Assembly (NCBI RefSeq): GCF_003703395.1
Contig: NZ_RDQN01000001.1
Location: 62,001 to 126,000, forward strand
DNA length: 64,000 bases
Direction: 5' to 3'
From: Pseudoxanthomonas spadix
Lineage (GTDB): Bacteria; Pseudomonadota; Gammaproteobacteria; Xanthomonadales; Xanthomonadaceae
A model generated the notes under the pieces. It ran no database searches. It saw nothing but the letters and a program-made list of their open reading frames with translations, and was not told the origin of the DNA. Positions 1 to 64,000 of the stretch are shown here, piece by piece. A program made the position numbers and the translations under genes. Position 1 is the first letter of the stretch, and the number at the start of each line of letters is the position of its first letter.

Positions 1-456
1 CACCCAGTCCACCGTGCCCTGGGTCAGCTCGCCCAGCAGCACCTCGGCGATCGGGGTGAGCTTGGATTCGGTGTAGCGCATGGCCGCAAACGACTTGGGA
101 TCGTCCGGCGAACCGAAGTTGCCCTGGCCGTCGATCAACGGATAGCGGTAGGAGAACGGCTGGGCCATCAGCACCAGCGCCTCGTAGCAGGCACTGTCAC
201 CGTGCGGGTGGAACTTGCCGATCACATCGCCGACGGTGCGCGCGGATTTCTTCGGCTTGGACGCGGCGCCCAGGCCCAGTTCGCTCATCGAGTAGATGAT
301 CCGCCGCTGGACCGGCTTGAGCCCATCGCCGATGAAGGGCAGGGCGCGGTCCAGGACCACGTACATCGAATAATCCAGGTAGGCACGCTCGGCGTACTCG
401 CGCAGCGGGATCTGTTCGAAGCCGTGGAAGGTGGGGCGGACGGTCGGGTCGGTCAT
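1..456 (-). CDS. parC: DNA topoisomerase IV subunit A, N-terminal part (cut by window edge)
   Basis: The first 152 codons of the topoisomerase IV A subunit, which cuts and rejoins DNA to unlink daughter chromosomes. The frame starts at the ATG complementary to 454-456 and stays open to the window edge. The breakage-reunion core is clear: [15 protein letters not shown] around residues 44-57, [12 protein letters not shown] around 84-94, and AAMRYTE holding the catalytic Tyr at about residue 128. Ser88 and Glu92, equivalent to E. coli ParC Ser80 and Glu84, are the quinolone-sensitive residues. ParC is preferred over GyrA from the start region ([20 protein letters not shown]). Confidence 0.95.
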
Positions 457-656
457 GCGGGCACTGCGCTGGGAGTGAACCTGAGGAGTTTAGCCGCGCG
501 CCCGTCGCAGCGCCCGCGACCGGTGCAACGCGCCGCGCATCGGCCCCGCGCGCCGGCGCTGCAGAACGTGCAGGGCAGACGCCCTGGTACGTACCTTCCT
601 CGAGCCCGCGCCCACCGGCCGGCCGCGGCGCCGATGCCGCCCTGCCCACGCGCCCA

Positions 657-2486
657 TCAAGCGCCGGCGCCGAACGGCAGCAGCGGGCCGCCCATCCACA
701 GCCAGCGCGCCATCCACGCCGTGGCCAGGGCGATCAGCATCGTCAGCGGCACGCCCACGCGCAGGAAGTCGCCGAAGGTGTACTGGCCCGGATTGAGGAT
801 CAGCAGGTTGCCGTGGTGGCCGATCGGGGTCAGGAACGAGGCCACCGCACCCACCGCGATGCACATGACGAATGGGGTCGGCGACTGGCCCAGCGTTGTA
901 GCCATGGCCAGGGCGATCGGGGTCAGCAGCACGGTGGTGGCTGCATCTGACAGGATCTGGGTCAGCAGCGCGGCGCTGGCGAACATCACCAGCAGCAGGG
1001 TCAGCGCGCTCCAGCCCTGCGCGTGCGCACTCAGGATGTCGGCAAACCAGGCTGCCGTGCCGGTCTTCTCCATCGCCAGTCCCAACGGGATCACCCCGGC
1101 GATCATCACGAAGATGCGCACATCGATTTCCTGGTAGGCGCGCTCGATGCCGACGCAGCGGCTGATCACCATCGCCACCGCGCCGGCCAGGAAGGCGATC
1201 TGCGGACTCAGCCAGCCGCTGGCGGCGGCGACCACCGAGGCGACCATGATCGCCAAGGCCAGCGGGGCGCGCTTGCGGGTGCGCTTCTGCGCCTGAAACG
1301 GCATCAGCATCAGGAAGCCGTGATGCTGGGCGAGCTTGCCGAAGGTCTGCTGGCGGCCCCACAGCACCAGCAGGTCGCCTTCCTCCAGCTTCAGCTCGGA
1401 CAGCTCGCCATGCAGCCAGCCTTCCTTGCGCCACAGGCCCACGACCACCACGCCCAGGGTGTGCAGGAAGTCGATGCTGGACACGCTGCGGCCGATGAAC
1501 TCGGAGTTCGGCGCGACCACCGCCTGGACCAGCTGCTCCTCGCCCAGCAGTTCGGTCTGGCGGCCATCGCCTTCCTTGGGCTGCTCGCCGTACTTGACCA
1601 CTGCGTGCAGCGACAGGCCGGGCTCGTCCTTGATCGAGGCGATCTCGTCGGGCGAGGCACGCACCAGCAGGACATCACCCTGTCGCAGCGGGCTGTCGGC
1701 CTGCTGGTTGCGCCGGCGCATGCCGTAGCGCAGCCAGTCCACCACCTGCAGGCGCTCGTCGAAGTGCTCGCGGAACTGGCCGTAGGTCTTGCCGATCCAC
1801 GGCGAGCCTTCGTCCACCACCAGCTCGGTGTAGTAGCGCTCCAGGCGCATGTAGCTTTCGCTGCCGGCTTCGCCCGAACGCTTGGGCACCAGCCAGCGGC
1901 CCAGCAGCATGTAGGCGGTGCCGATCAACACCAGCACCGCGCCGATCGGGGTGATGGTGAAAAACCCCAGGCCTTGGCTGCCGGTGCGCTTGAGCAGGTC
2001 GTTGGCCAGCAGGAACGCCGGCGCCCCGATCAGGGTGAGCGTGGTACCCAACGAAGCGGCCAGCGACATCGGCATCAGCAGGCGCGAGGCGGCCAGCTTC
2101 TGCTCGCGCGCCAGCCGCATCAGGATCGGCAGCATCATCGCGGTGACCATCAGATGGTGCGAGAACGCGGCCAGCGCCGCGGTCGCCGGCATCACCACCG
2201 CGATGGTGCGCCACTCGCTGCCGCCGGCGGCCCTGCCGATGGCCTGACCGATCCGGTCGGTGATGCCGGTGGCGGCCAGGCCCGAGGACAGCACGAACAC
2301 CGCGGCCACGATGATCGCCGGTTCGCTGGAAAACCCGGACAGCGCTTCGCGCGGATCGAGGATGCCGGTCAGGGCCAGGGCCAGCAAGGCCAGCATCGCC
2401 ACCAGGTCCACGCGCAGCTTCTCGCTGACGAACAGGAACAGGGTGACGGCCAGGATGGCCAGGAACAGGATCTGTTGGGGTTGCAA
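657..2486 (-). CDS. SLC13-family anion permease with internal RCK/TrkA-C domains
   Basis: A 609-residue inner-membrane transporter of the divalent anion:sodium symporter (DASS/SLC13) superfamily. Hydrophobic helices fill roughly residues 1-190 and 405-600. A soluble insert at about 205-395 holds two TrkA-C (RCK_C) domains, the second around GRSVSSIDFLHTLGVVVVGL. This is the usual layout of bacterial 'SLC13 family permeases'; substrates in the family include sulfate, dicarboxylates and citrate, and the sequence does not say which. The stop lies 200 bp from the parC start; that gap shows no further gene. Function is assigned at family level only. Confidence 0.85.
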   Translation of the reverse strand: MQPQQILFLAILAVTLFLFVSEKLRVDLVAMLALLALALTGILDPREALSGFSSEPAIIVAAVFVLSSGLAATGITDRIGQAIGRAAGGSEWRTIAVVMPATAALAAFSHHLMVTAMMLPILMRLAREQKLAASRLLMPMSLAASLGTTLTLIGAPAFLLANDLLKRTGSQGLGFFTITPIGAVLVLIGTAYMLLGRWLVPKRSGEAGSESYMRLERYYTELVVDEGSPWIGKTYGQFREHFDERLQVVDWLRYGMRRRNQQADSPLRQGDVLLVRASPDEIASIKDEPGLSLHAVVKYGEQPKEGDGRQTELLGEEQLVQAVVAPNSEFIGRSVSSIDFLHTLGVVVVGLWRKEGWLHGELSELKLEEGDLLVLWGRQQTFGKLAQHHGFLMLMPFQAQKRTRKRAPLALAIMVASVVAAASGWLSPQIAFLAGAVAMVISRCVGIERAYQEIDVRIFVMIAGVIPLGLAMEKTGTAAWFADILSAHAQGWSALTLLLVMFASAALLTQILSDAATTVLLTPIALAMATTLGQSPTPFVMCIAVGAVASFLTPIGHHGNLLILNPGQYTFGDFLRVGVPLTMLIALATAWMARWLWMGGPLLPFGAGA

Positions 2487-2581
2487 CTGCGGGCACTCGA
2501 GAAGGGACGGCGCGCGTGGTTATCGCACATGAGCGCGCGAACGCATTGTCTTGGCACGCACGCGCGCAAACGATCGGCAAT

Positions 2582-2613
2582 AAAAAAACCCCGCTTGCGA
2601 CGGGGCTTTTTTA
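2582..2613 (-). terminator. Rho-independent terminator of tRNA-Leu
   Basis: A 5-bp GC stem (CCCCG/CGGGG, loop CTTGCGA) sits between an A-run and a T-run. Read on the minus strand it ends in a U-tract about 10 nt beyond the tRNA-Leu 3' end. It could also act on plus-strand transcripts. Confidence 0.8.
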
Positions 2614-2622
2614 TCTGGGTCA

Positions 2623-2709
2623 TGGTGCCCGGGAGAGGACTCGAACCTCCACGGAGTTGCCCCCGCTAGCACCTGAAGCTAGTGCGTCTACCAATTCCGC
2701 CACCCGGGC
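2623..2709 (-). tRNA. tRNA-Leu(CAG)
   Basis: An 87-nt class II tRNA with a GCCCGGG/CCCGGGC acceptor stem and an encoded 3' CCA. The D-arm reads GGCGGAATTGGTAGACGC, the anticodon loop TTCAGGT gives anticodon CAG, and there is a long variable arm and GGTTCGAGTCC in the T-arm. A terminator follows directly. Confidence 0.96.
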
Positions 2710-2840
2710 GACTCAGGGCGCGCATTCTGCGGATGTCATCGCAGGGTGTCAAATGTTTTTTCGCACGCGCGCCGGGGCTGCAGGACATCCGGCGTCCCGG
2801 TACACAGGGATGTGGGCTGCTGCCGCAGGGCTTCCGGGAA

Positions 2841-2884
2841 TGTTGCATGTAACGCGTGGGCGGTCTATCTTGTTGCATGTAACG
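2841..2884 (+). promoter_or_regulatory. Toxin-antitoxin promoter with duplicated operator
   Basis: TGTTGCATGTAACG occurs at 2841-2854 and again at 2871-2884, exactly 30 bp apart. Each copy holds the imperfect palindrome GTTGCATGTAAC. A promoter overlaps both: -35 TTGCAT at 2843-2848 inside copy one, a 17-bp spacer, and -10 TATCTT at 2866-2871 touching copy two. A bound antitoxin or toxin-antitoxin complex would cover -35 and the transcription start, which is the usual layout for autoregulated TA operons. The repeats are seen; the binding is inferred. Confidence 0.7.
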
Positions 2885-2900
2885 AACGTGGAGTGATGAG

Positions 2901-3119
2901 ATGGCCCATGTAAATTCCCGTGTCCAGAAGCATCGCGACGCCCTGCGCGTGGCGGGGTTGCGCCCGGTGCAGATCTGGGTGCCCGATACCCGGCGACCGG
3001 ACTTCGAGCAGGAGTGCCATCGCCAAGCGCGGTTGGTGGCCCAGGCTGACCAAGCCGATGCCGACCTGCAGCAGTTGCTGGATGAAGCGATGGCCGACGT
3101 GGACGGCTGGACTGAATGA
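2901..3119 (+). CDS. MazE-type antitoxin (DUF3018-like)
   Basis: A 72-residue protein resembling the DUF3018/MazE-like antitoxins found upstream of PemK/MazF toxins (VQKHRDALRVAGLRPVQIWV, then PDTRRPDFEQECHRQ). The N-terminal part probably binds DNA as a dimer; the acidic C-terminal half (ADADLQQLLDEAMADVDGW) is the likely toxin-neutralising segment. The ATG has a GGAG ribosome-binding site. Its TGA overlaps the toxin ATG by 4 nt (ATGA), so the two are translationally coupled. The duplicated operator upstream suggests autorepression. Confidence 0.85.
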   Translation: MAHVNSRVQKHRDALRVAGLRPVQIWVPDTRRPDFEQECHRQARLVAQADQADADLQQLLDEAMADVDGWTE

Positions 3120-3442
3120 AGCGCGGCGATTTTGTGACGATCACCATGCAGGGCGATTTCGGCAAGCCGCGCCCGGCGTTGGTGATCCAGGCCGACCACT
3201 TCAGCGAGAGCGTGACCGTGACGGTGTTGCCGGTGACCAGCACGTTGGTGGCTGCGCCACTGCTGCGGATCAAGCTCAAGCCGGGAATGGAGAACGGCTT
3301 GCAGAAGCCGTCGCAGGTGATGATCGACAAGATCATGACGGTCAAGCGCGAGAAGGTAGGGCCGACCTTCGGGCGATTGGATGCGAACGTGTTGGTCGAG
3401 GTGGAACGGTGCCTGGCGCTGTTCCTCGGTATCGCGAAGTGA
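3116..3442 (+). CDS. PemK/MazF-family mRNA interferase toxin
   Basis: A 108-residue toxin of the MazF/PemK SH3-like-barrel family, expected to be a sequence-specific endoribonuclease that blocks translation when free of antitoxin. The family start (MKRGDFVTITMQGDFGKPRP, then ALVIQ) and the middle motif KPSQVMIDKIMTVKREKVG are present, as is the late LVEVERCLALFLGI helix. Length is normal and the frame is intact. It overlaps the antitoxin by 4 nt. The cleavage specificity cannot be read from sequence. Confidence 0.88.
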   Translation: MKRGDFVTITMQGDFGKPRPALVIQADHFSESVTVTVLPVTSTLVAAPLLRIKLKPGMENGLQKPSQVMIDKIMTVKREKVGPTFGRLDANVLVEVERCLALFLGIAK

Positions 3443-3450
3443 GGGCGGGC

Positions 3451-3616
3451 TAGGAGCCTGTCGGACTTTGGCCGGCCGGGCTGCAAATCCGGCTGTGCGG
3501 TCCATATTTCCGTCGCTTCTTGCCCCATAGAACCACTATGGGGCGGCGAATCGCCGAAAATCTGTCCTCGCACAGCCGAATTTTCGCCTCGACCGCCAAA
3601 GCCCGACAGACTCCTA
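3451..3616. repeat. 166-bp palindromic (MITE-like) repeat element
   Basis: Terminal inverted repeats of 21 bp (3451-3471 and 3596-3616) match at 19 of 21 positions, starting TAGGAG and ending CTCCTA. Inside lie two further nested pairs: CGGCTGTGCG with CGCACAGCCG, and CCCCATAG/CTATGGGG around a 5-nt loop at the centre. The whole unit could fold into one long hairpin. It begins 8 bp after the toxin stop, so it may also end toxin-antitoxin transcription. It encodes no protein. It resembles the dispersed palindromic repeats of Xanthomonadaceae genomes, but copy number cannot be seen here. Confidence 0.7.
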
Positions 3617-3862
3617 GAACGATCTGCGGTAGGCAGTGGCAACGGGCCTTTTCCCTTCTCAGGCGGGCCCGTTGACCCTTGATTCCATTCCCTTGTCCAT
3701 CCCTTCGCTCCTTCGCAAGCGAGGTGTCTGCGATGAACGACAAGGCGAAAAGGCGCCGCACGGCTCGGCGGTTCGGTCGTTGGGTCGGGACAGCATCGTG
3801 TGCTGCGCTGGCAGGAGGCGCGCACGACGGCGGAAACCAGGGCGGGGGTGTACCATTTGGCA

Positions 3863-6427
3863 ATGACAAAAAAGACTGGAACAGGCGGGCGCAGACCCCC
3901 ATCGGACAAGGCCCCGGCCTCGAAAAAGACGACGACCCAGGGCACAGGGGGAAACAAAGGCGCCGGCAAGTCCAAGCTTCCGCCATGGATGCCTGAATCG
4001 ATGCCCGCGCCCGCCGCCGGCCCGGGCAAGGGCGGCAAGGCCCACGCTGCCGGTGGCCGACGCAAGGGTCCGCACGGCGGCGGTGACCACGGCAACGCAC
4101 CGCGTCCCTTTGAACGCCGTGGCCGCCAGGCCCCGCGCGTGGTGGTGCCCGCGCAGGGTGTGGGCCAGGCCGGCTTCACCGATCCGTATGCCGCGCGCGA
4201 GGCCGAGCGCTATGCCCAGCCCATCGCCAGCCGCGAGGTGATCCTGGGCACGCTGGCGGCCAGTGAAGGTCCGCTGACCGCCGAGGAACTGGCCGGCAAG
4301 CTCGACCTGACCGCCCCGGAGCGTTTCGAAGCCTTGACCAAGCGCCTGACCGCGATGGTCCGCGACGGCCAGCTGCTGCTCAACCGCCGCGGCGGTTACG
4401 CGCCGGCCGAGCAGATGGACCTGGTGCCCGGCGTGGTGATCGCCAATCCGGAAGGCTTCGGTTTCCTGCGCGCCGAGGCCGGTGGCGACGATCTGTTCCT
4501 GCCGCCGTCGGAGATGCGCAAGGTCATGCATGGCGACCGCGTGCTGGCCTCGGTCACCGGCCTGGATCGTCGTGGCCGCCGCGAGGGCGCCATCGTCGAG
4601 GTGCTGGAGCGTCGCGTGCACCGCCTGATCGGGCGCTTTGCGATGGAGTCGGGGGTGAGCTTCGTGATCCCCGACGACAAGCGCATCCAGCGCAACATCC
4701 TGATCCCGCCCGATGCCCGCAGCCAGGCGCGCGACGGCCAGCTGGTGGTGCTGGAACTGACCCACGCCCCGGACGGCCGCCGCGATCCGATCGGCCGGAT
4801 CGTGGCGGTACTCGGTGACAAGCTGACCCCGTCGCTGGTGGTGGAAACGGCCATCCACGGCCACGAGCTGCCCTACGAATTCCCGCCGGAAGTGCTGGCC
4901 GAGGCCAGCGCGGTGCCATTGGCGGTGGCGCCGTCGATGATCGCCGGGCGCGTCGACCTGCGCGAGCTGCCACTGGTGACCATCGACGGCGCCGATTCCA
5001 AGGACTTCGACGACGCGGTCTATTGCGAATCCAACCGCAAGGGCCTGCGCATCAGCAACCGTTCGGGCTACCGCCTGGTGGTGGCCATCGCCGATGTGTC
5101 GCACTACGTGCGTCCTGGCACGCTGCTGGACCAGGAGGCTTCCAGGCGCGCGACCTCGGTGTACTTCCCAGGGTTCGTGGTGCCGATGCTGCCGGAGACC
5201 ATCTCCAACGGCATCTGCTCGCTGAACCCCAAGGTCGACCGGATGTGCTTTGTCTGCGACATGCAGGTGGACAAGAACGGGGAAGTGACCGCCGCCAGGT
5301 TCTACGAGGCCGTGATGCGCTCGCACGCGCGCCTGACCTACGACCAGGTGTGGAAGGCGGTGGGCGAGGACGATGCCCAGGCGCAGTCCGAGATCGGCCC
5401 GGACCTGTTGCCGCACGTCAAGCGCCTGCACGAGTTGTACGGTCTGCTGTCCAAGGCGCGCGAGAAGCGCGGCGCGATCGAGTTCGAGACCAGCGAGGTG
5501 CGCTTTGTCCTGGACAACCGCGGCGAGGTCACCCAGGCCGGCATGCAGGTGCGCAACGATGCGCACAAGCTGATCGAGGAATGCATGATCGCAGCCAACG
5601 TGCAGGCCGCGCGCTACCTGCTGGAAAAGGGCGTTCCCGCGCCATACCGCGTGCACGAGCGGCCGCCGGAGTCCAAGTACGCCGACCTGCTGGAGTTCCT
5701 CAAGGAGTTCAAGCTGTCGATGCCGGCCTGGAGCAAGGTCGAGCCGCGCGACTTCACCGCGCTGCTGAAGAAGGTCCGCCAGCGTCCGGACGCGGCGTTG
5801 CTGGAATCGGTGTTGCTGCGCAGCCAGAGCCTGGCGGTGTACACGCCGGACAACGCCGGTCACTTCGGCCTGGCGCTGGATGCATACGCGCACTTCACCT
5901 CGCCGATCCGTCGCTACCCGGACCTGCTGGTGCACCGTGCGATCAAGCACGCGCTCACCGGTGCCAGGGCCGAAAAGTTCCAGTATTCGCTGCACGAGAT
6001 GGCCGCGCTGTCGCTGCAGTGTTCCGAGCGTTCGCGCCGTGCCGAGGAGGCCGAGCGCGAGGTCGACGAGCGCTACCGCGCCGCATGGATGGAGCAGCAT
6101 GTCGGCGGCATCTTCGATGGCGTGATCAGCGGCGTGACCAGCTTCGGGCTGTTCGTGGAACTGAACCAGTCCAAGGTCAACGGCCTGGTCCACGTGACCC
6201 AGTTGCCGCACGACTATTACCACTTCGACCCGATCCGCAAGACCCTGTCCGGCGAACGCCGCGGCACCGAGTTCCGGCTGGGCGATGCGGTCACCGTGCA
6301 GGTCATGAAGGCGAGCATGGAAGAGCGCAAGATCGACTTCCGCCTGGTCGAGCCGGGTGGGGACCAGGCCGGCGTCGACGCGCCTCGGCCGACCTTGCCC
6401 GCTCGTCGCAAGAAGCAGAAATACTGA
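3863..6427 (+). CDS. rnr: Ribonuclease R
   Basis: An 854-residue 3'-5' exoribonuclease that degrades structured RNA. The order is a basic N-terminal tail rich in Lys, Gly and Pro, a winged-helix domain (SREVILGTLAASEGPLTAEEL), cold-shock domains, then the RNB catalytic domain with the metal-binding aspartates in TIDGADSKDFDDAVYC and the PETISNGICSLNP and SPIRRYPDLLVHRAIKHAL blocks. A C-terminal S1 domain starts near IFDGVISGVTSFGLFVEL, followed by a short basic tail (LPARRKKQKY). I chose the ATG at 3863 (MTKKTGTGG); an in-frame ATG at 3800 would add 21 unconserved-looking residues. Two genes follow closely. Confidence 0.95.
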   Translation: MTKKTGTGGRRPPSDKAPASKKTTTQGTGGNKGAGKSKLPPWMPESMPAPAAGPGKGGKAHAAGGRRKGPHGGGDHGNAPRPFERRGRQAPRVVVPAQGVGQAGFTDPYAAREAERYAQPIASREVILGTLAASEGPLTAEELAGKLDLTAPERFEALTKRLTAMVRDGQLLLNRRGGYAPAEQMDLVPGVVIANPEGFGFLRAEAGGDDLFLPPSEMRKVMHGDRVLASVTGLDRRGRREGAIVEVLERRVHRLIGRFAMESGVSFVIPDDKRIQRNILIPPDARSQARDGQLVVLELTHAPDGRRDPIGRIVAVLGDKLTPSLVVETAIHGHELPYEFPPEVLAEASAVPLAVAPSMIAGRVDLRELPLVTIDGADSKDFDDAVYCESNRKGLRISNRSGYRLVVAIADVSHYVRPGTLLDQEASRRATSVYFPGFVVPMLPETISNGICSLNPKVDRMCFVCDMQVDKNGEVTAARFYEAVMRSHARLTYDQVWKAVGEDDAQAQSEIGPDLLPHVKRLHELYGLLSKAREKRGAIEFETSEVRFVLDNRGEVTQAGMQVRNDAHKLIEECMIAANVQAARYLLEKGVPAPYRVHERPPESKYADLLEFLKEFKLSMPAWSKVEPRDFTALLKKVRQRPDAALLESVLLRSQSLAVYTPDNAGHFGLALDAYAHFTSPIRRYPDLLVHRAIKHALTGARAEKFQYSLHEMAALSLQCSERSRRAEEAEREVDERYRAAWMEQHVGGIFDGVISGVTSFGLFVELNQSKVNGLVHVTQLPHDYYHFDPIRKTLSGERRGTEFRLGDAVTVQVMKASMEERKIDFRLVEPGGDQAGVDAPRPTLPARRKKQKY

Positions 6428-6435
6428 GCTGGCCC

Positions 6436-6909
6436 ATGGTCGAGTACAGCGGCGGCTGCCAGTGCGGTGCGGTGCGTTTCCACGTCACCGGCACGCTGGA
6501 CGATGCCTCCATCTGCCATTGCCGGATGTGCCAAAAGGCCTTCGGTGCGTACTACGCGCCGCTGGTCTCCACGCGCGGTGCCGCACTGGTCTGGACGCGC
6601 GGCACTCCGGCGCGCTACCTGTCCTCCAACCTGGTTGCGCGCGGCTTCTGCGCGCAGTGCGGCACGCCGCTGACCTACGAGGCGCCCGATGGCGTGGCGC
6701 TGGCGGCCGGTGCGTTCGATGATCCGGCGGCGTTGCCCCCGCACATCCAGTACGGCGTCGAAGGCCGACTGCCATTCACAGATTCCCTGCACGCCCTGCC
6801 GGCGCGCCGTACCGAGGAGGACATCGCCGCGCAGGCGTTCCTCTCGCGCATCGTGTCCTTCCAGCATCCCGACCACGACACTCCCACCTGGCCGCCCGGG
6901 CGCGGCTGA
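6436..6909 (+). CDS. GFA-family (Mss4-fold) zinc-binding protein
   Basis: A 157-residue protein of the family named after glutathione-dependent formaldehyde-activating enzyme. Zinc ligands appear as CQCGAVRF near the start, CHCRMCQKAFG around residues 31-41 and CAQCGTPL around 75-82. The ATG lies 8 bp after the rnr stop and the stop 21 bp before rlmB, so the three genes are probably cotranscribed. The family name does not establish formaldehyde chemistry for this member. Confidence 0.85.
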   Translation: MVEYSGGCQCGAVRFHVTGTLDDASICHCRMCQKAFGAYYAPLVSTRGAALVWTRGTPARYLSSNLVARGFCAQCGTPLTYEAPDGVALAAGAFDDPAALPPHIQYGVEGRLPFTDSLHALPARRTEEDIAAQAFLSRIVSFQHPDHDTPTWPPGRG

Positions 6910-6930
6910 CCGCCCGCCCACAAGAGCCTC

Positions 6931-7713
6931 ATGAGCAAACAGAACCAATGGATCGTCGGCGTCAACGCCGTGGCTTCCTCGATCGAGAACGATGCCGACC
7001 ACGTGCGCGAAGTCCTGATCGACGGCAGCAGCAAGAACGCGCGCCTGACCGAGATCGAGGAGAACGCACGCCGCAAGGGCATCGAGGTGCGCCGCGTCAA
7101 CACCCAGGCCCTGGATGGGGTGGGCGGCCAGGTGCGCCACCAGGGCGTGGCCGCGCGCTATGCCGCCGCCAAGACCTGGGACGAGTCCGAGCTTGCGGGG
7201 CTGATCCAGGCCGCCGCAGGGCGGGCGCTGGTCCTGGTGCTGGACGGGGTGCAGGATCCGCACAACCTCGGCGCCTGCCTGCGCAGCGCCGCGGCTGCGG
7301 GCGTGACCGCGGTGGTGATCCCCAAGGACAGGTCGGTTGGCCTGAACGCAACCGTGCGCAAGACCTCGGCCGGCGCGGCCGATCGGGTGCCGGTGGTGGC
7401 GGTGACCAACCTGGCCCGTGCGCTGCGCGAGATGCAGAAATCGGGCGTGTGGATCTATGGCCTGGCCGGCGAGGCCGAGACCTCGCTGTATTCGCTCGAC
7501 CTGAAGGGCAACATCGCCCTGGTCCTGGGCGGCGAAGGCGACGGACTGCGCCGGCTCACGCGCGAGCACTGCGACGGGCTGGTGCGGATCCCGATGCCCG
7601 GCGATATCGAAAGCCTCAACGTCTCGGTGGCCACCGGCGTGACCCTGTTCGAGGCGGTCCGCCAGCGCGGCCTGCAAGATCCGGGTCCAGCGGCGGGTGC
7701 GGCGAGCACCTGA
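6931..7713 (+). CDS. rlmB: 23S rRNA (guanosine-2251-2'-O)-methyltransferase
   Basis: A 260-residue SPOUT (TrmH-type) methyltransferase that modifies the ribose of G2251 in 23S rRNA. The N-terminal substrate-binding domain (WIVGVNAVASSIE) spans about 1-80. The knotted SAM domain has VLDGVQDPHNLGACLRSAAA, LVLGGEGDGLRRLT and IPMPGDIESLNVSVATGV, the three family motifs including the catalytic Asn and Arg. Length is close to E. coli RlmB (243) with a short Ala/Gly tail. It follows rnr in the same order as in E. coli (rnr-rlmB). Confidence 0.95.
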   Translation: MSKQNQWIVGVNAVASSIENDADHVREVLIDGSSKNARLTEIEENARRKGIEVRRVNTQALDGVGGQVRHQGVAARYAAAKTWDESELAGLIQAAAGRALVLVLDGVQDPHNLGACLRSAAAAGVTAVVIPKDRSVGLNATVRKTSAGAADRVPVVAVTNLARALREMQKSGVWIYGLAGEAETSLYSLDLKGNIALVLGGEGDGLRRLTREHCDGLVRIPMPGDIESLNVSVATGVTLFEAVRQRGLQDPGPAAGAAST

Positions 7714-8019
7714 GCGCCGATCCGCTGCGGCCGGCGACGTGTCGCCGGCCTGGCTCCACGAGCGCGTCGACCGCGCCAGCCCAGCGGCGCGGCCGCGGCG
7801 AGCACGGTTGATGGTTCCGGCAGCGGCGCATCGGCCTGGCGGCAGCCTTTGCCGGAAGAGGCCATGCGGTGGTCCGGACAGGATCGCGCGCCGGGCCGCT
7901 GACCATGCCGAAGCGGTGCGGTTGCTGCGCTGCGGAACGACAGCCCGGCGCACGCCGCGCTAAGGTGCACGCTCTCCCGCATCGACCCGCGCCGCGGGAC
8001 TTTCACAAGGGACCCTCGC
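7714..8019. other. 306-bp intergenic region after rlmB
   Basis: No coding frame here is convincing. A near-perfect hairpin at 7729-7750 (10-bp arms GGCCGGCGAC/GTCGCCGGCC, loop of 2) lies 15 bp after the rlmB stop; it lacks a T-run but could end or stabilise the transcript. The acyl-CoA ligase ribosome-binding site AAGGGA is at the right end. I see no clear promoter. Confidence 0.5.
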
Positions 8020-9585
8020 ATGGACCGCAGCGCCGGCTCGTCCACTTCCGCCTCGCACATCGCCGCCGCGCGCGCCGACAACATCGCCGCCGCCTTTGCC
8101 CGTTCGGCCGCCCGCCACGGCCCGCGCACGGCGCTGCGTTTCGGCCAGCGCGAATGGACCTACGCGCAGCTGGAGCAGGCCATCACCGGCCTGGCCCACG
8201 CGCTGCGTGCGCTGGGCCTGGCCAGCGGCGAGCGGGTGGCCGCCTTTGGCGCCAACTCCGATGCCTACGTGCTGCTGTGGTTGGCCTGCGCGCGCGCCGG
8301 ACTGGTGCATGTGCCGATCAACCACGGCCTGACCGCAGATGAGGTGGACTACATCCTGCGCCAGTCCGGCAGCCGCGCGCTGTTTCACGACCCGGGCGAC
8401 CGGGAGCGGCTGGCCCACGCCGCCGACGCGGTCCAGTGGTGCGGCACGTTGCATGGCGGGTCGGGCCACGATGTGCTGGCGATGGCTTCGGCCGAGCCGG
8501 GCCAGCCGCGCCAGCCGCTGCCCACCCCCGCCGCCGACGACCTGGCCCAGATCCTCTATACCTCCGGCACCACCGCCGCGCCCAAGGGCGCCATGCTCAC
8601 CCACGCGGCGCTGCTGGCTGAATACACCAGCGCCATCATCGAACTGGAACTGAGCGCGCATGACCGCGCCCTGGCCGCGTTGCCGCTGTACCACTCGGCG
8701 CAGATGCACGTGTTCACCGTGCCGCAGCTGATCATGGGCGGCTACGTGCACATCCTGGCCTCGGCCCAGGCCGAGCTGTGCCTGTCCACGATTGCCCAGC
8801 ACCGGCTGGATTCGTTCTTCGCGCCACCCACGGTGTGGATCTCGCTGCTGCGCCATCCGGGGTTCGACGGCTTCGACCTGAGCTGCCTCAAGCGCGGTTA
8901 CTACGGCGCCTCGATCATGCCCGTGCCGGTGCTGGAGGAACTGGCAAGGCGCCTGCCGGTGCGCCTGTTCAACTGCTACGGGCAGAGCGAGATCGGCCCG
9001 CTGGCCACGGTGCTCAGGCCCGAAGACCACGCACAGCGTCCGGCGTCGGCCGGGCGGCCGGTCTTCAACGTCCAGACCCGGGTGGTCGATGCCGACGGCC
9101 AACCGGTGGCGCCCGGCGAGCAGGGCGAGATCGTGCACCGCTCGCCGCAGCTGCTGCGCGGCTACTGGGACAAGCCGGAAGAAACGGCCGAGGCCTTCGC
9201 CGGCGGCTGGTTCCATACCGGCGACCTGGGGGTGATGGACGCCGAGGGCTACCTGACCATCGTCGACCGGGTGAAGGACGTCATCAACAGTGGCGGCATC
9301 GTGGTGTCCAGCCGTGAGGTCGAGGAATGCCTGTACCGGCATCCGGCCGTGGCCGAAGTGGCGGTGTTCGCGCTGCCCGATCCGCGCCTGGTCGAAGCCG
9401 TGGCCGCGGTGGTGGCGCTCAAGGACGGGATGCACGCCGACGAGGCCGAGCTGATCGCCCATGCGCGCGCGCACCTGGCCCATTTCAAGGCGCCGCGGCG
9501 GGTGTTCTTCCGTGACGGGCTGCCGCGCAACGGCTCGGGCAAGCTGCTCAAGCGCGAGTTGCGCCAGGAGTACGGCCAGCGCTGA
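8020..9585 (+). CDS. AMP-dependent acyl-CoA synthetase/ligase (ANL superfamily)
   Basis: A 521-residue adenylate-forming enzyme, probably a fatty-acid or aryl-acid CoA ligase: it makes an acyl-AMP, then the thioester. The P-loop ILYTSGTTAAPKGAML is at about residues 178-193, the A5 motif is NCYGQSEIGPL, A7 is GWFHTGDLG, A8 is YLTIVDRVKDVINSGG, and A10 is NGSGKLLKREL with the catalytic Lys at about 508. A ribosome-binding site (AAGGGA) lies 7 nt before the ATG. The gene stands alone, convergent with rnt. Substrate cannot be read from the sequence. Confidence 0.88.
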   Translation: MDRSAGSSTSASHIAAARADNIAAAFARSAARHGPRTALRFGQREWTYAQLEQAITGLAHALRALGLASGERVAAFGANSDAYVLLWLACARAGLVHVPINHGLTADEVDYILRQSGSRALFHDPGDRERLAHAADAVQWCGTLHGGSGHDVLAMASAEPGQPRQPLPTPAADDLAQILYTSGTTAAPKGAMLTHAALLAEYTSAIIELELSAHDRALAALPLYHSAQMHVFTVPQLIMGGYVHILASAQAELCLSTIAQHRLDSFFAPPTVWISLLRHPGFDGFDLSCLKRGYYGASIMPVPVLEELARRLPVRLFNCYGQSEIGPLATVLRPEDHAQRPASAGRPVFNVQTRVVDADGQPVAPGEQGEIVHRSPQLLRGYWDKPEETAEAFAGGWFHTGDLGVMDAEGYLTIVDRVKDVINSGGIVVSSREVEECLYRHPAVAEVAVFALPDPRLVEAVAAVVALKDGMHADEAELIAHARAHLAHFKAPRRVFFRDGLPRNGSGKLLKRELRQEYGQR

Positions 9586-9593
9586 GCAGACGC

Positions 9594-9740
9594 AGGGCGG
9601 GTCTCGACCCGCCATGCACCGGCGAAGGAGCCCCTCGTTCGCCGGTCCTCGCAACGCCCCGCCTCGGCTTGCTCGTTTCCGCAAGCCGTATCCATCGTGC
9701 GGCTGGCCGTGTTTCGCGGTGGCGGGTCAAGACCCGCCCT
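9594..9740. repeat. Paired REP-like inverted repeats
   Basis: A 20-bp palindromic unit at 9594-9613 (AGGGCGGGTCTCGACCCGCC) is repeated in inverted orientation at 9721-9740 with one mismatch, 107 bp apart. Each unit is itself a hairpin (GGCGGGTC/GACCCGCC). The pair lies between the converging acyl-CoA ligase and rnt genes, a typical place for BIME/REP elements. The rest of the 9586-9882 gap shows no gene. Confidence 0.65.
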
Positions 9741-9882
9741 ACCAACCTGGGTTGCACGCGGGCAGGTGCAGTGGCGGCAGCCGCCGTGCGCGCGGAGTGT
9801 GGATGATGGCGAAAGCACACGGCACCGCAGCCGGGTTGTCGGGCGGCAATGAGCGGCGGGACGGGCTCGGTGGCGGTCCGCT

Positions 9883-10536
9883 TCAGGCGCCGCTCGCACC
9901 CGGCTGCGGCCACTGGTTGGCGATGGTGCAGAACAGCCGCGCGGTCTGCTCGACGTCGTAGACGGCCGAGTGCGCTTGTTCCGGGTTCCATTCCATGCCT
10001 GCGGCCTGCACCGCGCGTGCCAGCACCGTCTGGCCGTAGGCCAGGCCGGCCATGGTCACCGTGTCGAACACGCTGAAGGGATGGAACGGATTGCGCTTGT
10101 GCTGGGTGCGTGCGACCGCGGCGTTGAGGAAGTTCAGGTCGAAGTGCGCGTTGTGGCCCACCAGGATCGCGCGCTGGCAGCCGTGCTTCTTCATGGCTGC
10201 GCGGACCGGGGCGAACACGTGGTCCAGCGCCTCTTTCTCCGGCTTGGCCAGGCGGAACGGATGGTCCAGTACGATGCCGGTGATCTCCAGCGACTTGGGA
10301 TCGATCTCCAGGCCCGGGGCCGGCTCCAGGTGCGCGCACGCGGTGTCGCCCAGGATGAAGCGGCCGGCCTGGTCCAGGTCGATCGGCACCACGGCGATTT
10401 CCAGCAACGCATGGCGGTTCCAGTCGAAGCCGCCGGTTTCCACGTCCACCACCACGGGCAGGAAACCGCGGAAGCGGCGGGTCATCGGCGAAACGCAGGG
10501 GCTGGCAGCAGCAGGTGTGGCGGGGGTGTCTTGCAT
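9883..10536 (-). CDS. rnt: Ribonuclease T
   Basis: A 217-residue DEDDh 3'-5' exonuclease that matures tRNA and other stable RNA ends. The start [17 protein letters not shown] matches the RNase T signature; D31 and E33 are the first acidic pair, D133 lies in [11 protein letters not shown], and H189 and D194 in [15 protein letters not shown] complete the site. Basic residues after HNAHFDLNF ([19 protein letters not shown]) are also family-typical. An internal ATG (residue 18, MTRRFRG) is a possible shorter start. It converges on the acyl-CoA ligase gene. Confidence 0.93.
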
Positions 10537-10584
10537 CCGGAAAGCCTAGCAGAGCCGGCCAGGTGCACGCCCAGGCATCGGCCG

Positions 10585-10616
10585 GAAAAAAGGGCGCACC
10601 CGGAAGGGTGCGCCCC
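10585..10616 (-). terminator. Rho-independent terminator after the RcnB-like gene
   Basis: A perfect 10-bp stem GGGCGCACCC/GGGTGCGCCC with loop GGAA. An A6 run on its left side gives a U-tract when read on the minus strand, 43 bp after the RcnB-like stop. Confidence 0.85.
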
Positions 10617-10658
10617 GTGCAGCGGACAACCGGCACGCCGTAAACCACGCGCGCCGGA

Positions 10659-11009
10659 TTACTGGCTTGCGGCGATCACGCTGACGATGATTCCGGTGGC
10701 CACGGCCACCAGCACGTAGTCCTCGTCCACACGGCGCCATTCATGGCCGGGCGGCGGTGGCTTCAGGTGGTGGTGGTGGTAATCGACAGGGACGCCCCGA
10801 CGGCCGTTGTCCAGGTGGTCGCCGCGGCCATAGCGGCGCCGACCGTTGTCATGGTGCGCCGGCGGGCGATGATCGTCGCGGCCCTTGTCATGGCGCTGGT
10901 CGTGACTGTCCTTGCCGCGACCACGGTCATCGGGGTCCTTCGCGGTGGCCATTGCGGCGCCGCTTGCGGTCAGGGACAGGGCCAGCATCAGAATGGACAT
11001 GCGCCTCAT
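10659..11009 (-). CDS. RcnB-like periplasmic protein, His-rich
   Basis: A 116-residue exported protein. A signal peptide covers about 1-22 (MRRMSILMLALSLTASGAAM). A charged His/Asp/Arg-rich middle follows, then the RcnB-family C-terminal motif PPPPGHEWRRVDEDYVLVAV ending in ATGIIVSVI. E. coli RcnB modulates nickel and cobalt efflux; the many His residues fit metal contact, but the role here is inferred. The ATG at 11009 has GGAG 6 nt upstream; an upstream ATG at 11021 has none. A terminator follows. Confidence 0.72.
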   Translation of the reverse strand: MRRMSILMLALSLTASGAAMATAKDPDDRGRGKDSHDQRHDKGRDDHRPPAHHDNGRRRYGRGDHLDNGRRGVPVDYHHHHLKPPPPGHEWRRVDEDYVLVAVATGIIVSVIAASQ

Positions 11010-11125
11010 GGTGTGCTCCATCGTGGATGGCCGTGATGGCCTTCAGACGGGCCAAGCGTGCACCCGCCAGGATGAACAGGACGTCCATGGCCGCTGCTCG
11101 TCCGGCGCTGGACCCCGATGGAGCC

Positions 11126-11854
11126 TCAGAGGCGGGCCGTCGGGGCACCGGCGAACGGGCTTTCGTCGCGCTTGTCGCGTGGTGGCAACGGATGGTCACC
11201 ACGGACCAGGAACCACACGTTCTCGGCGATGTTGGTGGCGTGGTCGCCGATGCGTTCCAGGTTCTTGGCCATGAACAGTAGGTGCGTGCACGGGGTGATG
11301 GCGCGGGCGTCCTCCATCATGTAGGTCAGCAGTTCGCGAAACAGCCCGGTGTAGAGCGCATCGAGTTCTGCATCGCGCTCACGTACCTGCAGGGCCAGTT
11401 CAGCATCGCTGTCGCGGTAGGCGGCCATGGCATCGCGCACCAGTTGCGCGGCGACCTGGGCCAGCCCGCGCAGGCCGGTGGCGTGCGGGACCGGCGGTAG
11501 CGTGTTGAGCGCCATCGAGCGCTTGGCCACGTTGGCTGCGTAGTCGCCGATGCGCTCCAGGTCGGTGGGGATGCGCAGGGCTGCCAGGATCTCGCGCAGG
11601 TCGCGCGCCATCGGTCCGCGCAGCGCCAACTGCATCACGTCGTGGCTGACCTGGGCTTCCAGCAGGTCGATGGCCTCATCGTTGGCGATGATGCGCTGGG
11701 CGGCGCGGTCATCGCGCCGGTCGACCACGTCCATGGCCGCTTCCAGCTGGGCCACGGCGATCTCGCCCATGTGCAGGATCTCGCCGGTCAGACGGCGCTG
11801 CTCTTCGTCGTAGCTCTTGACGATGTGTTCGTGCGGGGGGGTGGTGGTGGGCAT
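11126..11854 (-). CDS. phoU: Phosphate-specific transport system accessory protein PhoU
   Basis: A 242-residue, all-helical regulator that links the Pst transporter to the PhoR/PhoB two-component system and holds the Pho regulon off when phosphate is plentiful. Both PhoU repeats carry their metal-binding signatures: ALRIPTDLERIGDYAANVAK and LLFMAKNLERIGDHATNIAE. I chose the ATG at 11854 (MPTTTPPHEHIVKSYDEEQ), which has AGGA upstream and matches the usual N-terminus; a longer frame to 12001 has no such support. It is last in a pstSCAB-phoU order, 180 bp after pstB. Confidence 0.95.
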   Translation of the reverse strand: MPTTTPPHEHIVKSYDEEQRRLTGEILHMGEIAVAQLEAAMDVVDRRDDRAAQRIIANDEAIDLLEAQVSHDVMQLALRGPMARDLREILAALRIPTDLERIGDYAANVAKRSMALNTLPPVPHATGLRGLAQVAAQLVRDAMAAYRDSDAELALQVRERDAELDALYTGLFRELLTYMMEDARAITPCTHLLFMAKNLERIGDHATNIAENVWFLVRGDHPLPPRDKRDESPFAGAPTARL

Positions 11855-12034
11855 GACGGATCCTGGGAAGCGGGAATGCTTGCTGGGTGTGGCTGCTGCT
11901 GTCGTGCCGTGCTGGCCGTGGGTGCTGCTGCCGTCGGCGGCGTGCTCCCGTGGCTTCTTCGACCTCTGGCCCAAGCAGCCATGGTCGGGCGTCTTGCGCA
12001 TCTCAGACCGGTTGGCGTCAGACGAGCGCGTTCC

Positions 12035-12892
12035 TCACCCAAACCGGCCGGTGATGTAGTCCTCGGTCTGCTGCTTTGACGGATGCGAGAAGATGGTCGA
12101 GGTGACGTCGTGTTCAATTAGGTCGCCCAGGTACATGAAGGCGGTGTAATCGCTTACCCGCGCGGCCTGCTGCATGTTGTGGGTGACGATGCAGATGGTG
12201 TAATCGCGCTTGAGTTCCTCCACCAACTGCTCGATGCGGCTGGTGGAAATGGGGTCCAGCGCGGAGGTGGGTTCATCCAGCAGCAGCACGTCGGGCTTGA
12301 GCGCCACCGCGCGGGCGATGCACAGGCGCTGCTGCTGGCCACCGGACAGGCCCAGCGCGCTCTGGCCCAGCTTGTCCTTGACCTCGTCCCACAGCGCGCC
12401 CTGGTGCAGGGCATGCTCGACGCGGGCATTCATCTCGGCCTTGGACAGCCTCTCGTGGTGGCGGATACCGTAGGCGACGTTCTCGAAGATGGTCATCGGA
12501 AACGGCACCGGCTTCTGGAACACCATGCCGACCTTGCTGCGCAGCCGGTTCATCGGATACTTGGGCGAGAGGATGTCCTCATTGTCCAGCAGCACCTGGC
12601 CGGTGGCCCTGAGCTTGGGGTAGAGCGCATAGATGCGGTTGAACACGCGCAGCAGCGTGGACTTGCCGCAGCCGGACGGCCCGATCAGCGCGGTCACGCG
12701 CTTCTCCGGAATCTGCAGGTTGATGTTCTTCAGCGCGTGGAACTTGTCGTAGTAGAAGTCCAGCCCGCGCGCTTCCAGCTTTACCGCCGCTGGCGGCAGG
12801 ATGCCGCGGTCGGTGGTGACCTGGCTCAGGCGCGGGCTCGGGGCGGTGTGCTGCACATCGTTCATGGTCGGGTCCGTCGATAAGTCAGTCAT
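12035..12892 (-). CDS. pstB: Phosphate ABC transporter ATP-binding protein
   Basis: A 285-residue ATPase driving phosphate import through PstCA. Walker A is GPSGCGKST, the Q-loop [15 protein letters not shown], the signature [14 protein letters not shown], Walker [13 protein letters not shown], and the switch His is in [20 protein letters not shown], all typical of PstB. The ATG at 12892 (MTDLSTDP) overlaps the pstA stop by 8 bp and has AGGA 8 nt upstream; MNDVQH at 12865 is an alternative. Confidence 0.96.
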
Positions 12893-13736
12893 TGGAGATC
12901 CTGTTGCGCAGCAGGAAGAAGCGCGCACCCAGGCCGACCAGCAGCACGAACACGGTCAACACCAGCGCACCGGCCCAGGCCAGGGTCTGCCAGGATTCGT
13001 AGGGGCTGCCGGCGAACTGGTTCATCACCACCGGCACCGAGGCCATGGGGCGGAAGAGACTGCTGCTCCAGAACTGGTTGCCGAAGGCGGTGAACAGCAG
13101 CGGCGCGGTCTCGCCGGAAATGCGGGCCAGGGCCAGCAGGATGCCGGTGACGATGCCGGCCGAGGCGCTGCGATAGAGCACCTGCAGGGTCACCTTCCAT
13201 TGCGGCACGCCCAGCGACAGCGCGGCCTCGCGCATCTGCGCCGGCACCAGGCGCAGCATCTCGTCGGTGGTGCGCACCACCACCGGCAGGACGATGAAGG
13301 CCAGCGAGATCGCGCCGGCCAGCGCCGAGAAGCCGATCACCGAGACCACCATCGCATACACGAACAGGCCCAGCACGATCGATGGTGCCGACAGCAGGAT
13401 GTCGTTGACGAAGCGCACCACCGTGCCGGCCTTGCGCGTGTGGCCGAATTCAGACAACCAGGTGCCGGCCAGGACCCCCAGCGGGGCGCCGATGAGGATG
13501 GCCAGCGTGCACATCAACGCGCTGCCGAAGAACGCGTTGAGCAGGCCGCCGTCCTGCATCGGCGGCGGGGTGTTCATGGTGAACAGGTTGAGGTTGATCC
13601 CGGCAATGCCCTTGGCCAGCAGCGTCCACAGGATCCAGACCAGGAACAGCAGGCCGAACGCCGCCGTGGCGCAGGACAGCGCGATGGCCGCCACGTTGAC
13701 CACGCGGCGCCGCCAGTACAGGCCCGGCGCGTCCAT
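12885..13736 (-). CDS. pstA: Phosphate ABC transporter permease PstA
   Basis: A 283-residue inner-membrane permease half. About six membrane helices are visible, the first at about residues 10-40. The binding-protein-dependent transport signature ([20 protein letters not shown]) contacts Pst[21 protein letters not shown] is a hallmark of PstA. It overlaps pstC by 1 nt and pstB by 8 nt, so PstC, PstA and PstB are translationally coupled. Confidence 0.95.
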
Positions 13737-14695
13737 CAGTAGCCCTCCCGGCGCGAGAGCTGCATGAGCATGTAGCGCGCCACCGCCAGCACCGCGAAGG
13801 TGACCACGAACAGCACGAAGCCCAGCAGCAGCAGCGCCGAGCGATAGGTCTCGGTCGCCTCGCCGAAGTCATTGGCGATCAGCGCGGCGATGGTGGTGCC
13901 TGGCATCAGCAGCGAGGCCGACAGCGTCACGCTGTTGCCGACCACGAAGGCCACGGCCATGGTCTCACCGAGCGCACGGCCCAGACCCAGGAAGATGCCG
14001 CCGATCACTGCCGAGCGGGTGTAGGGCAGGACGATGTCCCAGTTGACTTCCCACTTGGTCGAACCCAGCGCGTAGGCCGATTCCTTCAGCGGCGTGGGTA
14101 CGGTCAGAAACACTTCGCGTATCACCGAGGAGATGAACGGGATCACCATGATCGCCAGCACCAGCCCGGCGGTGAGAATGCCGATGCCCAGCGGCGGGCC
14201 CTGGAACAGCGGGCCGACCAGCGGCAGCGTGCCCAGGTGGTCATTGAGCCAGGGGGTGACGTGATTGGTCATCACCGGCACCAGCACGAACAGGCCCCAC
14301 ATGCCGTAGATGATCGAAGGGATGCCGGCCAGCAGCTCGATCGCAGTCCCAACTGGCCCGCGCAACCAGCGCGGCGCCACCTCGGTCAGGAAGAAAGCGA
14401 TGCCGAAGCTCACCGGCACGGCGATCACCATGGCAATCAGCGACGTCACCAGGGTGCCGTAGATCGGCGCCAGGGCACCGTACTTGTTCTCGACCGGATT
14501 CCATTCCGATGAGGTGATGAAGCCAAACCCCTGGGTCAACAGCGCATCACGGCCGCCCCAGAGCATGGACAAGGCGGCACTGGCCAGGGCGACCAGCACG
14601 AAGATGACCGTGCCGACCAGGATCCAGCGGAAGATGCGGTCGCCCTGTGCATTGTCGCGAGCGCTGCCGGCGGCGGGGAGTGTCGTTGCGTTCAT
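13736..14695 (-). CDS. pstC: Phosphate ABC transporter permease PstC
   Basis: A 319-residue inner-membrane permease half, partner of PstA. The N-terminal helix is at about 27-50, followed by the periplasmic stretch GFGFITSSEWNPVENKYGAL typical of PstC and then five more helices. The ABC contact loop is KESAYALGSTKWEVNWDIVL, and ALGETMAVAFVVGNS is a PstC signature. The start lies 178 bp after pstS, beyond a long stem-loop that straddles the pstS stop codon. Confidence 0.95.
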   Translation of the reverse strand: MNATTLPAAGSARDNAQGDRIFRWILVGTVIFVLVALASAALSMLWGGRDALLTQGFGFITSSEWNPVENKYGALAPIYGTLVTSLIAMVIAVPVSFGIAFFLTEVAPRWLRGPVGTAIELLAGIPSIIYGMWGLFVLVPVMTNHVTPWLNDHLGTLPLVGPLFQGPPLGIGILTAGLVLAIMVIPFISSVIREVFLTVPTPLKESAYALGSTKWEVNWDIVLPYTRSAVIGGIFLGLGRALGETMAVAFVVGNSVTLSASLLMPGTTIAALIANDFGEATETYRSALLLLGFVLFVVTFAVLAVARYMLMQLSRREGY

Positions 14696-14810
14696 GCGGG
14701 GGCGATGCGCTCGCGTGAGGACTTCGGAGGGATGCAGTGATACGTCAGGGATGTTTCAGCGGTTCGTGCGTGAAGGTGCGCGCAGAAGCAATAGCAACGT
14801 CCCTGGATCC

Positions 14811-14876
14811 CCGCCTGCGCGGGGGTGACGCAACGGCAAAGGCGCCCGCGAAGTCGCGGGCGCGCCGTTGCGTCAC
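14811..14876 (-). promoter_or_regulatory. Long intercistronic stem-loop between pstS and pstC
   Basis: A 52-nt hairpin at 14825-14876 has perfect 13-bp outer arms (GTGACGCAACGGC/GCCGTTGCGTCAC) and a perfect 10-bp inner stem (GCGCCCGCGA/TCGCGGGCGC). The pstS stop codon (14873-14875) is inside the outer arm. There is no U-tract on the minus strand. A second small GC palindrome (CCCCGC..GCGGGG) is at 14811-14826. Such a structure could protect the pstS mRNA or reduce read-through to pstCAB; that role is inferred. Confidence 0.6.
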
Positions 14877-15973
14877 TTGAACTCGGCTGCCCAGTAGGCT
14901 TCGATCTGCTGCACCAGTGGCGCCGGCAGCGGGACGTAGTGCAGTTCCTGCGCCTGCCGCTGGCCGTTTTCGAAGGCCCACCTGAAGAACGCCAGGGTGG
15001 CGGCGCTGCGCTGCGCATTGGCTGGCTGCTTGTGCATCAGAATGAAGTTGGTGGCGGTGATCGGCCAGGCCTTCTCGCCCGGCGCGTTGGTAATGACCAG
15101 GTTGAAGTCCTTGGCGCTGGCCCAGTCGGCGCTTTCGGCCGCGGCGGCGAAGGATTCGGCGTTCGGCTCGACCCACTGGCCGGCCGCGTTCTGCATCGAG
15201 GTGTAGGGCATCGCGCTCTGCAGGGCGTAGGCCAGTTCGACGTAGCCGATCGAGTTCTTGATCTGCTTCACGTACGAGGCCACCCCTTCGTTGCCCTTGC
15301 CGCCGACACCGCCGGGCCATTGCACCGAGGTGCCTTCGCCAACCTTGTCCTTCCACTCCGGGCTGACCTTGGACAGGTAGTTGGTGAAGTTGAAGCTGGT
15401 GCCCGAACCGTCGGAGCGGTGGACCAGATTGATCCTGGCATCGGGCAGCTTCAGGCCCGGGTTGGCCGCGGCGATGGCCGGGTCGTTCCAGTTCTCGATC
15501 TTGGCCAGGAAGATGTTGGCCAGCAGCTCGCCGGTCAGGCGCAGCTTGCCGGCTTCAACCCCGTCCAGGTTGACCACCGGGACCACGCCGCCGATCGCCG
15601 ACGGGAACTGGCCCAGGCCGGCCTGGGCTAGCTCTTCGGAGGACAGCGGCTTGTCTGATGAGCCAAAGTCCACCGTCCCGGCCTTGATCTGGGCGATGCC
15701 GCCGCCCGAGCCGATCGACTGGTAATTCACCCGGACCCCGGTGACCTGGTTGTAGTCGGCCGACCAGCGCGACAGCAGCGGATAGATGAAAGTCGCGCCG
15801 GCGCCGGTGATCTGCACGGAGCTGCGTGCATCGCCGTCAGTGGCGGGGGCGCCATCAGTGGGAGCGCCATCGGCGGCGGGCGGGGGCGGGTTGCTACCGC
15901 CACCACCGCAGGCGGCCAGCGTGAGGGCAGCAGCCAGGGCATACAGGCTGGCGCGCAGGGGCTTGACGGTCAT
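14873..15973 (-). CDS. pstS: Periplasmic phosphate-binding protein (lipoprotein form)
   Basis: A 366-residue high-affinity phosphate receptor delivering phosphate to PstCA. The N-terminus is a lipoprotein signal with lipobox LAAC at about residues 18-21, then a Gly/Pro/Asp-rich linker to about 50. The binding protein starts at ITGAGATFIYPLLSRWSADY; phosphate-contact motifs GSGGGIAQI, VHRSDGSGTSFNFTNYLS and SYVKQIKNSIGYVELAYA are present. The ATG at 15973 has GGAG about 10 nt upstream and is preferred over the in-frame ATG at 15988. It is first in pstSCAB-phoU. Confidence 0.95.
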   Translation of the reverse strand: MTVKPLRASLYALAAALTLAACGGGGSNPPPPAADGAPTDGAPATDGDARSSVQITGAGATFIYPLLSRWSADYNQVTGVRVNYQSIGSGGGIAQIKAGTVDFGSSDKPLSSEELAQAGLGQFPSAIGGVVPVVNLDGVEAGKLRLTGELLANIFLAKIENWNDPAIAAANPGLKLPDARINLVHRSDGSGTSFNFTNYLSKVSPEWKDKVGEGTSVQWPGGVGGKGNEGVASYVKQIKNSIGYVELAYALQSAMPYTSMQNAAGQWVEPNAESFAAAAESADWASAKDFNLVITNAPGEKAWPITATNFILMHKQPANAQRSAATLAFFRWAFENGQRQAQELHYVPLPAPLVQQIEAYWAAEFK

Positions 15974-16326
15974 GTGGTCGATCTCCATGGAAGCGTGGCC
16001 GGGTCGCGGGCCGAGAGGGGCCATGAAATGATTCTTTTGTTGCAGGGTCGTGACATGGCCTGTCACATATTGTACAAACTCGGCATCTCCTGGCTGGTCA
16101 AGCCCGGTCTTGCACAACGACGCGGGGGCAAAGCCGGCCTGCCGGCCCGGATGAGCAGGGGCTTGTCCGATGCGGTCGGCGCGCGCCGACGGCATTGAAT
16201 CGCGCCAAGGTTTACAGCATCACGACGACGGCTCTCCGGGCCGTTGCTCGCCGCCAGCGGCGGGGAAGGCGCCTGCGGTGCGCGGAACCAGCGCCGGCGC
16301 CTGGAGGTCAGCCGCTGGCTCCGCGC
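15974..16326 (-). promoter_or_regulatory. pstS upstream region with weak Pho-box-like sites
   Basis: This 353-bp gap between gspN and pstS has no convincing gene. On the minus strand ATGTCACGACCCTGCAAC (16039-16056) keeps two half-sites 11 bp apart and matches the E. coli Pho-box consensus at 11 of 18 positions, about 66 bp before the pstS ATG. Next to it, GTGACA and TGTCAC form an inverted repeat (16050-16066). Since pst promoters are normally PhoB-dependent, this is the likely control region, but the match alone is weak. Confidence 0.35.
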
Positions 16327-17043
16327 TCATGGCGCGGGCGGCTGTCCGGCGCGGCCCGAATCCAGGCGCACCAGCCCCTCCGGACCCGGATCGAAGCCCG
16401 CCAGTTGCAGGGCCAGGCGGGCGGCCGGGTCCTCGCTGCGGACCCGGGTGCTGACCGAGTAGTGGCCGTCCTGCCCGATCGAGGCGTGCACCTGCACGTC
16501 GAACGCGGCCCCGGGGTCGCTCGCCAGCACCAGTTGGCCTTCGGCGCCCTTGCAGGCGGGAGTGCCGGCGAGCTGCAGTTGCGGCACGTCGGGTCCGGCC
16601 ATTTGCACCAGCACGCGGACCTGGCCGCCCGCACGCAGGCATTGGCCGTTGGCAAACAGCAGTCCCGCCTCGCGCAATTCGAGCCAGGCCTGCGCACCGG
16701 GCAGCAGTGGCAGGGGATAGGCCAACCGGCCGTTGGCCGCTTCGAACCCTTGGCGGGTGCCACGCTCGGCCACGCCGGCGAAGGTGGGCGTGGACAGCTG
16801 CAGCCGGATCCGGCCCAGCAGCATGGGGAGCGGCTGCAGGCCCACCCGGACATCACCCAGCGGCTGTCCATTCCAGCGGGCATTGCGCAGGACACCGTGC
16901 CAGGGCGTGCCCACGGCGTCGTCCGCGGTCAGCCCGATGGGAACCCACGCCGGGACTCGGAAGGCCAGGCCCAGCGGTAGGGTGCCGGCGATCACCCCTG
17001 CCATGGCGGCGACGATCAGGCTGGCACGCAGCGGACGGTTCAT
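16327..17043 (-). CDS. gspN: Type II secretion system protein N
   Basis: A 238-residue protein of the GspN family, an optional T2SS part anchored by one N-terminal helix (about residues 8-30, SLIVAAMAGVIAGTLPLGLA) with the rest in the periplasm. The body is rich in beta-strand-like sequence (PWHGVLRNARWNGQPLGDVR, LQLSTPTFAGVAERG). It is the last gene of the gspC-N operon; its ATG overlaps the gspM stop by 4 nt. Family assignment rests on position, size and the N-terminal pattern. Confidence 0.8.
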   Translation of the reverse strand: MNRPLRASLIVAAMAGVIAGTLPLGLAFRVPAWVPIGLTADDAVGTPWHGVLRNARWNGQPLGDVRVGLQPLPMLLGRIRLQLSTPTFAGVAERGTRQGFEAANGRLAYPLPLLPGAQAWLELREAGLLFANGQCLRAGGQVRVLVQMAGPDVPQLQLAGTPACKGAEGQLVLASDPGAAFDVQVHASIGQDGHYSVSTRVRSEDPAARLALQLAGFDPGPEGLVRLDSGRAGQPPAP

Positions 17044-17531
17044 GGCCGACCGCGCGGCGAGGCCGGGACGAAGGTGGCCTGCGCCCGCAGGCGGGCTCCG
17101 TCGCGCTCGGCGACCAGGGCCACTGGCTGCACGCCCTGGGCTTGCAGTCGATCCAGCCATGCCAGCAGTGCGGGCGCATCCACCGCGTCCATCTCCACCA
17201 CCCACTGGTCCTGGCTGTCGCGCCGTTGGCGCGAGAGGGCGACCCCGGCCTGGGCAGCGCTTTGCTCGATCAGCCCGGCCAGCGCGTCGCGGTCGGCGGG
17301 GCGCTGGTCGGCCAGCGCCTGCAGCTGGCTTGCGTCGGCCTGCACCCGGTGCAGCTGGCGCACTGCAGCGCTGTAATCCCGGCGCGCGGCCTCGCGCAGG
17401 GCGCGCGCCGGTGACAGCATTCCATACCAGAAGGCGAACGCAGCGACGGCCGCGAACATGACGGCGAGCATCGCCTGCTCGCGCCGGTTGCGTTGGGTCC
17501 ACCAGTGGTGGAGGCGCTGGAAGCTGCTCAC
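17040..17531 (-). CDS. gspM: Type II secretion system protein M
   Basis: A 163-residue bitopic inner-membrane protein of the assembly platform. A short cytoplasmic start (MSSFQRLHHWWTQRNRREQA) precedes a helix at about 21-42, a coiled stretch (AARRDYSAAVRQLHRVQADA) and a ferredoxin-like periplasmic domain that pairs with GspL. It overlaps gspL and gspN by 4 nt each. Confidence 0.85.
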   Translation of the reverse strand: MSSFQRLHHWWTQRNRREQAMLAVMFAAVAAFAFWYGMLSPARALREAARRDYSAAVRQLHRVQADASQLQALADQRPADRDALAGLIEQSAAQAGVALSRQRRDSQDQWVVEMDAVDAPALLAWLDRLQAQGVQPVALVAERDGARLRAQATFVPASPRGRP

Positions 17532-18637
17532 CGGGCCGGCTCCGCTTGCAGGCGGCTGCGTTGCCCGTCGCCGCCAGGTTCCAGTGGTGCGAAGGTGGTG
17601 GCATGGCCGTGTGCCAGCAGCGCTGCCCGGAGCTGTTCGAGCTGTTCCGGGGTGCGATGGACGATGGTGGCCTGCAGCCCGGCGGCGACACTGGAATCAA
17701 GCGATTCCAGCCGGGTCCCCGGCGTGGCGGCCAGGGCATCGAACAGTGCCTGGCGCAGGGCCGCGGCGCTGGCCGGACCCTTGCGCAAGGCCAGCTCGGC
17801 GGCCAGGCCAGCGGCCGGATCGCCGCTGGCGCCAGGGCGGAGGTGGGGGGCGGCCAGCGCTGCGGCGCGTGCCTCCAGCGACCGTGCCACCAGTCGATAG
17901 CGCGCCGCATCGACCAGCAGCAGCAGCACCGGTGAAACCAGCACCAGCCCGGCGAGCAGTGCCAGCCTGCGCCAGGAGGGGACCTGTGCACGGCCGCCGC
18001 GGCGTGGCTGGAATTGGTATTGCAGCAGGTTGATGGGTGCCTGGCCCGCGCCGGCGGCAAGGCAGCTCTCCACCTGGTCCTGGGCAATCCATTGGACCGG
18101 GCGCTCTCCAATCACCTGGCGGGCAAGGTCGGGTTCGGCGCTGAAGGCCAGCGTCTGCCCGCGTGCCAGCCAACGACCCTGATAAATGGCCAGGATCATG
18201 CCGTCAGCAGGTGCCGGCAGTGCCAGGTAATCCGGGACCACCGAGTCGACCTGCACGCCCAGGGCCTGGACCCGCTCCAGCCATTGGCGCAGGCGCGCCG
18301 GCTTAACCCAGCACAGCAGGCGCGGCTGGCCTGGTTGCAGCGGGCCGATGGCGATGTGCAGGGCATCGGCCGGTTCGGCCACGCGGTCGGCCAGGGCCAG
18401 CCTGGCCGCCGCCAGCGCCTGCGCGGCATCGCGTGTCGGCAGTTCCGTGTGCCAGGTTCCGATTTCCTCGCCCGGGACCACCAGCACCGTGCGCGGCGCC
18501 GCGCCGGCGAACCCGGCCGGCACGGGTTCGCCGACCGGCACCTCCAGCGCCTCCACGATGCGGCCCTCGCCGTCCACGGCCAGGCAGCGCACCGGATCGG
18601 CCGCATCCGGCGGCAGCAACAGCACCCGCGTGTTCAT
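17528..18637 (-). CDS. gspL: Type II secretion system protein L
   Basis: A 369-residue platform protein that recruits the GspE ATPase. The cytoplasmic actin-like domain spans about 1-225 (VLVVPGEEIGTWHTELPTRD, VVPDYLALPAPADG). The INLLQYQFQPRR motif precedes a single membrane helix at about 240-262, followed by a periplasmic domain contacting GspM. ATGA overlaps occur at both ends. Confidence 0.9.
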   Translation of the reverse strand: MNTRVLLLPPDAADPVRCLAVDGEGRIVEALEVPVGEPVPAGFAGAAPRTVLVVPGEEIGTWHTELPTRDAAQALAAARLALADRVAEPADALHIAIGPLQPGQPRLLCWVKPARLRQWLERVQALGVQVDSVVPDYLALPAPADGMILAIYQGRWLARGQTLAFSAEPDLARQVIGERPVQWIAQDQVESCLAAGAGQAPINLLQYQFQPRRGGRAQVPSWRRLALLAGLVLVSPVLLLLVDAARYRLVARSLEARAAALAAPHLRPGASGDPAAGLAAELALRKGPASAAALRQALFDALAATPGTRLESLDSSVAAGLQATIVHRTPEQLEQLRAALLAHGHATTFAPLEPGGDGQRSRLQAEPAR

Positions 18638-19632
18638 TCGTCGCGCCCCCAGCGCCTGGCGACCGTGCGCACCTGGCCGTCGTTGCCTACCTGCAGCAGT
18701 GCGCTCAACACCGCCTGCGCGTGGCCGTGCTCCACCTCGGCATGCAGGTCGAAGTAGCGGGTGCGCAGCTGGACCTGCTGCAATACCGGATTGGGCAGCG
18801 CGGCCTCGGCCAGGACCGGATGCGACCAGAATTCGGCCACGCTGTGCCAGCCGTCGGTCGGGCGCCGGGCCAGCAGGCTGGTCGCCGCCCGTAGGTCGAG
18901 CGCATTGTCGGACAGCATGGACAGGATCACCGCATCCTGCGCCTGCAGGGTGTTGACATTGACCGGGGCCAGGGCGGCCTCGGGCAGGGCGCACACATGC
19001 GGGCGCAGGCGTGCATAGGCGTCGGGGTCGTAGCCGGCGATGGCGCGCAGCTCGCTGGGTTCGGCCAGCAGGGTCGAGGCGGTACGCCGGCGCGGCGTGA
19101 CCGTGGCATAGGCCCGGTCCTCGGCACCGGCCGGGCGCTGCTGCTGGTCCGAATCGATCCAGTCCACCAGCGCATCGGCCAGGGCCGCGCCGCGCGTCGA
19201 GGTGAATCCCAGCGCGGTCAGCAGCGCTCGGTACTGGGCCAGGCCGATTTCGTTGAGCTGCCACTGCCCGACCGCGCCCTGGACCACGCTGTTGAGGTTG
19301 AAGCAGGCGGTTGCATCGGACAGGCGCGCGCGCACCATGCCGGGCCCACCACCGTCGGCATCCAGCGGGAACACCACGGTGCGTCCGTTCCAGCCACCGG
19401 CCAGGGTGGTGCGGCCATCGCCCGAGCGAGCCATGCGCTGGATGCGCGCGCGCGCCAGGGTCTCGGCGCCCAGCGCCTGCCATTGCGCCTGGCCGACCGA
19501 TTCGGCGTTGCCGACCCGGCGCAGGCCGAACCGGATCTCGTCCAGCATGGCCATCAGCAGCACGCCCATCACCGCCACCAGCAGCAGCACGGTGAGCAGC
19601 GCGGCGCCTCGCTGCGGCTTGCGCGGGTGCAT
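18634..19632 (-). CDS. gspK: Type II secretion minor pseudopilin K
   Basis: A 332-residue minor pseudopilin, the largest of the four, expected at the pseudopilus tip. The prepilin peptidase site follows HPRKPQRG; the helix AALLTVLLLVAVMGVLLMA lacks the Glu at position 5, as is usual for GspK. A large alpha-helical domain follows with NVNTLQAQDAVILSMLSD, a GspK-typical segment. It overlaps gspJ by 1 nt and gspL by 4 nt. Confidence 0.92.
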   Translation of the reverse strand: MHPRKPQRGAALLTVLLLVAVMGVLLMAMLDEIRFGLRRVGNAESVGQAQWQALGAETLARARIQRMARSGDGRTTLAGGWNGRTVVFPLDADGGGPGMVRARLSDATACFNLNSVVQGAVGQWQLNEIGLAQYRALLTALGFTSTRGAALADALVDWIDSDQQQRPAGAEDRAYATVTPRRRTASTLLAEPSELRAIAGYDPDAYARLRPHVCALPEAALAPVNVNTLQAQDAVILSMLSDNALDLRAATSLLARRPTDGWHSVAEFWSHPVLAEAALPNPVLQQVQLRTRYFDLHAEVEHGHAQAVLSALLQVGNDGQVRTVARRWGRDE

Positions 19633-20267
19633 CAGCCTCCACTCCCGGGCAAGAGAAACAGCTGCTCCAGGGCGCCGATGCGCTCCAGGTCCAGTTGCAG
19701 TGCGATCGCCTCGGGGACCGCCTCGCTGCTGCCGGACCAGCCGTCGCTCCACTGGCCGTGGTCGCGATAGCGGATGTGGGCCGCGCGCACGCCGGTCAGC
19801 AGCACCTGAGGGGTGCCGGACATGCCACCGTCCAGCACCGGGCGGGTCGAGCGCTCCAGCTGGCCATCGGCGATGCGGTATTCGACGTATTGCAGGGACG
19901 GGCGCCGTTGTTGGCCCGGATTGGCCCAGCCGCGGCGTACGAACCCGAGCAGGGCACCCGGATCGCCGTCGCGAGCCCCATGGAACACGCTGCGCGCGGG
20001 GCTGCCGTCGGCCTGGCGGATGCGCCGCGCGGCCACCTGGGCCAGGTCGGCGCGCAGCACGCCCCGCGACCGCTGCAGTTCGGCCAGCCGGTCCATGCGT
20101 TCGCCGACCGCGCCCTGGTTGTCGGTCGCGTAGGCCATCACGCCGACGCCGGCGGCCGCGAGCAGGCCGAAGATCGCCAGCGCCACCATCACCTCCAGCA
20201 GGGTGAAGCCGCCGGATCGTGCCGTGCGCGGCGCAGGGCTGGCGCTGGCCGCTGCCGTGGTGCTCAT
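19632..20267 (-). CDS. gspJ: Type II secretion minor pseudopilin J
   Basis: A 211-residue minor pseudopilin. A longish leader (MSTTAAASASPAPRTARSGG) ends in the cleavage site G/FTLLEVMVALAIFGLLA, with the conserved Glu5. The globular part has RGVLRADLAQVAARRIRQAD, typical of GspJ. The ATG at 20267 overlaps the gspI stop by 4 nt. Confidence 0.92.
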   Translation of the reverse strand: MSTTAAASASPAPRTARSGGFTLLEVMVALAIFGLLAAAGVGVMAYATDNQGAVGERMDRLAELQRSRGVLRADLAQVAARRIRQADGSPARSVFHGARDGDPGALLGFVRRGWANPGQQRRPSLQYVEYRIADGQLERSTRPVLDGGMSGTPQVLLTGVRAAHIRYRDHGQWSDGWSGSSEAVPEAIALQLDLERIGALEQLFLLPGSGG

Positions 20268-20620
20268 CGGCCGGTCTCGCGCAACACCGACAACACCGCC
20301 AACGCCTGATCGCGGCCCTGCGCCTGCACCCGGATGTCGATGCGCACGATGCCCGGCTCTTCGGTTGCCTGCACGGTGCGGCTCCACTGCCATTGCAGGT
20401 CGCCAGCGCTTTCGGTGCCGGCGGGCTCGGCGGCAATGCGTTCCAGGGGTTCGATCATCGACTCCACCGCGCGGTTCTCGGCGACCACGCCGGCCAGCAC
20501 CCGTTCTTCCAGCAGCACCGCGGTGCGGGTGCTTTCGCCGGCCAGGTTGAGCAGGGCCAGCACCGCCAGCGCGAACACCGCCAGCGCCACCAGCAACTCG
20601 ATCAGGGAGAAGCCGCGCAT
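20264..20620 (-). CDS. gspI: Type II secretion minor pseudopilin I
   Basis: A 118-residue minor pseudopilin. The very short leader MRG precedes FSLIELLVALAVFALAVLAL with Glu5, then AGESTRTAVLLEERVLAGVV and AENRAV, the GspI signature. The ATG at 20620 has AGG about 9 nt upstream; in-frame upstream ATGs lie in the gspH end. It starts 22 bp after gspH. Confidence 0.9.
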   Translation of the reverse strand: MRGFSLIELLVALAVFALAVLALLNLAGESTRTAVLLEERVLAGVVAENRAVESMIEPLERIAAEPAGTESAGDLQWQWSRTVQATEEPGIVRIDIRVQAQGRDQALAVLSVLRETGR

Positions 20621-20642
20621 GGCGAACCTGGCATGGTGGGGT

Positions 20643-21107
20643 TCAGTCGCGCAGCGCATCGAGGCGTACCTGTCCGGCAGCATCCACCGCAACGCGCACG
20701 CTGGCGTCGCCGCGCTGCAGGACCAGCTCGGCCGGCTCGGCGATGCCGGTGGGGTCGAAGTCGAAGCGCACCTGCGGCAGCTCGCGCGACAGGCGCGGCG
20801 TGGTGCCTTGCTCCCAGGCGATGTCGCCGAATGGCCGTTCGCGCAGCGGTTCCCAGTCGGCAAAGTGCTGGCGGTTGAAGCGGTAGCCCTCCGCTGCGGC
20901 GACCACTTCGATCGCCCGCGTGCCCAGGATCGCTTCCTCCTGCGCGTGCTGCAGCCGCGCGGCGAAGCGCTCGCCCTCGCGCACCAGTTGCTGTCCATCG
21001 CCAGGCTGGGTCAGCAGCACGGCGCTGCCGGCAAGCGCGACCACGGCGAGCACGGCCAGCAGCTCGACCAGGGTGAAGCCCTGCGCGCCGGTGCGGCGGC
21101 CGTGCAT
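20643..21107 (-). CDS. gspH: Type II secretion minor pseudopilin H
   Basis: A 154-residue minor pseudopilin. Leader MHGRRTGAQG precedes FTLVELLAVLAVVALAGSAV with Glu5. The body shows the GspH pattern with FAARLQHAQEEAILGTRAIE and EGYRFNRQHFADWEPL. The ATG at 21107 lies 7 bp after the gspG stop. Confidence 0.9.
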   Translation of the reverse strand: MHGRRTGAQGFTLVELLAVLAVVALAGSAVLLTQPGDGQQLVREGERFAARLQHAQEEAILGTRAIEVVAAAEGYRFNRQHFADWEPLRERPFGDIAWEQGTTPRLSRELPQVRFDFDPTGIAEPAELVLQRGDASVRVAVDAAGQVRLDALRD

Positions 21108-21114
21108 GGTCGGC

Positions 21115-21603
21115 TCAGCTCCAATTGCCGATGTCGGCGCCGTCACCTTCGCCACCTTCCACGCCGTCGGCGCCGAACGAGTACACATCGAAGGCACCAT
21201 GACTGCCGGGGTAGCGGTACTGGTAGGCATTGCCCCACGGGTCGGTGGGCAGGCGGCGGATGTAGCCGCCCTGGCGGTAGCGTTCCGGCCGCGGCAGGCC
21301 GCGTGGCGCGACCATGAGCGCGTTCAGCCCGTCCTCGGTGCGCGGATAGGTCATGTTCTCCAGGCGGTAGGTCTCGATGGCCTGTTCGAGCACGGCGACA
21401 TCGGCACGGGCCTTTTCCACCATGGCGCGGTCCTGGCTGGGCAGCACGTTGATCGCCACCACCGTGGCCAGCAGGCCGATGATCACGATCACCACCATCA
21501 GTTCGACCAAGGTGAAGCCGCGCTGGGGGTGCATCCCGGACGCGGGCGCGACCCGGGGCAGGTGCAGGGGGCTGGGGGCAAGGGCGCGGGATCGCAGGCG
21601 CAT
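21115..21603 (-). CDS. gspG: Type II secretion major pseudopilin G
   Basis: The main subunit of the pseudopilus piston. The mature part starts FTLVELMVVIVIIGLLATVV with Glu5, then ENMTYPRTEDGLNALMV and the calcium-site region LPTDPWGNAYQYRYPG. The start is uncertain. ATG 21603 (MRLRSRAL) has GGAG upstream and gives an unusual 29-residue leader; ATG 21534 (MHPQRG) gives a standard 6-residue leader but no clear ribosome-binding site; ATG 21633 would overlap gspF by 4 nt. Confidence 0.92.
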   Translation of the reverse strand: MRLRSRALAPSPLHLPRVAPASGMHPQRGFTLVELMVVIVIIGLLATVVAINVLPSQDRAMVEKARADVAVLEQAIETYRLENMTYPRTEDGLNALMVAPRGLPRPERYRQGGYIRRLPTDPWGNAYQYRYPGSHGAFDVYSFGADGVEGGEGDGADIGNWS

Positions 21604-21629
21604 GGGGGTTTCTCCGTGGACGGTGGCAG

Positions 21630-22850
21630 TCACGCCATCGCCAGCGTGTTGAACTGCAGGATGGGCAGCAGGATGGCCAGCACGATTACCGCCACCACCC
21701 CGCCCAGCAGGACGATGATGACCGGCTCCAGCAGGCTCATGACCACATTGGTGAACGTGTTAAACTCGCGTTCCAGGTAGTCCGCCGCGCGGTCCAGCAT
21801 CGGCGCCAGGCGCCCGCTGTTCTCGCCGCTGGAGGTCATGTACAGCAGGGTGGGCGGGAACACGGCCGCGCGCCGCATTGCGTTGGACAGGCTGCCGCCT
21901 TCGCGGATCACCGCCACCATGCGCTCGGTGGCCGCGCGCAGGACCCGGTTGTGCACGGTGCGCGCGGTTATCGACAGGCCTTCCATCAACGGTAGGCCAT
22001 TGGTGAGCATGATCGCCAGGGTGCGGGCCAGGCGCGCGGCATGGACATCACGCAGGATGCGGCCAAGCACGGGCAGGGCGAGGATGCGGGCATCGACGGC
22101 CAGACGGACCCTGTCGCGGCGCAGCAGCCGGGCAAAGACCACGGCCGCCACTGCCATGACCAGCAGAGCCGGCAGACCCCAGGCTGCCATGCCATCGGAG
22201 ACGCCGATCACCGCCCGGGTCAGCAGCGGCAGTTCCCGGCCCATCGACTCGAACTGCTCGACCACCCGCGGCACCACAAAGGCCATCAGCGCGATCACCA
22301 CCAGCACCGCGGTCAGCGACAGCGCGGCCGGATAGGCCAACGCGGCCAGCAGCTTGCCACGTACCTGCTGTTCGCGCTCCAGCAGGTCGGCCAGGCGCTC
22401 GAGGATCTGCGGCAGGGCGCCAGACCCTTCACCGGCGGCCACCATGGCCCGGTACAGCGCCGGGAAGCGATTGCCCTGCCGGGTCATCGCATCGGACAGG
22501 CGGAAGCCCTCCAGCACCAGTGCGTGGGTGGCCATCACCACTTCGCGGGTCGGCCTGTGCTCGGACTGCGAGCCGATCGTGCGCAGCGCCTCTTCCAGTG
22601 GCACTGCCACGATCAGGGTCGCCAGCTGGCGGGTGAACAGGGTCAGCGCCTTGGTGCTGAAGCGGCCGCGTCCGGGACGGGTGTTGCCGCTGGCCTCACC
22701 GGCGCCGGTGCCGGCGACCGGCTGAAGGCGCACCGGCACCAGCCGGCGCTGCTCCAGCTGCCGCCGCGCGTCGCGCGCGCTGGGCGCGTCGAGCACGCCA
22801 CTGCTGACGCGCCCGTCCAGGTCCAGGGCGGCGTAGTCAAACGTCGGCAT
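21630..22850 (-). CDS. gspF: Type II secretion inner-membrane platform protein F
   Basis: A 406-residue polytopic protein at the centre of the platform, contacting GspE and GspL. It starts MPTFDYAALDLDGRVSSGVL, as in GspF generally. Two repeated GspF domains each carry a helical bundle: FTRQLATLIVAVPLEEALRT and then ARLARTLAIMLTNGLPLMEG. Three membrane helices sit near residues 170-192, 220-242 and 370-398. It overlaps gspE by 14 nt. Confidence 0.94.
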   Translation of the reverse strand: MPTFDYAALDLDGRVSSGVLDAPSARDARRQLEQRRLVPVRLQPVAGTGAGEASGNTRPGRGRFSTKALTLFTRQLATLIVAVPLEEALRTIGSQSEHRPTREVVMATHALVLEGFRLSDAMTRQGNRFPALYRAMVAAGEGSGALPQILERLADLLEREQQVRGKLLAALAYPAALSLTAVLVVIALMAFVVPRVVEQFESMGRELPLLTRAVIGVSDGMAAWGLPALLVMAVAAVVFARLLRRDRVRLAVDARILALPVLGRILRDVHAARLARTLAIMLTNGLPLMEGLSITARTVHNRVLRAATERMVAVIREGGSLSNAMRRAAVFPPTLLYMTSSGENSGRLAPMLDRAADYLEREFNTFTNVVMSLLEPVIIVLLGGVVAVIVLAILLPILQFNTLAMA

Positions 22851-24336
22851 CGGCGTGCAGCTCCTGCCGGGTGACGCGCAGGGCCTCCTCCAGCGTGGTC
22901 AAGCCCTGGGCGACGCAGCTGCGCGCGGCATCGGCCAGCCGGGGTCCGCCGGCGAACGCGGCCGCGGCGATGGCGTCCTCGTCGGCATTGGCGCCCACAA
23001 GCCGTCGGATCTGGTCATCGACGGTGATCGCTTCGTAGATGCCGACCCGTCCTGCATAGCCGGTGTGGTTGCAGCGGGGGCAGCCGACCGCTTCGTACAT
23101 GATTCCGGCGAAGTCCTCGCCCAGCAGCCGCAGCGATGCCGGATCGGACGCACGCTCGCGCCGGCAGTGCACGCACAGCCGCCGCACCAGGCGTTGGGCC
23201 AGGATCAGGCGCACGGTGGACGCCAGCAGGAAAGGTTCGACCCCCATGTCGCGCAGGCGGGTGATGGCACCGGCGGCGTCGTTGGTATGCACGGTGGACA
23301 GCACCAGGTGGCCGGTGAGCGCGGCCTGCACCGCGATCTGCGCGGTCTCCGGGTCACGCACTTCGCCCACCATGACCACGTCCGGGTCCTGGCGCAGGAT
23401 TGCCCGCAGCCCGGTGGCGAATCCCATGCCGACCTTGGTATTGACCTGGGTCTGGCCCACGCCATCCATCGCGTATTCGACCGGATCCTCCACGGTGAGG
23501 ATGTTGCGCAGCCCGTCGTTGAGCGTGGCCAGGCCCGCGTACAGCGTGGTGGTCTTGCCCGAGCCCGTCGGGCCGGTGACCAGGATGATGCCATTGGGCT
23601 GGCACAACGCGGCGCGCAACGCGCGCAGCACGGTCGGCTGCATGCCCAGGTCCTCGAGCGAAAGGGTGCCCTGGTCCTTGTCCAGGATGCGCAGCACCAC
23701 GCGCTCGCCGCCACGCGCGGGCAGGGTGGACACGCGCACGTCCAGCGCCTTGACGCCCATCGACAGCGAGATGCGGCCATCCTGCGGGATGCGCTTCTCG
23801 GCGATGTCCAGCCGCGCCATCACCTTGATCCGCGAGACCAGCAGCGGCGCCACGCGGGCAGGCAGGCGCAGCGCCTCGCGCATCACCCCGTCCACCCTGA
23901 AGCGCACCACCAGGGCGGCCTCGAACGGCTCGATGTGCACGTCCGAGGCGCCGATGCGCGCGGCTTCGGCGATCAGCCCGTTGATCAGGCGGATGATCGG
24001 CGCATCGTCCTGGCTCTCCAGCAGATCGGCGGTGGCCGGGATGTCCTCGACCAGCAGGTCGAGGTTTGCGTGCAGGTCCAGCGATTCGACCGAAGCGCCG
24101 TGGCCGGCGTCGGCATAGGTCTCGGCAAGTTGCCGATCAAAGGCGACCCGTTGCAGCACTTCCACCTGCAGCGGTGCACCCAGGCAGCGGCGCGCCTCCA
24201 GCAGGCCGCGCGGATCGGCGCCCTCGCGCAGGCCGACGCGAACGTGCTGGCCGAGCGTGTCATCGCTTGCCGCGGCCATCGGCACGACGCCGTGCTCGCG
24301 CGCAAAGCCATAGTCGAAGGCCGGGCGTGCGCTCAT
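22837..24336 (-). CDS. gspE: Type II secretion ATPase E
   Basis: A 499-residue secretion ATPase powering the pseudopilus. Walker A is VTGPTGSGKTTTLYAGL, the Asp box ILTVEDPVEYAMDGVGQ, Walker B DPDVVMVGEVRDPETAQIA, and the His box HLVLSTVHTNDAAGAITRL. A tetracysteine zinc motif (CVHC..CPRC, with about 29 residues between) marks it as GspE rather than PilB. The N-terminal domain is short. It overlaps gspD by 4 nt and gspF by 14 nt. Confidence 0.95.
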   Translation of the reverse strand: MSARPAFDYGFAREHGVVPMAAASDDTLGQHVRVGLREGADPRGLLEARRCLGAPLQVEVLQRVAFDRQLAETYADAGHGASVESLDLHANLDLLVEDIPATADLLESQDDAPIIRLINGLIAEAARIGASDVHIEPFEAALVVRFRVDGVMREALRLPARVAPLLVSRIKVMARLDIAEKRIPQDGRISLSMGVKALDVRVSTLPARGGERVVLRILDKDQGTLSLEDLGMQPTVLRALRAALCQPNGIILVTGPTGSGKTTTLYAGLATLNDGLRNILTVEDPVEYAMDGVGQTQVNTKVGMGFATGLRAILRQDPDVVMVGEVRDPETAQIAVQAALTGHLVLSTVHTNDAAGAITRLRDMGVEPFLLASTVRLILAQRLVRRLCVHCRRERASDPASLRLLGEDFAGIMYEAVGCPRCNHTGYAGRVGIYEAITVDDQIRRLVGANADEDAIAAAAFAGGPRLADAARSCVAQGLTTLEEALRVTRQELHADADV

Positions 24337-26444
24337 CGGACCGGCTTCGGCGCGCGGGCAGGCTCGGCTGCGGGCGTGGCGGGCGATGTCGCGGCGGGGG
24401 GCGTTGCCGGCGCGGTCGGCCCGGGCACGGTCGTCCCCGGTGGCGGCGCCACCGGCGGCACCGTGCGCAGGTAGTCGCGCACCAGTGCATCGAGCATGGC
24501 CTGCTCGCCCGGATCGCGCACCTGGCTGTCACGCATGTAGTCATAGCGCGGCCCGGCGATGCGCTGGGCATCCTGCGTGCCGCGCACGATCGTGGGCCGG
24601 ATGAACACCATCAGGTTGGTCTTGGCGCGTGCGCGCGCGGTGTTGCGGAACAGTCCACCGACCACCGGGATATCGCCCAGCAGCGGAATCTTGTCGACGG
24701 TCTGGCGGTCGTTCTGGTCCAGCAATCCGCCCAGCGCCACGATCGCGCCATCGTCCACCAGGACCTTGGTCTCCAGCTCGCGCTTGTTGAGGATCAGGTC
24801 GGAAGATCCGGTGGTCACCGGCCCGGCGATCGAGGAGACTTCCTGGCGCAGGAACAGGGTAATGCCGCCACCGGTGTTGATCTGCGGCTTGACCTCCAGC
24901 TGGATGCCAACGTCCTGGCGCGCGGTGGTACGGAACGGGTTGGTATTGGCGTCGCCGAGCACCTCGCCGGTGGTGATTGGCACCTCCTGGCCGACCAGGA
25001 TCCGCGCCTCCTCGTTGTCCAGGGTCATGATCGAGGGCGTGGACAGCAGGTTGGAGCTGGTATCGCTCTTGACCGCGTTGATGATCAACCCGAACAGGGC
25101 ATCGCCGCGGCTGCCGCCGAAGCCGGCCAGGCCGCCATTGAGGCCGAGCAGCGACTGCAATGCGGTGCGACCGGCCAGGTCCAGCGCGTCATTGTCCGCA
25201 TCGCTGCTGCCGCGCCCGCGCTGGGCGGCGATGACGCCGGCCGCCAGCGGCAGGATGCCCGGGCTCGCGCTCGGATACTGGGTGGCCATGAACGGCACGT
25301 CGCTGCCTTCGCGGCCTGCGATCAGCAACTGCACCCCCAGTTCGCGCGCCGCATCGTCGGAGATCTCCACCACGATCGCCTCGACCAGGACCTGCTCGCG
25401 GCGCGTGTCCAACCGGGTGATCACGTCGGTGAGCAGGCGCTGGGTTTCCGGGTCGGCATTGATGATCAACGCGTTGGCGCCCGGGTAGCGCGCGATCACC
25501 GGGCGCTTGCCGCCGGGCGGGCCGATCACCTGGGTGTCCTTGCTGGCCGGGCTGGCGGATGCGGCTGCTTGCGATGCATCGCCGTTGGCCGCGCCCGGCG
25601 CCTGTCCGATCAGTTCCTGCAGCACCGGCAGCAGCTGCTCGGCGTTGGCATGCTGCAGCTTGACCACGCGCACGTCGCCGCTGCGCTCGGCCCGTCGGTC
25701 CAGCTCCAGCACGGTCTGGACCACGCGTTGCACCAGGGTGGGGTCACCGCGCACGACCACCGAGTTGCTGCTCTCCACCGGCAGCACCGACAGCACCGCG
25801 CTGGCGGTGTCCGCCCCGCGGGCGCCGAACAGGCTGTTGATGGTGGTCGCCATCTCCCGTGCCGAACTGTTGCGCAGGGTCACCGTGTCGATGCTGGCCC
25901 GGTCCTGGTCGATCTGCGCCACCAGTCCGCGCAGGCGCCGCAGGTTGTCGGCGTAGTCGGCCACCAGCACGCTGTTGCCCTGGGGCGTGGCCAGGACCAC
26001 GCCGCCGCGGCCCACCAGCGGGCGCAGGGTTTCGGCGGCGATGCGCGCATCGATGCGGCGCAGGGCGAACACCTCGGTGGCAAAACCCGTGGCCGAGCCG
26101 CCATAGGTGCCCGGTTGCTGGGCGGCAGTATCGTCTGGCACCACCCGGTAGGCACCGGCGCCGGTGGGCACGGCCACCAGGCCGTTGGCGCGCAACACCG
26201 CCAGCAGCACGCCCAGCATCTCCGATTCGGACATGGCCCGATCGCGTGACACGGTCACGGTGCCCTGCACGCGTGGGTCGACGATGAAGGTGGTGCCGGT
26301 GGCGCGCGAGACGTCCTGGATGAAGGCGCGCAGGTCGGCTTCCTGTAGGTTCAGGCCCTGCGCTTCCTGGGCCGGCGCGGGCTTTCCGGGCATGACCAGC
26401 AGCACTGCGGCCAGCGTCAGCATGGACAACTTGTGGACCCTCAT
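24333..26444 (-). CDS. gspD: Type II secretion outer-membrane secretin D
   Basis: A 703-residue secretin forming the outer-membrane gate. A signal peptide covers about 1-25, then N0 (LNLQEADLRAFIQDVSRATG), N1-N3 repeats with a Ser/Ala-rich loop in N3, and the secretin domain with VPITTGEV and the family signature near LLGDIPVVGGLFRN. A Pro/Ala/Thr-rich tail of about 40 residues follows, replacing or extending the S-domain. ATGA overlap with gspC. No separate pilotin gene is seen nearby. Confidence 0.95.
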   Translation of the reverse strand: MRVHKLSMLTLAAVLLVMPGKPAPAQEAQGLNLQEADLRAFIQDVSRATGTTFIVDPRVQGTVTVSRDRAMSESEMLGVLLAVLRANGLVAVPTGAGAYRVVPDDTAAQQPGTYGGSATGFATEVFALRRIDARIAAETLRPLVGRGGVVLATPQGNSVLVADYADNLRRLRGLVAQIDQDRASIDTVTLRNSSAREMATTINSLFGARGADTASAVLSVLPVESSNSVVVRGDPTLVQRVVQTVLELDRRAERSGDVRVVKLQHANAEQLLPVLQELIGQAPGAANGDASQAAASASPASKDTQVIGPPGGKRPVIARYPGANALIINADPETQRLLTDVITRLDTRREQVLVEAIVVEISDDAARELGVQLLIAGREGSDVPFMATQYPSASPGILPLAAGVIAAQRGRGSSDADNDALDLAGRTALQSLLGLNGGLAGFGGSRGDALFGLIINAVKSDTSSNLLSTPSIMTLDNEEARILVGQEVPITTGEVLGDANTNPFRTTARQDVGIQLEVKPQINTGGGITLFLRQEVSSIAGPVTTGSSDLILNKRELETKVLVDDGAIVALGGLLDQNDRQTVDKIPLLGDIPVVGGLFRNTARARAKTNLMVFIRPTIVRGTQDAQRIAGPRYDYMRDSQVRDPGEQAMLDALVRDYLRTVPPVAPPPGTTVPGPTAPATPPAATSPATPAAEPARAPKPVR

Positions 26445-27235
26445 TGCAGCGGCACCGTCACCGAGCGGGTGGCGCCGTCGCGCTGGACGGTCAGTTCCAC
26501 GCTGTCCCGTCCGGCCAGCTCCGCGGCCAGTTCGTGGTAACGCTCGGGGGTCAGTGCCTGGCCGTTGACCGACAGCAGCACATCGCCTGCCTGCAGGCCG
26601 GCCTTGCGCAACGCCGCGCCGTCGCCGCGCGGTATCAGGGTGTAACTGGACACCTGGCCGTTGACCTCGCGCGGGACCAGGCCGGCCTGCTCCAGCAGGC
26701 GCGCCGGGTCCACGGGCGCCGACGCGGCGCCCGTGACGGGCGCAACCGGGGCTGCCGAGGGCAGGGTTCCCGCTGCCGAGCGGGACACCGGCGCGGCGGC
26801 GAAGTCGAGCCGCTGGCGGCCCTGGCTTGATTCGATCCACACATGGTCCGGGCCGATGCCGGCCAGACGAACGCCGGATGGCATCGATTCGCCCACCCGC
26901 AGGGATCGCTGCGGACCCTGTGAATCGCCCAGGATCGCCGAGGCGCCCCCTGGCCCGGTGCTGATACCGTGCAGGGTCACGCCGCTGGCGGTGGCCTGGC
27001 TGGCGGCCGAGTCGGGCGGGAAGAACGGGTCGAGCGTGGGTCCGGTCGGTGTGACCGGGGCCTGCGGCACCGCATCGGGCCGAAAGGCGCCGACCGGAGC
27101 GGGCGGAACCGCGACCAGCCAGGCCAGGCGGACCGCCTGCAGCGCCAACAGGCCAAGCAACAGCCATTGCAGCGCACGCCTGATGGCCGAACCAGACGGC
27201 CGGAGCCAGGCCTGGCGATGAGCAGCGAGTTGCAC
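26441..27235 (-). CDS. gspC: Type II secretion protein C with PDZ domain
   Basis: A 264-residue inner-membrane protein linking the platform to the secretin. One helix spans about 22-44 (ALQWLLLGLLALQAVRLAWL). The HR domain lies at about 75-135 (ASGVTLHGISTGPGGASAIL). After a Pro/Ala linker, a PDZ domain (LVPREVNGQVSSYTLIPRGD, AGLQAGDVLLSVNGQAL) ends the protein. It is the first gene of gspC-D-E-F-G-H-I-J-K-L-M-N. The order beginning with C and D is that of the Xcs rather than the Xps system of Xanthomonas. A Pho-box-like site is 48 bp upstream. Confidence 0.9.
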   Translation of the reverse strand: MQLAAHRQAWLRPSGSAIRRALQWLLLGLLALQAVRLAWLVAVPPAPVGAFRPDAVPQAPVTPTGPTLDPFFPPDSAASQATASGVTLHGISTGPGGASAILGDSQGPQRSLRVGESMPSGVRLAGIGPDHVWIESSQGRQRLDFAAAPVSRSAAGTLPSAAPVAPVTGAASAPVDPARLLEQAGLVPREVNGQVSSYTLIPRGDGAALRKAGLQAGDVLLSVNGQALTPERYHELAAELAGRDSVELTVQRDGATRSVTVPLQ

Positions 27236-27282
27236 GTTCGAGATCCAGTGGACTGCAGGAAGATCTGCGGTCGGGCAAGCAT

Positions 27283-27300
27283 GGGACAGTTTTGTGACGG
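27283..27300 (-). promoter_or_regulatory. Pho-box-like site upstream of gspC
   Basis: Read on the minus strand, CCGTCACAAAACTGTCCC matches the E. coli Pho-box consensus at 15 of 18 positions, with both half-sites and the A-rich spacer. It ends 48 bp before the gspC ATG. A second half-site (ATGTCACAAA) lies at 27321-27330. PhoB control of the secretion operon is inferred from this and from the neighbouring pst operon. Confidence 0.55.
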
Positions 27301-27378
27301 TAATGCTTCAAACGGCAATGTTTGTGACATGAAAGTCCGACCGGTCGCCCGGCCGGACCCGCGTCTGTCACAGTTTGG

Positions 27379-30015
27379 TCAGAATGAAGCGCTGACGTTG
27401 AGCGAGAAGCTTGTCCCGATGTCGTATCGGTTGATGTCGACCCGTCCGCCGCCCATTTCCTGGTACTCCTGATATTCGGTGTCCAGCAGGTTGCGGGCCT
27501 CCAGGCTCACGGTGACCTCGGTCTGGCCGATGTCCACGCCCTTGCGCAGGATCAGGTCCAGCATGGTGCCCGGCTCCTGCATGATGTCGGGCTGGCCGGC
27601 GCGGCCACGGGCGGCGATCCGCTCGCCCACGTAGGTCGCCGCCAGCGTGGCCTGGGTGCGGCTGTTGGGGTCCTCGATGCCGATCTGCAGGTTGGCGATA
27701 TGCTCTGACTGGCCCTGCATCTGGCTGCCGTCGCGCACGAACAGGGTGGCATCCTGGGGCACGCCGTTGAACCCCAGCGGCACCACGGTGTCACCATCTT
27801 CCACCTTCACCTCGGACTTGGAATAGGTGTAGTTGCCGGCCAGGTACAGGCGCTTTTCGCCCCACCAGGCTGCCTCGATCGGCAGGTCCAGGTACTTCTT
27901 GGCGTCGATTTCCGCGCCGTAGAGCGTGGCGCGTGGCGCGTTGATGTAGGTCTGCTGGATCCCGCCACCGGTCTCGTTGACCAGGGACTCCACTGGTCGG
28001 TCGATATCCTTGTAGAAACCGCCCAGGGTGAACGACTCGCCCGCACCGAAGAACCACTCATAGCGGACGTCGAAGTTCTGCAGTTCGCTGTCGACCAGGT
28101 AGGGGTTGCCGATGAACAACCGATCGTTCTCGGTATCGAAGTACTGCTGCGGGGCCAGTTCGCGGAACTGCGGGCGACCGATGGTCTTGGAAGCACCAAA
28201 GCGGATCTGCTGGTTGTCGGCAAAGTTCCAGGTGACCGTGAGCGCGGGCAGCAGGTAATCGTTCTCCAGCGGCGCGACCCCGCCGACCCGCGCGCCAGTG
28301 AAGATGTCGTAGGGATGCACCGCCTGGGTGGCATCCTCGTAGCGCGCGCCCAGCGTGGCCCGCACCATCGGCACGATTTCGGCCTCGGCCTGCAGGTAGG
28401 CCGCGCCGACCTTGAGGGTGGCGTCATAGGCCGCGGCGCCATCGCCACCGGTGGTCTCGCGCAGGGTAATCAGGCCCTGGTCGATGTTGTAGTCAGACAG
28501 CAGGAAGTCCACTCGCTCGCGACGCACGTTTTCGGGCAGTGGCCCGTTGAGCGCCAGGAAGCGGAATTCGCGCGAGGTGGCGTTGCGGTCGTTGTCCGAG
28601 TACGCCAGGCCGCCGGACAGGGTCACTTCCCGGTCGGTCGGCAGGCGCCAGCTGACGTCCACGCCACCGCTGGCCACCTTGTCCTCCACATCGCTGAAGC
28701 GGGTGTAGTTCTGCTCCTGCGCCGCGTCGTGCACGAAACGACCATCGACGCGCCGATAGCGGATGCCTTTCTCGTAGGGCGCGTCGCGGCGCGCGCGCGA
28801 GTAGGCACCGCGCCATTCGATCTTCAGGTCCTGGTACTCGCCGAAGGCGTGCTCGCCGTTGATCTGGTGACTGAGCAGGTCACGCTCGAACCACTCGGTG
28901 TAGTCATCGCGCACGTACGCACCGGCCAGTTCGTCGTTGCCCTCGCGGCTGCGCGCTTCCTTGGTCGTGTCATGCACGTAGATGGAGGTCAGGCCGACCC
29001 TGTGGTCGCCCCACTCGGCGCCGGTGCCGAGCAGCGCGTTGACCTTGGCGTCGTTCTGGGTGGACACGTAGTCGTAGTCGGTGCGGACCTCGATCGCATC
29101 GCCCTGCACCAGGCCTTCCTGCTGGGTACCGACGCGGGTGCGCCACTTGTTCTCGAAGCCGGCCACGGCCACAAAGCCGAGTTTGCCCCAATTCGTTTCG
29201 ACCGAAGTGCCGGCGCTGCCGCCCATGCTGAAATCCGGATCAACGTTCTCGGTGACCTGCAGCAGGTTGAGCGGGGCGTTGACGAAGCTGCGGCCGATGC
29301 GCTTGAGTTCGGCGTCGCTGAAGGTGCCGCTGTCGATGCGCCGTCCGGTGGCGATCGCGCGGCTCAGGTCCGACTGCTTCTTGCGGGTTCCATCGTCGTA
29401 ACCCCAGAAATCATCCTCCGAGCCGTAATAGGTGAGGCCGTCACGGCTGGTGGTCTCGGAGTTGCCGCCAGTGCCGATGGAAAGGGTCAGGAAAGGTTCG
29501 TCCGGGGTCACGATCGAGCGCAGGTCGATCACGCCGCCGCCGAACTCGCCCGGATACTTGGCCGAGTAGGTTTTCTGCACGGTGATGCTTTCAAGCACAC
29601 TGCTTGGAAACAGGTCCAGCGGGACCACGCGCTGCAGGGGTTCGGGACTGGGCAAGGGCGAGCCGTTGAGCAGTGCCGAGGAATAGCGCTCGCCCAGGCC
29701 GCGCACGTACACGAACTTGCCCTGGGCCACGCTCAGTCCCGTGACCCGGGACAGGGCTTCGGCGGCGTCGTCGTCGCCGGTGCGCTGGAAGTCCGCGCGG
29801 GTCACGAACGAGGCGACTTCGGAAGTCATCTGCATCGGCTCGGGAATGAATGCCCCGCGCACCGTCACCGCATCCAGCTGGGTTGCCTGATCAGCGGGGG
29901 GGGTGGGTGTCTCGGGCGTGACGGTCTGGGCCGCAGCGCCATGGCTGGCCAGCAGGCCGCCGATGGCAAGGAACAGTCCGCTGCGTAGCGGAGCCCTGGG
30001 GGTGGTGCGTTTCAT
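27379..30015 (-). CDS. TonB-dependent outer-membrane receptor
   Basis: An 878-residue TonB-dependent transporter. A signal peptide covers about 1-30. The plug is at about 45-175 (LSRVTGLSVAQGKFVYVRGL, ERYSSALLNGSPLPSPEPLQ, YPGEFGGGVIDLRS). The rest is a 22-strand-type barrel ending in the C-terminal Phe expected for outer-membrane insertion. No TonB-box can be fixed with confidence. It follows the lipoprotein gene by 104 bp and precedes gspC by 143 bp, all on one strand, which suggests that the lipoprotein, receptor and secretion genes act together. The ligand is unknown. Confidence 0.92.
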   Translation of the reverse strand: MKRTTPRAPLRSGLFLAIGGLLASHGAAAQTVTPETPTPPADQATQLDAVTVRGAFIPEPMQMTSEVASFVTRADFQRTGDDDAAEALSRVTGLSVAQGKFVYVRGLGERYSSALLNGSPLPSPEPLQRVVPLDLFPSSVLESITVQKTYSAKYPGEFGGGVIDLRSIVTPDEPFLTLSIGTGGNSETTSRDGLTYYGSEDDFWGYDDGTRKKQSDLSRAIATGRRIDSGTFSDAELKRIGRSFVNAPLNLLQVTENVDPDFSMGGSAGTSVETNWGKLGFVAVAGFENKWRTRVGTQQEGLVQGDAIEVRTDYDYVSTQNDAKVNALLGTGAEWGDHRVGLTSIYVHDTTKEARSREGNDELAGAYVRDDYTEWFERDLLSHQINGEHAFGEYQDLKIEWRGAYSRARRDAPYEKGIRYRRVDGRFVHDAAQEQNYTRFSDVEDKVASGGVDVSWRLPTDREVTLSGGLAYSDNDRNATSREFRFLALNGPLPENVRRERVDFLLSDYNIDQGLITLRETTGGDGAAAYDATLKVGAAYLQAEAEIVPMVRATLGARYEDATQAVHPYDIFTGARVGGVAPLENDYLLPALTVTWNFADNQQIRFGASKTIGRPQFRELAPQQYFDTENDRLFIGNPYLVDSELQNFDVRYEWFFGAGESFTLGGFYKDIDRPVESLVNETGGGIQQTYINAPRATLYGAEIDAKKYLDLPIEAAWWGEKRLYLAGNYTYSKSEVKVEDGDTVVPLGFNGVPQDATLFVRDGSQMQGQSEHIANLQIGIEDPNSRTQATLAATYVGERIAARGRAGQPDIMQEPGTMLDLILRKGVDIGQTEVTVSLEARNLLDTEYQEYQEMGGGRVDINRYDIGTSFSLNVSASF

Positions 30016-30073
30016 GGAGGTGGCCTTGTCTGGATTCGGCAGTGGGCGCGCGCGCGCCCGGTTGGCGGGCAGC

Positions 30074-30099
30074 GGGGCCGCGGCGGGTGCCGCGGCCCC
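30074..30099 (-). promoter_or_regulatory. Strong intercistronic hairpin between lipoprotein and receptor genes
   Basis: An 11-bp perfect GC stem (GGGGCCGCGGC/GCCGCGGCCCC) with a 4-nt loop lies 21 bp beyond the lipoprotein stop and before the receptor gene. It has no T-run on either side. It may stabilise the lipoprotein mRNA or lower downstream expression. Confidence 0.5.
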
Positions 30100-30119
30100 G
30101 GAGGGGCGTCATCCAGCGA

Positions 30120-31610
30120 TCAGCACGGGTTGGCCGCGGTCAGGCCACAGGTCCAGCCCTGCCACCAGGTGTCGGACGCATTGCGCACCGCGCCGATGTA
30201 GTTCACCTGCGTGAAGGTGGGACTGATGGTGGTGATGGTGGGGAACGCGGTCACCGCCGTCTCGTTGGCGCCGTTGATGAACCCGTCGGTGAGGGTGGAC
30301 GTGCCATTGGCGGTGTTGTTGGTGCCGGCACTGAACAGGGCGGCCGCCTGGCCGTTGGCATCGTCATCGAAGGCCACCGGGCAGGAGAAGAACACCGACT
30401 CGAAGCGACCGGTGGTGGTGCTGTCATCCACGTCCAGGCAGGCCGCAGCCGCGCCGGTGCCGCCGGCCGCGCGGGTCACCACGGTGTTGATGAAGGTGCT
30501 GTTGGTGCCGCTGTTCATGACGATGCCCGCGCCGCCGCCGGCGCGGCCGACATAGGTGATGTTGGCGAACTTGGGACGCGAGGGCAGGACGGTCTGCTGG
30601 CCGGCCGAGCTCATCTCGCTCATGCGATCGCCGCCACCGGCGCGTTGCATGACGATGCCGAACTGCACGGCGCCCTGCCAGCCGGTGTCGGTATCGAAGC
30701 TGTCGTCATCGTTGCCGGTGGCCACCAGGTACTTGGCATTGAGCGTGCCGCCGAACCATTCGAAGCCGTCATCGGAGCTGTTGTGCACCTGGACGTACTC
30801 GAACACCGTGCCGCTGCCGAGTCCGGCCAAGCTGATGCCATTGAGCTCGACGTTGGGCAGGATCTGGAAGCCGGAATGCATCACCCGCATGTAGCGGTAA
30901 CGGCCGCTGCTGTCGGTGGCCGAGTTGCCGCCGTAGAACGCGTTGGTGCCTTCCACCTGCGCCTGACACTGCGGAGTGCCCGGGGCGATGGTGGCGGACG
31001 GACAGGCGCTGATCGGCGCGCGGCCCAGCAACACCACGCCGCCCCACTGGCCGACCGAGTCGACGTTGGTCTGGCCACGGATGCTGGCGGCGCTGGTGAA
31101 CACGATGGGCTGGGTCGGGGTGCCGTCGGCGATCATCTGCGAACCACGGTTGACCACGACGTAGTCCAGGCCGGAGGAACCGAACAGGCGCACGCCGGGT
31201 TCGATGGTCAGGATGCCGGCCGAGGCCCCGGCGATCGGGTTCTGCGCATCACCGCCGCGGTCCTGGCCGACGTTGACCCGGCCGGAAATGGCATACACGG
31301 TGGAAGCGCGGTTGGGCACCAGCAGGTTGCCGATGATCTCCGACGGGAGGCGGCACACGCGCAGTGTGTCGTTGACGTCCAGGCCGCCATTGACGAAGCC
31401 GGTCGGGCAGTCGCTGGGCGGGCCGGCCACTGGCGGCGGCGGTGGTGGCGCGGCCGGCGGCGGCGGTGGCGGCGCGGCCGGCGGCGGCGGCGGTGCGAAT
31501 CCACCCTCGCCTGGCGAAGCCACGCGGTCTGCACCGCCGCCGCAGCCGCTCAGCGCCAATACGGCGCCGAAGGTCATCAACAGGGTCTTGGAACTGTTGC
31601 TCATGGACAT
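30120..31610 (-). CDS. Proline-rich surface lipoprotein, probable T2SS/TonB-receptor partner
   Basis: A 496-residue predicted lipoprotein: signal with lipobox LSGC (Cys at about residue 23), a Gly stretch, then a tether of three poly-Pro runs at about 40-65. The globular part repeats beta-rich segments (WGGVVLLGRAP, FEYVQVHNSSDDGFEWFGGT, YLVATGNDDDSFDTDTGWQG), which suggests a parallel beta-helix, with Asp clusters that could bind cations. Four Cys could form disulfides. The ATG at 31610 has GGAG 7 nt upstream. Caulobacter ElpS, a phosphate-regulated lipoprotein secreted by a T2SS, is a possible analogue; homology is not shown here. Confidence 0.7.
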   Translation of the reverse strand: MSMSNSSKTLLMTFGAVLALSGCGGGADRVASPGEGGFAPPPPPAAPPPPPPAAPPPPPPVAGPPSDCPTGFVNGGLDVNDTLRVCRLPSEIIGNLLVPNRASTVYAISGRVNVGQDRGGDAQNPIAGASAGILTIEPGVRLFGSSGLDYVVVNRGSQMIADGTPTQPIVFTSAASIRGQTNVDSVGQWGGVVLLGRAPISACPSATIAPGTPQCQAQVEGTNAFYGGNSATDSSGRYRYMRVMHSGFQILPNVELNGISLAGLGSGTVFEYVQVHNSSDDGFEWFGGTLNAKYLVATGNDDDSFDTDTGWQGAVQFGIVMQRAGGGDRMSEMSSAGQQTVLPSRPKFANITYVGRAGGGAGIVMNSGTNSTFINTVVTRAAGGTGAAAACLDVDDSTTTGRFESVFFSCPVAFDDDANGQAAALFSAGTNNTANGTSTLTDGFINGANETAVTAFPTITTISPTFTQVNYIGAVRNASDTWWQGWTCGLTAANPC

Positions 31611-31816
31611 CGGGTTCTCCAAACGGAAATGGACTGGCGGGCGGTACGGGTCGGCGCCAGGGCGGTGCGCGTGGCAACGTCCGCGGCGGTCCCACGTGAA
31701 TGCGGGGCAAACGTTAGGTCGCCGATGTGACCGATGCATTACGAAATGAAGGCGATCGTGACGAGATGGTCGTCTACACCCGCCACACAGTCGTGGCCGG
31801 GGCAGGGCCGCTGGCG

Positions 31817-31834
31817 CTGTCATCGTCATGTCAC
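31817..31834 (+). promoter_or_regulatory. Pho-box-like site upstream of the oxygenase gene
   Basis: CTGTCATCGTCATGTCAC holds two direct half-sites 11 bp apart (a perfect CTGTCAT and ATGTCAC). It matches the Pho-box consensus at 13 of 18 positions, failing in the spacer. It ends 45 bp before the oxygenase ATG, in the divergent 269-bp region also serving the lipoprotein gene. Confidence 0.4.
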
Positions 31835-31879
31835 AGTGTTCCGATGCCGTGGGATGGCCCACCCGCTACAGGATTTCCC

Positions 31880-32731
31880 ATGACCAGCCCGCTTCCCACT
31901 CCGGACCTGCGTGCCTGGATCCTCACCCAGGCCGAAGCCGGCACCGATCCGCGCGAGGTCACCGCCGCGATGCTGGCGCAGGGTTGGACCGAACAGGCGG
32001 CGATCGACGCGGTGGAGCGGACCATGCGCGAGCACCTGGAGAGCCACGCCCGCCGCCACGGGCTGCCGGTGCCGGTGCCGGTGCCAGCACCGATCGAGCG
32101 CAACGGACCTGCGCTGTTGCAGGCTGGGGACCGCCAGGTCCAGGTGCTGGCCAGCCTGTTGCACCCGCGCGTGATCGTGTTCGGCAACCTGCTTGCGGCC
32201 GAGGAATGCGACGCGTTGATCGCCCTTGCGCGGCGGCAGATCAAGCGTTCGCCCGTGTTCGATCCGGACACCGGCCAGGACCAGCAGCACCAGGCCCGCA
32301 CCAGTGAGGGCATGTTTTTCGGCCGAGGTGCCAACCCGCTGTGCGCACGGGTGGAGGCGCGCATCGCCGCCCTGTTGAATTGGCCGCTGGAGAATGGTGA
32401 AGGCCTGCAGGTCCTGCGCTATGGCCCCGGCGCGCAGTACGAGCCGCACTACGATTATTTCGATCCAGCCCGCCCTGGCGCCGAGGTGGCCCTGCGCCGT
32501 GGGGGCCAGCGCGTGGCTTCTCTTGTCATCTACCTGAACACGCCGACCCAGGGCGGAGCCACCACCTTCCCCGACGCGCATTTGGAAGTGGCGCCGATCA
32601 AGGGCAACGCCGTGTATTTCAGTTACGACCGTCCCCACCCGATGACCGGCACCCTGCACGGCGGAGCGCCCGTGGTCGAGGGTGAGAAATGGGTGGCCAC
32701 CAAGTGGCTGCGGGAACGAAGGCACGACTGA
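31880..32731 (+). CDS. 2-oxoglutarate/Fe(II) oxygenase, prolyl-4-hydroxylase-like
   Basis: A 283-residue protein. A small helical N-terminal part (about 10-50, LRAWILTQAEAGTDPREVTA) precedes a P4Hc-type double-stranded beta-helix. The iron ligands are the HxD of YEPHYDYFD and the distal His of GTLHGG; the 2-oxoglutarate Lys is in EGEKWVATKWLRE. The ATG at 31880 has AGGA upstream. It is divergent from the surface lipoprotein. The Pro-rich tether of that lipoprotein is an obvious but untested substrate candidate. Confidence 0.85.
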   Translation: MTSPLPTPDLRAWILTQAEAGTDPREVTAAMLAQGWTEQAAIDAVERTMREHLESHARRHGLPVPVPVPAPIERNGPALLQAGDRQVQVLASLLHPRVIVFGNLLAAEECDALIALARRQIKRSPVFDPDTGQDQQHQARTSEGMFFGRGANPLCARVEARIAALLNWPLENGEGLQVLRYGPGAQYEPHYDYFDPARPGAEVALRRGGQRVASLVIYLNTPTQGGATTFPDAHLEVAPIKGNAVYFSYDRPHPMTGTLHGGAPVVEGEKWVATKWLRERRHD

Positions 32732-32753
32732 GGCGGCGGGGTGCGAGGTCGGC

Positions 32754-32781
32754 TTGATCAATTTGATAGATCCATTATCAT
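32754..32781 (+). promoter_or_regulatory. arsR promoter and overlapping operator
   Basis: -35 TTGATC (32754-32759), a 16-bp spacer and -10 TATCAT (32776-32781). The -10 ends only 6 bp before the arsR ATG, so the mRNA may be leaderless. An inverted repeat TTGATAGATCCATTATCAT (32763-32781) covers the -10 and is a plausible ArsR operator. Confidence 0.55.
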
Positions 32782-32787
32782 GGAAAT

Positions 32788-33165
32788 ATGGAAATCAAAA
32801 CGGCCGTGACCCGTCTCGCCGCCTTGGCCCAGGACTCGCGCCTGGCGGTGTTCCGCCATCTGGTCCAGCTCGGCCCGGTCGGTGCGCGACCGGGTGCGAT
32901 CGCCGAGTCCCTGGCCGTCAGCCCCTCCACGCTTTCATTTCACCTCAAGGCGCTGGCCCACGCCGGCCTGGTCCAGGCCTGGCCTGATGGCCGCAGCATC
33001 GTGTACCGCGCCGACTTCGCGGCCATGCAGGAGCTGCTGGACTTCCTGACCGAGAACTGCTGCGGCGGGGTCCCGGCCGCCTGCGCAATCACTGCTCCGG
33101 AAGCCCGGCGCCCGCTGCGGCGCACCGCGCCGCCGTCTTCTTCCCGGCGCAGGCAACGGGAATGA
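32788..33165 (+). CDS. arsR: ArsR-family arsenic-responsive repressor
   Basis: A 125-residue winged-helix repressor of the SmtB/ArsR family. The recognition helix is in AVSPSTLSFHLKALAHAGLV (about 44-63), with the beta-wing at WPDGRSIVYRADF. The expected metal site in the DNA-binding helix (CVC) is absent. Instead Cys91, Cys92 and Cys99 near the C-terminus form a likely As(III)/Sb(III) site, as in the Acidithiobacillus ferrooxidans type of ArsR. A basic Ser/Arg tail follows. It is first in the ars operon. Confidence 0.9.
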   Translation: MEIKTAVTRLAALAQDSRLAVFRHLVQLGPVGARPGAIAESLAVSPSTLSFHLKALAHAGLVQAWPDGRSIVYRADFAAMQELLDFLTENCCGGVPAACAITAPEARRPLRRTAPPSSSRRRQRE

Positions 33166-33285
33166 GCTGACCGTGCAAGGAACCGTCGGCGGCCTCGGTG
33201 CGGTCCCGCCTGGTGGTGGGCAAGCGGCGGGCGGTGGGTGCCGATACCGCGATCGCCGTCACAGCATTCATTCCAGGAGACCCAC

Positions 33286-33732
33286 ATGACCCCGCATCCT
33301 GTTGACATCGTCATCTACCACAATCCCGACTGCGGCACCTCGCGCAACGCGCTGGCCATGATCCGCAACGCCGGCATCGAGCCACATGTGGTCGAGTACC
33401 TGAAGACGCCACCCAGCCGCGCCATGCTGGAATGGCTCATCACGCGCATGGGCATCCCGGTGCGCGGATTGCTGCGCGAAAAGGGCACGCCCTACGCGCA
33501 ACTCGGACTGGACGACCCGGCCTTGCCTGACCAGGCCCTGCTCGACGCGATGCTGGCCCATCCGCTGTTGATCAACCGGCCGATCGTCGTATCCCCGCTG
33601 GGGGTAGCCCTGTGCCGGCCCTCCGAGCGCGTGCTGGAGCTTCTGCCCCAGCCGCAACTGGGCGCCTTCGCCAAGGAGGATGGAGAAGTGGTGGTCGACG
33701 CCGATGGCCGGCGCGTGGGTGACCGCGCATGA
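33286..33732 (+). CDS. arsC: Glutaredoxin-dependent arsenate reductase
   Basis: A 148-residue ArsC of the plasmid R773/glutaredoxin class, reducing arsenate to arsenite. The active Cys16 lies in [13 protein letters not shown] (HX3CX3R). The other family arginines are in [19 protein letters not shown]. The ATG at 33286 has AGGAGA upstream. Its stop overlaps the acr3 ATG by 4 nt. Confidence 0.95.
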
Positions 33733-34823
33733 GTGGATCGGTGTCCGCCGCCAGGCCAGGCCTGTCGTTCCTGGACCGCTACCTGACCCTGTGGATTTTT
33801 GCCGCCATGGCACTGGGCGCGGCGCTGGGGGCGCTGGTCGATGGCCTGCCGCAGGCGCTGGAGGCGATGACGGTGGGCGGCACCAACCTGCCCATCGCGA
33901 TCGGCCTGATCGTCATGATGTACCCGCCGCTGGCCCGGGTCCGCTACGGTGAACTGCATCGCGTGTTTGCCGACAGCCGCGTGCTGCTGCTGTCACTGGT
34001 GCAGAACTGGCTGATCGGCCCGGTGCTGATGTTCACGCTGGCCGTCGTGTTCCTGCACGACTCCCCGGAGTACATGACCGGGGTGATCCTGATCGGCCTG
34101 GCGCGCTGCATCGCAATGGTGCTGATCTGGAACCAGCTGGCCTGTGGCGACAACCAGTACGCGGCAGGCCTGGTGGCGTTCAACTCCCTGTTCCAGATCC
34201 TGTTTTTCAGCACCTACGCCTGGTTGTTCCTCAGTGTTCTGCCGCCCTTGTTCGGGCTGGAGGGCAGCGTGGTCGATGTCGGCTTCTGGACCATCACCCG
34301 GGCGGTGCTGGTGTACCTGGGCATCCCGTTCGCCGCGGGCTACCTGACCCGGCGCGGGCTCACCCGCGCGCGTGGCCAGCAGTGGTACGAGACCGTGTTC
34401 CTGCCGCGGATCGGGCCGCTGGCGCTGCTGGCGCTGCTGTTCACCATCGCCGCGATGTTCGTGATGAAGGGCGGCGACGTGATCCGGCTGCCGCTGGATG
34501 CCTTGCGCATCGCCATCCCCCTCACCCTCTATTTTCTGGTGATGTTCGTGGTCAGTTTCTTCATGGGCCGGTTGATCCGCGCCGACTATCCGCGCACCAC
34601 GGCACTGGCCTTCACCGCGGCCAGCAACAATTTCGAGCTGGCGATCGCCGTGGCCATCGCCAGCTTCGGCCTGGCCTCGCCGGTCGCCTTTGCCGCGGTG
34701 ATCGGGCCGCTGGTGGAGGTGCCGGTGATGATTGCGCTGGTGCACGTGGCCTTGCGCCTGGGCCGGCGCTATTTCCGCGGCAGCGCGCCGCGCGCGGCCC
34801 CCGTCGGGCAGGGGCGCGCATGA
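33729..34823 (+). CDS. acr3: ACR3-family arsenite efflux permease
   Basis: A 364-residue inner-membrane arsenite exporter of the ACR3 (BART) family, not the unrelated ArsB family. About ten helices are visible, starting [20 protein letters not shown]. Family marks are [35 protein letters not shown] with the essential Cys, and [19 protein letters not shown]. It is coupled by 4-nt overlaps to arsC and arsH. Confidence 0.95.
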
Positions 34824-35590
34824 GTGCCACCACGCCCCCCTGCCTGCCCGCTGCCAGGCCCGACCGGCTGCGGCCACTGGGCGAGGCGGACCGGTTGCCT
34901 GCGCTGCAGGCGGACCTGTTGCCCGCGCCCCTGTGGCGGGAAGCAGACCCCGGCCATGCGCCGCGCATCCTGCTGCTGTATGGATCCCTGCGCGAACGCT
35001 CGTACTCGCGCCTGGCGACCGAGGAAGCTGCGCGCATCCTGCAATGGTTGGGCGCAGACACCCGCATTTTCGATCCACTGGACCTGCCACTGCCGGACCA
35101 GGTGGCGGGCGACGCACACCCGGCCGTCGAACGCCTGCGCGAATTGTCGCTGTGGTCCGAAGGGCAGGTGTGGTGTAGCCCGGAGCGTCACGGCCAGATC
35201 ACCGGGCTGATGAAGGCGCAGATCGACCACCTGCCGCTGAACATCGGCGCGGTGCGGCCAACCCAGGGCCGCACCCTGGCGGTCATGCAGGTTTCGGGCG
35301 GCTCGCAATCCTTCAACGCGGTCAATACCCTGCGGCTGCTGGGCCGCTGGATGCGGATGTTCACCATCCCCAACCAGTCCAGCGTGGCGCGTGCCTGGGA
35401 ACAGTTCGACGAGCGGGGACGGATGCTGCCGTCGGCTTACTACGACCGCATCGTCGATGTGATGGAGGAACTGGTGCGCTTCACCCTGCTGCTGCGCCCG
35501 CACCTCGCCCAGCTCACCGACCGGTATTCGGAGCGCAAGGCCGATGCGGCGCAGGCGGCCGCCTTCGCTGCCTCGGCCAGCAGTGCCTAG
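34820..35590 (+). CDS. arsH: ArsH NADPH-dependent FMN reductase
   Basis: A 256-residue flavoprotein of the ArsH family, which oxidises trivalent organoarsenicals. The FMN-binding motif is [40 protein letters not shown] and [20 protein letters not shown] are ArsH-specific stretches. Its ATG overlaps the acr3 stop (ATGA). It ends the ars operon; no clear terminator follows in the 114 bp to nth. Confidence 0.95.
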
Positions 35591-35704
35591 CAGGCAGTTG
35601 CCCCTGGCGCACCCGGGCATGGCGCCGCGCACCGCCTGACCGGTGGGCCGGGCCGCCACACCCGGCGCCTGAGCAGCAGGACCGTGCTGCTGCTGGACCG
35701 GCCG

Positions 35705-36427
35705 TCAGGCGGGTGTCAGCGATCGCGCTGCACGCGCCACAGGCCCGCCATCCCCGGGTTGGCCGGCGGTTTTGTCTCGATACCGGCACAGATCGCGGAT
35801 CACGCAGTTGGGACAGTCCGGACGCCGCGCCTTGCACACGTAGCGCCCGTGCAGGATCAGCCAATGGTGCGCGTTGTGCAGGTAACGGGCCGGGATCACC
35901 TTGACCAGCTTGTCCTCGACCGCGCGCACGTCCTTGCCGGGCGCCAGCCCGGTGCGGTTGGCGACGCGGAACAGATGCGTGTCCACCGCGATGGTCGGCT
36001 CGCCGAAGGCGGTGTTGAGCACCACGTTGGCGGTCTTGCGGCCGACCCCGGGCAGGGCTTCCAATGCCTCGCGCTGGCGCGGCACGTGCCCGCCATGCTG
36101 GTCGACCAGGATCTGGCAGGTGGCGATGATGTTCCTGGCCTTGGCGTTGAACAGGCCGATGGTGGACAGGTAGCGCTTCAACCCTTCCTCGCCCAGCTCC
36201 AGGATCGCCTGCGGCGTGTTGGCGACCGGATACAGCCTGCCGGTGGCCTTGTTGACGCCCGCGTCGGTGGCCTGGGCCGACAGGATCACCGCGATCAGCA
36301 GTTCGAATGGCGAGCTGTATTCCAGCTCGGTGGTCGGCTGTGGATTGAGCTCGGCCAGGCGCGAAAACATCTCTTCGATCTGCGCGCGCGTGAGCGTGCG
36401 GGCGCGGCGTGCGGCCTTGGTGCTCAC
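35705..36427 (-). CDS. nth: Endonuclease III
   Basis: A 240-residue base-excision glycosylase/AP lyase for oxidised pyrimidines. The helix-hairpin-helix LPGVGRKTANVVLNTAFGEP has the catalytic Lys; the catalytic Asp is in TIAVDTHLFRVANR. The iron-sulfur ligands are the four Cys of CKARRPDCPNCVIRDLC. The start is a GTG at 36427 (VSTKAARRARTL) overlapping the upstream gene by 4 nt (GTGA). The C-terminal tail of about 25 residues exceeds the E. coli length. Confidence 0.95.
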   Translation of the reverse strand: MSTKAARRARTLTRAQIEEMFSRLAELNPQPTTELEYSSPFELLIAVILSAQATDAGVNKATGRLYPVANTPQAILELGEEGLKRYLSTIGLFNAKARNIIATCQILVDQHGGHVPRQREALEALPGVGRKTANVVLNTAFGEPTIAVDTHLFRVANRTGLAPGKDVRAVEDKLVKVIPARYLHNAHHWLILHGRYVCKARRPDCPNCVIRDLCRYRDKTAGQPGDGGPVARAARSLTPA

Positions 36428-36789
36428 CCGTTTGGTGTTCCGGCCGCGCGCGCCCTGGCACGTGCCAGCGCCGCGGCCACGGCCGGCGGCAGGGCGGGTG
36501 CAACCGGGGTGTTCGAAGGCGCAGGCGGCGGCGCACGGCGGGCCTGGCGTTCGGCCGCGCGCCGGGTCAGGCGTGCGCCGCGTGCGCGGTAACGTTCGCG
36601 TGCGGCCCAGGCCTTGCGCAGGCGTTGCTGTGCGGCCTGGACCTGCCGGCTGGCGCTGGCGCATTGGGCGCACTGCGGCCGGGGGGGCGCCTCCATCAGG
36701 CCGGCCTCGATCGCCGCATCGACCTGGCCGTCGGCCAGCAACACGGCCAGCTGCTGCAGCGGCCTGCAGTCGTGGTCGATGCCGCTCAT
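36424..36789 (-). CDS. Small conserved-type hypothetical protein with CxxC
   Basis: A 121-residue protein of unknown function. The start MSGIDHDCRPLQQLAVLLAD is followed by a CAQC pair at about 39-42, a basic helical stretch (QRLRKAWAARERYRARGARL) and a Pro/Ala-rich tail. The ATG at 36789 overlaps the crotonase stop (TGATG) and its stop overlaps the nth GTG, so it is sandwiched in a three-gene coupled unit. That coupling is the main evidence that it is real. Confidence 0.65.
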   Translation of the reverse strand: MSGIDHDCRPLQQLAVLLADGQVDAAIEAGLMEAPPRPQCAQCASASRQVQAAQQRLRKAWAARERYRARGARLTRRAAERQARRAPPPAPSNTPVAPALPPAVAAALARARARAAGTPNG

Positions 36790-37571
36790 CAACGGCCCGA
36801 GAAGCTCGGCTTGCGCTTGCCGACGAAGGCGGCGGTGCCTTCGCGCATGTCCTGCGTGGCAAACATCAGGCCAAACTGCGCGCCTTCGAACTGCAGGCCT
36901 TCGCTCAGCGCGCATTCGCCGCCGTGGATCACCGATTCCAGGATCGCGCGCAGCGCCAGCGGGGCGGCGTTGGCCAGCTGCACGGCCAGCGCTTGCACGC
37001 GCGCATCCAGCGCATCGGCGGTGACCACTTCATTGACGATGCCCAGCTCGAGCGCGCGCGCGGCGCTGATCGGCGCGCCCAGCAGGCACAGTTCCAGGGT
37101 CGCGGCGCGGCCGGCCAGGCGCAGCAGGCGCTGGGTGCCGCCGAAGCCGGGGATCAGCCCCAGGTTGATTTCCGGCTGGCCGACCTTGGCGGTGTCGGCG
37201 GCGATGCGCAGGTGGCAGGCCATCGCCAGTTCCAGTCCGCCACCGAGCGCAAAGCCGTTGACCCGGGCGATCACCGGCTTGGTCAGGGTCTCGATGGTGC
37301 GCATCAGCAGCTGGCCGCGCAGACCGAAGTCGCGTCCGGCCATGGCGCCCATGTCGGCCATCTCGCCGATGTCCGCGCCGGCGACGAAGGCCTTGGCACC
37401 GGCCCCGGTCAGCACCACCACGCGCACGGCCGGATCGGCCTCGGCCGCCTGGAAGGCCTGGGTGAGGGCGGCGATGGTGGCCGCGTTGAGCGCGTTGAGC
37501 TTGTCGGGGCGGTTGACGGTGATCTGGCGGATTGCGCCCGAATCGGTGGTCAAGACAGGTGTTTGGTCCAT
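36789..37571 (-). CDS. Enoyl-CoA hydratase (crotonase)
   Basis: A 260-residue crotonase-fold enzyme. The oxyanion-hole and CoA segments are KAFVAGADIGEMADMG and NGFALGGGLELAMACHLRIA. Both catalytic Glu are kept, in GGGLELA and QPEINLGLIPGFGGTQRLLR, which supports hydratase activity on 2-enoyl-CoA. Length is normal for a single-domain hydratase. First gene of the crotonase-hypothetical-nth unit. Confidence 0.9.
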   Translation of the reverse strand: MDQTPVLTTDSGAIRQITVNRPDKLNALNAATIAALTQAFQAAEADPAVRVVVLTGAGAKAFVAGADIGEMADMGAMAGRDFGLRGQLLMRTIETLTKPVIARVNGFALGGGLELAMACHLRIAADTAKVGQPEINLGLIPGFGGTQRLLRLAGRAATLELCLLGAPISAARALELGIVNEVVTADALDARVQALAVQLANAAPLALRAILESVIHGGECALSEGLQFEGAQFGLMFATQDMREGTAAFVGKRKPSFSGR

Positions 37572-37747
37572 ATGGGGAGCCTTGTTTTTTCGTAAATAAA
37601 AGGTAAAGCCGGAACTTTGCGTCCCAGGACCGAGTCAATGCCGGCAATGCCTCACTGGCTGTTAAGTTCGGGCAGGGCTATCCTAGCGCGTCAATCTGGG
37701 CCGCCGGTCGCGAGCCCATTCCCATAAACCCCGGAGGTTTGTAAGAC

Positions 37748-38482
37748 ATGAAGTTGCGTTTGCTTTCTGCCAGCGTGCTGGCCATGACCCTGGCCGCAGG
37801 CACCGCTGCCGCACAGACCTCACCCGCCGCACCGGCGTCCACTGCGGGCTCGGAGCGCAACGCGCTCAGCTACGCGCTGGGTTACGACCTGGGTCGCAAC
37901 CTGATCGAGAGCGGTGAGTCCATCGATCTGGCCACCGTGCAGAAGGCCCTGAGCGAAGGCTATGCGAAAAAGGAGCCTTCCGTGCCGGTCGACCAGCTGC
38001 GCAACGCGGTCCAGCAGATGGAAGCGCGCCAGCAGGCCAAGGCCAAGGCCGCCTTCGAACAGGCCGCTGCCGCCAACAAGGTCAAGTCCGACGCCTTCCT
38101 TGCGCAGAACAAGGCCAAGGCCGGGGTGCAGACCCTGCCCGGCGGCGTCCAGTACCGTGTGGTGGAGGCCGGCAGCGGCGCCAAGCCGACCCAGGCCAGC
38201 ACCGTGACCATCCAGTACAAGGGCTCGCTGTCCGATGGCCGCACCTTCGTCGACACCTTCAGCCCGCGGGAGGGCCAGACCACCCCGCCGCCGCCGGCCA
38301 GCCTGAAGGTCAGCGAGATCCCCCTGGCAGGCCTGCGCGATGCACTGCTGCAGATGCCGGCCGGTTCGCGCTGGGAAGTGACCATGCCGCCGGAAAAGGC
38401 CTACGGCAATACCCCGCAGTCGCCGATCGGCCCGAACCAGGCGGTTGTCTTCGACGTCAAGCTGGTCAGCGTCGCCAAGTAA
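37748..38482 (+). CDS. FKBP-type peptidyl-prolyl isomerase, exported
   Basis: A 244-residue FkpA/Mip-like isomerase of the envelope. A signal peptide covers about 1-22 (MKLRLLSASVLAMTLAAGTA). The helical dimerisation domain lies at about 35-120 (NALSYALGYDLGRNLIESGE, AKAKAAFEQAAAANK). The FKBP domain follows (VTIQYKGSLSDGRTFVDTF, ISEIPLAGL-type core, PPEKAYGNTP). GGAGG lies about 10 nt before the ATG. A strong terminator follows. Confidence 0.92.
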   Translation: MKLRLLSASVLAMTLAAGTAAAQTSPAAPASTAGSERNALSYALGYDLGRNLIESGESIDLATVQKALSEGYAKKEPSVPVDQLRNAVQQMEARQQAKAKAAFEQAAAANKVKSDAFLAQNKAKAGVQTLPGGVQYRVVEAGSGAKPTQASTVTIQYKGSLSDGRTFVDTFSPREGQTTPPPPASLKVSEIPLAGLRDALLQMPAGSRWEVTMPPEKAYGNTPQSPIGPNQAVVFDVKLVSVAK

Positions 38483-38505
38483 GTTGACGCCGACTGCATG
38501 ACCAA

Positions 38506-38541
38506 GACGATGCGCCGGCCTGTCCGGCGCATCGTCGTTTT
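38506..38541 (+). terminator. Rho-independent terminator of the FKBP gene
   Basis: A perfect 13-bp stem GACGATGCGCCGG/CCGGCGCATCGTC with loop CCTGT, followed by GTTTT, 23 bp after the FKBP stop. Confidence 0.88.
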
Positions 38542-38580
38542 GGACATGGCCATGCCCGTACCCACAGCAAGGTAGATCCG

Positions 38581-39381
38581 ATGTTCCCCGCCACCGGCCC
38601 CACGTTGTCGCCCTGCATCGGCCTGTGCACGCTGCGTGGCGATGGCCTGTGCCGTGGCTGCCTGCGCGCGCTGGAAGAGATCGCCGCCTGGCCGCAGATG
38701 GGCGATGATGCACGCAAGGCGCTGACGGAACGCCTGCCCGAACGCGCACGCATGCCCCACGATCTGCACATCCTGTTGCCGGAATACGACGCCCTGCAAC
38801 GCGCGTTGCATCCGCTGGATGCGCGCCCTGCGCCGCGCGGCTGGAACGCCGATCAATTGGAAGGGCTCCTGCCGCCAGGTCCGCCGGCCGCGGCGGCGGT
38901 GCTGGCCGGCCTGGTGCCGCGCAGCACGGGGACCACCGTGCTGCTGACCCGTCGCCACGACGGGCTGCGCCAGCACGGCGGCCAGGTGAGTTTCCCCGGT
39001 GGCCGCGTCGATGCCGGCGATGCCGATGCCGTGGCCGCCGCGCTGCGCGAGAGCGATGAGGAAATCGCGCTCAAGCGCGCCCAGGTGCAACCGATCGGCC
39101 TGCTCGACACCTTTGCCACGATCACTGGCTTCCTGGTCACCCCGGTGGTGGCGGTGATCCATCCCGGGTTCGTGCCGCTGCCCAATCCAGGCGAGGTGGC
39201 CGAGGTGTTCGAAGTGCCGCTGGACTACCTGATGGCGCCACACAACCTGCGCAGCGTGGCCCTGGAATTGAAGGGCCGCCCGCGCACCGTGCTGGAATAC
39301 GACTGGGCCGAGCAGCGCATCTGGGGCGCGACCGCGGCCATCCTCTACAACCTGCGGCGTCGCCTGGAGGCGGTTGCATGA
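38581..39381 (+). CDS. DUF1289 domain fused to NudL-type CoA pyrophosphatase
   Basis: A 266-residue two-domain protein. The first 60 residues match DUF1289 (SPCIGLCTLRGDGLCRGCLR, four Cys, probable metal or cluster site). The rest is a Nudix hydrolase of the NudL group: TRRHDGLRQHGGQVSFPGGR, the box GGRVDAGDADAVAAALRESD followed by EEIAL, and TITGFLVTPVVAVI. As in E. coli NudL, the box has Asp for the first Glu and Ala for the last Gly. Expected activity is CoA to 3',5'-ADP plus phosphopantetheine. It overlaps sseA by 4 nt. Confidence 0.85.
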   Translation: MFPATGPTLSPCIGLCTLRGDGLCRGCLRALEEIAAWPQMGDDARKALTERLPERARMPHDLHILLPEYDALQRALHPLDARPAPRGWNADQLEGLLPPGPPAAAAVLAGLVPRSTGTTVLLTRRHDGLRQHGGQVSFPGGRVDAGDADAVAAALRESDEEIALKRAQVQPIGLLDTFATITGFLVTPVVAVIHPGFVPLPNPGEVAEVFEVPLDYLMAPHNLRSVALELKGRPRTVLEYDWAEQRIWGATAAILYNLRRRLEAVA

Positions 39382-40235
39382 ACTGGACCACGCTGGTCGA
39401 TCCGGCCGTGCTGGCATTGCATCTGGATGATCCGGACCTGCGCATCGTCGATGCGCGCTTCGTGCTGACCGATCCTGGTGCCGGGCGCGCGGCGTATGCG
39501 CAGTCGCACCTGCCCCATGCGGTCTACGCCGATCTCAACGAGGACCTGGCCGATCTGTCCAGGGTCGCGTCGGGGCAGGGCCGGCATCCGTTGCCGGAAG
39601 TGGACGCATTCACCGGGACGCTCGGGCGCTGGGGCATCGCGCCCCGGCATCAGGTGGTGGTCTACGACGCCGGCGACGGCAGCATGGCCGCCGCGCGCCT
39701 GTGGTGGCTGCTGCGGCTGCTGGGACATGCGCAGGTGGCGGTGCTCGATGGCGGTCTGGCAGCCTGGCAGGCGGGCGGCCTGGCGCTGACCGATGAGCTC
39801 CAGTGGCCGCCTCGGCAACCGCCGTATCCGGGCGGCTACGACAGCGCCCGCATTGCCGGCACCGGGGAAGTGGCCGCGCGCCTGCACCAGGCGCCGGGCT
39901 GGCTCATCGATGCGCGCTCGGCCGAACGCTTCAGCGGTGGCCAGGAACCGGTGGACCGCATCGCCGGCCACGTGCCGGGTGCGGTCAACCGCCCGTACCT
40001 GGACAACGTCCACGCGGGCCGCCTGCGCGACCCGGATGCCTTGCGCGGTGAGCTGCAACCATTGCTGGGCGCGCACGCGCCGGACCAGGTCGTGCTGATG
40101 TGCGGTTCCGGCGTCACCGCCTGCCATCTGCTGCTGGCGTTCGAACATGCCGGCCTGGCGGGCCCGCGTGTCTATCCCGGCTCGTGGAGTGGCTGGATTT
40201 CCGATCCGGCGCGTCCGATCGCGACTACTTCCTGA
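39378..40235 (+). CDS. sseA: 3-mercaptopyruvate-type sulfurtransferase (rhodanese)
   Basis: A 285-residue tandem-rhodanese enzyme. The inactive N-terminal repeat (LRIVDARFVLTDPGAGRAAY) is followed by the catalytic repeat with ERFSGGQEPVDRIAGHVPGA. The active-site loop CGSGVTA, with the Cys at about residue 241, is the mercaptopyruvate form rather than the CRKGVT of thiosulfate enzymes. ATGA overlap with the Nudix gene. Its 3' end overlaps the converging isomerase gene by 11 bp. Confidence 0.9.
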   Translation: MNWTTLVDPAVLALHLDDPDLRIVDARFVLTDPGAGRAAYAQSHLPHAVYADLNEDLADLSRVASGQGRHPLPEVDAFTGTLGRWGIAPRHQVVVYDAGDGSMAAARLWWLLRLLGHAQVAVLDGGLAAWQAGGLALTDELQWPPRQPPYPGGYDSARIAGTGEVAARLHQAPGWLIDARSAERFSGGQEPVDRIAGHVPGAVNRPYLDNVHAGRLRDPDALRGELQPLLGAHAPDQVVLMCGSGVTACHLLLAFEHAGLAGPRVYPGSWSGWISDPARPIATTS

Positions 40236-40998
40236 GTCGGGCCACCATCGCCTGCAGCGCGGCCTGCGCATCGGGCTGGTACCAGTCGTTGATGAACTCG
40301 TCCAGGTCCACGCGGTTCAGCGCCGCGCGCACGTCGGCACGGGCGATCTGGCGGGTCTTGCGCTGCGGTGCCCGCGGCAGCCGGGCCATCTCCTGCAGCC
40401 AGCGCAGGGCCTGAGCCACGGTGGCAGCGGCATCGTCGGCCAGGGCGTCGACCAGTCCGATGGCCTCGGCCTGTTCGGCCGGGATCATCGCCCCTGTCAC
40501 CAGCAGGCGTTCGGCGCGATGCACCCCGACCACGCGCCGCATCAGGTGCTGGATGCCGTCCGGCACGGCCAGGCCGACCTGGGTTTCGTTCAGGCCGATC
40601 TGCAGCGGCCGCGCCGGATCGGCGCTGCGCGTCATCACCCGGTAATCGCAGCACAGCGCCAGCGCGCAGCCACCTGCGGGCGCGTGGCCGGTCAGTGCAG
40701 CGGCGACCGGCATCGGCGCGCCGGCCAGGGTCCTGGCAACGTTGAAGAACGCGCTCCAGCTGGCATGCAGCGCAGCGCGGTCGTCGCCATGCGAGAGCAG
40801 GGACGGCACGTCCAGGCCGGCCGAGAAGACGCGCTCGTTGCCCGACAGCAGGACGCCGGCAACGCCGTCGTCGAATGCGCCCTGCAGCGCCTCCAGCAGG
40901 GCCGCACAGAGCGCATCGTCGAGCGCGTTGACCGGTGCGCGGGCCATGCGCAGTTCGCGCACATCGTCGTGCTGCACCACCTGGATCAGTTCGGACAT
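40225..40998 (-). CDS. Crotonase-fold enzyme, likely enoyl-CoA isomerase
   Basis: A 257-residue crotonase-fold protein. The oxyanion segments are RVFSAGLDVPSLL and GHAPAGGCALALCCDYRVMT. The first hydratase Glu is replaced by Ala (GGCALAL), while one Glu remains in IGLNETQVGLAVPDG. This single-Glu pattern and the GLNETQ block match the mitochondrial delta3-delta2-enoyl-CoA isomerase type. The ATG is at 40998. It converges on sseA. Confidence 0.82.
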   Translation of the reverse strand: MSELIQVVQHDDVRELRMARAPVNALDDALCAALLEALQGAFDDGVAGVLLSGNERVFSAGLDVPSLLSHGDDRAALHASWSAFFNVARTLAGAPMPVAAALTGHAPAGGCALALCCDYRVMTRSADPARPLQIGLNETQVGLAVPDGIQHLMRRVVGVHRAERLLVTGAMIPAEQAEAIGLVDALADDAAATVAQALRWLQEMARLPRAPQRKTRQIARADVRAALNRVDLDEFINDWYQPDAQAALQAMVARLRK

Positions 40999-41113
40999 TG
41001 CGGGCCCCTCCCGGAAGCGGTCAACTTGGGATGATAGCCCGCCGTGCGCCGCGGTATGGAGGTGGCGGCAGGCGGAGCGGCAGGGCCGATCCGCTCCCCG
41101 GGATGCTGCCGCC

Positions 41114-41547
41114 TCAGGCGACCGTGCTCGCCGCGCGCACCGCATCGGGCAGGGGCGCGCTCTTGCCGGTGGCCGTGTCGATCCACACCAGCACGACGTG
41201 GCCATCGGCGTACACGACCGTATCGTCGTTGTCGGCCACGATCCGATGGCCGATGGTCATGCTCGAGTTGCCCAGGCGCTCGATGAACAGCTCGACCACG
41301 ATATCGTTGGGCCACACGATCGGCAGGCGGTAGTTGACGTGGGTATTGGCCACCACCGGCGAGACGCCGCTGCCCATCTTTGAAATGTCGGTGACCCCGT
41401 GCAGCCAGCGCACGCGCGCTTCCTCCAGATAGGAAACGTACTTGGCGTTGTTGACGTGGCCGTAGGCATCCATGTCGCGCCAGCGCACGCTGATCGGAAT
41501 GCGCGCCAGCACCGGGCGCGGGACGTGGACGGTGTCGTTGTGATCGC

Positions 41548-41551
<4 letters not shown>
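41114..41551 (-). CDS. YbgC-type acyl-CoA thioesterase (hot-dog fold)
   Basis: A 145-residue 4HBT-family thioesterase. The motif [20 protein letters not shown] holds the catalytic Asp and the helix-capping [22 protein letters not shown] and MTIGHRIV follow. It probably hydrolyses acyl-CoA. Its ATG at 41551 overlaps the uvrA stop by 4 nt, so it is translated as the second gene of a uvrA unit. Confidence 0.85.
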
Positions 41552-44499
<2,948 letters not shown>

Positions 44500-44798
44500 G
44501 CCTTTGGGGGTCTGGCCTGTGCAGGGAAGGGGAGCGCTGGCGCGTGTGGATCCAGTGCGAATCGGTCAGCCTAGCGAGTCCCCTGTATGGGGGCAATCGA
44601 GGTGTTTGGAAGAGCCGGTGCAGGCATTGCCGGCGTCGGGGCCGGGGCGCGCGGGCCAAGGCCTGGCCTGCACGTCCGGTTCATGCGGTGACTTGCTCCA
44701 AGTCACTGATCCAGCTATCATTGCCAGCTCTGTGCGCCCCTCGATGGGCGGCAGGCATGAGAATAACTACGAAAAGCCAACACCTAGAGGAAACACCC
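44500..44798 (+). promoter_or_regulatory. uvrA/rplU divergent region with rplU promoter
   Basis: The rplU promoter is -35 TTGCTC (44693-44698), a 17-bp spacer, and -10 TATCAT (44716-44721), leaving a leader of about 70 nt before rplU with AGAGGAAA as ribosome-binding site. The leader could carry r-protein feedback control; no specific structure was identified. I see no clear SOS box for uvrA. Confidence 0.65.
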
Positions 44799-45119
44799 AT
44801 GTACGCAGTTATGGTCACGGGCGGCAAGCAGTATCGCGTCATGCAGGGTGAAACCCTGCGCGTTGAGAAGCTCGACGCCGAAGTCGGCAAGGACATCACC
44901 TTCGACACCCTGCTGATGCTGGGCGACGAAAACGGCATCACCCTGGGCGAGGCGCTCAAGGGCGCCAGCGTCACCGCGACCGTCAAGTCGCAGGGCCGTG
45001 CCGACAAGGTCCGCATCATCAAGTTCCGCCGCCGCAAGCACCACATGAAGCAGCAGGGGCACCGGCAGTACTACACCGAAATCGAGATCACCGGCATCGC
45101 CGGTGGCAGCAGGCAGTAA
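44799..45119 (+). CDS. rplU: 50S ribosomal protein L21
   Basis: A 106-residue ribosomal protein binding 23S rRNA. It starts [20 protein letters not shown] and holds the signature [20 protein letters not shown]. First gene of rplU-rpmA, with obgE further down in the usual order. Confidence 0.97.
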
Positions 45120-45131
45120 GGAGAAGCACTC

Positions 45132-46635
<1,504 letters not shown>

Positions 46636-46733
46636 GCACTGGCTGTGCTTTCCCGTTTCCTGGGTTGGGCCCTCGCGGCGCCGAGCGGGCCTGGCCGTCT
46701 GGCACCCCTGGAACTGCAGGCGGCAGGCGTGCA

Positions 46734-46895
46734 GGCCACAAAAAATCGCCTGGAGCGATTTTTGACGTTGCGCAGCAACGGCCCGAAGGGTGGCCGCCAG
46801 GGATGGTGGGCCACAAAAAATCGCCTGGAGCGATTTTTGACGTTGCGCAGCAACGGCCCGAAGGGTGGCCGCCAGGGAGGGTGGGCCACAAAAAA
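46734..46895. repeat. Tandem 75-bp repeats with terminator-like hairpins
   Basis: Two nearly identical 75-bp units begin GGCCACAAAAAATCGCC at 46734 and 46809; a third partial copy of the first 12 bases begins at 46884. Each unit contains AAAAATCGC..GCGATTTTT, a hairpin with a U-tract on both strands, plus GTTGCGCAGCAAC, a small palindrome. They lie between obgE and the converging rpsT and probably end both transcripts. A minus-strand open frame through them repeats GHPSGRCCATSKIAPGDFLW but is not a credible gene. Confidence 0.8.
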
Positions 46896-46913
46896 CCCGG
46901 CCGAAGCCGGGTT
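46888..46913 (-). terminator. Rho-independent terminator of rpsT
   Basis: Read on the minus strand: ACCCGGC, loop TTCG, GCCGGGT followed by a T6 run, 28 bp after the rpsT stop. It grows out of the third copy of the 75-bp repeat start. Confidence 0.85.
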
Positions 46914-46940
46914 TCCTGTTGCCCTGCCGTCAGTCAGATG

Positions 46941-47210
46941 TCACGCGGCCTTGAGGGCCTTGATGCGCGCGACCAGGCGGCTCTTGTGACGGGCGGCCTT
47001 GTTCTTGTGGATCAGGCCGCGGGCGCTGAAGCGATCGAGGATCGGCTGGGCGGTGGCGAAGGCGGCTTCGGCGCCGGCGGCGTCGTTGGCGTCCAGCGCC
47101 TTGATGACTTTCTTGACGGCGGTGCGCAGCATGGAGCGCTGGGCGACGTTGCGCGCGTTGCGCACGACGGTCTGCTTGGCGCGCTTCTTGGCGGACTTGA
47201 TATTGGCCAC
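46941..47210 (-). CDS. rpsT: 30S ribosomal protein S20
   Basis: An 89-residue basic helical ribosomal protein. [20 protein letters not shown] is the standard start; [20 protein letters not shown] ends it. It stands alone, divergent from murJ, with its own promoter and terminator. Confidence 0.97.
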
Positions 47211-47264
47211 GTTGGGATCCTGAGAATTCTTGGGGTTGACGGCGGACGGAAAAACGAACGGGAA

Positions 47265-47293
47265 ATTATGGGCTATTCAATGGGTTGGGTCAA
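47265..47293 (-). promoter_or_regulatory. rpsT promoter
   Basis: On the minus strand, -35 TTGACC (47288-47293), a 17-bp spacer and -10 CATAAT (47265-47270), about 55 bp before the rpsT ATG. Confidence 0.7.
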
Positions 47294-47347
47294 GGCAACG
47301 GGCGTGAGCCGGCCACGGCATGGTGTCCGGCTGGCGGGGCAGGGCGG

Positions 47348-48955
47348 GTGAGCCCGCCGAGGATGCTGCGCGGGGTGCTGTCCTTCAGCAGCATGACCAT
47401 GGTCTCACGGGTGCTGGGGCTGGTCCGCGACCAGGCCATCACCTACAGCTTCGGTGCCAATGCGGTGACCGATGCGTTCTGGGTGGCCTTCCGGATCCCG
47501 AACTTTCTGCGCCGGCTGTTTGCCGAAGGCGCGTTCTCCACCGCCTTCGTGCCGGTGTTCACGCAGGTCAAGGAAACCCGTCCACACGCGGACCTGCGTG
47601 AGCTGATGGCGCGGGTATCCGGCACCCTGGGCGGCATCGTGCTGCTGGTGACGGCGCTGGGGCTGATCTTCACCCCGCAGGTGGCGATGATCTTCAATCC
47701 GGGCTCGGTCGATGACCCGGCCAAGTTCCGGACCATCGTCGACCTGCTGCGGCTGACCTTTCCTTTTTTGCTGTTCGTCTCGCTGACCGCGCTGTCGGGC
47801 GGGGCGCTGAACAGCTTCAATCGCTTCGCCATTCCGGCGCTCACCCCGGTGATCCTCAACCTGTGCATGATTGCCGGCGCGCTGTGGCTGGCCCCGGCCA
47901 TGGGCATGTCGATCCTGGCGCTGGGCTGGGCCGTGCTGGCGGCCGGCGCGCTGCAGCTGCTGTTCCAGGTTCCGGCGCTGCGCGGCATCAACCTGCTGGC
48001 CATGCCGCGCTGGGGTTGGAACCATCCGGACGTGCGCCGGGTGCTGACCCTGATGGTGCCGACCCTGTTCGGCTCGTCGGTGGCCCAGATCAACCTGCTG
48101 CTGGATACGGTGATCGCTTCGTACCTGTTTGCCGGTTCGCAGAGCTGGCTGTCGCAGGCCGACCGGTTTCTGGAGCTGCCGCTGGGCGTGTTCGGGGTGG
48201 CGTTGGGCACGGTGATCCTGCCGGCGCTGTCGCGCCATCACGTACGCACCGATGCAAGCGGCTTTTCGAACGCGCTCGATTGGGGGCTGCGGACCACGCT
48301 GTTGATCGCGGTGCCGGCGATGGTCGGGCTGATGCTGCTGAGCACGCCGCTGGTGGCCACGCTGTTCCAGTACGGCAAGTTCACCGCGTTCGACACGCGC
48401 ATGGCGGCGATGTCGGTGTTCGGCCTGAGCTTTGGCCTGCCGGCCTTTGCCCTGCTGAAAATCGTGCTGCCGGCGTTCTATGCGCGTCAGGACACGCGCA
48501 CCCCGGTGCGTGCAGGCGTGGCAGCACTGATCGCCAACATGGTGCTGAACCTGATCTTCCTGGCCGTGCTGTACCAGGTCATGGTCAAGCCGGAAGTGCG
48601 CGCGCTGGGTGTGACCGCTGCCCTGGCGCAAACGCCCGGCCTGCACCTGGCCCTGGGCCTGGCCAGTGCCGTGGCCAGTTTCATCAACCTGGGCTTGCTC
48701 TGGCGCTGGCTGGGGCGCAGTGGCGTCTACCAGCGCAAGCCGGGCTGGGGCCGGTTCCTGCTGCGCCTGGTGGTGTCGTGCGTGGCGATGGCGGCGGTGG
48801 TCGGCGCCGGGCTGCACTGGCTGCCTGACTTCACCGGCATGGACAAGTGGCATCGCATCGGCCTGCTGCTGGCGCTGGTGGCGGCCGGCGCGGCGACCTA
48901 CGCCACGGTGCAGGTGCTGCTGGGATTCCGTCCACGCGATCTGCGCGAGCACTGA
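47348..48955 (+). CDS. murJ: Lipid II flippase MurJ
   Basis: A 535-residue MOP-superfamily flippase with about 14 membrane helices, moving lipid II outward for peptidoglycan synthesis. Family motifs are SFSSMTMVSRVLGLVRDQAI, FLRRLFAEGAFSTAFVPVF and LPAFYARQDTRTPVRAGV. The start is uncertain: a GTG at 47348 (VSPPRML) has AGGG upstream and is preferred; the ATG at 47363 (MLRGVLSFSS) is the conserved-looking alternative. It is followed by ribF, as in many Gammaproteobacteria. Confidence 0.94.
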   Translation: MSPPRMLRGVLSFSSMTMVSRVLGLVRDQAITYSFGANAVTDAFWVAFRIPNFLRRLFAEGAFSTAFVPVFTQVKETRPHADLRELMARVSGTLGGIVLLVTALGLIFTPQVAMIFNPGSVDDPAKFRTIVDLLRLTFPFLLFVSLTALSGGALNSFNRFAIPALTPVILNLCMIAGALWLAPAMGMSILALGWAVLAAGALQLLFQVPALRGINLLAMPRWGWNHPDVRRVLTLMVPTLFGSSVAQINLLLDTVIASYLFAGSQSWLSQADRFLELPLGVFGVALGTVILPALSRHHVRTDASGFSNALDWGLRTTLLIAVPAMVGLMLLSTPLVATLFQYGKFTAFDTRMAAMSVFGLSFGLPAFALLKIVLPAFYARQDTRTPVRAGVAALIANMVLNLIFLAVLYQVMVKPEVRALGVTAALAQTPGLHLALGLASAVASFINLGLLWRWLGRSGVYQRKPGWGRFLLRLVVSCVAMAAVVGAGLHWLPDFTGMDKWHRIGLLLALVAAGAATYATVQVLLGFRPRDLREH

Positions 48956-49061
48956 CCCAGGCGCGGGCTTGTGCCGGCGCGTGGCGGCTATACTTCATGG
49001 GTTTCCCAAGAGATCTCACGGGTCGGCCGGTGCGCGCGCCGCGCGGCCCGATGTCCCAGCG

Positions 49062-50012
49062 ATGAGCAGGCTGTTTCGTGACGTCGAAGGCGGGGTGCTG
49101 ACCCCGGGTGGCAGCGTGGTGTGCATCGGTGCGTTCGACGGCCTGCACCTGGGCCATCGGGCGTTGCTGCGCCACGCCCAGCAGCGTGCCCGGGCCCTGG
49201 GCGTGCCATTGGTCGCGCTGACCTTCGAGCCGCTGCCGCGCGAGTTCTTCCTGCCGCACGATCCACCGCCGCGCCTTAGCCTGCCGCGGGCCAAGGTCGA
49301 AGGCCTGTTCGAGGCCGGCGCCGACCAGGTCGGGTTGCTGCGCTTCAACCAGCGCATGACCGCGATGTCGGCGCAGGATTTCGTCCACACCTTGCTGGTC
49401 GGCCGGCTGCAGGCGCGCGAGGTGTGGATCGGGCCGGAGTTCCGCTTCGGCCACAGGCGTGGTGGCGACCTGGCGCTGCTGCAGGCGATGGGTGCCGCGC
49501 TGGGCTTTGCCGCCGGGCAGATCGAGCCGGTGCGGTGCGACGATGGCGAGCGGGTCTCCTCCACGCGCATCCGCGCGGCGCTGCGCCAGGGCGACTTTGC
49601 CCACGCGCAGCGCCTGTTGGGCCGTCCGTACGCGATCAGCGGGCGGGTCGTGCGCGGCAGGCAGCTGGGCCGCACGCTGGGCTTTCCCACCGCCAACCTG
49701 CGCTTTCCCAAGACGCCGGTGCTGTCGGGCATCTACGCGACCTGGGTGCATGGGCTGACCGAGCGGCCGTGGCCATCGGTCTCCAGTTTCGGGACCCGGC
49801 CGACGGTGCAGGGTGTCGAACCGCTGCTGGAAGCGCACCTGTTCGACTTCAACGCCGACCTGTACGGACGCCACCTGCGGATCGAGTTCGTCGCCAAGCT
49901 GCGCGATGAAGAGAAGTTCGACGGGCTCGATGCCCTGACCGCGCAGATGCAGCGCGACGCCGCCCAGGCGCGCCAGCTGCTGTCCACCGAACGCTTCAGG
50001 GCCACTGCGTGA
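49062..50012 (+). CDS. ribF: Bifunctional riboflavin kinase/FAD synthetase
   Basis: A 316-residue enzyme making FMN and then FAD. The N-terminal adenylyltransferase has [15 protein letters not shown] and [14 protein letters not shown] with [10 protein letters not shown]. The C-terminal flavokinase has [20 protein letters not shown] and GFPTANL. It sits 106 bp after murJ and 79 bp before ileS. Confidence 0.96.
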
Positions 50013-50091
50013 ATCGCGCCCCGGTCCGCCCCCATGTCCGCGCCGCCAGGCGTGGACGCCCCCAAGCACAGCCGCCGAGAAAGCCAGTTCC

Positions 50092-52913
<2,822 letters not shown>

Positions 52914-52923
<10 letters not shown>

Positions 52924-53540
52924 ACGCAGCCAAGACGCCGGGCAATGCGCCGGCAGGGTCGGGCGGGTCGCCGCAGGCCGGGAGCCCTGGTGCCGATCTT
53001 CCGCGAGCTCGCGGAGCGGATCTTCCCGGGTCCCCGGCCCAGGGTCCCCGGTCCCGGCCTTCGGCGCTGGTCTGGCTGCTGCTCTCTGCGCTGGTGATCG
53101 GCCTGGACCAGTGGTCCAAGGCCTGGGTCCTGGCGCGCCTGCCCGAGTTCGAGGCGGTCCAGGTGATCGACGGTTTCTGGAACTGGTACCGGACCTACAA
53201 CACCGGCGCGGCGTTCAGCTTCCTGAGCAATGCCGGCGGCTGGCAGATCTGGTTCTTCACCGCGCTGGCGGTGATCGTCTGCGGCCTGCTTGGCTGGTGG
53301 CTGTCGCGGACCCCGCGTGGCGACTGGCGCACCGCGCTGCCGTATGCGCTGGTGATCGGCGGTGCGCTGGGCAACGTGATCGACCGGCTGCTGCATGGCC
53401 ACGTGATCGATTTCATCCAGTGGTACGTGGGCGACCACTACTGGCCTTCGTTCAACATCGCCGATTCGGCCATCGTCTGCGGGGCCGTCGGCATTGCCCT
53501 GTCCGGACTGTTGAAGCGCGAAACGAGGGAAGAGGAGTGA
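52914..53540 (+). CDS. lspA: Prolipoprotein signal peptidase II
   Basis: A 208-residue inner-membrane aspartyl protease that cleaves lipoprotein signals. Four helices begin at [20 protein letters not shown]. The catalytic Asp residues are in [16 protein letters not shown] and FNIADSAI. The only usable start in frame is GTG 52914 inside ileS, giving about 45 Pro/Gly/Ala-rich residues before helix 1, longer than the usual LspA of about 165 residues. It is probably translated by coupling to ileS. Confidence 0.92.
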
Positions 53541-53653
53541 GAAAAAAGGGGCGTGAGTCGTGGCGGGTCAGATTCACGGCCTGTGGCGTTGCTTGCAGGG
53601 CTGTCCTTCGTTTCTCACTCCCCTTCCCGCGTCCCTCGCTCTAAACTGCGTCC

Positions 53654-54604
53654 ATGGATGTCCTGCTCGCCAATCCCCGTGGCTTTTGCGCCGGTGTCGA
53701 CCGTGCGATCGAGATCGTCAAGCGCGCGATCGAGGCGCTGGGCGCGCCGATCTACGTGCGCCACGAGGTCGTGCACAACCGTTTCGTGGTCGATGACCTC
53801 AAGGCCCGCGGCGCGGTCTTCGTCGAGGAACTGGATGAGGTGCCCGACAACAGCACGGTCATCTTCAGCGCCCATGGCGTGTCCCAGGCGGTGCGCCAGG
53901 AGGCCGAGCGCCGCGGCCTGAAGGTCTTCGATGCCACCTGTCCGCTGGTGACCAAGGTCCACCTGGAAGTGGCCCGCCACTGCCGGGCCGGTCGCGATGT
54001 GGTCCTGATCGGCCACGCCGGCCACCCGGAAGTGGAGGGCACGATGGGCCAGTGGGACCGCGAATGCGGCACCGGGCGCATCTACCTGGTCGAGGACATC
54101 GCCGGGGTGGCCACGCTTCAGATCGAGCAGCCGGACAATTTTGCCTATACCACCCAGACCACGCTGTCGGTGGACGACACGGTCGGCATCATCGCCGCGC
54201 TGCGGGCCAGATTCCCCGCCATGCAGGGACCGAAAAACGACGATATCTGCTACGCCACCCAGAACCGCCAGGACGCCGTGCGCGACCTGGCGCGCCAATG
54301 CGATCTGGTGCTGGTGGTCGGCTCGCCCAACAGCTCCAATTCCAACCGCCTGCGCGAGCTGGCCGAGCGCGATGGTGTGGAGGCCTACCTGATCGACGGT
54401 GCGCAGGAGATCGACCCGGCCTGGATCGACGGCAAGCGCAAGGTCGGCGTCACCGCCGGCGCCTCGGCCCCGGACGTGCTGATCGACGGGGTGATCCAGC
54501 GCCTGCGCGAGCTGGGCGCCGGCGGGGTCAGCGAGCTGGCCGGCGAACCGGAAAGCATGGTCTTCGCCCTGCCCAAGGAGCTGCGCCTGCAGCTGGTCAA
54601 TTGA
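53654..54604 (+). CDS. ispH: 4-hydroxy-3-methylbut-2-enyl diphosphate reductase
   Basis: A 316-residue iron-sulfur enzyme, the last step of the MEP isoprenoid pathway. The three cluster Cys are in [29 protein letters not shown] and [24 protein letters not shown] and [11 protein letters not shown] complete the substrate site. It lies 113 bp after lspA. Its stop (TGA inside TTGACC) overlaps the -35 of the tRNA-Thr promoter. Confidence 0.96.
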
Positions 54605-54629
54605 CCAGGCCAGGCCCGGTCCCTAGAAT
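54601..54629 (+). promoter_or_regulatory. Original tRNA-Thr promoter, now driving the half-tRNA
   Basis: -35 TTGACC (54601-54606), a 17-bp spacer and -10 TAGAAT (54624-54629). The predicted start falls at the tRNA-Thr 5' half at 54640. Its closeness to ispH suggests it is the native promoter from before the island inserted. Confidence 0.7.
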
Positions 54630-54639
54630 CGCGCTCCTC

Positions 54640-54679
54640 GCCGGAATAGCTCAGTTGGTAGAGCGGCGCATTCGTAATG
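54640..54679 (+). pseudogene. 5' half of tRNA-Thr(CGT) (left att copy)
   Basis: Forty nucleotides identical to the first 40 of the intact tRNA-Thr at 63918. After ATTCGTAATG the sequence diverges and no T-arm or acceptor 3' strand follows. It keeps a strong promoter and may still be transcribed. Confidence 0.9.
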
Positions 54680-54720
54680 ACATGCGCAGGGTAATTGTGT
54701 TTCACGGAAAGGTTTAAACC

Positions 54721-54978
54721 ACCGGCTTTAGCCGGTCAGCTTTAGCTACGACAATGGCTGCAACCGAGGAGGGGTAGCCATGGAGTACAGATACGGTAGT
54801 CATACGGTGTACGCGATCGAGTAGCACTTCGTGTGGGTGACGAAGTGCCTCTACAAGGTGTTGATAGTGACCTTGCGGAGCGGGTGCGGGACTTAGTTCG
54901 GGAGACTTGTGAGGCGTTCGAGATCAGGATTGTGAAGGGAGTGGTGAGCAAGGATCACATCTGGTTGTTGAGTTCTTA
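54721..54978 (+). pseudogene. Decayed IS200/IS605-type TnpA with left-end hairpin
   Basis: A perfect subterminal-type hairpin ACCGGC-TTTA-GCCGGT (54721-54736) precedes a degenerate Y1 transposase start at 54780: MEYRYGSHTVYAIE, then an in-frame TAG at 54822-54824, HFVWVTKCLYKV, a frameshift, and AERVRDLVRETCEAFEIRIV with KGVVSKDHI. Homology stops shortly after DHIWLLSS, before the catalytic Tyr region, and the zorD 3' end begins there. It is a 5' fragment only. Confidence 0.75.
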
Positions 54979-57900
54979 CACGGAAAAGCCAAGAGACAAA
55001 TCCGAAAATTCTTCCAAGGTAAGCCCTTGCTCCGGGGCCAACATATCGTTCGATAGCACACGCTTTGTCGCAAGGCGCTTGGCAACGCGTTCCTCAAAGC
55101 TCTCAAAGCCATCGCCCAACACGGTTGGGTAATAGACGAAAACTTCCTTTTCTTGCCCAATCCGATAAGCGCGATCCGTCGCCTGATCTTCCTTAGCCGG
55201 ATTCCATGGGCGGGTGAAGTGGATGACGTGATTTGCGGCCTGGATGTTCACACCAAAGCCCACCGCAGTTGTGGAGAGCACGATCGCTCCAAAGCCCGGC
55301 TTGGCCTGGAACGCATCAATGATCGCTTGGCGCGAGTCATTTGCCCCGGCCTCTACGCTCGTGCTGCCATTGACGATTGAAGCTTGATAGTTCAATCGGC
55401 TGGCAATGGCGCGTTGGATCAAACGCTGGATGTCACGGAATTCTGTGAAAACGATGACTTTCTCGCCCGCGGCCCGAATCTCTTGCAGCCTGTCGACCAG
55501 CCATGCCAGCTTCGGTGAGTGACGAAGGTGTTCATCTAGCGGCAGGAACTCCGATCGATCATCCGCAGCCGCAAGAGGATTGGCGCAAATCTGCCTGAGT
55601 TGATGGAGCAGGCTCAATGCAGCAGTACTGCCACCCTTTCCGGAGTCAACTGTTTCGCGAAACTGCCTAGCAGCCGCGGCATAGAGACCGCGCTGTTTGG
55701 CTGACATCGCGAGTTCGCAGGGTATCTCAGTCTTCGGCTTGAGATCTGCAACCTCGGCCTTCATTCGCCGTAGCGCCCACGGCGAAATCTGCTCGCGCAA
55801 TACCTCAACCTTCTGCTCGTGACCCTCAGACCTGAGCTCGATCTGTTGCCTGAACACTTTAGTGAACTTGGTCAGGGAGTCGAGCAGACCTGGTTGGAAG
55901 AAGTCGAAGAGACACCAGAGATCCGCAAGTGAGTTCTCCACTGGCGTGCCCGTACAAGCGATCTTGAAATCGGCTTGCATCGCCTTGGCGGCCCGAGTCA
56001 CCATGGCAGACGGCGTTTTGATCTTTTGGGCCTCGTCGCAAACGAGTACACCCCACTTCTCCCGCGCCATGGAGAGCTGGTAATCGCGCAAGGTCTCGTA
56101 TGTGGTCAGCACAAACGCAGCGCCATGTGCAAAGCCGGGATTGAGTGCCTTTTTGACGCCCAACTCCCGAAGTTCAGGTCCGATCTCGCGCGCACTCAGC
56201 CGGTGAAGGGCCAAGTCATCACCATAGAGTGTGATTGTCGCGCCCTGCCTGCCATCGAGAAATTTGTTGATCTCTGCTTTCCAATTCTCCAATAGGGATA
56301 CAGGGGCCACGATCAGGCACGGCTTAGGCGCTGGCGCAGTCTGCCGATACCAGGCCATCAGCGTCAGCGCCTGCAGCGTCTTGCCTAGGCCCATATCGTC
56401 GGCGAGCAACACCCCTCGCACACCGTCACCCCGCTGTCGCATACGCCCTTGCATCCAGGCGACGCCTTCGACCTGGTGATCTTTCAGCGCAATTTCCGGA
56501 CGAAGCGCAGCAGGCGCTTCATAGACGTCCTTCACTCGCGCTTGCTGAGTTTCCTCACTTGGGTACTCAAGACCTTCAATGTTGTGAAGGATTCTGAGCG
56601 AAAGCTTTTCCGCAGGCGCGGGGTTCTTGGGGCTCTCAATTCTCTTTTCGCCGGCTGGCTTGGCCAGTTCTTTCATCCAGGCTCGTGCTTCGGGCGTTGG
56701 GATTTCCTTTTCGATCCCAGGTACAGACACAGTGGTGTGGCCTTCACGTTCCGCCACGTCCACGCGCCGGCCGAGCTCGTGGACATCATCGGGGCCAAGG
56801 CGCCCCTCTGTCGCCGCTCCCGTAGCAGGGTCTACTGCAACATACTGGCCGGCACCCTCGATCCAGCCCTCAGCAGGCGAACGGTTCTGTATTTTTGGCA
56901 CGATGATGGGCTTGCCATCGAAACCGACGACGCGATCGCTGTAGTGGGCCAGGTCAAAAAGCGTCTCGACACCGATCACGCTGCCAACCGCTTCCTTGAA
57001 GTGGGCTTGCCGTAGACGTGCAAGGCTTTCAAGTGTCAGGCCAGAGAGCAGAACCCGATGTTTCTTCCAGCGGGCAACGCCAAAGCCCTCAGAGCCACTT
57101 GCCTCTCCCAGCAGCGAATCGAATTCGGAAGCGTGAAAACTGCCGGCGAATACGCTCTCACTCCCGCCAACCGGATCAACCAGCACTGCATCCCAACTAC
57201 CGTCAGCGTCTGCAGGCTGGAGCTCTAGTTCCCACTCCTCGATACCAGCCGCACGTTTGGCTTCAGCGAAACGCTCCGGAGAGATGACCTGCGCTGCAAC
57301 TTCGCCGAGGACGACATATGGGTCATGCATAAAGGCGTCGGCTTGCTTCCCAGCCAAGCGCCGACCTGGCATAGATTTGATCTGCCGACTGACCTCACGC
57401 ACTTGTTTGGAAAGCACAACGTGACTCATGCCGCCTTCCGCATCCGTAACGTCATAGCGACCGCGGACCGATTGATACCGATCAAATTGCGGAAGCCACC
57501 CCTCCGGCGCGCCAACGGGATGCGGCTCCACCTCTACGACCTGGGTTTCAGCAGTCTTATCCTGCTTCAAATGGATCTGAAGTTTGTCGGCGACAATTAC
57601 CGGTGAGTGCTCCAAATAGCGATCCATTGTCGCACCTGCCCATCTGGCGGCCTCTTGGACCTTGCCCATTTGCAACATACGGCGGTCCGCATCCCAGTCT
57701 TCGCCGCATTGCGCGAGCTCAGCCATCGTCTCTAGGAGCGCAAAAGCTGATTGCGGCAGTAAGATATCCTGGCCGGGCGTGGTCAACACCGCGCCAAGAC
57801 GTTCAGCCACAAGCGCCTGGCCATCTTCCGCGATCCACCCTTCAAGCGTGACCCGAAATGTTGTGTCGGTTGGGGTCCCGTGCGAGAGAATTACGGGGCT

Positions 57901-58173
57901 TAGCCTGGCGGTCTGCGGCAACTTCAGCAGATGCAAGCTTGATACGTGGTCGCTCTCGGAAAGAAGCGCATAGACCTTTTCCCATGGGATCAGGTAGCCA
58001 GCTCCATCTTCGAGCGCGAAGCCCTCGTCGGCGAGCTGCAACAGATAGATCGAGCCCGGATGAGTACTCCCTTCCTCTGGCGCTCCTTTCCAACCGTCAG
58101 ATGCAGCAGAGAACTCAGGAGCATTCATGGGAATGATCTCGGGGCTCTCCCCCTTCCAAAAGCGAAGCTTCAT
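54976..58173 (-). CDS. zorD: Zorya type I protein ZorD (SNF2-family helicase)
   Basis: A 1065-residue protein. About 540 residues of N-terminal sequence of unrecognised fold precede an SNF2/SWI2 ATPase: motif I LLADDMGLGKTLQALTLM (Lys about 598), motif II VCDEAQK (713-716), motif III TGTPVENSLADLWCLFDFF, then the RecA2 motifs VFTEFRDIQRLIQRA and VGFGVNIQAANHVIHFTRPW with QATDRAYRIGQEKEVFVY. In type I Zorya, ZorD is the effector ATPase/nuclease acting on invading DNA. Start ATG overlaps the zorC stop (ATGA). Last gene; its 3' end abuts the IS200 remnant but the frame looks complete. Confidence 0.93.
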   Translation of the reverse strand: MKLRFWKGESPEIIPMNAPEFSAASDGWKGAPEEGSTHPGSIYLLQLADEGFALEDGAGYLIPWEKVYALLSESDHVSSLHLLKLPQTARLSPVILSHGTPTDTTFRVTLEGWIAEDGQALVAERLGAVLTTPGQDILLPQSAFALLETMAELAQCGEDWDADRRMLQMGKVQEAARWAGATMDRYLEHSPVIVADKLQIHLKQDKTAETQVVEVEPHPVGAPEGWLPQFDRYQSVRGRYDVTDAEGGMSHVVLSKQVREVSRQIKSMPGRRLAGKQADAFMHDPYVVLGEVAAQVISPERFAEAKRAAGIEEWELELQPADADGSWDAVLVDPVGGSESVFAGSFHASEFDSLLGEASGSEGFGVARWKKHRVLLSGLTLESLARLRQAHFKEAVGSVIGVETLFDLAHYSDRVVGFDGKPIIVPKIQNRSPAEGWIEGAGQYVAVDPATGAATEGRLGPDDVHELGRRVDVAEREGHTTVSVPGIEKEIPTPEARAWMKELAKPAGEKRIESPKNPAPAEKLSLRILHNIEGLEYPSEETQQARVKDVYEAPAALRPEIALKDHQVEGVAWMQGRMRQRGDGVRGVLLADDMGLGKTLQALTLMAWYRQTAPAPKPCLIVAPVSLLENWKAEINKFLDGRQGATITLYGDDLALHRLSAREIGPELRELGVKKALNPGFAHGAAFVLTTYETLRDYQLSMAREKWGVLVCDEAQKIKTPSAMVTRAAKAMQADFKIACTGTPVENSLADLWCLFDFFQPGLLDSLTKFTKVFRQQIELRSEGHEQKVEVLREQISPWALRRMKAEVADLKPKTEIPCELAMSAKQRGLYAAAARQFRETVDSGKGGSTAALSLLHQLRQICANPLAAADDRSEFLPLDEHLRHSPKLAWLVDRLQEIRAAGEKVIVFTEFRDIQRLIQRAIASRLNYQASIVNGSTSVEAGANDSRQAIIDAFQAKPGFGAIVLSTTAVGFGVNIQAANHVIHFTRPWNPAKEDQATDRAYRIGQEKEVFVYYPTVLGDGFESFEERVAKRLATKRVLSNDMLAPEQGLTLEEFSDLSLGFSV

Positions 58174-59789
58174 CGATAGAACCCTCGGCTGGATGCAAAT
58201 CTGAATCCGGCCACATTCATTGCCTCAATCAGCTCATTGGAAGGTTTAGAGCTAAGTTCAACCCAATAGCTGCCGCCTTTGTTGCGGTTATCGACAATCG
58301 CCTTTCGTGTCAATGACAGCTCCCGTGCAAGGTGCGCCGGCAACGAAGGAAGAAGCTGATCAACGTCAGCTATCGCAGACGGCGCGTTGGCCGCTCTCTT
58401 TGTCGGCGATCGCCCACCTTGTTGAACTCCGTTTGGCCGGATGCCGACGCGAGCGAGCGTCCGGTCAAACTCAGACTCCCATGGCCCATGGTGCGAGAGC
58501 CTGTACTTTGCTAATCGCTGATTCTTCAGCTGATATAGCGAAAGACTTTTGTCGTTGACTTTGAATGGCCGCGTGCTTTCTTCGTAGCCATAGCACGCAT
58601 TGCCGGTTTCTGCGAATTCAACAAACCAATGATCCCCGAGCTTCATTAACATTGCGATGTTGGTCGGGGTCGAGCTCGTAAGCCATCCCAATCGTCCCTG
58701 CCTTTTTTTTATGAAACGGCCAATATCCGTATTGCTCGTGGAATTAAAAAACGAGCCAAGGACCAACTTTGTAAACTGCATCCTTCCCGTGAATCTCTTC
58801 CAGTACTCGAAGCGGCGCTGATCCATTGCACTGAGCACCCTGGATGAGCTCTTGATCAACTCGAAGAAATCAGCCAAATCTTCCTCTGCCAAACAGCGGC
58901 AGATCCATTGCCTCGCCTCATCGGATACCTGTGACCAACGATGAGATCGATCGCTCAGATCCAGCTGGGGATTGCCCCACGCATCGATCACACGCTCCAG
59001 GATCTTCTGATTCAGCAAGTTGTCTGGGGACTTGGCTGCACGTTCGACCAATGCGGTAAGAACAGCGTCCTGCTGGTTAGGAAATCGAGATAAAAGACTC
59101 AGAAATCGCGGGGAACTCCGCTCGAACTCAACGTCGTTCATGTCTTCCAACTTCGCGAGCGCGTTGCCCACAAATTCGGCCCAGAACCAACTGCTACCAG
59201 GTATTTCCACATGATCTGACAGCGCGTCCAGCGCACGCTCATCGCCAGCCGTCCACTCAATCACGTAGCGCTTGGAGGGGGTTAAGCCGAACACATCCTT
59301 ATGTTCTTCAACTGTTGGCAGCCAACCGGGCGGAACCCTCTGGGCCTTCAACTTCGGCAACGTCCTTTGCAGGAAACCTCTGTAGACTTCCCTCTCCACG
59401 CTTTCACCGAGAAGAAAATATGCGACGAAGACAGTGCGCCAGAGAAGAGGACCAAGCAGAGAGTCCCCAATCCTTTTTTGCCAACGCTGCATTAGCGGGA
59501 CGCTAAGGTCTTGCCTGGCAGCAATAGACTGTCCGTTGAGAAGTTCCGAGCTCGCAACAAATTGAGACGCGAGGATCATATCATCCCGCTCACTCAAAGC
59601 ATTAGCGCCCTCATTGAGGAGTCGCCTCAGGGATTTGTTGAACCACTGAGGTGAGTCGAAGCCTGCCGGGGTAGTGCCTAGCTCTTCGCGCATGACACTG
59701 ACCGCTTCTCTGAGCCGCTTCAGCGGAACAGGCGTCACCTGTAACTCGTGCACGGGTGCCATCATCCTCTGGAGAGCGTGGGTGAACAT
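58170..59789 (-). CDS. zorC: Zorya type I protein ZorC (EH-signature domain)
   Basis: A 539-residue soluble protein placed as ZorC by size, order and sequence character: a mainly helical body with FEYWKRFTGRMQFTKLVLGS and GDHWFVEFAETGNACYGYEE, the region typical of the EH-signature family, and a basic C-terminal tail domain (LARELSLTRKAIVDNRNKGG). ZorC is thought to work with ZorD downstream of the motor, probably binding DNA. The ATG at 59789 overlaps the zorB stop (TGATG); a GTG at 59801 would add four residues. Confidence 0.85.
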   Translation of the reverse strand: MFTHALQRMMAPVHELQVTPVPLKRLREAVSVMREELGTTPAGFDSPQWFNKSLRRLLNEGANALSERDDMILASQFVASSELLNGQSIAARQDLSVPLMQRWQKRIGDSLLGPLLWRTVFVAYFLLGESVEREVYRGFLQRTLPKLKAQRVPPGWLPTVEEHKDVFGLTPSKRYVIEWTAGDERALDALSDHVEIPGSSWFWAEFVGNALAKLEDMNDVEFERSSPRFLSLLSRFPNQQDAVLTALVERAAKSPDNLLNQKILERVIDAWGNPQLDLSDRSHRWSQVSDEARQWICRCLAEEDLADFFELIKSSSRVLSAMDQRRFEYWKRFTGRMQFTKLVLGSFFNSTSNTDIGRFIKKRQGRLGWLTSSTPTNIAMLMKLGDHWFVEFAETGNACYGYEESTRPFKVNDKSLSLYQLKNQRLAKYRLSHHGPWESEFDRTLARVGIRPNGVQQGGRSPTKRAANAPSAIADVDQLLPSLPAHLARELSLTRKAIVDNRNKGGSYWVELSSKPSNELIEAMNVAGFRFASSRGFYR

Positions 59790-60505
59790 CAGAGCTGGCA
59801 CCGATCCGCGCTGGCCATGACATCTGTACCGGCATCAACAGGAGCGGAATGGGGCTCGTCAATGCCGTAGAACTGAATTCTCAGCTCGACTCGACGGCTT
59901 TCATCAGCTGTTGTTCTCTGATTATTAAACGATACGCCGCCAGCCAGGAAAAGCTTTCGCACACGAGCCAACTGCTCATCACTCAGAGCAAGGCTCTTAT
60001 TCTTTGCCGGATCCATCAAGAGGCAAAGAACCCACTCGGATCGCTGCAGACTTAGATGAAGGTTGTAAAGATACCCACCCTTGGTGTCGGTGTATCCTTC
60101 CACGACGACCTGCTTCAACCATTTCTTGCCCAGCTCTCCGTCTGCAGCATTCAGAACAGCGGGGACTAACTGTGCGAGCGCCCCATCTGCCTCTGCTGGG
60201 AGCCGGTAGCTGTTGAAACCAAACGTTCCAACGGTTGGGAAGGAGATGCGCTGATCTGCGCAGTTGATCTGAATTTCAGGTACGCCCGATAGATCACGGC
60301 CCAATTGTTCACAGACCGATTGAATTTCCCGTGCCCTGATCTCCGCGGGCCCCTCCACTACTCGCGTTACAGCAGCGATCGTGACCGCCATGGCACTCAG
60401 GAACAACACCATCATCGCCGTCATCAAATCTGCATAGCTAATCCAGAACGGCCTCTCGCCATCATCTTTGTTCCGGCGCCGTCCTCGGGCCATGCTCCCA
60501 AACAT
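59789..60505 (-). CDS. zorB: Zorya motor protein ZorB (MotB/OmpA-like)
   Basis: A 238-residue stator partner. A basic cytoplasmic start precedes one helix with the proton-binding Asp in PFWISYADLMTAMMVLFLSA; counted from the ATG at 60505 it is Asp26. An OmpA-like peptidoglycan-binding domain follows (VVVEGYTDTKGGYLYNLHLS, then RVELRIQF). ATG 60505 has AGG upstream and lies 4 bp after the zorA stop; a longer frame to 60538 is possible. With ZorA it should form a proton-driven rotary complex anchored to the wall. Confidence 0.93.
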   Translation of the reverse strand: MFGSMARGRRRNKDDGERPFWISYADLMTAMMVLFLSAMAVTIAAVTRVVEGPAEIRAREIQSVCEQLGRDLSGVPEIQINCADQRISFPTVGTFGFNSYRLPAEADGALAQLVPAVLNAADGELGKKWLKQVVVEGYTDTKGGYLYNLHLSLQRSEWVLCLLMDPAKNKSLALSDEQLARVRKLFLAGGVSFNNQRTTADESRRVELRIQFYGIDEPHSAPVDAGTDVMASADRCQL

Positions 60506-60509
60506 GTGC

Positions 60510-62399
60510 CTATCCCCTACGCTCGTCCGATGCGGCAATCAGGGACATACGTTCAACGATATCGCGCAGCATGAGGACTGCGCTCCCGAGCTCTTTATCA
60601 AAGTCAGTCATGAGATGGTTCAGCACAGCAGCGGTCTTAAAGCCAAATTGCTCCATAGCGTCACCAAGCTTGTCAGTGACCATCTCCGAATACTCGCCAA
60701 AATCGCGCGCAGCTTCTTGCCCCTTACTCAGCGCAAGCTGAATATCTTTCAACGTTGCCTCGCGCGCACTCGCTTCAGTCGCCATCAAGCCAGAAATACC
60801 TTCGACACGACTGCTAGCTTGAGACAAGGCTTGAGATGCAATGGTCAGCGTGTCTGTGCTGGTCCGGAGGCTGGCTGCACTCTGATCCAACCTGGAACCT
60901 AGCTGTCCAGATTGCTCATGCAGGCCGGCCAGCGATCCACTGGTCCTCTCCAATCGATCGACCACTTCGTTCAACGCCGCCATCATCGATGCAACCTGCG
61001 CAGCACCGCTCTCAAGTTTCCTAATGGACTCAAGCGTCACATCGTAAATGCCTTCTGCGAGCTCTGCTGCTCGGCGAGAAGACTCTTCCCCGGCCTTCTG
61101 CACCTCAGCGGAAGCTTCAACAATTCGACGCGTCGCGTCCGCAGCAGCCTCGCCCACTTGGTTTGCCCCAGCGGCCTGGGCAGATGCCATCCTTTCTACT
61201 GCATTCTGAACGTGTGTCAGCATTTGCACCTGAGCACCGCCCAGCGCCTCTGATTGCTGGCGCTCATGTGATGCGAGAGATGACAGAAGTTCCCCCATTG
61301 CACGCTGGATGCCCTCAGAAGACGCGTTAGTAGCGCTCTGCATGTCGTCGACAAGTTCTCGGAGGCTCTCCTCGACGCGCATGATTGATGCAGCAGTCTG
61401 CTGCATCATGACGCTCAGATGTCCCATCTGAGCTCCCATCGTGTCGCGCATCTGGGCCATGAAGGTCCCCATCAAGCTCTCGATCATCTTGCCAGCCGAA
61501 GCGGACTGTTCTTGGCTTGCGAGCTGAACCGTATCGGCAATCTTTTGGAGCGGCGCCTGCAGGCTCGTCTCCAGACTTGCACCAATATCGTTCGAAAGCT
61601 GATGCGTTGCTTCAATTTGACGTTCGGTCAAATTGGTCAAAAGAGCCTTCAGGTCTTCAACCAGGCTTTCCTTGAGCTGCTTTGTCTGTACTGCACCATC
61701 TTCAGACGACCTCACCAACTTGGAAAGGTACTCCTCGCCGACACCAGACTTGAAAAGGCCGTCCAGTGCCAATGCAATCGACGTGATCGCGTGCACGTTC
61801 GCTGCATACAGTAGCTTCTCTAAGATCGTGCAGATCATCGCCAGGCCAATCGCAACCGCAGACAGAAGGAACGCACTACCGACGTGGCCGAAAAGACCGC
61901 CGAGACTCGCTTTCAGTGCGTCTGGTTCCACTGCTTTTACATCAAAGCTCTGTAAGCCCGCGATAAGCCCGCTGAAGGTCGCGATGATTCCGAGTCCGGT
62001 AAAAATCCCCGGGAGATGCTTGAAGAACTCTGTGTGCAGAGTGCTGTCGACCACCAACTCCGCATTGAAGAACGACTCTGCGGGGACGGTTGCACGAACG
62101 GCTACGATTTCTCGATCAATACCTTGATTGGCAGTCTGCTCATGCAGCGTGTCCTCGTACTCCGCCCAGTTTGGTCGGAGCCGACTCTTGGCGAAGAGCT
62201 TGCTGAGTTCGCGCTTGACGAGGGGGGGCGACTTCCCCGCGTGTAGGCGAACCGCATTCCCCAGTCGCTTCAGTGACACAAGAAGCGCAGTCGCCCGGAA
62301 CAAGAAAAAGAAGAGAAAACAGAGAAAGAGGACTGTGATGATCGAAGCAATCAGAGTATGTAGCCAATCGCTGGTTGCTGCGACCCAAAGCATGTTCAT
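60510..62399 (-). CDS. zorA: Zorya motor protein ZorA (MotA/ExbB-like)
   Basis: A 629-residue membrane protein. Helices lie at about 14-40, 128-150 (LPGIFTGLGIIATFSGLIAG, with Thr141) and 172-200 (HVGSAFLLSAVAIGLAMICT). The MotA/TolQ core is followed by a cytoplasmic tail of about 400 residues of near-continuous heptad-like coiled coil (rich in Ala, Gln, Ser, Glu). The long tail is the hallmark of ZorA and is proposed to signal from the motor to ZorC/D. It is about 100 residues shorter than my recollection of E. coli ZorA. GAGAAG lies before the ATG at 62399. Confidence 0.93.
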   Translation of the reverse strand: MNMLWVAATSDWLHTLIASIITVLFLCFLFFFLFRATALLVSLKRLGNAVRLHAGKSPPLVKRELSKLFAKSRLRPNWAEYEDTLHEQTANQGIDREIVAVRATVPAESFFNAELVVDSTLHTEFFKHLPGIFTGLGIIATFSGLIAGLQSFDVKAVEPDALKASLGGLFGHVGSAFLLSAVAIGLAMICTILEKLLYAANVHAITSIALALDGLFKSGVGEEYLSKLVRSSEDGAVQTKQLKESLVEDLKALLTNLTERQIEATHQLSNDIGASLETSLQAPLQKIADTVQLASQEQSASAGKMIESLMGTFMAQMRDTMGAQMGHLSVMMQQTAASIMRVEESLRELVDDMQSATNASSEGIQRAMGELLSSLASHERQQSEALGGAQVQMLTHVQNAVERMASAQAAGANQVGEAAADATRRIVEASAEVQKAGEESSRRAAELAEGIYDVTLESIRKLESGAAQVASMMAALNEVVDRLERTSGSLAGLHEQSGQLGSRLDQSAASLRTSTDTLTIASQALSQASSRVEGISGLMATEASAREATLKDIQLALSKGQEAARDFGEYSEMVTDKLGDAMEQFGFKTAAVLNHLMTDFDKELGSAVLMLRDIVERMSLIAASDERRG

Positions 62400-62501
62400 T
62401 TCTTCTCAATCCCCTTTATTAGCTCTTCAACTTGCTGGCGTTTTCCCACTGCATCCCAGCCATGATTCCCAGTTCCCACTGGCATTCGGTCTCCGCCAGC
62501 G

Positions 62502-62660
62502 CTACTTAGGCATCAGCCGAAGTTGCGAGAGAGCTTCTAAGTAGCTCTCCACCACAACCTTCTCACCCTTGGTGCCGGTAGTGTAACCGCGTCCTCTCAT
62601 CAAATCAGGCGAGAACCAAGTGCCATCGCTGGCTATCGGTACTAACCTGCAGTCAGCACC

Positions 62661-62668
<8 letters not shown>
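62502..62668 (-). pseudogene. C-terminal remnant of an unknown gene upstream of zorA
   Basis: A minus-strand frame reads TGEYSCGADCRLVPIASDGT, WFSPDLMRGRGYTTGTKGEK, VVVESYLEALSQLRLMPK and stops at 62502-62504, 102 bp before zorA. It has protein-like composition and two Cys, but no start of its own: upstream it runs into the IS3-family sequence. It may be the tail of a gene cut by the insertion. I do not recognise the family. Confidence 0.35.
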
Positions 62669-63765
<1,097 letters not shown>

Positions 63766-63877
63766 CTTAGCCGGGATCCGTGGCAGATCTGTGGCGTTGG
63801 CGGGCTATGTGCGGCATCGGCTTGGATCGTCAAAATTTACCCAAGTCATTGAATTTTACGGAAAGTATGTTTCCTTC
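63766..63877. other. Short AT-richer island right margin without a gene
   Basis: About 110 bp between the IS3 remnant and the tRNA-Thr promoter. No coding frame of note. It is AT-richer than the host DNA and belongs to the island's right end. Confidence 0.4.
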
Positions 63878-63907
63878 TTGCTTGGAATTCCGGGCCGTTG
63901 CTATGAT
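63878..63907 (+). promoter_or_regulatory. Island-borne promoter of tRNA-Thr
   Basis: -35 TTGCTT (63878-63883), an 18-bp spacer and -10 TATGAT (63902-63907), with the start expected near the tRNA 5' end at 63918. It would replace the native promoter, which stayed with the half-tRNA at the left end. Confidence 0.6.
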
Positions 63908-63917
63908 GAATGGCCTC

Positions 63918-63993
63918 GCCGGAATAGCTCAGTTGGTAGAGCGGCGCATTCGTAATGCGTAGGTCGCAGGTTCGACTCCTGTTTCCGGCACCA
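63918..63993 (+). tRNA. tRNA-Thr(CGT)
   Basis: A 76-nt tRNA: acceptor GCCGGAA/TTCCGGC, D-arm GCTCAGTTGGTAGAGC, anticodon loop TTCGTAA (CGT), T-arm CAGGTTCGACTCCTG and encoded CCA. Its first 40 nt are the right copy of the island direct repeat; the 3' part is chromosomal. Confidence 0.96.
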
Positions 63994-64000
63994 GGTTCAA

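Follow-up and report, generated by a model that had tools for sequence, protein, structure and literature searches.

A putative divergent type I Zorya operon on an island in the tRNA-Thr(CGT) gene of Pseudoxanthomonas spadix

The zor genes and their products

The window analysed here, a stretch of 64,000 nucleotides of Pseudoxanthomonas spadix DNA, contains four adjacent genes on the minus strand between positions 54976 and 62399, listed in Table 1 as zorA, zorB, zorC and zorD together with the features of the island around them. The original prediction had placed four same-strand genes in zorA-B-C-D order in this interval, and all four open frames were indeed found on that strand, at the outer coordinates given. 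Junctions between the genes are tight, with a 4-nt gap between zorA and zorB, an overlap of the zorB stop with zorC (TGATG) and another between zorC and zorD (ATGA). Two starts probably need correcting: judging by where the profiles start and by the alignment, the most likely start of zorB is the ATG at 60505 (238 aa), 4 nt past the zorA stop, and that of zorC the ATG at 59789 (539 aa). Upstream of zorA no sigma-70-like promoter was found in 62380-62800, such a scan being a weak test, and a terminator scan gave nothing.

Table 1. Positions in the window of the zor genes and of the island features.
Feature	Position	Strand	Description
Host tRNA-Thr promoter-like site	54601-54629	+	Native, now before the half-gene only; TTGACC, 17-nt spacer, TAGAAT; by eye, consensus match only
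Left island edge	54636-54679	+	44-bp exact copy, tRNA-Thr(CGT) 5' half; tRNA nt 1-40 = 54640-54679
IS200-type relic (TnpA fragment)	54720-54985 (approximate, by eye)	+	PF01797; stops in earlier part
zorD	54976-58173	-	1065 aa; SNF2-type helicase/nuclease effector (by homology)
zorC	58170-59789	-	539 aa; EH-signature DNA-binding component (by homology)
zorB	59789-60505	-	238 aa; MotB-like stator, D26, OmpA-type peptidoglycan-binding domain (predicted)
zorA	60510-62399	-	629 aa; MotA/ExbB/TolQ-like motor ring, ~425-aa cytoplasmic tail
Decayed IS3-type element	62702-63666	+	HTH_21, ALIL, second genomic copy
tRNA-Thr replacement promoter-like site	63878-63907	+	Island-borne; TTGCTT, 18-nt spacer, TATGAT; by eye, consensus match only
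Right island edge	63918-63993	+	Complete tRNA-Thr(CGT); ARAGORN, RF00005 73.4 bits, BLAST in own genome

ZorA displays three hydrophobic segments followed by a tail with one proline, the layout of a MotA/TolQ/ExbB-like core with a long cytoplasmic tail. Its best PADLOC match was PDLC00599 (ZorA1), with 1041 bits over residues 1-628, and by sequence it matched the solved structures 8qyy (E=2e-72) and 8qyd (E=6.5e-71); no Pfam match was obtained at E<=0.001. ZorB, whose best PADLOC match was PDLC00611 (ZorB1, 303 bits), combines a transmembrane helix, a putative ion-carrying Asp (D26) and a predicted peptidoglycan-binding domain (Pfam OmpA 30.3 bits, MotB_plug 26.0 bits), and matched 8qyd_F in the PDB (E=1.9e-67). 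According to PMC11890865, the histidine H186 of Serratia ZorB is required for defence; the position apparently matching it, as judged by eye, is a tyrosine here and a phenylalanine in the E. coli copy.

ZorC matched PDLC00616 (ZorC1) with 549 bits and was recognised as an EH-signature protein by Pfam (PF15611, 94.5 bits against a cut-off of 27.5), by sequence (best PDB match 8r68 ZorC, E=3.3e-43) and by predicted fold, 8r68 being the sole PDB match at E<=0.001 (E=1.2e-13). The fold model, made from 4 sequences, is of moderate confidence (mean pLDDT 68.9), with roughly the first 90 residues poor. Residues E395 and H437 (numbering of the longer, 543-aa frame), which we take to be the EH pair of ZorC, are kept.

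The best PADLOC match of ZorD was PDLC00632 (ZorD1, 1224 bits); Pfam detected SNF2 and Helicase_C domains, and the four motifs DDMGLGKT, DEAQ, TGTPVEN and DQATDRAYRIGQ are all kept with respect to the E. coli plasmid copy. The best PDB sequence match (E=4.7e-203, residues 43-1059) was 8qy7, an entry labelled only 'DEAD/DEAH box helicase', which we take to be E. coli ZorD. Profile, structure and motifs place the protein among SNF2-type helicases of the ZorD family. A contig search with the ZorD alignment hit the SNF2 motifs, the best 80 loci listed being mostly generic SNF2 proteins; in the first four of them (L085-L088) the match starts at query residue 41-82 and runs to its end, and three (L085, L087 and L088), whose gene size and order led us to take them for Zorya relatives, provided the ZorC-like proteins used for the ZorC fold prediction.

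The profile search proposed with the original prediction was run, and both ZorC and ZorD found their best match among Zorya profiles, no rival cluster scoring better. It could be argued that the genes form a different cluster of MotAB and a helicase that only resembles Zorya, such as an SNF2 defence operon of the Dpd-like or another kind, as the best DpdE profile also aligns with ZorD, at 680 bits and along nearly its entire length. We consider this highly improbable: the ZorD1 profile scores 1224 bits against those 680, a difference on which a Dpd-like cluster was rejected, while ZorA, ZorB and ZorC match only Zorya profiles in PADLOC at E<=0.001 (17, 6 and 8 matches, respectively, those of ZorC being all ZorC) and the best-matching PDB entries are those of type I Zorya proteins, 8qy7 being taken as one. 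Zorya of type II or III, in which zorAB is accompanied not by zorCD but by ZorE or by ZorF and ZorG, was rejected as well, the partners here being ZorC and ZorD; even the best profiles of those types score low in PADLOC (ZorA2 32 bits, ZorA3 22, ZorB2 46) against the type I scores of 1041 (ZorA) and 303 (ZorB). A chance resemblance or a pseudogene was discarded because each of the four frames stays open along nearly the whole of its profile.

The adjacency of zorA, zorB, zorC and zorD, in that order and on a single strand, is the arrangement that characterizes type I, and all four proteins match PADLOC type I profiles and solved type I proteins. We thus read 54976-62399 as an anti-phage operon of type I Zorya with all its genes, an identity to which we give a probability of about 0.93; it is supported by PADLOC profiles, PDB sequence matches, Pfam, the predicted ZorC fold and kept residues, and is the one first proposed. 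None of the four proteins reached its NCBIfam type I equivalog cut-off (ZorA1 297/750, ZorB1 288/400, ZorC 202/490, ZorD 909/1500), though each model was its protein's best NCBIfam match, and the only cut-off reached was that of the ZorA_3 subfamily (280 against 250). An equivalog cut-off is a naming rule and not a biological criterion; on these scores the system is a divergent type I Zorya. Identity to the E. coli plasmid copy is 30% for ZorA, 49% for ZorB, 26% for ZorC and 37% for ZorD; nevertheless, the key residues are present as had been claimed, 13 of the 14 positions compared in ZorA, ZorB and ZorC being identical and one conservative. E89 of the E. coli ZorA is D83 here. Judging from intact frames and kept residues, the operon appears functional.

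The island and its relatives

The operon sits in a lower-GC island of ~9.2 kb, between a tRNA-Thr(CGT) half-gene and a complete tRNA-Thr gene; GC3 of the zor genes is 0.59-0.62, compared with 0.80-0.91 in three host frames. The half-gene lies 35 nt past the ispH stop, where relatives have a whole tRNA-Thr, and in three of these (G010, G009 and G007) the intact tRNA is preceded by the same promoter-like arrangement. The first 40 nt of the tRNA-Thr at the right edge repeat the left edge, forming a direct repeat, exact over 44 bp (54636-54679 and 63914-63957), as expected for a tRNA island. With the sequence that follows the tRNA in G010 as query, a DNA search showed that the two genomes differ a second time on the right, by 3.8 kb.

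Both neighbours of the operon had been described as decayed insertion sequences. This is essentially right: the relic to the left is of IS200 type (TnpA) and the one to the right of IS3 type, both of them inside the larger island bounded by the half-gene and the complete tRNA-Thr gene. On the left, the ORF at 54833-55132 scores 22.3 bits with PF01797, just under the cut-off of 23.0. The right relic bears an ALIL frameshift pseudoknot at 62740-62856 (RF01497, 102.8 bits) and an HTH_21 domain (PF13276, 54.6 bits), which presumably mark an IS3-type element, and is 70% identical, over 62702-63666, to a second copy at G000:C25:86620-87587.

The site was compared in 25 genomes, our own and 24 others of the genus. 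In 8 of the 25 the site is empty, a complete tRNA-Thr lying no more than 100 nt from ispH, and tRNA-Thr 5' halves of this kind were found in 7, the present genome included. Three of these 7 genomes (G016, G022 and G014) have in common one integrase of 404 aa (at least 94% identical), and two of those three carry other defence genes. In the islands of all three, the same tRNA gene is broken at about the same place as here, with the 5' half at one edge and a complete tRNA at the other. As in the Zorya island, the cargo of G022 and G014 includes defence genes: G022 carries DarTG and ShosA, along with a weak ShosT match, and G014 carries Hachiman HamB, its tRNA not being beside ispH, whereas the cargo here is Zorya without such an integrase. 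Relatives of the sibling-island integrase occur in phages, the best being from Pseudomonas phage vB_Pae_U1 (46% over 98%). No tyrosine integrase (PF00589) was matched within the coordinates of the Zorya island, and the sibling-island integrase, used as query, was found neither in the 64-kb window at E<=1 nor in the genome to which the window belongs at E<=1e-60.

Arrival and present activity of the operon

Type I Zorya is already known as a system; the new detail is the site and the manner in which it is lodged in the host DNA. We interpret the operon as a horizontal acquisition, carried by an island that sits in the anticodon region of tRNA-Thr(CGT), next to ispH. A tyrosine integrase acting on tRNA-Thr probably brought the island in, an insertion that would leave the host 5' half behind and supply a new promoter and 5' half. 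Alternatively, the half-gene could be the scar of an older, unrelated insertion, the operon having entered it later by IS-mediated transposition or homologous exchange; IS relics stand between the operon and both island edges, no tyrosine integrase was found in the island, and the sequence past the left half-gene is unlike that common to G008, G012, G014 and G022. We regard this course of events as rather unlikely, since the space between the edges is taken up by the operon together with the two relics, and islands with the same type of edge and defence cargo exist in the genus.

Returning to arrival by integrase, we tentatively propose, as a possibility, that tRNA-Thr(CGT) is a recurrent landing site of defence islands in the genus, islands of an unusual geometry in that the promoter and 5' half of the gene, and not its 3' half, are exchanged for those of the arriving DNA. 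The Zorya island would belong to this class but lack an integrase, having been mobilized in trans by that of a sibling. In such a case the rebuilt tRNA would depend on the island-borne promoter, as its own promoter and 5' half would have been replaced, and the island would be retained because a cell that lost the promoter end would lose tRNA-Thr(CGT) with it. That one tRNA gene harbours Zorya here, and in other species Hachiman, DarTG and ShosA genes, offers a handle on how defence systems move in the genus. Phages are described in passages of PMC10865867 as integrating inside tRNA genes, commonly at the anticodon loop, so that their attachment site, like that of the Zorya island, is within the tRNA. 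However, the sites described in those passages overlap the 3' half, the tRNA being rebuilt, or the whole tRNA gene is carried by the phage, whereas in the Zorya island the promoter and 5' half apparently came with the inserted DNA.

We infer the mechanism, expression and present activity of the operon, the first by homology to studied type I systems (PMC11890865 and PMC12904381). Five ZorA and two ZorB would form an ion-driven motor in the inner membrane; on perturbation of the cell wall by phage injection, ZorB would grip peptidoglycan and the motor would turn or rearrange the long ZorA tail. The tail may then recruit and activate ZorC, which would bind DNA, and ZorD, SNF2-type and presumably DNA-degrading, near the entry point. 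The operon might also be a genuine type I Zorya by descent that no longer protects, being unexpressed or mistuned after transfer and decaying like its IS neighbours; the relics on both sides, the outcome of the promoter scan and the absence of the integrase of comparable islands are consistent with this. Nonetheless, we judge such a loss of activity to be improbable, considering that the four open frames, nearly all compared functional residues and tight gene junctions have been kept, that the operon remained open while its neighbours decayed, and that the promoter scan has little weight.

Comparison with known Zorya systems

The distribution of the system is patchy: of 247 genomes in the family, 4 have ZorC, and of 299 in the order, 3 have ZorA (E<1e-100). 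ZorA matches were obtained in 24 of 72,556 plasmid records (20 from Klebsiella), none covering 80% of the query, and no tblastn match to ZorA at E<=1e-5 among 50,697 phage records. In the literature searched, nothing paired Zorya with tRNA-Thr and integrase, or with Lysobacter.

Two type I Zorya systems of the same family, in G259 (L079) and G256 (L080), have the four genes in the same order but occupy different loci, their ZorD being 46% and 40% identical, respectively, to the protein described here. ZorD of G256, a protein of 1254 aa, is extended at its C-terminus by a part that by eye resembles Mrr and that is lacking both in our ZorD and in that of the E. coli plasmid (1082 aa). The E. coli type I Zorya, whose structures (PDB 8qyd, 8qyy, 8r68 and 8qy7) are reportedly those of Hu et al., Nature 2025, shares with the present operon the gene order zorA-B-C-D, the domain make-up, the stator Asp, the peptidoglycan-binding residues, the EH pair and the SNF2 motifs; judged by the E. 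coli plasmid copy, it differs in sequence (26-49% identity) and in a ZorA that is 100 residues longer, and the proteins here fall short of the NCBIfam equivalog cut-offs. The type I ZorAB of Shewanella sp. ANA-3 (PDB 8VVN; PMC11890865) likewise has a type I motor with a long ZorA tail, although it matches our proteins far more weakly (ZorA 62 bits, ZorB 28 bits). A divergent type I Zorya with a shorter ZorA, as described here, should be useful for testing the effect of tail length and of ZorC divergence on defence.

Identity of the four zor genes

The original prediction of a zorA-B-C-D set was borne out: four open frames fill one stretch of the minus strand, each matching a PADLOC type I profile (see table). 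The proposed OmpA domain of ZorB (30.3 bits, with MotB_plug at 26.0 bits), EH signature of ZorC (EH_Signature, 94.5 bits) and SNF2-type nature of ZorD (SNF2, 192 bits, with Helicase_C at 60 bits) were all recovered in Pfam, and the stator aspartate of ZorB (D26) is kept; ZorA had no Pfam match at E≤0.001.

Features of the Zorya island and its left neighbour (window positions)
Feature	Position	Strand	Remark
ispH	53654-54604		left host neighbour of the island
ZorA1	within 54976-62399	minus	PADLOC 1041 bits, most of profile covered
ZorB1	within 54976-62399	minus	PADLOC 303 bits, most of profile covered
ZorC1	within 54976-62399	minus	PADLOC 549 bits, most of profile covered
ZorD1	within 54976-62399	minus	PADLOC 1224 bits, most of profile covered
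Start of complete tRNA-Thr	63914-63957		44-bp repeat
Short similar stretches	54699-54712; 63854-63867		inside left and right island edges

Sequence comparison with solved structures gave as top matches 8qyy (E=2e-72) and 8qyd (E=6.5e-71) for ZorA, 8qyd_F (E=1.9e-67) for ZorB, 8r68 (E=3.3e-43) for ZorC and 8qy7 (E=4.7e-203) for ZorD. The ZorA and ZorC entries are labelled in the PDB as Zorya proteins and the ZorB chain as "Membrane protein", in the same entries as ZorA; 8qy7 is labelled DEAD/DEAH box helicase only, and we take it to be E. coli ZorD. For the predicted ZorC fold (mean pLDDT 68.9), 8r68 was the sole PDB match at E≤0.001 (E=1.2e-13; TM 0.67 by target, 0.50 by query). Judged from these sequence and profile comparisons, the identification as type I Zorya stands, both in what was observed and in how it was interpreted.

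The longest zorB frame begins at TTG 60538; ATG 60505 is probably the start, since matches to the family profile and to the solved protein set in there, giving 238 aa and lying 4 nt past the zorA stop. For zorC the most likely start is ATG 59789 (539 aa), in a TGATG that also holds the zorB stop, and zorC and zorD join by an ATGA overlap.

The tRNA-Thr(CGT) gene as integration site

Only the first 40 nt of tRNA-Thr(CGT) are found 35 nt past ispH, and this half with four flanking bases exactly repeats the start of the complete tRNA-Thr at the right edge. Of 25 genomes (our own plus 24 of the genus), 8 have the whole tRNA-Thr no more than 100 nt past ispH (G002, G003, G006, G007, G009, G010, G015 and G018), so the lone half indicates that the host gene is split in its anticodon region. 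At the right edge the gene is whole; its upstream sequence differs from that of the left copy and holds, by eye, its own promoter-like site. GC3 is 0.59-0.62 in the zor genes versus 0.80-0.91 in ileS, an lspA-like frame and ispH, and G+C per 1-kb block is 0.53-0.59 across 55001-63000 versus 0.62-0.74 across 1-54000.

Just within each edge lies a short TTT-ACGGAAAG-like stretch, which could be a recombinase site or a coincidence. Right of the window, 3.8 kb (L056 995-4823; G000:C1:125994-129822) separate tRNA-Thr from cytochrome oxidase genes, with frames resembling by eye manganese catalase, hemerythrin and alcohol dehydrogenase; G010 lacks this stretch there, its oxidase region following about 0.2 kb after tRNA-Thr.

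Recurrent insertion and route of arrival

Halves of the 5' kind occur in 7 of the 25 genomes (G000, G008, G012, G014, G016, G021 and G022), the search covering 13 whole (our own and twelve) and, in the other 12, only the stretch after ispH (≤19 kb). The half lies upstream of a complete tRNA-Thr on the same strand in six of the seven; G012 has its complete copy on a separate contig. The tRNA-Thr of G008 and G014 does not adjoin ispH; a complete tRNA-Thr lies 1.1-11.5 kb past ispH in G004, G005, G011, G013, G017, G019, G023 and G024, and on a different contig in G001 and G020.

Between half and complete gene, G016, G022 and G014 carry one 404-aa integrase, at least 94% identical (island loci L165, L166-L167 and L168-L170); G014 has two islands in tandem, with a truncated second integrase copy between its two halves. 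Relatives at E≤1e-60 were found in 8 of 38 genus genomes, our own lying outside those eight. PADLOC, run on ten chosen cargo proteins, matched DarG (356 bits), DarT (91), ShosA (297) and, weakly, ShosT (36) in G022 (five proteins), HamB of Hachiman (971 bits) in G014 (one), and AAA and PDC-S36/HNH profiles at ≤69 bits in G016 (four).

The usual geometry is displayed by G017 (L060), where the complete tRNA-Thr comes first and 34 nt of its 3' end are repeated 9.8 kb downstream, suggesting that insertions of either geometry happen at this gene. In the Zorya island a tyrosine integrase was looked for and not found, the sequence past the left half is unlike the stretch common to G008, G012, G014 and G022, and decayed IS relics sit between the operon and each island edge; these points count against arrival through an integrase, and the operon may have come by an IS-mediated route into an older tRNA-Thr scar.

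Divergence from known type I Zorya

Identity to the E. coli plasmid copy is 30% for ZorA, 49% for ZorB, 26% for ZorC and 37% for ZorD, and to that of G259, of the same family, 39%, 54%, 30% and 46%. None of the four proteins reached its NCBIfam type I equivalog cut-off, although each model was still the top NCBIfam match; ZorA passed that of the ZorA_3 subfamily (280 vs 250). At 629 residues versus 729, ZorA is shorter than its E. coli counterpart; the two line up across the hydrophobic segments, and the shortfall falls in the tail.

Fourteen E. coli positions were mapped onto ZorA (E86, E89, T147, S184), ZorB (D26, L150, Y151, N152, L155, R159, R208, R213) and ZorC (E400, H443); ZorB L150, R208 and R213 were our own picks, and the remainder we take to be functional residues of Hu et al. 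Thirteen are identical, the exception being ZorA E89, an aspartate in the window. ZorD keeps DDMGLGKT, DEAQ, TGTPVEN and DQATDRAYRIGQ. Passages of PMC11890865 state that defence requires the stator aspartate, the peptidoglycan-binding residues and the ZorA tail, and list H186 of Serratia ZorB among the required residues; by eye, this site appears to be tyrosine in the window, where the E. coli copy has phenylalanine. For type I, the same passages describe less fit infected cells with signs of host DNA damage, and point out the first-line defence seen by others; our account of the likely working of type I Zorya draws on parts of PMC12904381.

ZorD of G256, a same-family genome (L080:4964-8728, 1254 aa), bears a C-terminal extension, Mrr-nuclease-like by eye, that is absent from ZorD of the window and of the E. 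coli copy. A Methylococcaceae MAG (L087:3374-4600) has an additional 408-aa frame between zorB-sized and zorC-sized frames.

The ZorC profile matched in 4 of 247 family genomes. The ZorA profile matched at E≤0.001 in 14 of 299 order genomes; just three of these, among them our own, reach E<1e-100, and the remaining 11 matches are weak (best 8e-10). Among plasmids, 24 of 72,556 records matched ZorA (best 36% identity across 65% of the query), and among phages 0 of 50,697. The integration site is an informative feature of the island, and the operon it holds is, on sequence grounds, a new and divergent member of the already known type I Zorya.
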